Below are positions 1-41,651 of a stretch of 41,651 nt of DNA, one piece after another. Numbering within the stretch: position 1 is the first letter of the stretch; each line of letters begins with the position of its first letter. The position numbers and the translations under genes were made by a program. Below the pieces are notes generated by a model, which did not search any database, was not told the origin of the DNA, and was given only the letters and a program-made list of their open reading frames with translations. The stretch spans positions 1 through 41,651 of the IMG/VR virus record IMGVR_UViG_3300044646_001351; one strand, written 5' to 3'. The DNA is from a virus.

Positions 1-1425
1 GATGTAACAGTACCATCTAATGTACAATTAAGTATTAGATCTGATAATGGTATTAAAATAGGAAGTGATTTATTATTTAGTATAACAACTTCTTCTAATT
101 CTGCTATGATAAAATCAAGCGGAAAAACAATTGATTTTAGTGTTAATAACACTGCATCTATTGTTCATATGGATGCTACTAAAGTTGGGATAGGCACAAA
201 TAATATAAACCCATCAGAAGTATTAGATGTCTTTGGAAATATAACCACTAGTGGTGCATTGATAACTAATGGTACAAAGGATTCAACTGGGTATGGAATC
301 ATCGTTAATTCTGGTGGAATATTAGTAGCTAACAACTCTACTTTTAGTAAAGATGTAACGATACAAGGTAAATTGTATCTAAGTAATTTGGATAATACTG
401 GTTTACCAGTTAATACAAGTGTAATACTACCATCTGATACAATAAGTTATGATATTGGTTCATCAATCAAAAAATTTAGATATGTATATGCAAATCAATT
501 TATTGGTGATTTGAACGGTAATATTACTGGTACATTAACTGGTGATATAACAGGTAAAGCAGCACAATTAGCAAGTCCTACTAGATTTAGTATGACTGGT
601 GATGTTGTTAATACCAACATTGTTGATTTTGATGGTAGGTCTGGCCCTGCAACATTTAATACTGTTATTTCTCAAGATTTAATAACATCTAAAAGCCGCA
701 TAACTACTTCAATCGATACTGATGATTTTTTAATTTATAGATCATCTGTTGCAAACATTGGTCTTAAAAAAATATCAAAAGCTGCAATATTCTCGAATGT
801 AGCTACAGTACCAATTGGCACAATATTGCCATATGCTGGACAAGCAGCCCCGACTGGATACTTGTTATGTGATGGAAGTGAGGTTTTAATCAGAGATTAT
901 ACAGATTTATATAATTTAATTGGATATACATATAAAGGTGTTGATGCATTAGATGGTGCTGGTACATTTTCATTACCTGATCTACGTGGGCGATTTGCGC
1001 TTGGTCGTGATAATATGGATAATAATACGACGGTACCAAGCAAAGCAGATCCTAACATATTAGTTGATGCAGGAGGTGGTTCCGCCAATAGAGTAACAGA
1101 TTTATCTGCTGATGTTATTGGATATAACTCTGGTTCAGAAAATAAATCATTGGTTTTTAATAATATACCAGATCATAAACATGATTTGAAATCTGATTCA
1201 CCAACTAAATCACAACAGTATTATGCAGTTGGATTGCCTAATGCTGAATATGATGATAGTGACGGTGTAACTCCTGCAAGGGGAATGCCAAATTCTAGTA
1301 CTGGAAATGCATTATCAAATAGTGGTGGTGTATTAACTCCGCCTAATACAAGTTTGGGACAACCGTTTTCAGTGATGAATCCATACTTAACAATTAATTA
1401 TATAATTTTTACTGGTGTACTATAA
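1..1425 (+). CDS. Tail fibre protein with C-terminal collar domain (5' end outside window)
   Basis: The reading frame is open from base 1, so the true start lies beyond the left edge. The first in-window ATG (106) has no ribosome-binding site in front of it. The visible 474 residues are low-complexity and rich in Asn, Ser, Thr and Gly, as in fibrous phage shafts. From about base 808 the sequence matches the phage tail collar domain: VPIGTILPYAG, then PTGYLLCDGS, then LPDLRGRFALGRD. It ends with NPYLTINYIIF, the usual close of collar-domain fibres. The product is a structural fibre on the tail or baseplate, probably involved in host contact. It overlaps the next gene as TAATG, so the two are translationally coupled. 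The collar domain is certain; which fibre this is cannot be decided from the fragment. Confidence 0.85.
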   Translation, partial: DVTVPSNVQLSIRSDNGIKIGSDLLFSITTSSNSAMIKSSGKTIDFSVNNTASIVHMDATKVGIGTNNINPSEVLDVFGNITTSGALITNGTKDSTGYGIIVNSGGILVANNSTFSKDVTIQGKLYLSNLDNTGLPVNTSVILPSDTISYDIGSSIKKFRYVYANQFIGDLNGNITGTLTGDITGKAAQLASPTRFSMTGDVVNTNIVDFDGRSGPATFNTVISQDLITSKSRITTSIDTDDFLIYRSSVANIGLKKISKAAIFSNVATVPIGTILPYAGQAAPTGYLLCDGSEVLIRDYTDLYNLIGYTYKGVDALDGAGTFSLPDLRGRFALGRDNMDNNTTVPSKADPNILVDAGGGSANRVTDLSADVIGYNSGSENKSLVFNNIPDHKHDLKSDSPTKSQQYYAVGLPNAEYDDSDGVTPARGMPNSSTGNALSNSGGVLTPPNTSLGQPFSVMNPYLTINYIIFTGVL

Positions 1426-2978
1426 TGAGCTATATTATAAACAAAACTGATGGATCTAGATTAACAGAAATTGTAGATGGGACTGTTGATCATGCTACTG
1501 ATTTAACACTACTTGGAAAAAACTCCAGCTCGTATGGTGAATTTTTTAATGAAAATTTGGTATATTTATTAGAAAATTTTGCTAATACATCTGCTCCAAA
1601 TAATCCGATTACTGGGCAATTATGGTATGATACAAGTGAAGGGCGATTGAAAATATATGATGGCACGTTGTTTAAAGTAAGCGGTGGAACTATTGTATCA
1701 AATATTGTACCCAGTTCTATATCATCTGGTGATTTATGGGTTGATTCATATAGACAACAATTATACTTCAATGATGGGGTGTCTACTATTTTAGCTGGTC
1801 CGGGCTATTCATATCAACAAGGAATTTCAGGTTGTCAAACTATTGATGTTTTAGATATTAGTAATAATATACATACTATAGTATTAGTATATGTGGGACG
1901 TGTATTGATTGGGTTATTCAGTAAAGACTCATTTGTTCCAAAATCACCAATCGCTGGTTTTACAGGAAATGTAGAAGTAGGATTTAATACAGGTAATTAC
2001 TCAGGGATAAAATTCCATACTAGAGCAACCTCGGCAGATGCATTGGTTAACCCAGCTGATGGCAGTTTGCTAACTGCATCTTCTTTTGTAAATAAGAATG
2101 ATGATAATATCTTTTATGGTATTATGACAATATTAAATAATAAGCCATTAGTATTAGGTCAAAATAGTAGCAATGAGATACAAGTGAGGCCAGATCTGTT
2201 TAGTATAAATTCTAATGCAACAAATCAAGATTTCAAGATTAATATTCTTAACGGTGGTGGTATAAAACCAGCAATAACAATAAATGCTGCATCTGAAAAA
2301 ATTGGGATTTTTAATAATAACCCATCGTCTACATTAGATATTACTGGTGATGTTAAATCATCAGGAAATATAACAACAACTTCAGCACTTAAAATAGGAC
2401 CAGAATCTAATATTACTTTAAACTGGGATAATAGTTCAACTAGTTTACTTTCAGATAAAAGTATTAATGTAACAACTGGTAATGGTTATAAAATTAATGG
2501 AACTAGTGTATTAAATTCAACAACATTGGGGACAACAGTTGTAAGTTCAAGTTTAACTAGTGTTGGTTCATTAGTTTCTCTTCAGGTTGATTCGATAAAT
2601 ATCAATGATTCTACCATTAGTTATGTAAATGAAAGTCAAACAAATGGAGATATAGTATTAACTCCAAAAGGATCTGGTACAGTAAATGTAAGTAGTTCAA
2701 AAATAATTAATGTTGCGTCTGCAACAGCCGGGACTGATGCTGTTAATTTGAATAAATTAAATTCAACAGTTAAAAGTAGACCACTTGGGCTTTCATTAAA
2801 TACTGCAAATCTTAGTAATATAAGTATTGCAACAAATTACTTGTCAATTGTATTCCCATCTTCTGATTATTCTACTAATACATTATGTAGAGTGGTTTGT
2901 AATGAACCGGATAATATATCTATACGATTATTTAAATTAAGTAGTTCCGGTGTATGGGAATTTCAAAATAACTTATAG
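1425..2978 (+). CDS. Tail fibre protein, paralogue 1 (MSYII-type N-terminal domain)
   Basis: This 517-residue virion protein starts on the ATG that overlaps the previous stop as TAATG. Residues 1-100 form a globular N-terminal domain, with MSYIINKTDG, DLTLLGKN and then two W-x-D repeats (GQLWYDTS and GDLWVDS). The next gene begins with the same domain, so the two are tandem paralogues. I know this N-terminal domain from fibres of T4-like marine phages, where it probably attaches the fibre to the baseplate. The remainder is Ser/Thr/Asn-rich beta-type sequence typical of trimeric fibres, including VTLTPKGSGTV-like and LDITGDVKSSG-like turns. The last 90 residues differ from the paralogue and may carry receptor specificity. 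The specific receptor is unknown. Confidence 0.75.
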   Translation: MSYIINKTDGSRLTEIVDGTVDHATDLTLLGKNSSSYGEFFNENLVYLLENFANTSAPNNPITGQLWYDTSEGRLKIYDGTLFKVSGGTIVSNIVPSSISSGDLWVDSYRQQLYFNDGVSTILAGPGYSYQQGISGCQTIDVLDISNNIHTIVLVYVGRVLIGLFSKDSFVPKSPIAGFTGNVEVGFNTGNYSGIKFHTRATSADALVNPADGSLLTASSFVNKNDDNIFYGIMTILNNKPLVLGQNSSNEIQVRPDLFSINSNATNQDFKINILNGGGIKPAITINAASEKIGIFNNNPSSTLDITGDVKSSGNITTTSALKIGPESNITLNWDNSSTSLLSDKSINVTTGNGYKINGTSVLNSTTLGTTVVSSSLTSVGSLVSLQVDSININDSTISYVNESQTNGDIVLTPKGSGTVNVSSSKIINVASATAGTDAVNLNKLNSTVKSRPLGLSLNTANLSNISIATNYLSIVFPSSDYSTNTLCRVVCNEPDNISIRLFKLSSSGVWEFQNNL

Positions 2979-2982
2979 TAAG

Positions 2983-2990
2983 AATAAATA
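2983..2990 (+). promoter_or_regulatory. T4-like late promoter motif AATAAATA
   Basis: The octamer AATAAATA lies 25 bases upstream of the next ATG (3015), between the stop of paralogue 1 and the AAGGAA ribosome-binding site of paralogue 2. T4 late promoters read TATAAATA. The same core occurs before other probable late genes in this window. In AT-rich DNA a single copy is weak evidence; its position in a 36-base gap is what supports it. Confidence 0.4.
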
Positions 2991-3014
2991 TACTATCATA
3001 AGGAATTAAATACG

Positions 3015-4541
3015 ATGTCATATATCATCAATAATACAAATGGGGATCAAATAGCAGTAGTAGCGGATGGGACTATCGATACGACTCTAGATATTAAATT
3101 AATCGGTAAGAATTATGCCGGATATGGTGAAGCACAGAATGAAAATTTTGTATTTTTATTGGAAAATTTTTCACACCCTTATCCACCAGCAAAAGCGGTT
3201 AAAGGTCAAATATGGTTTGACAGTGGAACTAGTAAATTAAAATTCTTTGATAGTTCTAAATGGCGCACAACTGGTGGTGCTGAGATCGGTGATAGTGCAC
3301 CAGCTGGCTTGACAGTTGGTGATATGTGGTTTGATACATCACAAAATCAACTTAATACTTGGGATGGTGAACAATTCGTACTTATAGGGCCACAAGCTGC
3401 TGGTACACAAACCACTGAAATGCTTTCTAAAAATGTTAGAGATGCCTCCCAAGACCATACAAGCCATGCTATTATCCAAGGTATTGTAAATGGAGAAACA
3501 ATATTCATTATTAGTCGTGATTCTGTATTTACATTAGATGACATGCTCAATCCTATTGCTGGTTTCACCAAAATCCAAAAAGGTATTACATTAAGAAATA
3601 CAAATGATGATTTACAACCAGGTCAAACGATCACTGATCATAGATTCTGGGGTACTGCTACTAATGCTGATAGATTGGGTGGTCATCTACCATCAGATTT
3701 TGCATTGTCAAATAATGCATCATTTACTTCACAGGTGCATTTTTCTGAAGCTGGGTTGACTGTTGGTGGAAGTTCACCTGATTATAGATTATGGATTTAT
3801 AATGAAGCACAAACTAGCGGTGGCACACTAATCCCAATCATTCATAATAAAGTTAGTGATCAAATTATTTTTAAAACAACGGTTAATAATTCTACAAAAA
3901 CCCCATTAAAAATAGTTGGGATTGATGTATTACCTGGAGAGGATAATGTATCTACTATCGGAACTTCTACTAATAGATTTAATAAAGTATATGCAACTTT
4001 ATTTAAAGGTACTTCCGATCAAGCGGATGCACTATCGGTTGGCGGAACATATAGAACTGCAAGCATCGATGTTGCTGCTAGTACAATTGTGGCAAGAACC
4101 AGTGTAAATGAAACAATTAATGGTGTTGCAACTACTGCTGGATCAATTAAAGCAACTTATTTTGTAGGTACTGCAACTTCTGCATATTATGCTGATTTGG
4201 CTGAGAAATATTTGGCTGATAGAAATTATGAAGTTGGTACAGTTGTTATGGTTGGTGGTGAAAAAGAAGTTACTGCCTGCCAACCAGGAAATAGAGCATT
4301 GGGTACTATATCAGAAAATCCAGCGTATATGATGAATAGTCATTTGGAAGGTGGTATATATATTGCATTGAAAGGCAGAGTACCAGTCAAAGTATCGGGT
4401 CCAATTACAAAAGGTGACCGATTAGTTGCAGGTGAAAATGGAACTGCGGTCGCAAGCTCATATGCAATTGATATATTTGCTATAGCATTGGAAAGTAGTA
4501 ATGATTCTGGTGTCAAAATAATTGAAGCAGTAATTTTATAA
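3015..4541 (+). CDS. Tail fibre protein, paralogue 2, with intramolecular-chaperone-like C-terminus
   Basis: This 508-residue fibre is preceded by AAGGAATTAAATACG, a good ribosome-binding site. Its first 100 residues repeat the domain of the upstream gene (MSYIINNTNGD, IKLIGKNYAGYGEA, NENFVFLLENF, GQIWFDSG, GDMWFDTS). The middle is repetitive shaft-like sequence. The last 110 residues (YADLAEKY, then VGTVVMVGG, GNRALGTIS and VKVSGPITKGDRLVA) resemble the C-terminal module of many marine phage fibres, related in pattern to peptidase-G2-type auto-cleaving chaperone domains. If so, this part may help trimerisation and then be cut off. That is inferred from pattern only; no catalytic residue is proved. 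It sits between its paralogue and the large adhesin, so it belongs to the host-recognition block. Confidence 0.75.
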   Translation: MSYIINNTNGDQIAVVADGTIDTTLDIKLIGKNYAGYGEAQNENFVFLLENFSHPYPPAKAVKGQIWFDSGTSKLKFFDSSKWRTTGGAEIGDSAPAGLTVGDMWFDTSQNQLNTWDGEQFVLIGPQAAGTQTTEMLSKNVRDASQDHTSHAIIQGIVNGETIFIISRDSVFTLDDMLNPIAGFTKIQKGITLRNTNDDLQPGQTITDHRFWGTATNADRLGGHLPSDFALSNNASFTSQVHFSEAGLTVGGSSPDYRLWIYNEAQTSGGTLIPIIHNKVSDQIIFKTTVNNSTKTPLKIVGIDVLPGEDNVSTIGTSTNRFNKVYATLFKGTSDQADALSVGGTYRTASIDVAASTIVARTSVNETINGVATTAGSIKATYFVGTATSAYYADLAEKYLADRNYEVGTVVMVGGEKEVTACQPGNRALGTISENPAYMMNSHLEGGIYIALKGRVPVKVSGPITKGDRLVAGENGTAVASSYAIDIFAIALESSNDSGVKIIEAVIL

Positions 4542-4550
4542 AGGAAATTT

Positions 4551-7493
4551 ATGTCAGAACAATATAAATTAATTAAAAGTATTCATTATAATGATATACA
4601 GTCAAAAATTTCTAATGTATTAGGAGTTGGGTCTAATGATTATGGATATGGACAGACTGTTCTTAGCTCGCAAATATCATTAGGGGCTAAAATATCTAGC
4701 AATCAATGGTCAAATTTGAGAACAGATATTTTAAAAGCTAAAATTCACCAAACTGGCGCAACTGAAACTGAAGTATTAACAAACCCAACGGTAGATACTA
4801 TAATCACTGATGCCGATAGACAATCATATTTAGATATGGCTACATCATGTGAAACTAACAGGTATATAATACCACCATTAAATCAGGCAACACAAGATAT
4901 ATTGGTTACTGGTACAAACCTTACATCATGGAATTCAACCCTAACTCACACTGTAACAATAACATTTACAAATGCGGCAGAAATGCGATATTTCTTCAAT
5001 TCTGGAAGTTGTATTGATATATCTGCAAGTAGAACCAATGGTTCAACAACGGCGAAAAATACTTCATGGACTTCTTTGCTCTCAGCGGTTGGTACAATAC
5101 GAATTGGAATGTATAATTCGTATCAGATTACTGGTTCAACCCCTGTTTTAACGTCTGTGATAGGAGCTAGTGAGTTAACTACTACCGATTCTTTGATATT
5201 TACTAAATCTCCGTCGGAAGGATTAACAAGCAATTCATATAACATTAGAGCTAAAATATCCACAACATCAAGTACAACGATTATATTAACAATTTCTTTT
5301 ATTGACGCGGACGGTACTGGAACTAGTGATATTAATGTTGATGGTACGTTGGTATCACTAGTAAAAACATATAGAGCGAGTGGTAATTACGTAACAGTAG
5401 CTGGTCCATCAGCGACTGGCACGTTCAGTGGTGGTGAAGTTGTATCAGTATATGCTATTGGTATAAATTCAACAAATGTAAATGAAGGCAGTTCATTTGA
5501 CATAACTATTTCAGGACAAGCAGTCCCACCATTAGAAACTACATACTATTTAACAACACTAACAACTACCGGTACAGTAGATTCTACCGATTTCGGCACC
5601 GGTGATTATTTCAATAGTACCCCTATTACAGTATCATTGATAACAAGTGAAAACTTAGATAAAAATTTTATATATGCCGATACTAGTATAGTTAGAGCAG
5701 ATTTAAGATCAGAAGGAGTTGAAAAATTTAAACTTGAATTGAGAAGAGGTTCATCGCCTGGAACGTTAGTTGCAACCAGTCCAGAAATAATGGTTAACGA
5801 TACTTCCATAACATCTGAATCATTTTCTATCTCTGCGGATAAATCAAGTGTTGATGAGGGTGGAATTGTTACATTTACTATTAGTGGAAACGCGGTGCTA
5901 TCATCTAACACAACCTATTATCTAACAACCAGTGGTACGGTTATATCTGCAGATTTTACAAATGGGTATTATAATAATAACCCAATCATCGTTTCATTAG
6001 TGACTGATACATATGGTGATAAGTATTTTACTAAGATTATTACTGCAACTTTATCATTAGATCAACTCTCGGAAGGGTCAGAGAATTTCAAACTTCAGCT
6101 ACGGGCTACTTCAAATGGTTCAGCAATTGCTGAAAGTGACTCAATTACAGTTAATGATACTTCTATCACTATTCCAGTAGTAACAGTTCCGACAACCACC
6201 TATGTATTAGACTTTACAGCATTTAGTATTTCAGATGGGGTTGCTAATAATGGATGGTATATGGAATTTTGGAAAGATACTGCACCAACTAATAAGGGAA
6301 GATATCCGGTGTCAGCTGGTGCAAAATTATACTTAAATTCTTCTGGTGGATATTCTTCTACTACTGGCTATGGAGATATATCATTCTACCCAAAATCAGG
6401 GGCTCACACTCTTAAATTTATATTTGATAATGGAACCACCGTGACTAAAAATGTTACTGTGAACTATAAAGATATTACGATTACCGGGGAGAATACCGGA
6501 GTAGTAGGCACCACTCAATCAGTATTAGTTGCCAATGGCCCTATCAACGGAACATATTACGTTACTGATCAATATAATAATACTACTGCTACTCTTACAT
6601 TAGATCAGTATGGCAGCCATACCAATACTTTCATACCTACGACACCAGGGACATTTATATATACATTTCATTTTAGTGATAGCAGAACTGCTACAAAAAC
6701 TATAACTTATAGTGTAACGCCATATTCAAATACTTGGACCAACGATGACAATTGGACTGTTCCAGCATATGTATACGCAATTAATGTAACAGTTAATGGC
6801 GCTGGTGGTGGTGGTGGTGGTGCTGATAGCTATGCCGGGCTTGCTGGGCGCGGTGGAAATGTCGTATCAGGTACAGGATATCCAGTTAACCCAGGTGACA
6901 TAATATCCATTATTATTGGTGCTGGTGGTAATCATGGTGTTAGTGACGTACGAGACACGGGTTCAGCCGCTGGTGGGTATTCTTCACTTGGGTCTGGCGG
7001 CAACAGCGGCAATGGTGGTGCTGATGGTACTTCTGGATCAGGAGGCGGTGGCGGCGGTGCATCCGGTATAACTGTAAATGGTATCGTTGTTATAGTAGCA
7101 GGTGGCGGAGGTGGCGGAGGCGGTGGTGGTGGTAATTACAGCACCCCGCAATACGGCGGCGGTTATTCTGGTATTGGATCAACTGGTGGTGGTGGAGTTC
7201 GATTATTAGGCGGACCTAAAGGCCATGGTGATGACGGCGGTGGCGGCGGTGGCGGCGGTGGCGGGTATTTTGACGGTACCACTGTTGGCGGTGGAGCGGG
7301 TGGCGGCGTTATTCGAGCTGGTTATTTGACAAATGGGACAAGTGGTGTCGGAAGTGATACATACGGGGCATATGGATTAAATGGATTAAACTTAGTTCCA
7401 TCCAACTTTAGTGCAACAACCGCTGGCGCTGGTAATGGCGGTGATTCATTAACTACAGGTGGTAACGGGTCAGTCACAATAAGTTATCCATGA
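4551..7493 (+). CDS. Large glycine-rich adhesin with Calx-beta-like repeats
   Basis: This 980-residue virion protein has a good ribosome-binding site (AAGGAAATTT before ATG). Residues 1-70 are a head domain containing VLGVGSNDYGYGQ, probably the attachment end. Around residues 305-540 there are two Calx-beta-like repeats, each beginning V-(N/D)-E-G and ending E-(K/N)-F-K-L-(E/Q)-L-R with VNDTSIT after it. Ig-like segments follow to about residue 730. From there to the end the protein is a glycine-rich domain opening with NWTVPAYVYAINVTVNGAGG and holding two runs of eleven glycines. Glycine-rich motifs of this kind form the tip of T-even gp38-type adhesins, so this is the best candidate for the receptor-binding protein. 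The gly-rich DNA uses GGT and GGC triplets in tandem, which could change length. The receptor is unknown. Confidence 0.75.
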   Translation: MSEQYKLIKSIHYNDIQSKISNVLGVGSNDYGYGQTVLSSQISLGAKISSNQWSNLRTDILKAKIHQTGATETEVLTNPTVDTIITDADRQSYLDMATSCETNRYIIPPLNQATQDILVTGTNLTSWNSTLTHTVTITFTNAAEMRYFFNSGSCIDISASRTNGSTTAKNTSWTSLLSAVGTIRIGMYNSYQITGSTPVLTSVIGASELTTTDSLIFTKSPSEGLTSNSYNIRAKISTTSSTTIILTISFIDADGTGTSDINVDGTLVSLVKTYRASGNYVTVAGPSATGTFSGGEVVSVYAIGINSTNVNEGSSFDITISGQAVPPLETTYYLTTLTTTGTVDSTDFGTGDYFNSTPITVSLITSENLDKNFIYADTSIVRADLRSEGVEKFKLELRRGSSPGTLVATSPEIMVNDTSITSESFSISADKSSVDEGGIVTFTISGNAVLSSNTTYYLTTSGTVISADFTNGYYNNNPIIVSLVTDTYGDKYFTKIITATLSLDQLSEGSENFKLQLRATSNGSAIAESDSITVNDTSITIPVVTVPTTTYVLDFTAFSISDGVANNGWYMEFWKDTAPTNKGRYPVSAGAKLYLNSSGGYSSTTGYGDISFYPKSGAHTLKFIFDNGTTVTKNVTVNYKDITITGENTGVVGTTQSVLVANGPINGTYYVTDQYNNTTATLTLDQYGSHTNTFIPTTPGTFIYTFHFSDSRTATKTITYSVTPYSNTWTNDDNWTVPAYVYAINVTVNGAGGGGGGADSYAGLAGRGGNVVSGTGYPVNPGDIISIIIGAGGNHGVSDVRDTGSAAGGYSSLGSGGNSGNGGADGTSGSGGGGGGASGITVNGIVVIVAGGGGGGGGGGGNYSTPQYGGGYSGIGSTGGGGVRLLGGPKGHGDDGGGGGGGGGGYFDGTTVGGGAGGGVIRAGYLTNGTSGVGSDTYGAYGLNGLNLVPSNFSATTAGAGNGGDSLTTGGNGSVTISYP

Positions 7494-7495
7494 TA

Positions 7496-7527
7496 AAAAA
7501 TGCTTGGATATAACCCCAAGCATTTTT
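7496..7527. terminator. Bidirectional terminator between adhesin gene and thyX
   Basis: Perfect 12-base arms AAAAATGCTTGG and CCAAGCATTTTT enclose an eight-base loop, giving A/U tracts on both sides. It lies between the stop of the + strand adhesin gene and the stop of the - strand thyX, so it can end transcription from both directions. Confidence 0.9.
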
Positions 7528-7532
7528 ATAAA

Positions 7533-8285
7533 TTACATAAAAAACCAACATAATCTTTTAAACCAGTTAGAGCCCACTGGTTTAATCTTAATTATCTCTG
7601 GTTTTTTATACACATAAGATTCAGCTAATGGGAAAATTCTAGAAATTGCTTTTGCACATTCTAATGCTAATTCTCTATGTTCTTTTTGAGTTGATTCTTC
7701 TGTACGAACCTCGATGAAATGAATCCAACTTCTAATAGTGCCATTTACATACAATCTACTTTCTGTCAATCCTTCTGGAAGGACTGCTCTTGCTTGTTCT
7801 TTTGCAATGCCATTACGGATTGCCCAGTTATATGATTCTCTAGCAGTTCTAATAACTTCTTGTTGTTTTTCTTCCCAAATTCGTGATAATTCTCTATGTT
7901 CTGGATCGGAAAAATCTAGTACAATTGAGTTTTGTCTATTTTTAGTATCTTGAAATCTAGCTTCCCGAGTGACAAAGTTCAAATCTTTAGTTGGATCTGC
8001 GTATCGTTGACTGAATTCTTGGAAACTGAAACTTCTATGACGTAATAATTGACGAGCAATATCTCTAGTAGTTTCTACTTCGATACAAGCACTTACCATT
8101 TCTAATGGGCTAAAATGCTTATGTTTAATTAAATAATTAATTAATTTATCACTTGTATCAGTATTATACTGATTGGAAGGATTTGATACTCTTGCACAAA
8201 ATGCAATTAAGTCTTGTGCATCTTCTATTCCTAATTCAGCAAACTCTTCAGTTGGTTGTGAATAGGATACTAATTTAACTGTCAT
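7533..8285 (-). CDS. thyX: Flavin-dependent thymidylate synthase ThyX
   Basis: At 250 residues it is the usual ThyX length. It converts dUMP to dTMP using FAD, NADPH and methylene-tetrahydrofolate, supplying thymidylate for phage DNA synthesis. Residues 82-95 read RHRSFSFQEFSQRY, the ThyX signature RHR-x-x-S-x-Q-x-x-S-x-R-Y. The upstream HFSPLE and the later LPEGL and RSWIHFIEVR segments are also typical of the family. The start codon overlaps the stop of the gene before it as ATGA. It is the last gene of a five-gene run (9497 to 7533) in which every junction overlaps by one to four bases, so its translation is coupled. The C-terminus ends in a Trp/Phe-rich tail that I cannot assign. Confidence 0.96.
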   Translation of the reverse strand: MTVKLVSYSQPTEEFAELGIEDAQDLIAFCARVSNPSNQYNTDTSDKLINYLIKHKHFSPLEMVSACIEVETTRDIARQLLRHRSFSFQEFSQRYADPTKDLNFVTREARFQDTKNRQNSIVLDFSDPEHRELSRIWEEKQQEVIRTARESYNWAIRNGIAKEQARAVLPEGLTESRLYVNGTIRSWIHFIEVRTEESTQKEHRELALECAKAISRIFPLAESYVYKKPEIIKIKPVGSNWFKRLCWFFM

Positions 8286-8599
8286 AGTTTAATTCTCTTT
8301 AACATCCGTTTAATAGATTTTTCAACGTCTTTTCTAACTTTATCAGTATCGATTTTCACATCAACTTCATTGATATGCTCTTTATATGATTTAAGAATTT
8401 CATTTAGTCCATCTTGGAATTCTTTAAGTTTTTTACGTTTATTACCTGGTTCTACATCTATTTCCCATGATTTCCCATCCTTGAAATTTATAAGCACTGT
8501 TTTGATGTAATGAACGGGTAACACATTTAGTGTTACCTCGTCAAATACTTCAGGCCAAACATCAATGGTTTCATCGGGAAGTGTTTTCCCGTTTCTCAT
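8282..8599 (-). CDS. Conserved phage hypothetical protein upstream of thyX
   Basis: This 105-residue protein has no recognised domain. The N-terminal half looks like mixed beta structure (IDVWPEVFDEVTL, then VLINFKDGKSWEIDV). The C-terminal 45 residues are charged and probably helical (a long stretch with Lys, Glu and Asp) and end in the basic KRMLKRIKL. It begins on a TAATG overlap with the upstream gene and ends on an ATGA overlap with thyX, so it is co-expressed with both. Small soluble proteins like this flank thyX in related marine phages as I recall them, but no function is known. A DNA- or RNA-binding role is possible from the basic tail and nothing more. Confidence 0.75.
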   Translation of the reverse strand: MRNGKTLPDETIDVWPEVFDEVTLNVLPVHYIKTVLINFKDGKSWEIDVEPGNKRKKLKEFQDGLNEILKSYKEHINEVDVKIDTDKVRKDVEKSIKRMLKRIKL

Positions 8600-9261
8600 T
8601 AATCTTTCACTTTTGTAGATTTTTTAGCAGTTGGAACCAAGTCTTCAGCCATTCTTCTAAATTGAGCCGCCTCTTTTGCTAATTTATCAGCTTGTGATCG
8701 ATAATGTTTAGCTGCACCAACTGGATCTGTTGATGGATCGATTGTTGGTTGGACTACTTGCTGAACTACTTCACCTTCATTAATACTAGCTGATGTAGTT
8801 CTAGAAAAATCTTCACCAATTGAAGGTTCTCCTAAATCCTTTACTTTAGCTACTTCTTTAACTTCTGCATCGGCTGGTTTAATAGATAATTCATCTACCG
8901 GAATCCCACGACTATCAGCAATGATTTGGTTAAGTTCTGCTAAAACAATAGAGGTTGAATTGGTTGGAACGACTTCAACTTGATCTGTTGGAATCTTGAC
9001 CAATCTTCCTTGTGCATGTAATGCTGGAAGCATACGACTGCCATCAGGAAATTGAGTACGATCTAATGCTTCAGCGAATTCATGAGAAGTTTGGCCAGCG
9101 TTACTTTCGACTAAATTAATTAGTGCATCGTGATAACTATCTGGTAAATTTTCTGTTGGAACTACTAATGCGCTATATGCATCTCCTGGTAGAGTCCGAT
9201 ACGCGATTAAGCATTTTTTACCAGTAGCGATTACTCTGCCTACGTGTTTTAATTCAGCCAT
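8599..9261 (-). CDS. Conserved phage hypothetical protein, soluble, 220 residues
   Basis: The N-terminal 85 residues (KHVGRVIATGKKCLIAYRTLPG, in two parts VGRVIATGKK and CLIAYRTLPG, then LPDSYHDAL) look like a compact beta-rich domain that I recall in related phages without a function. The middle is low complexity. Residues 170-210 form a predicted helix (GAAKHYRSQADKLAKEAAQF) ending in a Lys-rich tail. The ATG overlaps the preceding stop as TAATG, and its own stop overlaps the next start the same way, placing it in the thyX operon. No catalytic motif or membrane segment is visible. Confidence 0.75.
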   Translation of the reverse strand: MAELKHVGRVIATGKKCLIAYRTLPGDAYSALVVPTENLPDSYHDALINLVESNAGQTSHEFAEALDRTQFPDGSRMLPALHAQGRLVKIPTDQVEVVPTNSTSIVLAELNQIIADSRGIPVDELSIKPADAEVKEVAKVKDLGEPSIGEDFSRTTSASINEGEVVQQVVQPTIDPSTDPVGAAKHYRSQADKLAKEAAQFRRMAEDLVPTAKKSTKVKD

Positions 9262-9497
9262 TATTGTGCACCAGTTGCTTCTGCTTGTTTAGCTACTTGC
9301 TCTAAAAAGGTAGAAAGTTTGGTGTATGTTTGGCCAACTGCTGCATATTCAGCAGGTTTAAAAACGCCACGAGAACTAGCAATATCGATAATTACTTTCA
9401 ATGAGTTTAGATCATTAATTGTAAGTTCAGCAGGTGCTTGTTCGGCTGTTGCTACGTCTTCTTGTGTGTTTTCGGTTGTGTTTTCTACGTCTGACAT
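9261..9497 (-). CDS. Small acidic conserved phage protein
   Basis: A 78-residue acidic protein with a strong ribosome-binding site (AAGGAG, six bases before ATG). The first 25 residues are a Glu/Thr/Ala-rich disordered tail. The rest (LTINDLNSLKVIIDIASSRG, then FKPAEYAAVG and a helix to the end) looks like a small helical domain. It is the first gene of the run to thyX and is preceded by a consensus promoter at 9606-9634. Function unknown. Confidence 0.75.
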   Translation of the reverse strand: MSDVENTTENTQEDVATAEQAPAELTINDLNSLKVIIDIASSRGVFKPAEYAAVGQTYTKLSTFLEQVAKQAEATGAQ

Positions 9498-9530
9498 GTT
9501 ATCTCCTTATAACGTTATTTTATATATTAC

Positions 9531-9818
9531 TTATCTCGTATGAATGTGAGGACAAGCAATTGTGAAAAAAGTGATTTCCTTTTCACTTTCAAATCCAATA
9601 CGTGTATTATACACTATTGTGTTAGTATTGTCAAGCATTATTCCTTGACCAATGTAATATCTACTATTTAAGTTTTCCATAATCCAGTCATTAATAATTC
9701 TAATTTGTGATGGATTAAACTTGTTAATCGTAAAGTACTTAAAATGCGGAGGTGAATATTCCACTCTCCGCAAGTTGAAGTAATTTAACGGATTTGGTGT
9801 ACCGTTTTTTATTGCCAT
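9531..9818 (-). CDS. Hypothetical protein downstream of the VWA gene
   Basis: A 95-residue protein whose ATG follows directly on the stop of the VWA/metallopeptidase gene with no gap. It has a basic, aromatic-rich composition (YFNLRRVEYSPPHFKYFTI near the start) and an HIH motif at the C-terminus. There is no recognised domain, no signal peptide and no membrane segment. A consensus sigma-70 promoter for the next operon lies inside the last third of its coding sequence, which is unusual. Its reading frame and codon use match the neighbours, so I think it is real. Confidence 0.65.
   Translation of the reverse strand: MAIKNGTPNPLNYFNLRRVEYSPPHFKYFTINKFNPSQIRIINDWIMENLNSRYYIGQGIMLDNTNTIVYNTRIGFESEKEITFFTIACPHIHTR
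9606..9634 (-). promoter_or_regulatory. Consensus sigma-70 promoter for the thyX operon
   Basis: On the minus strand TTGACA (9634-9629) and TATAAT (9611-9606) are separated by exactly 17 bases. It lies inside the coding region of the preceding hypothetical gene, about 100 bases before the start at 9497. It should drive early expression of the five coupled genes ending in thyX. Confidence 0.85.
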
Positions 9819-11018
9819 TTATGCACCGACGTTTGAGAACTCGTAGTAAGCATAATCACCGAATGGTGGAACAATTGTATTATTGCCGTGAATGATAAAC
9901 ACTGTATCACAATAATTTTCATCACCCCATGAACCACATGGATATCCATCAGTAAACATGATGAATTTTTTAGGAACAATGTCGTTAGCTTTCATATATT
10001 CCCAGTTTACATCGAAGTCGGTTCCACCACCACCCATTGGTTGATAGTTGTCAAACTCATCAATGGTATATCCATCATAATCAGCTTCATTGTATACCCG
10101 TGTATCAAAACAGAATACTTTAATTTTGAAATCTTGGTATTGTTGCATGATACCTTTAATTTCACTTAAAAAGTCCCTTGCTTGGTCATCACCAATAGAA
10201 CCTGACATATCAATTGCAACAACAATATCTATTGTATCTCGAAGACTAGAACCTGGTAAAACCGCAGATAGATGCCATGCTTTTTTATTAGGTCTCATCC
10301 AAGTATAATCATCTTTAATTACACTTTGAATTTGTTGTTGTAGAATTTCACGCCAGTTCATTTTCGGTTCAGTAAGCTCCTTGATCATTCGTTGAATCAT
10401 ACCGGGAGTATTACCCGCACCAGCCGCTTGTGCTGCTGCCATCACTGCTTCGCGAACTTCATCACGCATTGCTCGAAGTTCTTCTTTCGTATAACGTGGG
10501 CGACCATCATCATCGTCATCGTCAGATTGTTCCCAATCGAAATGTTGGTCAAGCAGATCGCCTAACTTATCTAATTGGTCATCATTATGATCTTTCAAGA
10601 TGTCATAAATTTCTTCAGCACCCATTCCATAATATTGCGGGTCATGCAGGATACTGATACCTGGAATATTATGATCGCCGATTTTATCACGAACGATTTG
10701 TCCATTTACACAATAATCAGCTGCCCAATTGAAGATTTTAGGATGACGACCTTCACGACGACCCATGTGATCGAATGCATTATGAAGAATTTCGTGAGCT
10801 AATACAAATTCAATTTGCTTAACTGTTAATGGTGCAAAGAATTCTTTATTGAAGAAGATGTGTCTACCTTCTGTAGCCGCTGTTTTACACCATTCCCCAC
10901 CTTCTTTAATAACCAAGCGAGTTGCAAGATTGCCGAAGAATGGATGACGTAGTAATAAGCCAACACGAGCTACGATGATGTTATCAATAATCTTAGTTAA
11001 TACTGGATCGTTTGACAT
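9819..11018 (-). CDS. Putative metallopeptidase plus VWA-like domain protein (MoxR partner)
   Basis: This 399-residue protein combines two domains. Residues 1-160 hold a zinc metallopeptidase-like region with HEILH at 75-79 followed by NWAADYCVN. Residues 260-399 are a VWA-like domain with the metal-ion-dependent adhesion motif D270-M-S-G-S and a later GGGGTDFD segment. This arrangement is known from bacterial putative metallopeptidase/VWA proteins that pair with MoxR-type AAA+ ATPases. The gene upstream here is such an ATPase, which supports a two-part chaperone or remodelling complex. A linker of repeated Asp (about 166-171) joins the domains. Between it and moxR lies a terminator, so its expression may be lower. 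Both the target and whether the peptidase site is active are unknown. Confidence 0.85.
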   Translation of the reverse strand: MSNDPVLTKIIDNIIVARVGLLLRHPFFGNLATRLVIKEGGEWCKTAATEGRHIFFNKEFFAPLTVKQIEFVLAHEILHNAFDHMGRREGRHPKIFNWAADYCVNGQIVRDKIGDHNIPGISILHDPQYYGMGAEEIYDILKDHNDDQLDKLGDLLDQHFDWEQSDDDDDDGRPRYTKEELRAMRDEVREAVMAAAQAAGAGNTPGMIQRMIKELTEPKMNWREILQQQIQSVIKDDYTWMRPNKKAWHLSAVLPGSSLRDTIDIVVAIDMSGSIGDDQARDFLSEIKGIMQQYQDFKIKVFCFDTRVYNEADYDGYTIDEFDNYQPMGGGGTDFDVNWEYMKANDIVPKKFIMFTDGYPCGSWGDENYCDTVFIIHGNNTIVPPFGDYAYYEFSNVGA

Positions 11019-11054
11019 TTTTATTTCCTATTTAATTAATAATCGATAATAATA

Positions 11055-11074
11055 ACACCTCCCGAAGGAGGTGT
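11055..11074 (-). terminator. UUCG-tetraloop terminator after moxR
   Basis: On the minus strand ACACCTCC, loop TTCG, GGAGGTGT forms an eight-base stem closed by a C(UUCG)G tetraloop, followed by TATTATTATC. UUCG tetraloops are the classic T4 terminator form. It separates the moxR-like gene from the VWA gene, which must rely on readthrough or on a promoter I did not find. Confidence 0.88.
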
Positions 11075-11090
11075 CAATAACAACTATCGA

Positions 11091-12170
11091 TTAATTATCG
11101 GTAGCAGCAGCGATGTATTTACCGTATTTTTTATGGAATTCCATAAAGCATTTGATTTGGTCAACATCCAATGGTAATTTGTAGGTTGCTAATGCGATTT
11201 TGGTACCCATAATAACCAATTCAGTTTCGAAATTGTCCATCATGAATTGGAAGAAGCAATTGACTTGATCGTTCCAGTCTTTATCTTTGCGGTCAGCACC
11301 ATCTTTTAACTCGTAACATAAACCAACAGTCAATGAGTACATTGCTGAGATTTCTTTATAGTCAAGTTTGGTGACTTTACCCTTTAAGATATCGGTTGGA
11401 TTAGGCATTTTACCTGCCAATTTTTGGTAAGCACCGAATTTTAATGCTACACCTTCACCAACCGAACCTGACATTAACGTCATCAATGTTTCATCATCAC
11501 AATCATTTTCAGTTAACAACTCGCTAACAAATGACCAAGAACGTGGTGTTGAAAAAGCACGTGAACTTGATTTTGGGTCGAAGCTGTACAAATCGCCTTT
11601 CGACCAGTTCAAGAAACCCACGATATCTTTGTGGATTTTATTTTCAGTAGCCCATTCGAACCAGTCATCAAATTTGTGTTCCATTTCAACGTGAATGAAA
11701 CGATTTGCCAATGGTGCTGGCATACGATAAGTAACACCTTTATCACCTTCACGGTTACCAGCAGCAACGATAACCACGTTATCTGGTAATGAATAAGTAC
11801 CAACTTTACGGTTTAATACCAACTGATACGCCGCAGATTGTACTGATGGTGCAGCCGAGTTCATTTCATCCAAGAATAAGATTATTCTGCTGTATTGTTC
11901 AGCTTCTTTCATACCTGGTAATTCAGATGGTGGAGCCCATTTCATTGTACCAGAATGATCATCGAAGAATGGAACACCTTTAATATCGGTTGGATCCCAT
12001 AAAGATAAACGCACGTCGATAACATGTGAACCTGATTCATCACCAATTTGTTTAATCAAGTCAGATTTACCGATACCTGGAGGACCCCAGATAAAAATTG
12101 GACGTTTAACTTTTAAAGCTTTAATGATTGCTTTCTTTGCTGATTTAGGACCTACTGCTCTTTCGCTCAT
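11091..12170 (-). CDS. MoxR-type AAA+ ATPase
   Basis: The 359-residue protein has the hallmarks of a MoxR-family AAA+ ATPase. Walker A is GPPGIGKS at 29-36, Walker B is LFLDEMN at 98-104, a sensor segment VIVAAGNRE follows, and the arginine-finger region is near APLANRFIH. Such ATPases act as rings that load or remodel a partner with a VWA domain. The next gene downstream encodes exactly that kind of partner. It has its own consensus promoter (12223-12251), which points to early expression. The substrate may be a host protein complex or a phage replication factor; the sequence does not tell. Confidence 0.9.
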   Translation of the reverse strand: MSERAVGPKSAKKAIIKALKVKRPIFIWGPPGIGKSDLIKQIGDESGSHVIDVRLSLWDPTDIKGVPFFDDHSGTMKWAPPSELPGMKEAEQYSRIILFLDEMNSAAPSVQSAAYQLVLNRKVGTYSLPDNVVIVAAGNREGDKGVTYRMPAPLANRFIHVEMEHKFDDWFEWATENKIHKDIVGFLNWSKGDLYSFDPKSSSRAFSTPRSWSFVSELLTENDCDDETLMTLMSGSVGEGVALKFGAYQKLAGKMPNPTDILKGKVTKLDYKEISAMYSLTVGLCYELKDGADRKDKDWNDQVNCFFQFMMDNFETELVIMGTKIALATYKLPLDVDQIKCFMEFHKKYGKYIAAATDN

Positions 12171-12222
12171 TGTGTACTCTCTGTGTTGTGTTAAAAAAAG
12201 TTTCTATCTAAATTGAAGTTGT

Positions 12223-12251
12223 ATTATATAAAACTTTAAGGATGTTGTCAA
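12223..12251 (-). promoter_or_regulatory. Consensus sigma-70 promoter for moxR
   Basis: TTGACA (12251-12246), a 17-base spacer and TATAAT (12228-12223) lie about 50 bases before the moxR start. The -35 box overlaps the stop codon of the upstream gene. It is a perfect match to the consensus. Confidence 0.88.
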
Positions 12252-12652
12252 TCTTTATTTTCATCTAAAGTTTTATTTCTGGCATTAAGTGCTTTGATTA
12301 TTCCATACTTCCTGATGTCATCGGAAAATAGATATAATTCAAAACTTTTAATTTCTGAAAATACCGTAATACTGTTATGAGTCAAGTAATAAGGGCAATT
12401 TATATACCTACTTAAATAGATCATAGTTTGTGGACTATGTTCAATTGGCTCAGTAAACGGCACTTCATATGCTTTTAATTCCAATTCATTAACTAAAAAA
12501 GTTAATCCTTCTTTAGTTAATCTAAAAGCAGTTTGTGCACTAGCACGACTTGATTGCCACCATACCCGTGAGTAAAACTTGACATTCGCATCATCAGCAC
12601 TTTTTCCCCACTCGGTTAAAAATATCCTAGTCAGGGCATCCCTAGTAATCAT
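12248..12652 (-). CDS. Hypothetical phage protein, 134 residues
   Basis: Soluble protein of mixed composition with several aromatic residues ([15 protein letters not shown] near residues 25-38). No recognised motif. The start overlaps the upstream stop as ATGA, so it is translated with the MARPKP protein. Its predicted helices and lack of Cys or membrane segments give no hint of function. Its 3' end carries the -35 box of the moxR promoter. Confidence 0.7.
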
Positions 12653-12933
12653 TTAATAATTGTTCCTTGAGTTAATTTGACTACTTGAAAATCTTCAACG
12701 CCAAATTCCTCATTTAATTTTTTAGCTAAATTATGGGCATGTCCTGGGTTAGAAAAACTAGTTTTCTTATACTTAGGACCTGGGTAACTCGTCAAGCTGT
12801 TGGAGCTTTTCAGGTTAAACGCAGAATTTTTGTAAAAAACTGCCCATACAGCATCAGATTCTAAGATCTGAACTGTTTTATATGTTTTCTTATCGGTTTT
12901 TTCTAAGAGTATATGCGGTTTTGGTCTAGCCAT
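12649..12933 (-). CDS. Conserved small phage protein (MARPKP family)
   Basis: I place the start at 12933 ([12 protein letters not shown]), 12 bases inside the longest frame, because GGAG sits eight bases before this ATG while the upstream ATG has no ribosome-binding site. The 94-residue product is basic and contains [12 protein letters not shown] and a helix with [15 protein letters not shown] recall similar proteins beginning MARPKP in aquatic T4-like phages, with no known function. A late-type promoter octamer lies just upstream (12958-12965). Confidence 0.75.
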
Positions 12934-12957
12934 ATGAATCTCCATTAACTACGCATA

Positions 12958-12965
12958 TATTTATC
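12958..12965 (-). promoter_or_regulatory. Late promoter motif GATAAATA
   Basis: The octamer GATAAATA on the minus strand lies 25 bases before the chosen start at 12933 and just past the stop codon of the upstream gene. It is identical to octamers at 23648, 28353 and 33140. Confidence 0.5.
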
Positions 12966-13214
12966 TTATTTTTTATCTTCGAATCCACCGCCATCCATTG
13001 TAACAGAAACAATTTCTGTGTCAACTGATTTTTTTATTTCATTAAACATTGCTTCGTAATCTTGGTTTATTTTATCAACAAGTTCCAACAATGTCAAGTT
13101 TAATAATCTAGCTTGATTGATTGGTATTTTAATTTCTTTCTGTTGACTTAATTCTGCCGCTCTCATTAATTGAGCAAATTGTGTAATTGGTGATAAATTT
13201 ATTTGATGTTGCAT
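12966..13214 (-). CDS. Small helical phage hypothetical protein
   Basis: An 82-residue protein with mainly helical sequence (ITQFAQLMRAAELSQQ, then INQARLLNLTLLELVDKI). The start ATG lies inside the end of the upstream gene (16-base overlap), so it is translated by coupling. The C-terminus is acidic with GGGFED. No known domain. Confidence 0.68.
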   Translation of the reverse strand: MQHQINLSPITQFAQLMRAAELSQQKEIKIPINQARLLNLTLLELVDKINQDYEAMFNEIKKSVDTEIVSVTMDGGGFEDKK

Positions 13215-13669
13215 TTAAATTTACTCGCTTCTTCTTTTGTTTTAAACGGCCCATGACAATCGTACCGTTCAACAGTAATTAGTTTTGGGCAAAATGATAG
13301 TACCCAGTTTTTAAACTTTACAACATACCAGCCAGCACAATGTAAACTTTTACTATGTGCATTTTTTGTGAATAATGGTAATCTACGTCTTACATCATAC
13401 ATTGCGTTGTATGGTTTAGTCCTAGTTTGATAACCATGACATTCATTTTCATCTGATTTTTTAAAGTTTAACATATCCATTGTTATAAAGAAGTCTTGTC
13501 CAAAATAGGTAGTCAATTCTTCTTTTTTATTAAACCACATTTCTCCATCATGGTTTGACAGCATAAATTTATTATTTTCTTGTTTTTGAAGAGTTGCAAC
13601 TTTTTCACCATCTTGTTCAACCACCCAAAATTTACCATCGACTATTGGTTTAGCATGAATTTCAGTCAT
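13199..13669 (-). CDS. Hypothetical phage protein, Lys-rich, 156 residues
   Basis: The start is placed at 13669 (MTEIHAKPIVDGKFWVVEQD), which overlaps the upstream stop by eight bases; the longer version would add only MFT and lacks a ribosome-binding site. The N-terminal 60 residues look like a beta domain (DGKFWVVEQDGEKVATL). The C-terminal half is basic with several Cys and His residues (LHCAGWYVVKF, then SFCPKL and YDCHGPFKTKEEA). The closing segment GPFKTKEEASKF resembles small phage proteins that bind nucleic acid, but that is only an impression. Confidence 0.68.
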   Translation of the reverse strand: MTEIHAKPIVDGKFWVVEQDGEKVATLQKQENNKFMLSNHDGEMWFNKKEELTTYFGQDFFITMDMLNFKKSDENECHGYQTRTKPYNAMYDVRRRLPLFTKNAHSKSLHCAGWYVVKFKNWVLSFCPKLITVERYDCHGPFKTKEEASKFKCNIK

Positions 13670-13880
13670 TGTGAACATCCAGGTAAATTAAATCATACAC
13701 TTCATCTGGTGTCAATGGAATTGCATAAGCATAGTACTTGTCTTTATTTCTGAATCTAAATTCAGAAAGTGGGTGGTCATTATATCTAGTGATTACATCA
13801 ATTTTATATTGACCACCATTTTTTTCATAGCTGCATTTGCACAAAATCCCTTTCTGTGGTATATCTCTGAACCATTCCAT
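13662..13880 (-). CDS. Small hypothetical phage protein, 72 residues
   Basis: A compact soluble protein with two Cys (ILCKCSYEKNGG) and a C-terminal acidic helix (TPDEVYDLIYLDVHND). A modest ribosome-binding site (AAGGA) sits ten bases upstream. It overlaps the next gene by eight bases. Function unknown. Confidence 0.65.
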   Translation of the reverse strand: MEWFRDIPQKGILCKCSYEKNGGQYKIDVITRYNDHPLSEFRFRNKDKYYAYAIPLTPDEVYDLIYLDVHND

Positions 13881-13896
13881 GTTATTAAATCCTTGA

Positions 13897-14385
13897 TTAT
13901 TTTTTAATTAAAACTTCAACTGCTGCCAAAAAAACAGCCATACCAGACGACCCACCGAACTTGGATTTCTCCATAATTGCATGTGCTGTTTTGATTGCTG
14001 TTTTAAGAGTTGGCTGATAAAGTGTGATTGCAATGTTATGTTTTTTATTATACATAACATATGAAAAATCTTTGAATAATTCTTCATCCGGAAACCCAAC
14101 CTGTTCAACAAACCCAATACGTGTCAGTTTTGCAACAAGGTCAGTAGTTTCTTCTACTAAAATATTTTGATCGAATAACAAGTAATCGATTTCTAATGAA
14201 CTAGCAAATACTTCACCATGATCGTGATTACGCCAGGCCCATATTTTCGCTAACTTGTGGTTATCGTATTTTCCTTTTAAATTTAATTTATCTATAAACG
14301 AAGGTGCACGTTCTAGATTGCGCTTTTGAACAAGTTTTTTACTACGAATGGTGTCTGTCATTTCATCAATAATAATTGCTGACAT
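13897..14385 (-). CDS. Hypothetical phage protein, 162 residues
   Basis: The start is at 14385 (MSAIIIDEMTD), where AGAGGAAAAT precedes the ATG. The longer reading from 14442 is ruled out because the promoter -10 box (14436-14431) would lie inside it. The protein has a predicted alpha/beta mix with KIWAWRNHDHGEVF and a C-terminal helical stretch FGGSSGMAVFLAAVEVLIKK. No catalytic motif is clear. It starts a transcription unit from its own consensus promoter and is followed by small coupled genes. Confidence 0.72.
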   Translation of the reverse strand: MSAIIIDEMTDTIRSKKLVQKRNLERAPSFIDKLNLKGKYDNHKLAKIWAWRNHDHGEVFASSLEIDYLLFDQNILVEETTDLVAKLTRIGFVEQVGFPDEELFKDFSYVMYNKKHNIAITLYQPTLKTAIKTAHAIMEKSKFGGSSGMAVFLAAVEVLIKK

Positions 14386-14430
14386 ATTTTCCTCTGTATT
14401 ATTAAAAGTTAGTGTTTCAAATAAGGGTCT

Positions 14431-14459
14431 ATTATAAAACACTAACTATAGATTGTCAA
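14431..14459 (-). promoter_or_regulatory. Consensus sigma-70 promoter
   Basis: TTGACA (14459-14454), 17 bases, TATAAT (14436-14431), about 45 bases before the start at 14385. It sets the start choice for that gene. Confidence 0.88.
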
Positions 14460-14462
14460 ATA

Positions 14463-15122
14463 TTATTTCTCAACTACTACTAATTGAAAATCCATACCTT
14501 TACCAGTGGTATCATATTCAACGGTGTCGATGTACTCGCCATCATATTGGACACTTGAGAAAATCGACCATCCTTCTATATCACTATATTCAATTTTTAT
14601 TTTTGATGGGTCAAATTCATCTTTTAATGTGAATTCACCACCAAAAAATAAACCTTTTTCCAATGATTGGCCAATAAATGCTACTTCACCGTCTTCTAAT
14701 TTATCGGAAATATAACATTCATCAATTTCTTCGACTCCAATTTCATCATCTTCTAATGTACTAGTATCTAACGAGTGTCGCCATACTTCATTGCCTTTTT
14801 CATCAAAAACAACGATATCACTGAGATCATCCATAGATGCCCCGTTTTCATGTGCAATGTCATCTAAATCAAACCACGCACCATCTTGAATAAACCGATA
14901 ATCATCGGGTACTTCTAGATCATTATCTTCGTCATCGATGAAATCACTGATGTCGATATCATTCTCTTCTAAGTAATCGTATGCATCACGATCTACCTTT
15001 CCAATAACAATTTCTCCGCCACGTCCTTCAACCACGATCTTATAACGTCGCGGTGTAAATTTAATAGTCTGGAGTAATTCACGTTGCTCTTCAACTGATG
15101 GATTTTTAATTTCTTCTGACAT
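14463..15122 (-). CDS. Acidic conserved phage hypothetical protein
   Basis: The start is taken at 15122 (MSEEIKNPSVEEQRELLQT), which overlaps the end of the previous gene as in its neighbours. The 219-residue product is very acidic, with Asp/Glu clusters such as DFIDDEDNDLEVPDD. Segments FTPRRYKIVVEGRGGEIVIG and DGAWFDLDDIAHENGA recur, as I remember, in related phage proteins of unknown role. Strong acidity without a membrane segment could mean a protein partner, DNA mimicry or simple solubility; the sequence does not decide. Confidence 0.72.
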   Translation of the reverse strand: MSEEIKNPSVEEQRELLQTIKFTPRRYKIVVEGRGGEIVIGKVDRDAYDYLEENDIDISDFIDDEDNDLEVPDDYRFIQDGAWFDLDDIAHENGASMDDLSDIVVFDEKGNEVWRHSLDTSTLEDDEIGVEEIDECYISDKLEDGEVAFIGQSLEKGLFFGGEFTLKDEFDPSKIKIEYSDIEGWSIFSSVQYDGEYIDTVEYDTTGKGMDFQLVVVEK

Positions 15123-15123
15123 T

Positions 15124-15321
15124 TTAAGATCTCGGTAATGAATCTGCATCTTTGATGATTAGAAATGCATCTTCTAATGAATTTACTAAAATTTTAGCAG
15201 TTGCCCATTCATCGTTATGATCACGACCACCAACTTCTACCAAATATCCGTTATCATATTTGTATAAAGTTAATGAATCATCTGCTTTTGAAAGTTTATC
15301 GCTTGGTACAAGAATAGCCAT
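15124..15321 (-). CDS. Small hypothetical phage protein, 65 residues
   Basis: The start is placed at 15321 (MAILVPSDKLSKADD), because GGGAG lies six bases before that ATG and directly at the stop of the exonuclease gene; the longer frame reaches into the exonuclease gene. The product is a small acidic beta-type protein (SLTLYKYDNGYLVEVGGRD). Function unknown. Confidence 0.68.
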   Translation of the reverse strand: MAILVPSDKLSKADDSLTLYKYDNGYLVEVGGRDHNDEWATAKILVNSLEDAFLIIKDADSLPRS

Positions 15322-15322
15322 A

Positions 15323-16309
15323 TTAGTCTCCCATATATCTGGCTTGAAAAGGTTCAGCAAATTGCTGAATATTATCCATCATTCGTTTCATATCAAATGA
15401 CTGACAGAATTTTAACATACGAATGCCCACTTGTGCAACTTCTTTTGGTTTTGCATTCGTTTCGATTGTTTCTTTAATAATGGCTTTAATATCATCTGGT
15501 TGGTGTGATAAATCAATTAATTGACGATTACGTTCATAATCATCTAATACTCGATGTTCAACACCATTGTGATCTACCCAACGTTGCAACATTAAATTAT
15601 TGAACGCATAACCTTTGGTTTTTCTATCATTGAATGCTTCGGTTAATCCAACTTTATTTTTAGTACCCTTAGTTCTAACACCTGGATATGCTGAAAAAAC
15701 ATTATCACTGGTATCCCCACGCATACATTTTTCAAATAACATCCATTCTGGATCTAATGGCATCTTGATTTCACCTGTTTTTTTATCTTTTACAGGGTTA
15801 CCTTTTGCATCGAAATATCCTTCATGAGTAATATGAACATCTGCAACACCATTATATTGACTAACATTAGGTGCTATTAATTGTTGGAAATCACTGTCAG
15901 TACTGATAATAACATGGTTAGACTCAGGGTGTTGTTGAATAAACCCAGCAATTAAATCATCTGCTTCTAATTGTGCATGTTGTAAAACAGTACAATTAGT
16001 TTTTTCAGTGATAAAGTTCTTGAATTCTTCGAATGCCTCCCAAAATAATACTTCTTCCTCACGTTCTTTTGGTGACATTGCTGCCCGATTATCCGCACGA
16101 TTTCGTTTATATGGTTCGTAATAATCTTTACGCCAACTACGCCCTTCTAAACAAACCACTACGTGTTTACCATTGAAATCTTGCCATGCTTTTTTAATGC
16201 TATGGAAAGTTATATGAAATGCCATACCAAGTTTTAGTTCAGCATTTCCTTGTATAGCATGACGACCGCGATAGAAAAGATTTGAAAGATCAATTAGAAT
16301 ATAAGACAT
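15323..16309 (-). CDS. rnh: RNase H-type 5'-3' exonuclease (T4 Rnh / FEN family)
   Basis: This 328-residue nuclease should remove RNA primers and 5' flaps during lagging-strand synthesis. The N-terminus MSYILIDLSNLFYRG carries the first metal-binding Asp. The acidic motifs follow in order: LEADDLIA (114-121), STDSDFQQL (136-144) and RGDTSDNV (197-204). A helical-arch region with YEPYKRNR lies at 64-71. This order matches T4 RNase H and the flap endonuclease family, and the length is close to T4 RNase H. It has its own consensus promoter upstream. The next gene starts two bases after its stop. Assignment to the 5' nuclease family is firm. Confidence 0.92.
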   Translation of the reverse strand: MSYILIDLSNLFYRGRHAIQGNAELKLGMAFHITFHSIKKAWQDFNGKHVVVCLEGRSWRKDYYEPYKRNRADNRAAMSPKEREEEVLFWEAFEEFKNFITEKTNCTVLQHAQLEADDLIAGFIQQHPESNHVIISTDSDFQQLIAPNVSQYNGVADVHITHEGYFDAKGNPVKDKKTGEIKMPLDPEWMLFEKCMRGDTSDNVFSAYPGVRTKGTKNKVGLTEAFNDRKTKGYAFNNLMLQRWVDHNGVEHRVLDDYERNRQLIDLSHQPDDIKAIIKETIETNAKPKEVAQVGIRMLKFCQSFDMKRMMDNIQQFAEPFQARYMGD

Positions 16310-16338
16310 ACAACTTCCTTGTAGTAATGTAAAATTGT

Positions 16339-16367
16339 ATTATAACACCATAAAATCCAATTGTCAA
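16339..16367 (-). promoter_or_regulatory. Consensus sigma-70 promoter for the exonuclease gene
   Basis: TTGACA (16367-16362), 17-base spacer, TATAAT (16344-16339), about 30 bases before the start at 16309. It lies back to back with the leader of the + strand homing endonuclease. Confidence 0.9.
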
Positions 16368-16375
16368 GAAGAAAT

Positions 16376-16383
16376 AATAAATA
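16376..16383 (+). promoter_or_regulatory. Late promoter-like motif AATAAATA
   Basis: AATAAATA lies just before the hairpin leader of the GIY-YIG gene and is followed by AGAATGTAG. The phoH leader has the similar TAAATACTTATGTAG. One copy in AT-rich DNA is modest evidence. Confidence 0.4.
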
Positions 16384-16388
16384 AGAAT

Positions 16389-16418
16389 GTAGTTCGCGGA
16401 ATGGGGATTCCCAACTAC
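16389..16418 (+). promoter_or_regulatory. 5' leader hairpin of the GIY-YIG gene
   Basis: GTAGTT pairs with AACTAC and, inside a small bulge, GGAAT pairs with ATTCC around a GGGG loop. It lies 25 bases before the ATG at 16444 and ends before the GAGGAG ribosome-binding site. It could slow or control translation of the endonuclease, as leader hairpins do in some phage homing genes. Confidence 0.6.
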
Positions 16419-16443
16419 TTTAATACTTTAGAGGAGTATCAAC

Positions 16444-17190
16444 ATGTGTATTTATCTATACGTAAAAACTCATCAAAAAACTGGGTTGAAATATTTAGGG
16501 CAAACTAGTGCGAAAGATCCGCACAAATACATCGGAAGTGGGGTGTATTGGATTGCTCATCTTAAAGTTCATGGCTTTGATTATACAACTGAAATTTTAC
16601 ATGAATGCAAAAATAAAAAAGAATTAAAAGTTATTGGTCTATATTATAGTAAATTATGGAATATTGTAGAATCTAACGAATGGGCAAATCTTAAAGAAGA
16701 ATGTGGTGATGGTGGACGACAAAGTGAAGAAGTACGAAAGCGCATTGGTGAATCATGCAAGGGAAGAATTCCGTGGAATAAAGGAAAACAAATATGGTCC
16801 GCTGAAGATAAAATAAGAATTGGAGTTGCTAATAAAAACAGGCCACCACAATCAGCAGAACAGATTGCTAATCGAGTGTTGAAAAATACTGGTCAAAAAA
16901 GAACCTCGGAAACAAAACAAAAAATGTCACTTGCACAATCAGGTAGGACTTTTAGTCATGAATCAAAACAAAAAATGTCTAATTCTGCCAAAGGAAGAAT
17001 TCCGTGGAATAAAGGTCTATCTATTGAACCAACTAGAACAAAAAAATATATTATTAAAAATATAGAAACTAATATGATTTTTGAAGTTTTTAATCTTAAA
17101 CGATGGTGTGAAATGAACGAATTAAGTTATAAAGCATTCTGGAAAGCTAATAAAGAATGTAGAATATATAAAAATTATATAATTATATAA
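16444..17190 (+). CDS. GIY-YIG homing endonuclease, free-standing, with NUMOD3 repeats
   Basis: The 248-residue protein begins with a GIY-YIG nuclease core (IYLYVKTHQKTGLKYLGQT, then KYIGSGVYW). The rest holds NUMOD3-type DNA-binding repeats (SEEVRKRIGESCKGR, SETKQKMSLAQSGR, SHESKQKMSNSAKGR), each about 14 residues, and a C-terminal helix-turn-helix-like end. Such proteins cut a phage target and spread their own gene by recombination. It is the only + strand gene between 7494 and 40492, inserted between two minus-strand units. It has its own leader, a GAGGAG ribosome-binding site and a palindromic terminator. No flanking gene is interrupted. Confidence 0.92.
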   Translation: MCIYLYVKTHQKTGLKYLGQTSAKDPHKYIGSGVYWIAHLKVHGFDYTTEILHECKNKKELKVIGLYYSKLWNIVESNEWANLKEECGDGGRQSEEVRKRIGESCKGRIPWNKGKQIWSAEDKIRIGVANKNRPPQSAEQIANRVLKNTGQKRTSETKQKMSLAQSGRTFSHESKQKMSNSAKGRIPWNKGLSIEPTRTKKYIIKNIETNMIFEVFNLKRWCEMNELSYKAFWKANKECRIYKNYIII

Positions 17191-17199
17191 TTTTTATAT

Positions 17200-17225
17200 A
17201 TGGACATAATCTAGATTATGTCCAT
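17200..17225. terminator. Perfect 26-base palindrome after the GIY-YIG gene
   Basis: Two 13-base arms, ATGGACATAATCT and its exact complement, meet without a loop and are followed by TATATTCTT. It probably ends the + strand transcript. Confidence 0.7.
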
Positions 17226-17288
17226 TATATTCTTAAAGTATGCGAAATGGGTGACTATTACAAGAAGTTCACATTTTGTTTAGTGGAT

Positions 17289-17747
17289 TTACTTGACTTC
17301 AGCTTTACCGCCAACTAATTTAGTAACATTAATATAACCAGCTGATCTATCAGTCATGTCTATTCCTTCTTGGGCTGCAGCATTGGTACAAATGTCTCTA
17401 AACCATCTAGAAACAATTTCTTCTTCTGGATCACCATCGAACCCATAACCTTCTTTCTTCAATTCATTTATAAAATATTCATTCCAATCCAATTCGTAAA
17501 AGCCATTTCTAATATTATCTTGATTTACTTTAAATCCAACAACATCAACCCATGGTTCTTTACGTTTAGTTGCAATTTCTTTTGGGGACAGTTTTGAATC
17601 ATTTGCTTTTTCTTGTTTAGCTTTACGTTTAGCAGCTGCTTCTTTTTTCTTAGCTTCTGCTTCAATATATGCTTGTTCTCTTGCTTGGCGCTCTGCTTCT
17701 TCTTTAGCAGTAATGCCAGTTATATCTTTAAAAAATTTTTTAATCAT
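17289..17747 (-). CDS. Conserved phage hypothetical protein with Lys/Glu-rich helix
   Basis: A 152-residue protein with a charged helical N-terminal third (KEEAERQAREQAYIEAEAKK) that looks like a coiled coil, then a folded part starting KEPWVDVVGFKVNQDNIRNG and FYELDWNEYFINEL. I recall related proteins in cyanophages where the second half is conserved. AAGGATATC precedes the ATG. No enzyme motif. Confidence 0.75.
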   Translation of the reverse strand: MIKKFFKDITGITAKEEAERQAREQAYIEAEAKKKEAAAKRKAKQEKANDSKLSPKEIATKRKEPWVDVVGFKVNQDNIRNGFYELDWNEYFINELKKEGYGFDGDPEEEIVSRWFRDICTNAAAQEGIDMTDRSAGYINVTKLVGGKAEVK

Positions 17748-17770
17748 TTGATATCCTTATCATTAATTCA

Positions 17771-18250
17771 TTAACACCCATCAAGAGCATCAGTAGAAAT
17801 TTTTTCTTCACGTTTAGATTTTTGATTTTCTCTAAACGTTCTTAAATCTTCGATTGATTGGTTAATTGTAGCAGCATAGTTTAATGCTTGCTGTTCTGAC
17901 ATTATCGTAGATTGATGATACTGCACGTATCCTTTGGTCCATACGTCCCATGAAACAGTGATTCTATGATGTAATCCGTTGATTAAAGACCGGATAGCAC
18001 AATCAATACTCCATAACCATGAATTGTCAAAATTTCCGGTATCGTTTACTAATCGTCTCCAATATTCAGATTTTGGTGTGAAATAAGTATTTAATACTAT
18101 ATTCCATGCATCGGCTTCTAGTTCCAGATCAAACTTGATCATATCATCTGGGTTTTGACATTGACAGAATACTGTATAATGCATTGAATCACCAAAATCA
18201 TGTGTTTTTAGTATCCCCATTGCTGGGGTTTCGGCTATAAGATTATCCAT
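17771..18250 (-). CDS. Hypothetical phage protein, 159 residues
   Basis: The folded region carries HDFGDSMHYTVFCQCQNPDDM near the start (two parts HDFGDSMHYT and VFCQCQNPDD) and aromatic-rich sequence WNIVLNTYFTPKSEYWRRL. A C-terminal helical tail is Lys/Glu-rich. AGAGGTAGC precedes the ATG, which lies inside the end of the small gene upstream. Function unknown; probably cytosolic. Confidence 0.7.
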   Translation of the reverse strand: MDNLIAETPAMGILKTHDFGDSMHYTVFCQCQNPDDMIKFDLELEADAWNIVLNTYFTPKSEYWRRLVNDTGNFDNSWLWSIDCAIRSLINGLHHRITVSWDVWTKGYVQYHQSTIMSEQQALNYAATINQSIEDLRTFRENQKSKREEKISTDALDGC

Positions 18251-18419
18251 TGCTACCTCTATTTTTTTGCTTTAATAATCTAATTTCATCATTTAAATAT
18301 TCTTTGTAGTCAGCTAACACCGATATCTTTCTTTCGCTACCAACTTCGTTACGTAATTTAGTAATATCGTCATCTATCTTGGTAATTTTTTCGGTTAATT
18401 CTTTAATAGTTAAGCTCAT
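18243..18419 (-). CDS. Small coiled-coil protein, 58 residues
   Basis: A short gene between two others on the same strand, ATG at 18419 and stop TAA at 18245-18243. The translation runs MSLTIKELTEKITKIDDD, then ITKLRNEVGSERK and later LNDEIRLLKQKNRGSNG. Heptad-like Leu/Ile spacing suggests a coiled coil. It starts two bases after the upstream stop and overlaps the next start by eight bases, as expected for a real gene in this packed operon. The ribosome-binding site is weak. Confidence 0.65.
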   Translation of the reverse strand: MSLTIKELTEKITKIDDDITKLRNEVGSERKISVLADYKEYLNDEIRLLKQKNRGSNG

Positions 18420-18421
18420 CG

Positions 18422-18607
18422 TTATATCTTTATTGAAAATATTTTGTCATAAGAACCAACCCCGTATGTTATGGATGATGCCAATTCTTCTAAATTACCA
18501 CCTGATTCTATATGTTGGTTTATCTTATTCAGTATATGGTTGAGTTGTTCAGACGTGCCTTCATACGTATCCATAAAATCGTGTGCGAATTTAATTTTTT
18601 GTGTCAT
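18422..18607 (-). CDS. Small helical phage protein, 61 residues
   Basis: Start at 18607 (MTQKIKFAHDFMDTYEGTS), where AAGGAATCACA precedes ATG and the ATGA overlaps the upstream stop. It is a small helical protein with SEQLNHILNKINQHIESGG. Function unknown. Confidence 0.68.
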   Translation of the reverse strand: MTQKIKFAHDFMDTYEGTSEQLNHILNKINQHIESGGNLEELASSITYGVGSYDKIFSIKI

Positions 18608-18966
18608 TGTGATTCCTTTATGGTTTCCCATGTTTTAATTGCTTTTACAGTTTCGTTGTATTCTTGCCAAAGGTTTTTAAGCTTTTCATATTTCTGTTCC
18701 ATTATAACATCCCTCTGTGGAATATGCAACATATTCTCAATCCGTTTTAATCGTTCATCGATATCTTCACCATTTATTACTAACTTGCCGGTTAGTATCA
18801 CTGAGTCACCATCTGACGGAATCTCCAATACTGAATTACCATTATTATTTTTAAATGATGCAGTTGATGTTATATTATAATTTGAAATAGTACCACCTGT
18901 AGATGCCCAATTGAACGCATGTGGATTACCTAAACTTGTTGAATATCCTGGACTAACCATTGTCAT
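18604..18966 (-). CDS. Conserved phage protein with IENMLHIPQRD motif
   Basis: The 120-residue protein has a short Gly/Asn/Ser-rich first half, then a conserved-looking helix: DIDERLKRIENMLHIPQRD followed by MEQKYEKLKNLWQEYNETV. I recall this helix in other T4-like aquatic phages, without a function. AAGGA lies eight bases before the first ATG. A strong terminator sits just upstream, so it starts a new transcript segment or relies on readthrough. Confidence 0.75.
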   Translation of the reverse strand: MTMVSPGYSTSLGNPHAFNWASTGGTISNYNITSTASFKNNNGNSVLEIPSDGDSVILTGKLVINGEDIDERLKRIENMLHIPQRDVIMEQKYEKLKNLWQEYNETVKAIKTWETIKESQ

Positions 18967-18978
18967 TTATTTTCCTTG

Positions 18979-19001
18979 AAAAAAATGGGGATTTCTCCCC
19001 A
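18979..19001 (-). terminator. Terminator after the 80-residue gene
   Basis: On the minus strand TGGGGA, loop GAAA, TCCCCA is followed by seven T residues. A GNRA-type tetraloop with a U tract makes this a convincing intrinsic terminator. Confidence 0.9.
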
Positions 19002-19011
19002 CTGTAATTAA

Positions 19012-19254
19012 CTACTTTTTAACAAATTTAGATTTTGTTTTATCCCAAGGTTTATTACCTTGATATGGTTTCTTTGGACGTTTACTCGCCATATAAGCAC
19101 CATATGATTTAGAATCTTTACGATATAATTCTGCTGGATCAAATTTTCTCATCTCCATTCTGCAGAAATCGTGAAATGCTTCTAAATCTTCAAAGATTTT
19201 TACAACATCAGGACGTGATTCGAAATATGAAAATGTTTTGTAGTTCTTAGCCAT
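19012..19254 (-). CDS. Conserved small phage protein, basic C-terminus
   Basis: An 80-residue protein, MAKNYKTFSYFESRPDVVKI, then FEDLEAFHDFCRMEMRKFDP and a Lys-rich tail. The DLEAFHDFCR segment is one I recall from many T4-like cyanophage proteins with no known role. AAGGAAGC precedes the ATG. The basic tail suggests nucleic-acid contact but is not proof. Confidence 0.75.
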   Translation of the reverse strand: MAKNYKTFSYFESRPDVVKIFEDLEAFHDFCRMEMRKFDPAELYRKDSKSYGAYMASKRPKKPYQGNKPWDKTKSKFVKK

Positions 19255-19288
19255 TATAAGCTTCCTTTCTTTTTGTGGTTTATAAAAT

Positions 19289-19304
19289 GCTACATCCTTG
19301 TAGC
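19289..19304 (-). terminator. Short hairpin terminator after the 118-residue gene
   Basis: GCTACA, loop AGGA, TGTAGC, followed by ATTTTATAAA on the minus strand, between two small genes. The stem is only six bases, so it may be partial. Confidence 0.6.
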
Positions 19305-19311
19305 GGTTAAA

Positions 19312-19668
19312 TTAATGCAATGTATAGGTGCTTGTTGCACCGGAATATGGGGGGACATATCCATTGCCATCAGTAGTAGTGGTTGTCCATATCGGCACAG
19401 TATTAGTACCACCCCTTTCATAGTATTTTTTAGAGGTTGAGTGTTCAACCAATGAATGTTCGATATATGACATTCTGTTTTGTAGATCTTTAATCTCATC
19501 CACTAATTTTCGTAATGGCCCAATGTGTTTTTCTTTATCTTCAGCATGTGCCAATGCCACAACCATTAATAAATTATTAAAGCATTTTTGCACAGTTGGG
19601 TTATTTGAATTCATTGCTGTATCAAACATATCAACAAACTTTTCTAAATCAAATTCTTTATTATTCAT
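19312..19668 (-). CDS. Conserved small helical phage protein downstream of the clamp
   Basis: A 118-residue protein; the first 70 residues are helical (DLEKFVDMFDTAMNSNNPTV, CFNNLLMVVALAHAEDKEK), and the end is Thr/Gly/Pro-rich and probably disordered. AAGGATATTGT precedes the ATG, nine bases from the clamp stop, so the two are co-transcribed. It may be a clamp- or polymerase-associated small protein by position only. Confidence 0.7.
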   Translation of the reverse strand: MNNKEFDLEKFVDMFDTAMNSNNPTVQKCFNNLLMVVALAHAEDKEKHIGPLRKLVDEIKDLQNRMSYIEHSLVEHSTSKKYYERGGTNTVPIWTTTTTDGNGYVPPYSGATSTYTLH

Positions 19669-19677
19669 ACAATATCC

Positions 19678-20412
19678 TTATTTCGCAACAGGTCTAAATG
19701 TATAATTATACACAGCAACTCCGCTATCGACAGTAATCTCTAAAGCACCACCATCCGCTAATTTAAATGTCTTATCGCCATTTAAATTTAATACATTAAT
19801 AACATGAGATTTTGGCCATGACCAAGTATTCTTAAGTTTGATGTTGACATTAGGTTCAATTACAAATGAACCCGCATGAGTTGTACTTTCATCACCAAAT
19901 ATAACAACTAGATTATTATCTTTAGTTAATAACTGGAATTCTGATTCATCTGTGTTTAATGCAGATTGATATTTTAATCGTTGGATAGTTGCTAATGACG
20001 GTTGAAATTCTATATCCCATGTGGTGCCTTTAAACGCACCACTTTTCATAGTAACATCCACCATTTTTTGAGACATGAATCTATAATCAGTTTGAAAGTC
20101 TCCTGCCTGATTTTCAAAATGTAGCCCAATCGGTACAATTCCATCATATCGCATTCCTTTTACAAACTCAATTTTTGCACCGTCTTGGTATTCTGGACAT
20201 TTTAAGTGCAAATCTAATTTGTTTAAATTATGTAAACCAAATACGCCATCTAATGTTGTAATAGGGGAGTGGGTTGTACAGTTCATTAACATTTTTTTAT
20301 CATCAGAAACTGCATCTGCGTATGTTTTATCTGGTGTTGCAGTTACTCTTACAATAGGAATTACACCTAATGAATAAGTATGAGCTACTACATCCTGTAA
20401 AAAATTTTTCAT
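19678..20412 (-). CDS. 45: Probable sliding clamp (gp45-like)
   Basis: The 244-residue product has the length of T4-type clamps, which form a ring on DNA and hold the polymerase. Segments resembling gp45 in order and spacing are LDGVFGLHNLNKLDL, TDYRFM, WDIEFQPSLATIQRLK, LVVIFGDEST, WSWPKSHVINVLNLNGDK and ALEITVDSGVAVYNYTF. No catalytic motif is expected. It directly follows the polymerase gene, whose C-terminus carries a clamp-binding peptide, and has its own consensus promoter. T4 gp45 itself is very divergent, so I rely on segment order and context. A different beta-rich replication protein is the main alternative. Confidence 0.6.
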   Translation of the reverse strand: MKNFLQDVVAHTYSLGVIPIVRVTATPDKTYADAVSDDKKMLMNCTTHSPITTLDGVFGLHNLNKLDLHLKCPEYQDGAKIEFVKGMRYDGIVPIGLHFENQAGDFQTDYRFMSQKMVDVTMKSGAFKGTTWDIEFQPSLATIQRLKYQSALNTDESEFQLLTKDNNLVVIFGDESTTHAGSFVIEPNVNIKLKNTWSWPKSHVINVLNLNGDKTFKLADGGALEITVDSGVAVYNYTFRPVAK

Positions 20413-20436
20413 ATTACTTCCTTTATTATTTCGTTT

Positions 20437-20465
20437 ATTATACTATTATTTTAATGATATGTCAA
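20437..20465 (-). promoter_or_regulatory. Consensus sigma-70 promoter for the clamp gene
   Basis: TTGACA (20465-20460), 17-base spacer, TATAAT (20442-20437), 25 bases before the start at 20412, directly after the polymerase stop codon. Confidence 0.9.
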
Positions 20466-20472
20466 CCGTTAT

Positions 20473-22929
20473 TTAAAACTCAAACAATGCATTTACGGAT
20501 GAAAACTCATTAGTACTACTTAAATCCCATCCTAACACACCAATTAAATTGGATACCTTTTTATCAATGATTACCTCTTCCATTTCTGAATGATCAAATG
20601 GTAGTTCTTTGAACCATTGTGGTAATCTGAGTTCATCTACTGGATATGCAACACTCGCAAATCCGATTGGATTTGGTTTAAGTTTACATACGATAACTTT
20701 TGCACCATCAGTAATGCTCATCGAATACTTATCACCATACACATTTTTTAATGTATTCCAATTAATACTTGCGCGAACATGACCAGGCATATTCGCTTTT
20801 CCTTGGTGTTCTTCTAATGCTTTAAACTTAGTGATTTTATTAGCACGTTTTGGTGAACCTTTTTCCCAGCCAGGTCTACGTTTGAACATTTTTCTAAATT
20901 CTCTAATTTCGTCTAAAATTTCTGATTTATCGGTTCCTATTAATACCATCTCAAGAATATGACTTAAGAAATTTTGCATAAATTCTGGAGTATCTGACCT
21001 TTTCAAATCTAAGCCCATCGCTTTGATCTCACCCGGCTTACCATTAATATCTTTACGCTTACCTTCTTTATCGTATACCAATACTGCATATCGTTTTTTA
21101 GTAATGAAAAGACCTTTAACACCAACAATTTCACGACCAGCTTTGATAACTTCTCCACGAGATTTTGGACAATGGAATGCATCTAACATAAATTGTTGGA
21201 ATGTACCATTTACCATTTCACCAATTTCATCATAAAATGATGAAATGTCTTCTTTAGCCCATGGAATAGTTCCATTTTTAATATCAGCTTTCAGTGTAGA
21301 ATATGCTGAGAAATAGCAGGAGTCAGTATCACCATATATAATAGATTTACCAATGTGATTATAGTCACCAGTTATTATTCTATTAACTTCAGCAGCCATG
21401 TGTTTAGCAATTTGTCTGCCAGTCAACGTAGTCGATTGTCCAATACGCTTATCAAAAAATCTACATCCTTGATTAAGAATTGCACCATACAAACTATTCA
21501 AGTTAATTTTTTTAACTAACTGGCGCTTGTCCCAGTACTCTTCTGCAACTTTATCACCAGCCTTAATTGCTTCTTTTAATTTGGCTTGCATCTCTTTACG
21601 TTCAGCATACCATCTTTTTAACAATCCTGGGATTATACCTTCACGTTCATGCGTGAATATGGTTCCATTTGCACTTAACATCCATGGCTGATTTGATTCA
21701 TATATTAACCGATAAACTTCAGCAGCACTTACTGTATCATTACCACCTTCTTCCCAATCAATAATAATCTCTGTTCCAATTTCTTGGTTTACAACCGCAT
21801 CATATTCTAGAGTCCCAAATTTCCCTTCCCAAGCGGCAGTGATCGATTTCCCCCTCGCTAATTGTGCTTTAAGAAATTCATCCGTCATTGCCGGGCGGAG
21901 TTGACCAATAATTGTTTCAGGCCCCATATTCAATGCACGAATAACTGATGGATATAGTGAGTTAATATCTAGTGAACCAATCCAATCATGTAGCCCTTCT
22001 TTTGGAAATGCAACATATGCACCAGCGGCCATGCCATCATTAGTATCTGACTTATTTCTATTAGGGACTTGGAATCCTCTACTATGTGCTTCATTAATAA
22101 TTGCTTGTTCAGTAACCGCTACTGCGCCCATTGTAGTTTGTAGTAATACAGTATTTTCATGAGCAATAGCGTTTGCCAAATCTAAAAATTTTAATTTTCT
22201 ATCAAGTTTTTCAAGAAGCATCGTATCTTGTCTATTATATTCAATGAAAGTCTTAAAATCATTGTTATATAATTGATCAAGCGTTCCTTCATACGCAGTT
22301 TTATGCTCACCTAACTCATATTCAGCAATTGCATCTAGCCGATAACTATGTCTTTCTTCATATGTATATTTTCTATATAATTCAAGACTATCTAAATGTA
22401 CTCTACCTACGAAATCATATGTCACGGCATCCTTGCCATATTTCTCGTATTCTCTACGTTTAGGCAATTGACCCCATAAACAAAATCTACGGGTATCATC
22501 TTTACTTAATACTTTTGTTACCCTATTTACAGTGTACGGTATGTCAAATCCTTCACTATTCCAACCACTTAATACATCTGCATCTTGAATTAAATCTAAA
22601 AATGAATCTAACAGTTCAGCTTCAGTCTTGAATAGATATGTATTAGGAAATTCTTTTATTTGTTCCTCGGCCTGTTCCATTGTTAAGGTTTTAGGTGGAA
22701 TAGCAAGGCAAACAAGAGTATCTAACCATTGTAAGTGAACCGCAATTGCAGTAATTGGCATGAATGCATCGTCTGGAGCAGCATAACCAGGACCAGGTTT
22801 CAAATAGCTACAATCTGCAATATTAACCCATTTTTTTAATTTTTCATCATAAACTTCATAATCATCTTTATTTTGTATATTACTTAGTTCAAAAACTGTT
22901 ATTTCTTTTTCTTCTAATATTCCCATCAT
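20473..22929 (-). CDS. 43: DNA polymerase, family B, C-terminal fragment (fractured gene)
   Basis: This 818-residue fragment carries nearly all of the replicative polymerase. In order: exonuclease II NSEGFDIPY (124-132), exonuclease III YNRQD (231-235), motif A DINSLYPSVI (321-330), motif B KKINLNSLYG (473-482), motif C YGDTDS (532-537). The C-terminus NALFEF resembles the clamp-binding tail of T4 gp43. The exonuclease I motif is missing here and lies in the separate upstream fragment (23679-24065). Polymerase-like sequence begins only at about residue 48 (GYAAPDDAF); the first 46 residues look foreign and can be aligned with part of an intein N-terminal region. The ATG lies inside the end of the HNH endonuclease gene (41-base overlap), so translation is coupled to it. 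Confidence 0.95.
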   Translation of the reverse strand: MMGILEEKEITVFELSNIQNKDDYEVYDEKLKKWVNIADCSYLKPGPGYAAPDDAFMPITAIAVHLQWLDTLVCLAIPPKTLTMEQAEEQIKEFPNTYLFKTEAELLDSFLDLIQDADVLSGWNSEGFDIPYTVNRVTKVLSKDDTRRFCLWGQLPKRREYEKYGKDAVTYDFVGRVHLDSLELYRKYTYEERHSYRLDAIAEYELGEHKTAYEGTLDQLYNNDFKTFIEYNRQDTMLLEKLDRKLKFLDLANAIAHENTVLLQTTMGAVAVTEQAIINEAHSRGFQVPNRNKSDTNDGMAAGAYVAFPKEGLHDWIGSLDINSLYPSVIRALNMGPETIIGQLRPAMTDEFLKAQLARGKSITAAWEGKFGTLEYDAVVNQEIGTEIIIDWEEGGNDTVSAAEVYRLIYESNQPWMLSANGTIFTHEREGIIPGLLKRWYAERKEMQAKLKEAIKAGDKVAEEYWDKRQLVKKINLNSLYGAILNQGCRFFDKRIGQSTTLTGRQIAKHMAAEVNRIITGDYNHIGKSIIYGDTDSCYFSAYSTLKADIKNGTIPWAKEDISSFYDEIGEMVNGTFQQFMLDAFHCPKSRGEVIKAGREIVGVKGLFITKKRYAVLVYDKEGKRKDINGKPGEIKAMGLDLKRSDTPEFMQNFLSHILEMVLIGTDKSEILDEIREFRKMFKRRPGWEKGSPKRANKITKFKALEEHQGKANMPGHVRASINWNTLKNVYGDKYSMSITDGAKVIVCKLKPNPIGFASVAYPVDELRLPQWFKELPFDHSEMEEVIIDKKVSNLIGVLGWDLSSTNEFSSVNALFEF

Positions 22930-23629
22930 TCCCTCGATATTTTGAAATATACGTTACACAAGCACCATTTTCTAATAAACCATTATAATGTTGTAATCTA
23001 TACTTTATTTGTCTATAAGTATATCCAGTTATAGACAACACATCATCATATGATGAAAATTCAATTGTTTCATTGTTGGTGATAGTCATCAAAAAAGTAG
23101 AGCTTTTCCCCTTTTTAATAGAATCACCACGTTTTTTATGATCACATTTTTGAACCGAATTCTTCATTCGTAAATCCATGTCTTCTTTAGACATTAATGA
23201 TAATGTAGATTTTAAGGTATTGCTTACCTTATTATAATCATAGTTATAAATGCCAGCTTTATGATTTTGTAAAAACTTTTTTTTACGTTCTTCGCATTTA
23301 TTAGGATTATTTTCAGCAAATTTAATTCTAGCGGCTGCATATGCATGACTAGTAACCCGGTATCCATTATATCCTTTTCTAGTTTTTGACATCCACCATA
23401 ATGCATATACCATTTTTTTATAAAATATAGGTGTATCTTTGTATATTTTAACTAATAATAAATGACATATAAAATGTTCACGTGTAGATAATAATACTGT
23501 ATTTTCTTTACTATTGTTGCCGCCACAGCTACGTGGTATTATATGGTGCTTTTCTAACTGTATATTTTTAGTTCTATTTTTTAATTGTGCTATATTAATT
23601 ATATCGTTATATATTTTTAAATAATTCAT
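22889..23629 (-). CDS. HNH homing endonuclease inserted in the polymerase gene
   Basis: The 246-residue protein has an HNH core at the N-terminus: LEKHHIIPRSCGG (25-37), then NTVLLSTREHFICHLL. This matches the other HNH gene of the window (37770-38402) and phage free-standing homing nucleases. The C-terminal part is basic and probably binds DNA. It lies between the two polymerase fragments, with its own AGAGGAG ribosome-binding site and a late-type octamer. Its last 41 bases overlap the start of the polymerase C-terminal fragment. It probably cuts polymerase genes that lack the insertion. No group I or group II intron core was recognised around it. Confidence 0.92.
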   Translation of the reverse strand: MNYLKIYNDIINIAQLKNRTKNIQLEKHHIIPRSCGGNNSKENTVLLSTREHFICHLLLVKIYKDTPIFYKKMVYALWWMSKTRKGYNGYRVTSHAYAAARIKFAENNPNKCEERKKKFLQNHKAGIYNYDYNKVSNTLKSTLSLMSKEDMDLRMKNSVQKCDHKKRGDSIKKGKSSTFLMTITNNETIEFSSYDDVLSITGYTYRQIKYRLQHYNGLLENGACVTYISKYRGNDGNIRRKRNNSF

Positions 23630-23647
23630 AGTATTCTCCTCTAGAAT

Positions 23648-23655
23648 TATTTATC
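23648..23655 (-). promoter_or_regulatory. Late promoter motif GATAAATA before the HNH gene
   Basis: GATAAATA on the minus strand, 18 bases before the ATG at 23629, in the short gap after the polymerase N-terminal fragment. Same octamer as at 12958, 28353 and 33140. Confidence 0.5.
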
Positions 23656-23678
23656 ATTATTACCTCGATATCAATCAA

Positions 23679-24065
23679 TCATTGTTTTTTTCTGATTTTA
23701 ACCATGTGCTGGGATGAAACTGCAAATGGTTGCATATCAGTCTCGATATCGAACCAAGCTACATTTAGCTTTGGTGAATCTTGGTTTTGGTATTGCTCAC
23801 TTAAACAGACGAATACTGGATTCATGTCTGCTTCAAACAATTGTTTATTACTATTGATAGACATTTCTTTACGAAAGTCTTTTGTTGATTTACATACTAC
23901 CTTAGAAACAGGTGTATCGTATATTGATCGGTATTTTCCTTTTGGGTCAGAGTAATAAAAGGTATGTTTTACTGGGTATTCTCTAAATTCCCGTTTACCA
24001 TTAACTCTTTCTACAACTTTGATATAATCGCTATCACGATCAAAAATTGCATCTATATAACTCAT
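23679..24065 (-). CDS. 43: DNA polymerase, family B, N-terminal fragment (fractured gene)
   Basis: A 128-residue fragment, start at 24065 (MSYIDAIFDRD), where ATGA overlaps the upstream stop and a GGGGGA ribosome-binding site precedes. It resembles the N-terminal domain of T4-type polymerases and ends soon after the exonuclease I motif FDIE (105-108). After QPF (112-114) the next 14 residues, AVSSQHMVKIRKKQ, have no polymerase counterpart; they resemble the first residues of an intein (C-V-S-G-D-T-x-V-x-I), with Ala in place of the nucleophilic Cys. The exonuclease site must be completed by the second fragment, so both proteins probably associate. Confidence 0.88.
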   Translation of the reverse strand: MSYIDAIFDRDSDYIKVVERVNGKREFREYPVKHTFYYSDPKGKYRSIYDTPVSKVVCKSTKDFRKEMSINSNKQLFEADMNPVFVCLSEQYQNQDSPKLNVAWFDIETDMQPFAVSSQHMVKIRKKQ

Positions 24066-24223
24066 ACTGAATCCCCCCATATAGAGGCTTCATCTTCACC
24101 ACGTTGTTTTGCTACATCTTCTGATAGCATTTCTTCAATTTTGCATGAACATCTAGCTTCACAATCGTGTAGTGATGGACATGTCTCACAAACTTCAAAA
24201 TCGAAGTCTTCATTAATTTCCAT
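24062..24223 (-). CDS. Small Cys-rich protein, 53 residues
   Basis: The start is placed at 24223 (MEINEDFDFEVCETCPSLHD), because GGAG lies eight bases before it. The longer frame from 24349 would run through a hairpin (24269-24292) and into the upstream gene. Five Cys lie within 13 residues (C-x-x-C, then D-C-E-A-R-C-S-C), so a small zinc-binding or redox protein is possible. Its stop overlaps the polymerase start as ATGA, so it is co-translated with it. Function unknown. Confidence 0.68.
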   Translation of the reverse strand: MEINEDFDFEVCETCPSLHDCEARCSCKIEEMLSEDVAKQRGEDEASIWGDSV

Positions 24224-24268
24224 ATTATATTCTCCATTTATGATTTCCGGCTCATAAGCACCAACAAT

Positions 24269-24292
24269 GCAGGTGGGATAATTCCCACCTGC
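24269..24292 (-). terminator. Hairpin between dsbA-like gene and polymerase unit
   Basis: Ten-base perfect arms GCAGGTGGGA and TCCCACCTGC enclose a four-base loop. No U tract follows on the minus strand, so it may be a weak terminator, an RNA-processing site or an mRNA-stabilising hairpin for the downstream polymerase message. Confidence 0.65.
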
Positions 24293-24303
24293 TATAACTA
24301 TTA

Positions 24304-24558
24304 TTAGATTTTTTGTGTAATATCCAATATAGCTTCGACTTCTTGCCAATCTTCATTATGATTGGTCCAATCGCCTTTATATGCAATTTTGATTGCTTTA
24401 TTGATAATTGCAGGTTTGATATCTAATTCTTCTGCAATTGATTTGACTGTATCCTTTAAGCTTTCTCTTAGATCATCGATTTCACGCATGACTGTACCAC
24501 CTTCGTTAATCAATTTTTCTAATTTAGCTTTTTCTTCTGGACCGTATGCTCTACTCAT
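24304..24558 (-). CDS. dsbA: DsbA-like double-stranded DNA-binding protein
   Basis: The 84-residue helical protein contains EEKAKLEKLINEGGTVMREI, then ESLKDTVKSIAEELDIKPAI and NKAIKIAYKGDW. This resembles the small dsDNA-binding protein DsbA of T4-like phages, a factor linked to late transcription. The match is from memory of the family; T4 DsbA itself is diverged, but length and helical pattern fit. It follows a perfect early promoter and a terminator, so it is its own transcription unit start. It could help switch to late promoters such as the GATAAATA sites in this window. Confidence 0.65.
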   Translation of the reverse strand: MSRAYGPEEKAKLEKLINEGGTVMREIDDLRESLKDTVKSIAEELDIKPAIINKAIKIAYKGDWTNHNEDWQEVEAILDITQKI

Positions 24559-24592
24559 TTTATTTCCTTATATTGAGTTGTTTAAAAAATAT

Positions 24593-24621
24593 ATTATACA
24601 ATAAGTTGCTTGTTTTGTCAA
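24593..24621 (-). promoter_or_regulatory. Consensus sigma-70 promoter with overlapping inverted repeat
   Basis: TTGACA (24621-24616), 17-base spacer, TATAAT (24598-24593), 35 bases before dsbA. The repeat GCTTG ... CAAGC (24608-24623) spans the -35 box, so it could be a small operator. Confidence 0.9.
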
Positions 24622-24635
24622 GCAGTTAAAAGAAA

Positions 24636-24656
24636 ATGGCGGGATAAACCCGCCAT
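24636..24656 (-). terminator. Terminator after the 554-residue virion protein gene
   Basis: ATGGCGGG, five-base loop, CCCGCCAT, followed by TTTTCTTTT on the minus strand. It separates the late genes from the dsbA promoter. Confidence 0.92.
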
Positions 24657-24672
24657 CATTGACGTTGTAAAT

Positions 24673-26337
24673 TTATTTACTTTCGATGTCGGCTAATAAA
24701 TCACGTAATGACGCGATTGATTCAGCTACTGATTTTGGATATTTAGCATTATATGCATCTTGATCTGATTTTGCACTTGCTTGTGCATCCGCTGCTTTCT
24801 TTTTCAAATCATCGATATTTGCCTGTACGGGGTCAACACCGCCTGTTTTAATTTTTGCTAGATCTGATTGCATTGTTGCATTTTGATCTGCTGAAATTTT
24901 ATGCCAATCATCAGCTGCTGCTTGTGTTTCTGGACCCCAAATACCATCAATTTTCAAATTAGAACCAGTCAATGCATTTAACATTTCTTGTTTTTTCATA
25001 ATATCTGGATCTCCACGTTTTCCGTGTGGACCAGGCTCTGGATATGGAGCAGGTGGAATAGGGTTGTTGTTTAATCTACCTAATCCATATCCAAGCCCGA
25101 ACCCAGCAATACCAGCGATCAATGCTGCTTTACCTGGGTTTTGTTTCAACCAATTTGCAACACCCATTTTTTGAATAGCTTGTTTTTCAGCTGATGCAAG
25201 CTTTGGACTACTCAACGCACTTTGTGATAATTTTTGTAATTCTTTAGGACCTAATGCAGACACCTTTTTTTCAACATCTCTAAATACAGCATCCGATGCC
25301 CCACCAGAAATACCAGAAGGAATGCCGCCAGATTTGCCAGCGCCACCTACAAATTCTCCACCAGCCCCGCTGGTACCTAATGCACCACCTGGTCTTTTTG
25401 CAAGAGCCCCACCTACATCATCCATTCCTCCACCGATACCACCAGCACCGCCACCGATACCACCAGTACCGCCCCCTGATAATCCACCTGCATTTTTTGC
25501 TGCTGGCAAACCTGGTGCTTTGTATACTGCTGGAGCACCTGCTGGTGGTTTAATTTTACCAAATCCACTAGCAATATCATCTGCTGCTTTACCAGCAGCA
25601 TTTAATGCCTTGCCCCAAGGAACAATAGCTTCATCTAAATTTTTACTTTCGATTGCTGTTAATACATCACGTAATGCGGCAATATCTTCAGCTATAGTAG
25701 TTGTTTTTTTCATAATTTTTCCTTTCGATTCAGCTAATCCTGCAGCTGTATAAGTTTCTGGCCCAGGAATACCATCTGCGTTGATACCATTCTGTTGCTG
25801 CCATGATTTTAATTTTGTTTTAGTTTCTGGACCAAGTATACCATCTGGTTTAGCTCCAATTATTGATTGTAATTTTGCTAATTGATTGATGGGTTGCGAT
25901 GGTTGGTTTGCAAGTGCGGTAGTATCATGCTGACCTTTAATAGCACCAACTGCAGCGGTAGTACCTAAATTTATTCCAGCCATCGCTGCAAATTTACCAA
26001 GTTTTCCAAGATTTTTAGCACCAGCTATTGCTGCACCACCTGGTACTGGAGCGGCAACCGAACCAGCGATATCTCCAGCCATGTATGCATATGGATTTCT
26101 TTCTTCAGCAGCTTTATTAGCAGCAATTGCCTTTTCTAATTCCGCTTCATAAGGTGTTCCATTAAATTTTGATCTAAGAAATGCTATTAAGTTTTCACTA
26201 GTTCCAAAACTAGCACCATGAACTGCCCCTCTAGCAAAATCACCAGCATCTTGACCAAAATCTTGAAATGAATATTCATCTAATGCTTGTTCATATCCAA
26301 AACTTTCAATTAATTCTTTTGAACTAAACTGTTTCAT
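24673..26337 (-). CDS. Large Gly/Ala-rich protein with peptidoglycan-binding motifs, probable virion protein
   Basis: Start at 26337 (MKQFSSKELIESF), overlapping the upstream stop as TAATG with AAGGGGAAAT before it. The 554-residue product has an N-terminal segment with GDFARGAVHGASFGTSENL, then PG-binding-1 motifs DGILGPET and DGIPGPET, a Gly-rich middle, a hydrophobic stretch KAALIAGIAGFGLGYGLG, and another motif DGIWGPET near the end. The segment RDVLTAIESK in the middle recurs as RDLLADIESK at the C-terminus. This is typical of a virion or ejected protein that contacts the cell wall. A good internal ribosome-binding site precedes the in-frame ATG at 25713, so a shorter product may also be made. 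No lytic catalytic site is visible. Confidence 0.72.
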   Translation of the reverse strand: MKQFSSKELIESFGYEQALDEYSFQDFGQDAGDFARGAVHGASFGTSENLIAFLRSKFNGTPYEAELEKAIAANKAAEERNPYAYMAGDIAGSVAAPVPGGAAIAGAKNLGKLGKFAAMAGINLGTTAAVGAIKGQHDTTALANQPSQPINQLAKLQSIIGAKPDGILGPETKTKLKSWQQQNGINADGIPGPETYTAAGLAESKGKIMKKTTTIAEDIAALRDVLTAIESKNLDEAIVPWGKALNAAGKAADDIASGFGKIKPPAGAPAVYKAPGLPAAKNAGGLSGGGTGGIGGGAGGIGGGMDDVGGALAKRPGGALGTSGAGGEFVGGAGKSGGIPSGISGGASDAVFRDVEKKVSALGPKELQKLSQSALSSPKLASAEKQAIQKMGVANWLKQNPGKAALIAGIAGFGLGYGLGRLNNNPIPPAPYPEPGPHGKRGDPDIMKKQEMLNALTGSNLKIDGIWGPETQAAADDWHKISADQNATMQSDLAKIKTGGVDPVQANIDDLKKKAADAQASAKSDQDAYNAKYPKSVAESIASLRDLLADIESK

Positions 26338-27014
26338 TATTTCCCCTTTGGTACACAATTAGGAACGGTTTTTTTACCTTTCTTCTTCATACCAACCTGT
26401 TTATAATCTTTCCAACATGATTCATTAGTTGGTTCTGGTAATAGTTTTTGTTCACCAACAATTGCATCATAGTGATCCATTGTTAAAGTATCACCTTCTT
26501 CACTAAATTGAATTAGTTTCTCAGTGACATTATGTAAATCCATATCAGTTTTTGCATCTTCACGAGAATATTCTAATAAACGAATTAGTAATGGAATATC
26601 CATTTTTACTACATCTTTAGGATTTTCCATTTCTTCCATTGGTGTATTATCTTGTAAGCCTGGACCAACTCCACCAGTGAATCCTGGTGTATGACCTGGT
26701 ACCGCTGATTCTTTCATTTGAACACGTTCTGCAATGATCTTAGCATATTGATTAATCAATTGTCGCTTTTCAACTTTTTCTTGTTGAAAAGCTTCTTCTG
26801 CTTCAGCAAAATATTGTTTTAATAATGAAGGTTGCTTTTCTTCTTTTACAACTGGTTCTGAATAGTGTTGCATAGCCATTTGAACTGGGAGGCTAACCTT
26901 GTGTGGATTAGCCCCTTCATTAATAATACCCATGAATTTTTTCATGTCATTTGAACCTTCTACTGGTTTAGCGGCAGTACCATCTAGTGCCTGTAGAATT
27001 TTTCTCATATCCAT
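26337..27014 (-). CDS. Probable virion protein with C-terminal CWK...NCVP tail
   Basis: A 225-residue protein with charged helices (SLLKQYFAEAEEAFQQEKVEK) and a Gly/Pro linker. It ends in CWKDYKQVGMKKK followed by VPNCVP, a tail that I recall at the end of many marine phage proteins. It overlaps both neighbours as TAATG and belongs to the late unit starting at 28333. The N-terminus MDMRKILQALDG is amphipathic. Function unknown, structural by context. Confidence 0.7.
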   Translation of the reverse strand: MDMRKILQALDGTAAKPVEGSNDMKKFMGIINEGANPHKVSLPVQMAMQHYSEPVVKEEKQPSLLKQYFAEAEEAFQQEKVEKRQLINQYAKIIAERVQMKESAVPGHTPGFTGGVGPGLQDNTPMEEMENPKDVVKMDIPLLIRLLEYSREDAKTDMDLHNVTEKLIQFSEEGDTLTMDHYDAIVGEQKLLPEPTNESCWKDYKQVGMKKKGKKTVPNCVPKGK

Positions 27015-28333
27015 TACTTTAATCCGCTCAACATTTTGATAGCAGCTAACTCAGTTGATTCATTAATAGATTCTTTAGTTGCTTTTTCTGCTTTGTTTAA
27101 TGCCCGTTCTTTTCTTGCTTTGGCTTGTTGCCACTCTTGACCAGCTTTCTTAATCCCTGCATTATCACCGGCTTCATCAGCTGCATCCGTTGCTGTTTCA
27201 GCATCTTTCATTTTATTAGTTTGGCGATGTGCAACACCTTTATAACCTTTTTCAGAAAATGGACTTTTCTTTTCCCAAGGTTTTAGATCTAATTCATCTA
27301 ATTGTTGATCTTCTGCATAAACGCCTTCCCCAAATGCCATTTCAACGCCTTCTTTGATATTTTTCCACATTGCAGCTGCAGCAATTCGTTTACCTTTTGC
27401 ACCACCACCCGCTTTTTTAGCTACTTTATCAAAGTTTTTACCAGGTTTACCAATATCTTTACCGGCTTTTGCATCTTTAGCAATTTTAGATTTTTTAGCT
27501 TTAGATAATCCAGCACTCGGTTTAGATTCTTCCATTTTATCAACTGCGGTAGAAATACCACGTGTACGGTTTACTACTTTACGGCCTAACTCTGCTTGCT
27601 TTTTAGATGAATCGGTTTTAGCTAATTTAGTTGATTTATCAACTAAATCCTGTGATGCAGCTTTTGTATATGATTTCAAGGTGCTTTTATCCAATTCATC
27701 AAGTTGTTTTTCTTTTCCTTTTTTAGCAGTGCTTTTTTTATAAGCAGCTTTTGCATCATCTTCCTCATCTGCTGGGTCGAAACCTGGGTCATCATTGTCA
27801 TAATGTTTTACACGTGGTCTACTATGAAATGAATCTTCATAGTCCCAATCTGAATCATAAGAATGTCGAGATTCGCCAAGTTGTTTGGCAGATGTTTTAC
27901 CTTCTGATAATTTTTGAGCTTGTGCAATTTTAAGAGAGCGAACCATTGTTCTGGCTTCATTCAATTTATTTTGAATGATTGCTTTTTGACTTTCAGTATA
28001 CATGTCGCTGCTTTCTAATTTAGCACCATATTCACTAATTTTCATTTCATATTCTAAGTAGTGATAAACTGAGGCAATATAATCAGCAGCTTTGGTAATT
28101 TTGGCTTGTACCCACGCTTCTAATTGTTGATTATCTTCAATTTTTTTGAATAATTTGTAGCTGTAATTTGATAATTTAAACAAATCAGCCTTAGCCATTG
28201 CACCTTCTTGATCAACCTCACCATTTGGTAATGTTCCTTGAGTAGCCACAGGGCTTGCATTATGCATTTCAGCACCAGGTAATTGGAATTCATCCAATTG
28301 TGTTTGCTGAGTAGATTTTGATTCCGGTTTCAT
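27014..28333 (-). CDS. Lys-rich probable virion protein, 439 residues
   Basis: Start at 28333 (MKPESKSTQQTQLDEFQLPG), because GGAGTTAAAT precedes this ATG; four codons earlier there is none. The N-terminal 150 residues are helical. The middle and end are very Lys/Ala-rich with LDELDKSTLKSYTKAASQDL and RKVVNRTRGISTAVDKM, a repeated motif I recall from phage structural proteins. Extreme basic composition suggests DNA contact inside the capsid, but this is inference. The late octamer GATAAATA lies 20 bases upstream. Confidence 0.7.
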   Translation of the reverse strand: MKPESKSTQQTQLDEFQLPGAEMHNASPVATQGTLPNGEVDQEGAMAKADLFKLSNYSYKLFKKIEDNQQLEAWVQAKITKAADYIASVYHYLEYEMKISEYGAKLESSDMYTESQKAIIQNKLNEARTMVRSLKIAQAQKLSEGKTSAKQLGESRHSYDSDWDYEDSFHSRPRVKHYDNDDPGFDPADEEDDAKAAYKKSTAKKGKEKQLDELDKSTLKSYTKAASQDLVDKSTKLAKTDSSKKQAELGRKVVNRTRGISTAVDKMEESKPSAGLSKAKKSKIAKDAKAGKDIGKPGKNFDKVAKKAGGGAKGKRIAAAAMWKNIKEGVEMAFGEGVYAEDQQLDELDLKPWEKKSPFSEKGYKGVAHRQTNKMKDAETATDAADEAGDNAGIKKAGQEWQQAKARKERALNKAEKATKESINESTELAAIKMLSGLK

Positions 28334-28352
28334 ATTTAACTCCAATATCTTG

Positions 28353-28360
28353 TATTTATC
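28353..28360 (-). promoter_or_regulatory. Late promoter motif GATAAATA
   Basis: GATAAATACAAG on the minus strand, 20 bases before the start at 28333, at the stop codon of the preceding 61-residue gene. T4 late promoters often continue as TATAAATAC, as here. Confidence 0.55.
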
Positions 28361-28541
28361 TTCTTTTGATGCTTCCGCCTGTCATTAAGTTAGCATTTTG
28401 ATCTAACGCATTAACTACAGTGCCATCTTTATTCTTTTTTTGGTTAGGACCTTTATTTTGATATACAGCACCAACACCTACATTTGCTGCACTTGTTGCA
28501 CCAGCGGTTGCAGTTTCTTTGATTATTTCATATATTTTCAT
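28356..28541 (-). CDS. Small basic phage protein, 61 residues
   Basis: Begins MKIYEIIKETATAGATSAAN and continues through VGAVYQNKGPNQKKNKDG. The start overlaps the stop of the GIY-YIG gene as TGATG, so its translation is coupled to that gene. The N-terminal MKIxEIIxE-type helix is common in small virion-associated phage proteins. Function unknown. Confidence 0.65.
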   Translation of the reverse strand: MKIYEIIKETATAGATSAANVGVGAVYQNKGPNQKKNKDGTVVNALDQNANLMTGGSIKRR

Positions 28542-29248
28542 CAGTTATTCCTTCGTCTTGTTTCTATTATTTTTTGTTTTGTCTCAGTTGAATGAGTTTT
28601 ACCAAAAAACGGATTTTGATCCCCAGTAAACCGACCTTTCAATGATTCTGAAATTTTACGTCTATGTTCTTCTGATTTTGGACATTTTCTACCTTGCAAC
28701 GACTCACTTATTTTTTTCTTGGTTGCGTCTGATAATTTTTTGCCAATATTCGCATTTGATAGCTTCATTTTCGTATCTTCAGATCTGCATCCTTTATTTT
28801 TTATTGCTTGTCTAATCTTTTCCTTGGTTTCTTCGGAATGTGTCCTTCCAAGCATTGTTCCAGGTTTTCCTTTTAACGCAGTTGATAATTTTTTCCTAGT
28901 ATCAGCAGTCACTTCACCACGATAATGGCCTTTCACGCTGCCGTTTATACCATCTTCAATCATTAGATTTGCCCATTCTTTGGATTCTACTATATTATGA
29001 CTTACTGAAAAAGCAATTGCTTCTTCTTGTATAACATGTTTGTCTTCATACAGGTGGCACCACACTGTAGTAACATCGTTTCCATACATTTTTAAATGCC
29101 GAGTCCACCATTTACCAGACCCTTTGTATTTTATCGGGTCTTTACTGGTAGTTCTTCCAAAATATTTTAATCCTGTTATATTATGTTTTTTAATATATAA
29201 CCAAGTTGGTATAAAATCGTCTTTTACTGAATTATTATAAATATTCAT
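28541..29248 (-). CDS. GIY-YIG homing endonuclease with NUMOD3 repeats
   Basis: The 235-residue protein has the GIY-YIG core (TWLYIKKHNITGLKYFGRT, then KYKGSGKWW) followed by at least five NUMOD3 repeats (SEETKEKIRQAIKNKG, SEDTKMKLSNANIGKK, SDATKKKISESLQGRK, SEEHRRKISESLKGRF). It is a paralogue of the + strand gene at 16444, sharing the -SKDP-KY-GSG- segment. It has a GGAGAT ribosome-binding site and its stop overlaps the next start as TGATG, so it is inserted in a late operon without breaking a gene. Confidence 0.93.
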   Translation of the reverse strand: MNIYNNSVKDDFIPTWLYIKKHNITGLKYFGRTTSKDPIKYKGSGKWWTRHLKMYGNDVTTVWCHLYEDKHVIQEEAIAFSVSHNIVESKEWANLMIEDGINGSVKGHYRGEVTADTRKKLSTALKGKPGTMLGRTHSEETKEKIRQAIKNKGCRSEDTKMKLSNANIGKKLSDATKKKISESLQGRKCPKSEEHRRKISESLKGRFTGDQNPFFGKTHSTETKQKIIETRRRNN

Positions 29249-29308
29249 GTTGATATCTCCGTATAGATGTTAAAGCAGATAGATATTACAGTATCGTGAT
29301 CTGCATCT

Positions 29309-29563
29309 CTATTTAGTAAAAAAATGTTCAAACCATTCATCGGTCCCAGGTTTTATTCCTTGTTCTCTTGCAATTCTTCCTTTATCACTGCCAACAATCA
29401 CAGGTTTTTGTGAATTAATGTAGTTAGCAAGTGCGTGTTCGCTACCTAATCCACCCATCATTGCTACTTTTTTAAGTTCATGAATTGGATCATCTGGTGC
29501 TAAGTAGCAATCATCTTCACTCGGTGGACATAGATCAGCTGTTGTAATTCTAATCTGCCTCAT
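29309..29563 (-). CDS. Small conserved phage protein, 84 residues
   Basis: A soluble protein with CPPSEDDCYLAPDDPIHELK near the N-terminus and GIKPGTDEWFEHFF at the C-terminus, a close that I recall from other phage proteins. The start overlaps the upstream stop as TAATG. No catalytic motif. Confidence 0.7.
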   Translation of the reverse strand: MRQIRITTADLCPPSEDDCYLAPDDPIHELKKVAMMGGLGSEHALANYINSQKPVIVGSDKGRIAREQGIKPGTDEWFEHFFTK

Positions 29564-30498
29564 TAAATACCATACTTATTTCGTTTGGCAGGTGAAATTG
29601 CACTGAGTTTATTGACATCAGGTTTTTCTGCACTTTTATTAGATGTAAGATTTTTCAAATGGCCAACATCAGCTTGTTGAGCTGCATATTGCACCATTTT
29701 TCGTTCTTCATCGGTATATGCAGTAATTAATGGATCTCCACCAATATCATTTACTGCTTTAGTTGGATATTCTGGTGCGCCAGCGAGTGCTATTCCAAAT
29801 CTCCAGCTTTTGTAAGCATCACCAGCATTGTTATTTGCGTCTGGGGTTGTAATGGCACCTTTAATACTAGCTTTTGCTGCATCCCCAAGTGGATGAGTGC
29901 CACCTTCTGTTAATGTATTATACATGTCAAATAATGCTTCTTCCAAGTGAAATGCATCAAGATTTTTTTGAGGAGTTTTTTTATTGACATCTTTAGTACT
30001 GTTTTGGTTAGTTATAATACCAACCCCAGCACATTCTTCAACATCGACATCTTCATTCCTTGTCCGACCCTTGAATTTTCTACCACGAGATTTCAAATGA
30101 TTCCATGGATTATCACCTTGTCCTCGACCACTTCTTTTTCCAACATTATGCCTTGAAAACATTTTTAATTCTTCATCGGTCATTTGGTCTGGTTCACCAC
30201 ATTCTGCTTTAACTTTATTATGTTTATATGGGCGTAAATCATCAATGGTAGTTACAATGTGTTGTAGAGATGGTTCTTTAATGATTACCCCAACATCTTC
30301 ACGGTGTTTTATATACGCAATTTTACCAACACCTTGATAATGTTTAACTAAAACCAGATCACCCACTGCGTATCTCGGAACTTGTGGGTATCCACCACCA
30401 CCAAAGTCTCCTTCGTTTAATATTTCGCCATTATTCTTAAGAATGTCATATAAATTTTCTAGTAATACTTTTGGGGTCAATTTATCTTTATCACTCAT
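29563..30498 (-). CDS. Conserved late-region hypothetical protein, 311 residues
   Basis: It opens with DKLTPKVLLENLYDILKNNG, then a beta-rich part (VPRYAVGDLVLVKHYQGVGK, VGVIIKEPS) that looks like a small SH3- or KOW-like fold, then a basic linker and a C-terminal half with YKSWRFGIALAGAPEY. The C-terminal half recurs, as I recall, in cyanophage proteins near structural genes. AAGGATAAC precedes the ATG. Role unknown; probably virion or assembly related by position. Confidence 0.7.
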   Translation of the reverse strand: MSDKDKLTPKVLLENLYDILKNNGEILNEGDFGGGGYPQVPRYAVGDLVLVKHYQGVGKIAYIKHREDVGVIIKEPSLQHIVTTIDDLRPYKHNKVKAECGEPDQMTDEELKMFSRHNVGKRSGRGQGDNPWNHLKSRGRKFKGRTRNEDVDVEECAGVGIITNQNSTKDVNKKTPQKNLDAFHLEEALFDMYNTLTEGGTHPLGDAAKASIKGAITTPDANNNAGDAYKSWRFGIALAGAPEYPTKAVNDIGGDPLITAYTDEERKMVQYAAQQADVGHLKNLTSNKSAEKPDVNKLSAISPAKRNKYGI

Positions 30499-30512
30499 TT
30501 TGTTATCCTTAA

Positions 30513-31043
30513 CTAACTAATAAATTCTTCAACTAAATTGAAGAATTTAAATACTCTATTATTTATGCTAATTTCGGTATCAGCGGAAATACCTGCAGCT
30601 TCACTAAATAATTCTTTATCGCCAGTCTTTACTGCATCACGTAATGTAGTTGCAGAACTTAGTCTAGGAGTTTCTTCTTGAATAATAGAATCAAATTTAA
30701 AATATCCATGAGTACTTTTAACACCATTATATTTTTCTAATGAATTAGCCAACCAATCTTCATCAGTACATACTTTTAATTGAATATGCTCACCAAATGT
30801 TTCATAGATCTTAGATGCCAATGTGAACAGATTTTGTTCAGGTATGATATGGTCAGCTACATTAGGTAATATAGTTTCCATTACTTTTAATTTTACATCA
30901 AACGGTAATGGATCTTTAGGTCCAATAGTATTAGGATTAGTGCCAATAAAGAATTGGTCAGATTGTGCTGCAATCTTCCAAGATTCTCTATGGCCTTTAT
31001 GAGGGGGATTGTATCTACCAAAACAAATTCCTATGGTGTCCAT
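30513..31043 (-). CDS. Cytidylyltransferase-like (NMNAT-like) nucleotidyltransferase
   Basis: The 176-residue protein has the nucleotidylyltransferase signature GRYNPPHKGH at 9-18 and the distal SSATTLRDAV segment at 129-138, the usual pair of substrate-binding motifs. Such enzymes join a nucleotide to a phosphate-bearing molecule with release of pyrophosphate. The substrate could be NMN, a phosphorylated sugar or another acceptor; the sequence does not say. It overlaps the ligase-like gene upstream by 13 bases and has a GAGGC ribosome-binding site. It is the last of four coupled genes including a ligase-like and a Pol-beta-like enzyme. Confidence 0.85.
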   Translation of the reverse strand: MDTIGICFGRYNPPHKGHRESWKIAAQSDQFFIGTNPNTIGPKDPLPFDVKLKVMETILPNVADHIIPEQNLFTLASKIYETFGEHIQLKVCTDEDWLANSLEKYNGVKSTHGYFKFDSIIQEETPRLSSATTLRDAVKTGDKELFSEAAGISADTEISINNRVFKFFNLVEEFIS

Positions 31044-32098
31044 TTATGCCTCGGTACTAGTTTAATATGTCCAAATTGTTTGTTATCATCAGAATACCGT
31101 ACCCATCCTTCTGGATTATATGCTTTAACATCACAATCATGATTTTCAAGTTCTTCGATAATTTGATTTTTGATATCACGTATAGTATATATTAATCTAA
31201 ACGTATCATTATACGCTTCATAATTAGAGTGTATTCTACTCATAATTTTAGACAGTTGAAATCCACTGATCCTAAATTGTCCATTACTTAACCAACCATA
31301 AAATGATACAAGTAGATCATATTTCATTTTAGCATTAAAATACTTGTAGATATACTCACGAAATTCACTGACACCGGTGATAGGTTTTAAAAATTTATCA
31401 AGATGATCACACAATGAATTTATTTTATCTATAGTGTCTTCTGTTAATCGATATTGTATATCAACTTTAGAATAATATGGATTAAGAATTATTACTTCAT
31501 CGGTTATATTGAATATATCAAAATTATCCAATGGAAGTTGTTGATCATCTTTCAATCCAAATGCATTAAAGTATGCATGTCCTGCTAATAGAATATTAGA
31601 GTTTTCTATTCGTTTTCCTAGTGCAGTATCTTTATTAACTGTATAACCGGTATGATTAGGATAGAAATTATATTCGTTATTAGCTAACGGTGGTTTATTC
31701 CAATATAAAAGATCAGCATAGACAAATCCAACGAAGTCTTTTGGTGTGGCGGCATCTAATAATGGAAATAACTTGCCAAACTTGATAGCATGTTCCTTAC
31801 GTTGGTCTGATACATTTATACGATCTTTACCAGACTGATTAACTATAAAGTCATATAGTTCTTCTGGCGAAGTAGATTTACTACCTCGTGCCCAGCCGTT
31901 ATGCCCAGTCATAATGAGTGGTCCATTTACAGTTTCTCTCCCCCAATATATTTGTAGGCCACCATCCCATTTCATTCTAACTGAGCTAGAATCATTACAA
32001 ATTTCTTGGATATGTTGAATAGCTTCTTTTACACCATCAGACCCATAGAAGAAAACTAAATCTTCTAAGTGATTAAACGCTCTTCCGAGTTTTTTCAT
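31031..32098 (-). CDS. Ligase-superfamily nucleotidyltransferase-like protein
   Basis: In the 355-residue protein, residues 43-46 read KWDG, the adenylation lysine motif of DNA and RNA ligases and capping enzymes (K-x-D-G). Further on, DFVGFVYADLLYW resembles motif III, and the C-terminus holds EGWVRY and IKLVPR, matching motifs IV and V in order. The N-terminus begins HLEDLVFFYGSDGVKEAI. I recall this family from aquatic phages without a known reaction. The likely activity is ATP-dependent nucleotidyl transfer or strand joining, acting on RNA or DNA ends. It overlaps both neighbours (ATGA upstream, 13 bases downstream), so the set is made together. Confidence 0.72.
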   Translation of the reverse strand: MKKLGRAFNHLEDLVFFYGSDGVKEAIQHIQEICNDSSSVRMKWDGGLQIYWGRETVNGPLIMTGHNGWARGSKSTSPEELYDFIVNQSGKDRINVSDQRKEHAIKFGKLFPLLDAATPKDFVGFVYADLLYWNKPPLANNEYNFYPNHTGYTVNKDTALGKRIENSNILLAGHAYFNAFGLKDDQQLPLDNFDIFNITDEVIILNPYYSKVDIQYRLTEDTIDKINSLCDHLDKFLKPITGVSEFREYIYKYFNAKMKYDLLVSFYGWLSNGQFRISGFQLSKIMSRIHSNYEAYNDTFRLIYTIRDIKNQIIEELENHDCDVKAYNPEGWVRYSDDNKQFGHIKLVPRHKWTP

Positions 32099-32745
32099 TG
32101 GAAATATGTTTGTTTTATGTGTTGATATTTAATAGGGTTATGTTTTACTGCTTCTAATAATCTAGATGGAGAACGCATATCATATTCAGTTGCATTAGGG
32201 CTGATAATAATTTTAGCAATTTCATCCGGGTTTTTAGTTATTAGTTCTCTAGTATTACGATAGAGTAAACCACCAAATGGGCTAATCATAAAATTATCTG
32301 AGGTTAGATTAGCTAAATCACACCATATACTAACAATGGTTTTGCCTTTAACATCTGATGAATCATATACATGATCATGTAAATGTGCTATTGTACTAGC
32401 ATCATTTACCGTTGTCAAATCTACTTGTACAATATCATTACCAAGCGGTATCCCGACATGTACATTAACTCCTGATCTAGTTGATTCTAACCCTTGATTA
32501 ATGAAAAATTCTTGTAATAGTTTTCTGCTTTCTAATAGATTACCAGCTCGATGTGATGGTAGGATTGATAGTAGTTCATCAGCATCGATGAAGAAGTCTA
32601 CATCTCCGCTGATTTCTTTTTTTCCGGCACTACCAAATGGATATATTGTTAACCCTGTTGGTAATATTGATTGGATGTTAGTTAATAATTGTTGATAATC
32701 TTGTTTTTTTATTGGTTTAGCACTTTTAATTGCATTTCCACTCAT
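32095..32745 (-). CDS. Pol-beta superfamily nucleotidyltransferase
   Basis: In this 216-residue protein, residues 37-50 read FGSAGKKEISGDVD, the Pol-beta nucleotidyltransferase pattern G-S-x(n)-D-x-D. The third catalytic Asp is probably D109 in VQVDLTT. The family includes tRNA CCA-adding enzymes, poly(A) polymerases and small nucleotide-adding enzymes. It is coupled by ATGA overlaps to the small gene before it and to the ligase-like gene after it, which suggests a two-step pathway in which ends are extended or modified and then joined. No RNA-binding domain is evident in the short C-terminus. Confidence 0.82.
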   Translation of the reverse strand: MSGNAIKSAKPIKKQDYQQLLTNIQSILPTGLTIYPFGSAGKKEISGDVDFFIDADELLSILPSHRAGNLLESRKLLQEFFINQGLESTRSGVNVHVGIPLGNDIVQVDLTTVNDASTIAHLHDHVYDSSDVKGKTIVSIWCDLANLTSDNFMISPFGGLLYRNTRELITKNPDEIAKIIISPNATEYDMRSPSRLLEAVKHNPIKYQHIKQTYFQ

Positions 32746-33116
32746 TTATACCGACCATCATTGATATGTTGACAGATCTCTTCTTGTAATTTATCACATG
32801 TTTCTTTGATTATTTTCTCATCTAACTCATGTGGTAATTCTCGAATTGAATATTCTTTCGTGTACATTTTATAACATTCACGAATTGCTTTTTCAAACAT
32901 TGAAGATTTAGGTCGTTTTTTTGACTCGATGATATCAATACATTTTGCTATAATTGGATACAGATGACGGCGGTATGCTTCATCATCGTTATTCATGTAA
33001 AACATAAGGTCTTCAGTTAAATCATAATTCAACTCACGTTTACCATCATCACCGACTTCTTTAACAAAGTCTAAATCTTTAAAGTTTTTTCCTTCTAATA
33101 ATTCTATAATACGCAT
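32742..33116 (-). CDS. Small conserved protein heading the nucleotidyltransferase set
   Basis: A 124-residue helical, charged protein: MRIIELLEGKNFKDLDFVKE, then TEDLMFYMNNDDEAYRRHLY and a C-terminal CDKLQEEICQHINDGRYK. I recall similar proteins beside the same kind of genes in other phages. It follows a hairpin that has a late promoter in its loop. Its stop overlaps the nucleotidyltransferase start as ATGA. Possibly a subunit or adaptor of the enzymes that follow. Confidence 0.72.
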   Translation of the reverse strand: MRIIELLEGKNFKDLDFVKEVGDDGKRELNYDLTEDLMFYMNNDDEAYRRHLYPIIAKCIDIIESKKRPKSSMFEKAIRECYKMYTKEYSIRELPHELDEKIIKETCDKLQEEICQHINDGRYK

Positions 33117-33121
33117 ATTTA

Positions 33122-33160
33122 AGCCCAGTTAATAATAAGTATTTATCGATTAACTGGGCT
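33122..33160 (-). promoter_or_regulatory. Hairpin with late promoter GATAAATA in its loop
   Basis: Twelve-base perfect arms AGCCCAGTTAAT and ATTAACTGGGCT enclose a 15-base loop containing GATAAATAC (33147-33139). It lies between the clpA stop and the start at 33116. Readthrough RNA from clpA would form the hairpin; RNA begun in the loop would lack the first arm. The T tract afterwards is weak, so the hairpin may block or process rather than end readthrough. Confidence 0.72.
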
Positions 33161-33167
33161 ATCATGA

Positions 33168-35441
33168 TTAATCGATGACTATTGGGTCATCAATTGCCAC
33201 TGATTCTTGGTTTTTAACTACCTTTGGTTTAGAAGTCAAGACAATTTTATCATCTGCGATTGCAATAGTCAATGTACCACCGTGTTTTAAATCACCGAAT
33301 AGCATCAATTTAGCTAAATCACGTTTAATTTCTTTATCAATTACACGTTGTAATGGTCTAGCACCCATTTTAGGATCAAACCCTTTTTCAATCAACCAAT
33401 TAACGGCATCTTTAGTGATTTTAATACGGATTGATTTATCTTTAACCTGTGTACGTAATTCATCAATAAATTTATTAACAACCAGTGTCATTGCATCTTT
33501 ACCAAGCTTATTAAATGTAATAATACCATCTAATCGATTACGGAATTCTGGTGATAAGAATTTTTTCAAATCGGCATCAGAATAATCTTTTTCTTGCTTA
33601 CCAAACCCTATTGCATTTTTTTCTGCAGATTGAGCACCAGCATTGGTTGTTAAGATTAATACGACATTTCTACAATCTGCCCGTTTACCATTCGAACCGG
33701 TGATGAATCCATTGTCCATTACTTGTAATAAGACAGTTGCGACATCTGGATGTGCTTTTTCAATTTCATCCAATAACAGTACAGCATTTGGATTTTCTTG
33801 AATTTGTGTAATCAATAAGCCTGCATTTTCTTCAAATCCAACATAACCTGGAGGTGAACCGATCAGTTTACTGATGCTATGTTTTTCTTGATATTCTGAC
33901 ATATCAAATCTTAATAACTTAGAACCAAGGTGTTTAGCCAATGCTTTAGCGGTTTCAGTTTTGCCACAACCAGTTGGGCCCATGAATACAAATGAACCAA
34001 TAGGTTTATTTTCTGGTTTTAATCCAGCTTGTGCCACCATTATTTTATCAACAACTTCGGTTAATGCTGCATCTTGTCCATAAACTTCTGCTTCTAATTT
34101 TTCTTGTAATGATGCAATATTATTGCTTTCAGTTTCCATGATCTGTTCTTCTGGAAGATTGATCATTTTAGCAAGTTCGAATTGAATTTCACGTTCCGCA
34201 ACAATACGTTCATCAGCTAGTTTCAAGTTAAAACGAGAACATGCTACGTCAATAAGATCAATCGCTTTATCTGGAAGTTTTTTATCAGCTTGATATTTTA
34301 CTGATAATTTGACTGCTGCTTGCAATGCATCTTCTTTGATTTTAACATCATGATGTTTTTCGTAGTATTTTTTCAAACCTTTCAAGATTTTCAATGTCAT
34401 TTCTTGAGTTGGTTCATCTACGGTAATACGTTGAAATCTACGCATTAAGGCACGATCTTTTTCGAAGTGTTTGCGGTATTCATCCCAAGTAGTAGATGCA
34501 ATAACTTTGATATTACCTTTACTTAATGCAGGTTTCATCATATTGGCTAAGTCATTGGCTGAATTATTACCTGCGCCAGCCCCACTGATCATATGAGCTT
34601 CATCGATGAAAAGGACAGTCTTTCCTTTCTTTTCAAGACCTTTTAAAACTTGTTTAAAACGTTCTTCAAAATCACCACGATATTTAGAACCCGCCAACAT
34701 TGCAGAAATATCAAGATTATATACAGTATAATCTTTTAAGAAGTCTGGTACTCCACCTTTAGTGATGTTGTATGCCAACCCTTCTGCAATTGCTGTTTTA
34801 CCAACCCCTGGATCACCAACTAAGATTACATTATTTTTAGAACGACGACCTAATGCTAATGCAATGTTTTCAAGTTCATCAACTCGACCGATAACTGGAT
34901 CGATTTTACCATTCGTAACTTCTTCATTCAAGTTGGTTGTATAGGCTTGTAATGCTTTTGTTGAACGCGGGTCACTATCTGAAGGTGGTGTGTTTTCTTC
35001 ATCAGAATCACTGTTCATATTCAAATAATCAGCAAATTTATCTTTTTCAATACCAGCTTGTGAAATGTAATAAAATGCCCAACTGCGTTTTTCATTTAAC
35101 ATCATTAAAAAAGCATCTGTAATTTCAACTTTCTGCCGGTTGTTGAAAATAACTTGCGTGAATGATTTATTTAATAACCGTTCAAATGCTGCGGTTTTCT
35201 TTGGTTGTGACACCATATCAGATACAGTAATATCTTTACATTTATTATTCAAATGATCTAATACTGCACCTTTAAGTTTAGATGCATTAGAGCCATATGC
35301 ATTAATAGTATCACTAAATGCAGTGTTAGTTAGCATTGCATATAATACATGCTCTATAGTTATATATTCATGATGAAGTTTTTTTGCGGCATCGGATGCT
35401 TTAGAAAGTACTTCTTCAAAATCAGAGCTTGGTTCTACCAT
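33168..35441 (-). CDS. clpA: ClpA-type AAA+ unfoldase
   Basis: The 757-residue protein has the ClpA plan: a Clp N domain (1-145), an acidic linker (SDSDEENTPPSDSDP), a first AAA+ domain with Walker A GDPGVGKT (209-216) and Walker B FIDEAH (278-283), and a second with GPTGCGKT (488-495) and pore loop GYVGFEE. The ClpB/Hsp104 middle coiled coil is absent. IGF at 611-613 sits where ClpA carries its IGL loop for docking on ClpP. No ClpP gene lies in this window, so it probably uses host ClpP to degrade chosen proteins. The dnaJ gene lies 10 bases upstream, so the two form one unit. Confidence 0.95.
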   Translation of the reverse strand: MVEPSSDFEEVLSKASDAAKKLHHEYITIEHVLYAMLTNTAFSDTINAYGSNASKLKGAVLDHLNNKCKDITVSDMVSQPKKTAAFERLLNKSFTQVIFNNRQKVEITDAFLMMLNEKRSWAFYYISQAGIEKDKFADYLNMNSDSDEENTPPSDSDPRSTKALQAYTTNLNEEVTNGKIDPVIGRVDELENIALALGRRSKNNVILVGDPGVGKTAIAEGLAYNITKGGVPDFLKDYTVYNLDISAMLAGSKYRGDFEERFKQVLKGLEKKGKTVLFIDEAHMISGAGAGNNSANDLANMMKPALSKGNIKVIASTTWDEYRKHFEKDRALMRRFQRITVDEPTQEMTLKILKGLKKYYEKHHDVKIKEDALQAAVKLSVKYQADKKLPDKAIDLIDVACSRFNLKLADERIVAEREIQFELAKMINLPEEQIMETESNNIASLQEKLEAEVYGQDAALTEVVDKIMVAQAGLKPENKPIGSFVFMGPTGCGKTETAKALAKHLGSKLLRFDMSEYQEKHSISKLIGSPPGYVGFEENAGLLITQIQENPNAVLLLDEIEKAHPDVATVLLQVMDNGFITGSNGKRADCRNVVLILTTNAGAQSAEKNAIGFGKQEKDYSDADLKKFLSPEFRNRLDGIITFNKLGKDAMTLVVNKFIDELRTQVKDKSIRIKITKDAVNWLIEKGFDPKMGARPLQRVIDKEIKRDLAKLMLFGDLKHGGTLTIAIADDKIVLTSKPKVVKNQESVAIDDPIVID

Positions 35442-35450
35442 TTTATTTTC

Positions 35451-36296
35451 CTATTGTTGTTGATTATTAATATCTTTCAATATTTCTTTCAGTTTATTAG
35501 TTAACACTGGATTCGATATAGCCGGTGTTTTAATTTTAATTACAGATATGAATCTACCACGTTGACCAGTCCGTATATTTTTAAATCCACCATGTTGTTT
35601 AGCGTATTCAACTCCAGTTTCTACCCCTGCTCTTATATCTAAGAACATTGTTTCACCTGTTATTGACTTTACTTCCTTTCTACATCCAATCATTGCTTCA
35701 ATTGGGTTGATTTCAACTGTAGTATATAGGTCATTTCCAATTCTGTCAAATTTATCGTCTTTATCAACGAAAATGGTAACATGTAAATCACCGCGTTGAA
35801 TATGCGGGAAGGAATCGTCACCTAACCCTCTATACTTAATAGTATCACCATGTTCAACCCCTGCAGGAACATCAATTACTACAGTTTGTGGTTTACCACT
35901 TGGTAATGTATATTTGGCTTCTAATTGCTTGCCAGTATATGAATCGGTAAATGAGACTTTACAATTTAAGTTTAAATCACGATTTCGATTCATATGTCTT
36001 CTACCAAAGATATCACCGAATGGATTATTGCCACCAAAATGATGTCCAAAAATGTCATTAAAATCGAAGTCATGTTGATAATGTTGTGACCGTCCTCCAA
36101 ATGCTTGCATTTGGTCATATTCTTCACGTTTTTGAGCATCACCAATTGTATCGTATGCAACGGAAATCTCTTTGAATTTTGATTCGCTTCCGCCTTTATC
36201 AGGGTGGTGTCTATTGGCTAGTTTTTTATAAGCTTTTTTAATTTCTTCTTGAGTGGCGTTTTTATCAACGCCTAATGTTGTATAGTGGTCAGTCAT
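35451..36296 (-). CDS. dnaJ: DnaJ-type co-chaperone, class without zinc finger
   Basis: A 281-residue J-domain protein. Residues 4-65 are a complete J domain with the invariant HPD at 31-33 (NRHHPDKGG) needed to stimulate DnaK ATPase. A Gly/Phe/His/Asn-rich region follows, then two C-terminal client-binding domains (TYKLPSG-like and [15 protein letters not shown]). The CxxCxGxG zinc repeats of class I DnaJ are missing, so it is closer to CbpA or class II. No ribosome-binding site precedes the ATG; the leader is U-rich. It has its own promoter inside a hairpin. It probably recruits host DnaK for capsid assembly or feeds the ClpA encoded next to it. Confidence 0.94.
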
Positions 36297-36303
36297 AATA
36301 AAA

Positions 36304-36358
36304 ACAGGTTATGTAAAAAAATAATATTTATTATATCATTTAAAACATAACCTGTCAA
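36304..36358 (-). promoter_or_regulatory. dnaJ promoter inside a terminator-like hairpin
   Basis: TTGACA (36358-36353), 17-base spacer, TATAAT (36335-36330) is a perfect sigma-70 promoter. The 11-base arms ACAGGTTATGT (36304-36314) and ACATAACCTGT (36345-36355) enclose the -10 box; one arm overlaps the -35 box. On readthrough RNA the hairpin is followed by TTTTATT, like a terminator. RNA started at about 36323 lacks one arm and escapes. Confidence 0.85.
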
Positions 36359-36368
36359 TCTTTATTAC

Positions 36369-36557
36369 TTATTTTTTTGCGTCTGGGATTTTTGTCCCTT
36401 CATATTTTCTGTGTTTTTTCTTAGCCGGTTTTTCATCAGCTTTCTTTTCTTCTACTTTCTTTTCTTCTACTTTCTTTTCAACTACTGGTACGCAAGCATG
36501 TTCAGCAAATACTGGTGATGCAATTGAAAGAGCGATTAATAGTGCTAATACTTTCAT
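36369..36557 (-). CDS. Small secreted Lys/Glu-repeat peptide
   Basis: The 62-residue product starts with a clear signal peptide (KVLALLIALSIASPVFA, cleavage likely after A-x-A). The mature part is about 44 residues, carries a single Cys and the repeat VEEKKVEEKK, and ends in KKKHRKYEG with a basic tail. AAGGAG precedes the ATG. It is the last gene of the lysis unit, directly after the holin gene, so it may act in the periplasm during lysis or infection. The DNA shows a 15-base direct repeat coding VEEKK, which could vary in copy number. Confidence 0.72.
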   Translation of the reverse strand: MKVLALLIALSIASPVFAEHACVPVVEKKVEEKKVEEKKADEKPAKKKHRKYEGTKIPDAKK

Positions 36558-36566
36558 ATTTTCTCC

Positions 36567-37061
36567 TTATAAAATTGGATCTTCTGGTTGTGGAACTAAC
36601 TTACCAAATTTACTTTCCCCTACTGGTTGAGGAGCAAATCCTTGAACTGGTGAAGGAGGGAAACCCGGTGGTGCTCCAAATGCAGGTTGAACTGGCATAG
36701 GTGCTGGTGCTACTTGTACTTGTGCAGGTTGTTGAGGAATAAAATTGCTCAAACTTGGTAATGATGGTGCTTCCACACCATTAATTTTTTCTTGGGTTCT
36801 ACCATGTGCTGTAATACCTAATACAACACCCATTGCAATATGATACAATCCACCGCCTTGCAAAGTCAATGGTTGCCACATATCTAAATGTTGCCCTGGA
36901 TTATAGTATTGTAATATATTATAAAGGATTGGTCCAACGATAAAATCAAACAAACATGTTAACATGTAAGTGATTGCCATCATAGGTCTCCAATTTTTTG
37001 ACATAAAGTCTTCGCCAGCCTTTTCTGCTGCAGTCATATCGTTATAGCTTTCTCTTGACAT
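36567..37061 (-). CDS. Holin-like membrane protein
   Basis: Start at 37061 (MSRESYNDMTAAEKAGEDF) with AAGGAG five bases before ATG; the GTG two codons earlier is too close to the ribosome-binding site. The 164-residue protein has hydrophobic segments MMAITYMLTCLFDFIVGPIL and YHIAMGVVLGITAHG, separated by WQPLTLQGGG, the pattern I recall from three-TM phage holins. The C-terminal half is Pro/Gln-rich and cytoplasmic. It lies beside the spanin and endolysin genes, which supports a holin that forms the membrane lesion at lysis. Confidence 0.8.
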   Translation of the reverse strand: MSRESYNDMTAAEKAGEDFMSKNWRPMMAITYMLTCLFDFIVGPILYNILQYYNPGQHLDMWQPLTLQGGGLYHIAMGVVLGITAHGRTQEKINGVEAPSLPSLSNFIPQQPAQVQVAPAPMPVQPAFGAPPGFPPSPVQGFAPQPVGESKFGKLVPQPEDPIL

Positions 37062-37070
37062 TATCACTCC

Positions 37071-37334
37071 TTAAATTTTGTCATAAATATTTTTTTGTGT
37101 TTTATACCAATATTGCCATGCTTGTAACTTTTCACGAATCTCATAATAAGTCCCATAATTTTCATTGATATTTTCCAACAAATCACTTAGTTGGTGTTTA
37201 TCAGCAGCTAATGGTTTCAATGCTGGGGCCGGTATTAATAACACATCTGGTGCTTCTGGGAATTTAACAGTAACTGGTACTGCTGTAGAACATCCAGATA
37301 GCCCTAGTAACAGTATAATCACAAACTTATTCAT
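37071..37334 (-). CDS. o-spanin (Rz1-like lipoprotein)
   Basis: Start at 37334 (MNKFVIILLLGLSGCSTAVP): hydrophobic leader followed by lipobox LSGC, so the mature protein is an outer-membrane lipoprotein with Cys as first residue. The Pro-rich segment LLIPAPALKPL follows, usual for Rz1. The ATG lies inside the end of the i-spanin gene (eight-base overlap), the classic Rz/Rz1 layout. The 87-residue precursor would bridge the outer membrane with the i-spanin during lysis. The longer frame from 37400 is rejected because it lacks a proper leader and start site. Confidence 0.82.
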   Translation of the reverse strand: MNKFVIILLLGLSGCSTAVPVTVKFPEAPDVLLIPAPALKPLAADKHQLSDLLENINENYGTYYEIREKLQAWQYWYKTQKNIYDKI

Positions 37335-37773
37335 TAGATCCACCGGTTGCAGCGGTATTATAAACATCAATTGCAATATCAGGGATTTTACATTCAGCAT
37401 TTATAATTTCCTTTTCTTTTTGAATTTTTATTTGATTAACTATTACCTTTTCTTTTACCACTTTAATTTTTTCAACTACCTTTTCTTGAATGATGACATT
37501 TGCTTCGTGTGATTGAGCTTCCGCGATAGCAACTTTTGCTTCTACTTCTTTAACTCTAGCTCTCCAAATCATCTCAGTTGAATAGCTGCCTTCCAAGTAA
37601 ATGCCAGAAACTAATAATAAAATAGATAAAACTTTAATTGGGATACGGTATTGAATTATCCCTGGAATATGTTTAATGAACATATCTAGCACTGTACCAG
37701 CGATACCTAACAATAGAATGATATGAACAACCATTGTTAAGAAACTATCTGGTAACAAGTGTAAGATAATCAT
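37327..37773 (-). CDS. Putative i-spanin (Rz-like)
   Basis: Start at 37773 (MIILHLLPDSFLTM), where the ATGA overlaps the HNH gene stop. The 148-residue protein has N-terminal hydrophobic segments VVHIILLLGIAGTVLDMFI and IKVLSILLLVSGIYLEG, then a long charged coiled coil (VKEVEAKVAIAEAQSHEANV, EKVVEKIKVVKEKVIVNQIK) reaching the periplasm. With the overlapping lipoprotein gene it forms a two-component spanin. More than one membrane segment is unusual for an Rz protein, so the assignment rests on gene layout. Confidence 0.7.
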   Translation of the reverse strand: MIILHLLPDSFLTMVVHIILLLGIAGTVLDMFIKHIPGIIQYRIPIKVLSILLLVSGIYLEGSYSTEMIWRARVKEVEAKVAIAEAQSHEANVIIQEKVVEKIKVVKEKVIVNQIKIQKEKEIINAECKIPDIAIDVYNTAATGGSNE

Positions 37774-38402
37774 TTTATACGCTCTTTTATCTTTATGCAA
37801 TTATCGCCGTGCCATCTAGAAAAATTCCGATAGTCCACATGTTTGTTACAATGATGACATTGTAATTTAGGTTTACTAAAAAATATATCGTTTAATTTCT
37901 GTAAATGTTCCGGTGATTTCTTAACTCCTGATAATGCCGTACTAATTTTCAACCCAACTACTGGGTTTTTGGATGGGTTATTCTCCCCAGTCATCCACTC
38001 GCGCTTACTTAATTTCTTACCTTTATTTATATTAACTTTTCCTTTGTTAGGACTTCCATTGATCCTACTCCAGTTTTTGTCACCTGTCTGGGTTTCTATA
38101 AATGCAATCTTAGCTTTCTCAAATTGTACCGACGTAAACTTTCTTTCTTGTTTATTATTACTGCTTTTAGCCATCTTGTGAAAAGCAAGGGCACTTTGGC
38201 GGTCCCTATAATGTTTCCATAGTAAAAAATGAGCAATAAAATGTTCTTTTGCTGTTAGTAAAATGCGATTATCTTTATTATCTGAACCACCTAACCATTT
38301 GGGTATAATGTGATGGCTTTCATAATAAATTCCTTCACCCTTTTTACGTAAAAGATTTTTACGGGTTGTAATTAACTTATTATATTGTTCTTGGTAATTC
38401 AT
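37770..38402 (-). CDS. HNH homing endonuclease in the lysis operon
   Basis: The 210-residue protein has an HNH core YESHHIIPKWLGGSDN (27-42) with NRILLTAKEHFIAHFLL after it, matching the polymerase-linked HNH gene (both start MNY and share the HHIIP block). A C-terminal CHHC and HGDNC pair suggests a zinc finger. It starts on TAATG with the endolysin stop and ends on ATGA with the i-spanin start, so it is inserted without damaging either gene. It probably targets this site in phages lacking it. Confidence 0.92.
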   Translation of the reverse strand: MNYQEQYNKLITTRKNLLRKKGEGIYYESHHIIPKWLGGSDNKDNRILLTAKEHFIAHFLLWKHYRDRQSALAFHKMAKSSNNKQERKFTSVQFEKAKIAFIETQTGDKNWSRINGSPNKGKVNINKGKKLSKREWMTGENNPSKNPVVGLKISTALSGVKKSPEHLQKLNDIFFSKPKLQCHHCNKHVDYRNFSRWHGDNCIKIKERIK

Positions 38403-39028
38403 TATGAGCTCAGTACTTTCATTGCGTGATTATAGTGGTCTTTTCTATCAGAAAGGCCAATGGTACCCCCATTAATACGTTTTGTTAATGTTAATATATC
38501 GCCTTGATCTGCCCATCTGTTAAGATTGTTTTCTTCCCAATACCAACATGCTGATTGAATAGCTCCTTCAAATGTAGATAGATATTCTGGTATTTCTTCT
38601 ACCGGAGTTTCGATTGATTCTGCAAATTTTATATAATTAGATTTACCAGTCAATTGAATCAGACCACGACCACAATATCTAAAACCATCTCCACTGGCTT
38701 CAGGGCCATTACCCATTCTACCACCATAAACACGATTAGCAATTGCTGCTTGGTTATGAGCATATTTTGTTGCCAATGCATCAGTTGGGAAGTATTTTGG
38801 AAAAACTTTTCTTAACGATGTTGCACGATAATTTAAATTTTCTTTTAAAAATCTATAATTACCACTTTCATGTGCGGTTTGCGCCAAGAATGCAGCTACT
38901 CTTGGAATGGTATCAATATCATAATCTGGTAAAATCATTTCTAATGCATTAAACCAATAATCAATATATGGATTTCCAGGAATTATCTTCGCTAAGTGTT
39001 CTTTTTTAAAATCAAATTTAAATGACAT
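38402..39028 (-). CDS. Endolysin, glycoside hydrolase family 19
   Basis: Start at 39028 (MSFKFDFKKEHLAK), TAATG overlap with the upstream stop and GGAG before it. The 208-residue protein is a GH19 (chitinase class I-like) muramidase or chitinase fold: AFLAQTAHESGNYRFLKENL with catalytic Glu in HES (53-55), then YGGRMGNGPEASGDGFRYCG, RGLIQLTGKSNY and INGGTIG. It lacks a signal peptide, so it needs the holin encoded in the same unit to reach peptidoglycan. Confidence 0.93.
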   Translation of the reverse strand: MSFKFDFKKEHLAKIIPGNPYIDYWFNALEMILPDYDIDTIPRVAAFLAQTAHESGNYRFLKENLNYRATSLRKVFPKYFPTDALATKYAHNQAAIANRVYGGRMGNGPEASGDGFRYCGRGLIQLTGKSNYIKFAESIETPVEEIPEYLSTFEGAIQSACWYWEENNLNRWADQGDILTLTKRINGGTIGLSDRKDHYNHAMKVLSS

Positions 39029-39762
39029 TATTTCTTCTCCAATGCTACAGCCCATCCGCTGTTTTCAAATATAAATGTATTCCCTACTTTAGTAATATTA
39101 TAATTACCGATGTATTTGGTATAGAACATAACTTCAGCGATATCTTTACTTTCTAAAAGAATTGGACCAGGAATAGCATTGTACACAGATTGTTTATTTC
39201 CACTTTTAATTACATTAAATGAAATAGGATCACTCCATATTTTTTTAAAAGTGATAGTTTCATTTACTACCGCTATTTCATCCGACGAACTATTTGAGAA
39301 GAAATTATCATAATTATCTAAACTATTTTTTTTTGTCGCCAACTCATATGCTTCTTTATTCGCTGGGATTATTTTTCTTAAATTTTCTAATGTAGTATCA
39401 TGACTTTCAAAATTTTTAAAATATCTAAATCTCATGTCTGGTATACCAGTAAGTCGTTCAATGCCATTTAATAGTTCAAGAATTTGTTCTGCTATATGTC
39501 TACTTCGTTCTAGTTCAACGAATACTTTATATGTTCCATCATCGGTTTCACCTGGACTGACATCGGCATCCAAAACGAAATCGTACCCCATCTCAACAAA
39601 ATTTTCTAAATCCTTGGCTGGATCTTCACTATCTACTGTGAAACTTAATACAACAACATCAAAATCATCACCAATTTTACTTTTATATGAATCAACATCG
39701 AACACTTTTTTTACTAAATTTTGAAGATCATTTGGTCTTAAACTTTCTGTAATATATGACAT
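39028..39762 (-). CDS. Hypothetical protein upstream of endolysin, 244 residues
   Basis: Start at 39762 (MSYITESLRPNDLQNLVKKV) with GGGGATATAAT before it, two bases after the upstream stop. The protein is acidic and mixed alpha/beta (DDFDVVVLSFTVDSEDPAKD, GTYKVFVELERSRHIAEQIL). No catalytic motif. It may be a virion or assembly protein because it shares a unit with an Ala/Pro-tailed protein and leads into the lysis genes. Confidence 0.68.
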   Translation of the reverse strand: MSYITESLRPNDLQNLVKKVFDVDSYKSKIGDDFDVVVLSFTVDSEDPAKDLENFVEMGYDFVLDADVSPGETDDGTYKVFVELERSRHIAEQILELLNGIERLTGIPDMRFRYFKNFESHDTTLENLRKIIPANKEAYELATKKNSLDNYDNFFSNSSSDEIAVVNETITFKKIWSDPISFNVIKSGNKQSVYNAIPGPILLESKDIAEVMFYTKYIGNYNITKVGNTFIFENSGWAVALEKK

Positions 39763-39763
39763 A

Positions 39764-40336
39764 TTATATCCCCGGTGCTTGTGGTGCAGCATTAGGCATT
39801 GGTGATGCACCACCCGCGCCAGCTACTGGTGCCGGTGCTACTGGTGCAGGTGCAGGTGCTGGCCCAGCGGCTTCTGCTGGTTTTGATGAACCATAATTAT
39901 TTTCATTTTTCATTTTGTCCATATAACCTTTATACATATCGAATGCTACTTTTTTAGGCATTTGTATTTCAACTATCCAAATAGGTTTCCTATCGAGTTT
40001 ACCTTTTTTTGTTCCAGGTCTGATGTCTTCTGGTGTTTTAATTTCCCTAGGTTCAATTAAATGAGATTTTTGATATTTCACTTTACAACCTAAATCAGTC
40101 AACCGTTTACCACCAGATGGGTCAGGCATATTTTTGTGAGGCCACATAAAGCCAGCCGTAATCCAATGTCTATCAATTTTTGGTCCATATGCTAATTCCC
40201 CATCAATCCAATTGTCATAAACATATAAATCTAACTCATCTAATACTCGTTCAAAATCTTTAAGAGCTGCCAAGCTCGAATTGTTTTCATATAAAAATTG
40301 AACATTTTTTATAATATCTAATACATCATGATGCAT
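39764..40336 (-). CDS. Hypothetical protein with Ala/Pro-rich tail, 190 residues
   Basis: The first 145 residues are a folded part (LDLYVYDNWIDGELAYGPK, HWITAGFMWPHKNMPDP, WIVEIQMPKKVAFDMYKGYM). The last 40 residues are Ala/Pro/Gly-rich (PAPAPAPVAPAPVAGAGG), probably flexible. AGGATTTAAAT precedes the ATG. A GCTAAATA late-like octamer lies at 40361-40368 upstream. Function unknown; a virion protein is the likeliest class. Confidence 0.65.
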   Translation of the reverse strand: MHHDVLDIIKNVQFLYENNSSLAALKDFERVLDELDLYVYDNWIDGELAYGPKIDRHWITAGFMWPHKNMPDPSGGKRLTDLGCKVKYQKSHLIEPREIKTPEDIRPGTKKGKLDRKPIWIVEIQMPKKVAFDMYKGYMDKMKNENNYGSSKPAEAAGPAPAPAPVAPAPVAGAGGASPMPNAAPQAPGI

Positions 40337-40369
40337 ATTTAAATCCTATTTTTCTATCTTTATTTAGCC

Positions 40370-40405
40370 TTAATAAAACGATAGTTAGGTGTTTAGTTTT
40401 ATTAA
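40370..40405. repeat. Inverted repeat between divergent genes
   Basis: Ten-base arms TTAATAAAAC and GTTTTATTAA enclose a 16-base loop, between the minus-strand gene start at 40336 and phoH. It is flanked by late-like octamers for both directions, so it may separate or regulate the two promoters. Confidence 0.55.
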
Positions 40406-40410
40406 AAAAG

Positions 40411-40420
40411 GTAAATACTT
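40411..40420 (+). promoter_or_regulatory. Late promoter-like motif for phoH
   Basis: GTAAATACTT followed by ATGTAGG, 73 bases before the phoH ATG. It is one mismatch from GATAAATA and shares TAAATA-NNN-ATGTAG with the leader at 16376. Confidence 0.4.
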
Positions 40421-40423
40421 ATG

Positions 40424-40464
40424 TAGGACCTATGTAGTTATCATGGCGGTCACTACACGTCCTA
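40424..40464 (+). promoter_or_regulatory. phoH 5' leader hairpin
   Basis: TAGGAC pairs with GTCCTA and, inside, GTAGT pairs with ACTAC around a 13-base loop. It ends 28 bases before the phoH ATG and before the GGAG ribosome-binding site. It could regulate mRNA stability or translation. Confidence 0.6.
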
Positions 40465-40492
40465 TTTCTCAATACAAGTAGGAGATTACTGA

Positions 40493-41218
40493 ATGAATAG
40501 AAAACAAATGAAAAAACGTTTTACATCAGAAGTTAACATAATAGATTTTCAACCATACATGCCACAAAAGCGTAGACAAGTCACGCTATCCCCAAGAAAT
40601 AAAAGCCAAAAAGAATACCTAAGAAAATTACAAGATGAAACCAATAGCATTGTATTTGCTATCGGTCCAGCTGGTACAGGTAAAACTATGTTGGCAGTTC
40701 AAAATGGAATTAAGTTATTTCAAGAAGGCAAAATTGAAAAAATCGTTGTGACAAGACCCGCCGTTTCTGTAGACGAAGATTTAGGATTTTTACCAGGTAC
40801 ATTGGAGGAAAAGATGGCACCATGGACTAGACCTATTTTTGATGTCTTTTCAGAATATTATCAAAAAAGAGACATTACAAAATATTTAGAGGAAGGTGTT
40901 ATCGAGATAAGCCCACTAGCGTACATGCGCGGAAGAACTTTTAAGAATGCTTATATTGTTGCTGATGAAGTTCAAGGAACAACCATTAATCAAATGAAAA
41001 TGCTATTAACAAGGGTAGGTGATGGTTCTAAGATGGTTGTCACTGGAGATCTTAACCAAGCAGACCGTCTTGGTGAAAATGGTCTAGATGATTTTATAAC
41101 TAGACTTTCCAATCATGATTGTAAACTAATAGACCTTATCAGATTTGACCATACTGATATTGAACGTCACCCAGTAATTAAAGAAGTATTAGCAATATAT
41201 GGAGATTGCATAGATTAA
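40493..41218 (+). CDS. phoH: PhoH-like P-loop ATPase
   Basis: The 241-residue protein has the PhoH fold signature: Walker A GPAGTGKT (58-65), VTRPAVSVDEDLGFLPGTLE (86-105), Walker B AYIVADEVQG (153-162), then MLLTRVGDGSKMVVTGDL. PhoH-like ATPases are common in aquatic phages, where the host form responds to phosphate starvation; the phage role is unknown and may be RNA- or helicase-related. TAGGAG precedes the ATG. It is a single-gene + strand unit with its own leader hairpin and terminator. Confidence 0.93.
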   Translation: MNRKQMKKRFTSEVNIIDFQPYMPQKRRQVTLSPRNKSQKEYLRKLQDETNSIVFAIGPAGTGKTMLAVQNGIKLFQEGKIEKIVVTRPAVSVDEDLGFLPGTLEEKMAPWTRPIFDVFSEYYQKRDITKYLEEGVIEISPLAYMRGRTFKNAYIVADEVQGTTINQMKMLLTRVGDGSKMVVTGDLNQADRLGENGLDDFITRLSNHDCKLIDLIRFDHTDIERHPVIKEVLAIYGDCID

Positions 41219-41651
41219 TGTGTACAATTGACCGGGATACCATACGTATTAATTGTGTCCCGGTCAATATATATTTTCTTTTTTAATGTGTTACAATATA
41301 ATAATATTTTACCGGTTTTACAAAGTGCTAAATTGTGATATTTGCCAGGTAATAAATCCCCAGTACATTCTTGGTATTCATTGGTTATTAAATTTATGAT
41401 TTTAAAGATAATTTTTGGATTTATGAATGACCAACCAGGTGGCGGAATCGGTATTTCTGATGATACTCTCCTATAATCGCCGAATGAATTCCATACTTGT
41501 CTACCAGAAGTGAATACTTTTATAAAATTAACAGGTACCAATATTGGATCTGCTTCTATAAATATCATGTTATATGGGTCAAAATATAATACACTTTGTA
41601 TTTTATTGGTGCGTCTGGCTATCCGTTCTTGAATAGACCTAGGACCATATT
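41215..41651 (-). CDS. Hypothetical protein (5' end outside window)
   Basis: The frame stays open from its stop (41215) through the ATG at 41568 to the right edge, so the start lies beyond the window. Upstream of that ATG the frame reads YGPRSIQERIARRTNKIQ, then SVLYFDPYNMIFIEADP. The later part has IPIPPPGWSFINP and CTGDLLPGKYHNLALC. No known domain. Its 3' end overlaps the phoH stop by four bases and contains the terminator hairpin. Confidence 0.7.
   Translation of the reverse strand, partial: YGPRSIQERIARRTNKIQSVLYFDPYNMIFIEADPILVPVNFIKVFTSGRQVWNSFGDYRRVSSEIPIPPPGWSFINPKIIFKIINLITNEYQECTGDLLPGKYHNLALCKTGKILLYCNTLKKKIYIDRDTINTYGIPVNCTH
41227..41268. terminator. Bidirectional terminator between phoH and the converging gene
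   Basis: Fourteen-base arms ATTGACCGGGATAC and GTGTCCCGGTCAAT pair with a single T-G mismatch, loop of 14 bases, then ATATATTTTCTTTTTT on the + strand. It lies within the coding end of the converging gene. Confidence 0.85.

Follow-up and report, generated by a model that had tools for sequence, protein, structure and literature searches.

The window, a virus contig of 41.7 kb (41,651 nucleotides), carries on its minus strand a dnaJ gene (35451-36296) and the gene of a ClpA/B-type ATPase (clp, 33168-35441), followed on the same strand by four genes that are termed P1 to P4 here. P1 (32742-33116) is an open reading frame for a helical protein of 124 aa, whose relatives lie directly upstream of P3 or P2. 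P2 (32095-32745) encodes a nucleotidyltransferase of 216 aa that resembles family X polymerases, P3 (31031-32098) a ligase-superfamily-like protein of 355 aa that belongs to DUF6267, and P4 (30513-31043) an HxGH enzyme of 176 aa with NMNAT/cytidylyltransferase-like features. The gene overlap across 30513-33116 that was described in an earlier note on this DNA is exact, with 4, 4 and 13 bases shared at P1/P2, P2/P3 and P3/P4, and all motifs quoted there were found, namely GS...SGDVD and VQVDL in P2, KWDG, EGWV and KLV in P3 and GRYNPPHKGH in P4. The order dnaJ-clp-P1-P2-P3-P4 is the same in the near relatives L002-L009 and Ka/Ks values of 0.07-0.24 against L005 and L007 indicate purifying selection on P1-P4; these genes are therefore considered real and under constraint. 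The dnaJ-clp pair (33168-36296, minus strand) precedes the cassette in many of the DUF6267 loci, e.g. L010, L025, L037 and L076. A free-standing NUMOD3 homing endonuclease gene (28541-29248, minus strand) lies between genes for an 84-aa and a 443-aa protein. Judged by spacing, it is present in L002 and absent from the otherwise close L008, and its insertion therefore appears to be recent and polymorphic. A PADLOC search returned no match.

A late promoter in front of this gene set, as assumed in the earlier note, is unsupported. The sequence TATAAATA occurs in the window below chance frequency and is absent upstream of P1, and the string nearest to a late promoter, GATAAATACT at 33138-33147 (minus strand), is not more frequent than expected by chance. 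This string is found in the loop of an inverted repeat in the clp/P1 gap (33122-33160), whose 12-bp arms (33122-33133 and 33149-33160) are perfect by direct reading and whose loop contains GATAAATA.

None of the family models used recognises P2, which is therefore called Pol X-like by its fold and not by its sequence: no convincing match was obtained in Pfam, PHROG or NCBIfam, no Pfam polymerase model matches and a sequence-profile search against the PDB yielded chance matches only. The AlphaFold2 model of P2, built with 31 relatives, has a pLDDT of 92. In a Foldseek search of the PDB, the best 50 matches are all family X polymerases (Pol mu, Pol lambda, Pol beta and AsfvPolX), headed by Pol mu (E 2.3e-6, probability 1.00), and 99 matches have E<=1e-3. 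This structural evidence gives strong backing to the Pol-beta type that had been proposed for P2, and its predicted class as a Pol X-like nucleotidyltransferase is strongly supported by the model. The GS...SGDVD motif covers residues 38-50 (32596-32634, minus strand) with the putative metal-binding residues Asp48 and Asp50, and the predicted third catalytic residue, Asp109 in VQVDL (32419-32421, minus strand), is invariant in alignments A5 and A6. Across 31-37 sequences, the SGDxD and QxD residues S46, G47, D48, D50 and D109 do not vary. An hhalign comparison with one human Pol beta sequence, identical to PDB entries, places GSAGKKEISGDVD of P2 on GSFRRGAESSGDMD, at low probability and over the GS...SGDxD stretch only. 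P2 consists of palm and thumb and is too small for 8-kDa or PHP domains.

P3 is a member of Pfam DUF6267 (PF19782; E 1.9e-16, 60.8 bits against a gathering cut-off of 27), a family without assigned function that is not named in the literature searched and whose relatives occur in over 400 phage records. Since just three DUF6267 loci, all metagenome-assembled, were found among 84,980 species genomes, this is in effect a phage family, and a cellular origin was rejected. Profile search, which the earlier note had named as a check on its ligase-superfamily assignment, placed P3 in DUF6267 and yielded no significant ligase sequence match; searches against the PDB returned chance matches only, and hhalign did not match P3 to the 121Q phage RNA ligase. 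The assignment is supported by five invariant motifs (I, Ia, III, IV and V) that follow in ligase order as KWDG, GxNGW, GDLLY, EGxV and K(L)V. K43, D45, G46, G65, N67, D129, E330, G331, V333 and K346 are the same in all 52 sequences. They include the predicted AMP-accepting Lys43 of motif I KWDG (31961-31972), the E, G and V of motif IV EGWV (31100-31111) and Lys346 of motif V KLV (31061-31063), all on the minus strand. The structural match is consistent with this reading and weak: for the model built with 52 relatives (pLDDT 93), the best Foldseek matches in the PDB are DNA ligases IV, III and I and archaeal ligases, headed by DNA ligase IV (E 0.028, probability 0.75, low TM-scores), and none has E<=0.001. 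The sequence motifs are hence a stronger argument than the fold for P3 as a putative ligase-superfamily enzyme.

Two features set the architecture of P3 apart. About 200 residues with a large helical insertion separate motifs III and IV, and the protein ends nine residues after Lys346 and therefore lacks an OB/motif VI domain. The helical insertion and the low structural score would also suit a scaffold or a catalytically altered ligase fold (e.g. a protein-modifying one) that joins no strands, a reading that is very unlikely given that the catalytic motif residues are all invariant. The missing domain bears on a different possibility, in which P3 acts as an RNA ligase, P2 adds terminal nucleotides and the two together mend tRNA or mRNA that host nucleases have cleaved. 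RNA ligases are without an OB/motif VI domain, and a phage RNA ligase is among the structural matches of P3 (E 4e-3). However, the best structural matches of P2 are all family X DNA polymerases and not CCA- or poly(A)-adding enzymes, the window contains no tRNA gene and the cassette contains neither a kinase nor a phosphatase, so that repair of RNA is an unlikely function.

P4 matches the PHROG cytidyltransferase families phrog_3041 and phrog_395 (E ~1e-11), and its relatives are spread over more than 500 phage records. It carries both motifs of the HxGH class, GRFxPxHxGH as GRYNPPHKGH (30990-31019, minus strand; G9, R10, P13, G17 and H18 invariant) and SSxTxxR as SSATTLR. The HxGH motif and the PHROG match back the NMNAT/cytidylyltransferase type suggested from the sequence. 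NMNAT models are the closest to P4, but score 11-20 bits against NCBIfam cut-offs above 110.

The linkage of these genes was assessed in a non-redundant set of 71 viral-contig loci with DUF6267. P2 adjoins P3 in 49 of them (overlapping by 4 bp in 26 loci and by 1 bp in 11) and P4 directly follows P3 in 25, while the full P1-P2-P3-P4 set is restricted to the clade of the window and L025. In cyanophages, pelagiphages and methylophages, P3 and P4 are located after the helicase/mazG region, either adjacent or one to two genes apart, and in the S-PM2 gene S-PM2d138 they are fused into one protein of 591 aa (DUF6267 at residues 6-388, P4 at 412-566). The tight coupling described in the earlier note therefore holds for the pairs P2-P3 and P3-P4, the latter also as a fusion, and not for the four-gene order, which is confined to close relatives and L025. 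P2 and P4 seldom occur in the same locus, so that there is no universal single three-enzyme pathway; P3 is the hub, with P2 and P4 as alternative or joint partners. The same data bear on whether P4 could be a phage NMNAT that replenishes NAD+ in infected cells, against an NAD+-depleting defence or for phage enzymes, with P2 and P3 as an unrelated neighbouring pair. Jumbo phages carry P4 with no P2 or P3 neighbours detected, and the NMNAT-type models do match P4 and its relatives weakly. Yet the P3-P4 overlap and fusion bind P4 to the ligase-like enzyme and its scores lie far under the NMNAT cut-offs, which makes NAD+ supply rather unlikely. In a clade without P2, a glycosyltransferase-like gene (RGRNNLVAK / DVDLGF) is found upstream of P3 (L010:7075-7950 and L033:3847-4770).

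A further property shared by P1-P4 lies at their N-termini. In relatives, these unrelated proteins often start with similar short peptides that end in a gp21-type L/I-x-E (a bar marks the predicted cut): MRANQFLTE|A, MFINQILTE|A and MRFTEFRTVLTE|A in P3, MKKFSEIIE|A and MRLRQLFEE in P4, MTILKE|GG in P2 and MRIIELLE|G in P1. Methylophilales phage Melnitz has MLTLINFSKYITE|D in P3 and MKKFSEIIE|A in P4. In T4, the first 10 residues of IPIII direct loading into the head; the targeting function resides in positions 4 and 7, and cleavage by gp21 takes place after L/I-x-E (PMC9026906). A strict rule built from these published mutational data picks out ipII and ipIII in the T4 stretch used as control and leaves the other 26 genes there unmarked; ipI has a longer layout, MKTFKEFTSTTTPVSTITE|A, ending in ITE|A. 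Among the loci from viral contigs, the tag pattern is present at 175 of 713 gene starts (~24%) versus 22 of 3210 internal methionines (0.7%), and 97 of the 175 tagged genes lie outside P1-P4, in about 39 clusters. A stricter rule marks 30 of 63 P3 and 13 of 32 P4 proteins and no Clp (0/19) or DnaJ (0/14) protein, and 11 of 15 distinct P1 N-termini meet the tag rule compared with 0 of 34 internal methionines. The strict T4 rule matches few of the P1-P4 proteins themselves, and the tag is missing from P3 in S-SM1 and in several further cyanophages. A gp21-type S77 protease is encoded in all three relatives longer than 100 kb; the window is a fragment without this gene.

Among the four genes of the window, only P1 is tagged, with an N-terminal octapeptide and L-x-E site (MRIIELLE|GK, 33093-33116, minus strand) identified by the tag rule, and no tag was found at the N-termini of P2, P3 and P4. 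Neighbouring genes, such as 26337-27014 and 28356-28541, also carry the tag. The former (minus strand) encodes a protein of 225 aa in which a T4-type targeting peptide, MKKFMGIINE|G (26916-26945, minus strand), fits the rule of the T4 control exactly and is located at residue 24. This protein ends in WKDYKQVGMKKKGKKTVPNCVPK, a motif that recurs in unrelated proteins (the L037 P4 fusion, L089 and cyanophages). Tag-like starts are additionally found in zeta-toxin/P-loop kinase family proteins of Melnitz (L102:15855-16523, MKTFAELQE|G) and HTVC008M (L122:6563-7225, MIPFILKE|G), the latter encoded between DUF6267 and P4.

Virion data are available for the cyanophage S-CREM2 from a published proteome (PMC10665884). 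The strict T4 rule matches 5 of 41 proteins detected by mass spectrometry and 0 of 86 undetected ones (Fisher p=0.003, in a comparison that was not blind, because the T4-based rule was written after the S-CREM2 list had been seen), and a looser rule that requires A, G or S after the Glu matches 3 of 41 versus 1 of 86, which is not significant (p=0.10). Among the strict-rule matches is the P4 homologue (MKNFSSFLTE|A), which was detected in virions by mass spectrometry (PMC10665884), together with a SAM hydrolase and an APH-like kinase. The P4 homologue of S-SM1 (MKKFSAFLNE|A) was likewise detected in virions by mass spectrometry (PMC3037559). In the sections available, the authors of the S-CREM2 study weighed carriage in the capsid, could not exclude contamination or carry-over of abundant proteins, and did not mention a targeting sequence as explanation (PMC10665884). 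Direct virion evidence concerns P4 homologues only, and no paper was found that places P2 or P3 in virions. The S-CREM2 phage Cas9 (OR473000 ORF12, L117) was detected in virions and contains ...RFASFMAE|A near its N-terminus; it may therefore be packaged into the head as well. Most tags in the viral contigs (MRxxEF.., MLLREL..) are not identical to those of T4 and few of P1-P4 fit the strict T4 rule, as would be expected if the peptide served another sorting or interaction role and not packaging. This is quite improbable, considering that the tag ends in the gp21 consensus L/I-x-E, with A or G as the usual next residue, that the longer arrangement is also seen in T4 ipI (MKTFKEFTSTTTPVSTITE|A), that tagged enzymes are among the virion proteins of S-CREM2 and that a gp21-type protease is present.

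Taken together, the most likely reading, which we hold at about even odds, is that P2, P3 and P4 constitute a nucleic-acid end- or gap-repair module that many related T4-like phages carry in the head. The catalysis of P2, P3 and P4, their DNA substrate, the packaging of P2 and P3 and the role of P1 are what we infer within this proposal. Here, P2 as a minimal family X-like polymerase would fill a gap or extend an end by one or a few nucleotides, and P3 as a diverged ligase-superfamily enzyme would take AMP on Lys43 and seal the strand; it is plausible that these two proteins first extend an end and then join it. P4, as an HxGH, NMNAT-like enzyme, would supply or consume a nucleotide cofactor in this repair, which would account for the P3-P4 fusion in S-PM2. 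That the genes serve one pathway, as the earlier note suggested, is well supported in outline by the conserved P2-P3 and P3-P4 pairs and this fusion, whereas its suggested action against a host nuclease is unsupported. In many related T4-like phages, the tagged proteins would be built into the prohead core, a gp21-type protease would trim the tag after L/I-x-E and the trimmed proteins would enter the host with the phage DNA, so that repair could start at once. In the clade of the window, where P1 alone is tagged, P2-P4 would either be produced inside the cell or be brought in by P1. More specifically, and tentatively, somewhat short of an even chance, T4-like aquatic phages may possess a head-borne polymerase-ligase-nucleotidyltransferase kit that is injected with the genome by means of a transferable tag, which also directs dozens of other families, and that mends gaps or ends of the incoming DNA before phage gene expression. 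The proposal provides DUF6267 with a first testable function and adds P2 as a Pol X-like partner that is unseen by the family models used. If the tag is a packaging signal, the N-terminus alone would predict injected proteins among the unknowns of marine and freshwater T4-like phages and would account for the recurrent enzymes in cyanophage virion proteomes.

Several known systems can be compared with this cassette. P3 shares KxDG, motif Ia, motif III, EGxV and K(L)V, in this order, with ATP-dependent DNA and RNA ligases, and DNA ligases are its best PDB folds, but it differs by the helical insertion between motifs III and IV, the absence of an OB/motif VI domain and the lack of a significant sequence match. 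T4 Pnkp and Rnl1 rebuild tRNA cut by host nucleases. The idea of phage-encoded end repair is common to both systems, whereas the enzyme classes are different and the P1-P4 cassette is without a kinase. With family X DNA polymerases (Pol beta, mu and lambda, ASFV Pol X), P2 shares the palm-thumb fold, GS...SGDxD and the third Asp in a QVD strand; it differs by the absence of a recognisable sequence match and of an 8-kDa lyase or PHP domain, and by its position beside DUF6267. AsfvPolX is similarly small (TMt 0.58) and represents a minimal Pol X that serves viral genome repair (PMC11646218). A phage precedent is DNAP03 of YerA41, which is recognised as PolX by BLAST (PMC9023294), whereas P2 is recognised by no model used here. 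The cyanophage gene clusters T4-GC71 and T4-GC190, named in Sullivan 2010, correspond to DUF6267 (P3) and the cytidyltransferase (P4), respectively, and are adjacent and overlapping; T4-GC71 had been given no function, no P2 was found there, and the tag is not discussed in the sections consulted. Finally, the T4 internal head proteins (IPI, IPII, IPIII and Alt) are alike in their short tag ending in L/I-x-E, the gp21-type protease and the presence of some tagged proteins in virions. They carry the capsid-targeting tag that P2-P4 of the window do not, and the tagged set in T4 consists of small basic proteins and Alt, whereas here it comprises polymerase-, ligase- and HxGH-type enzymes together with dozens of further clusters.
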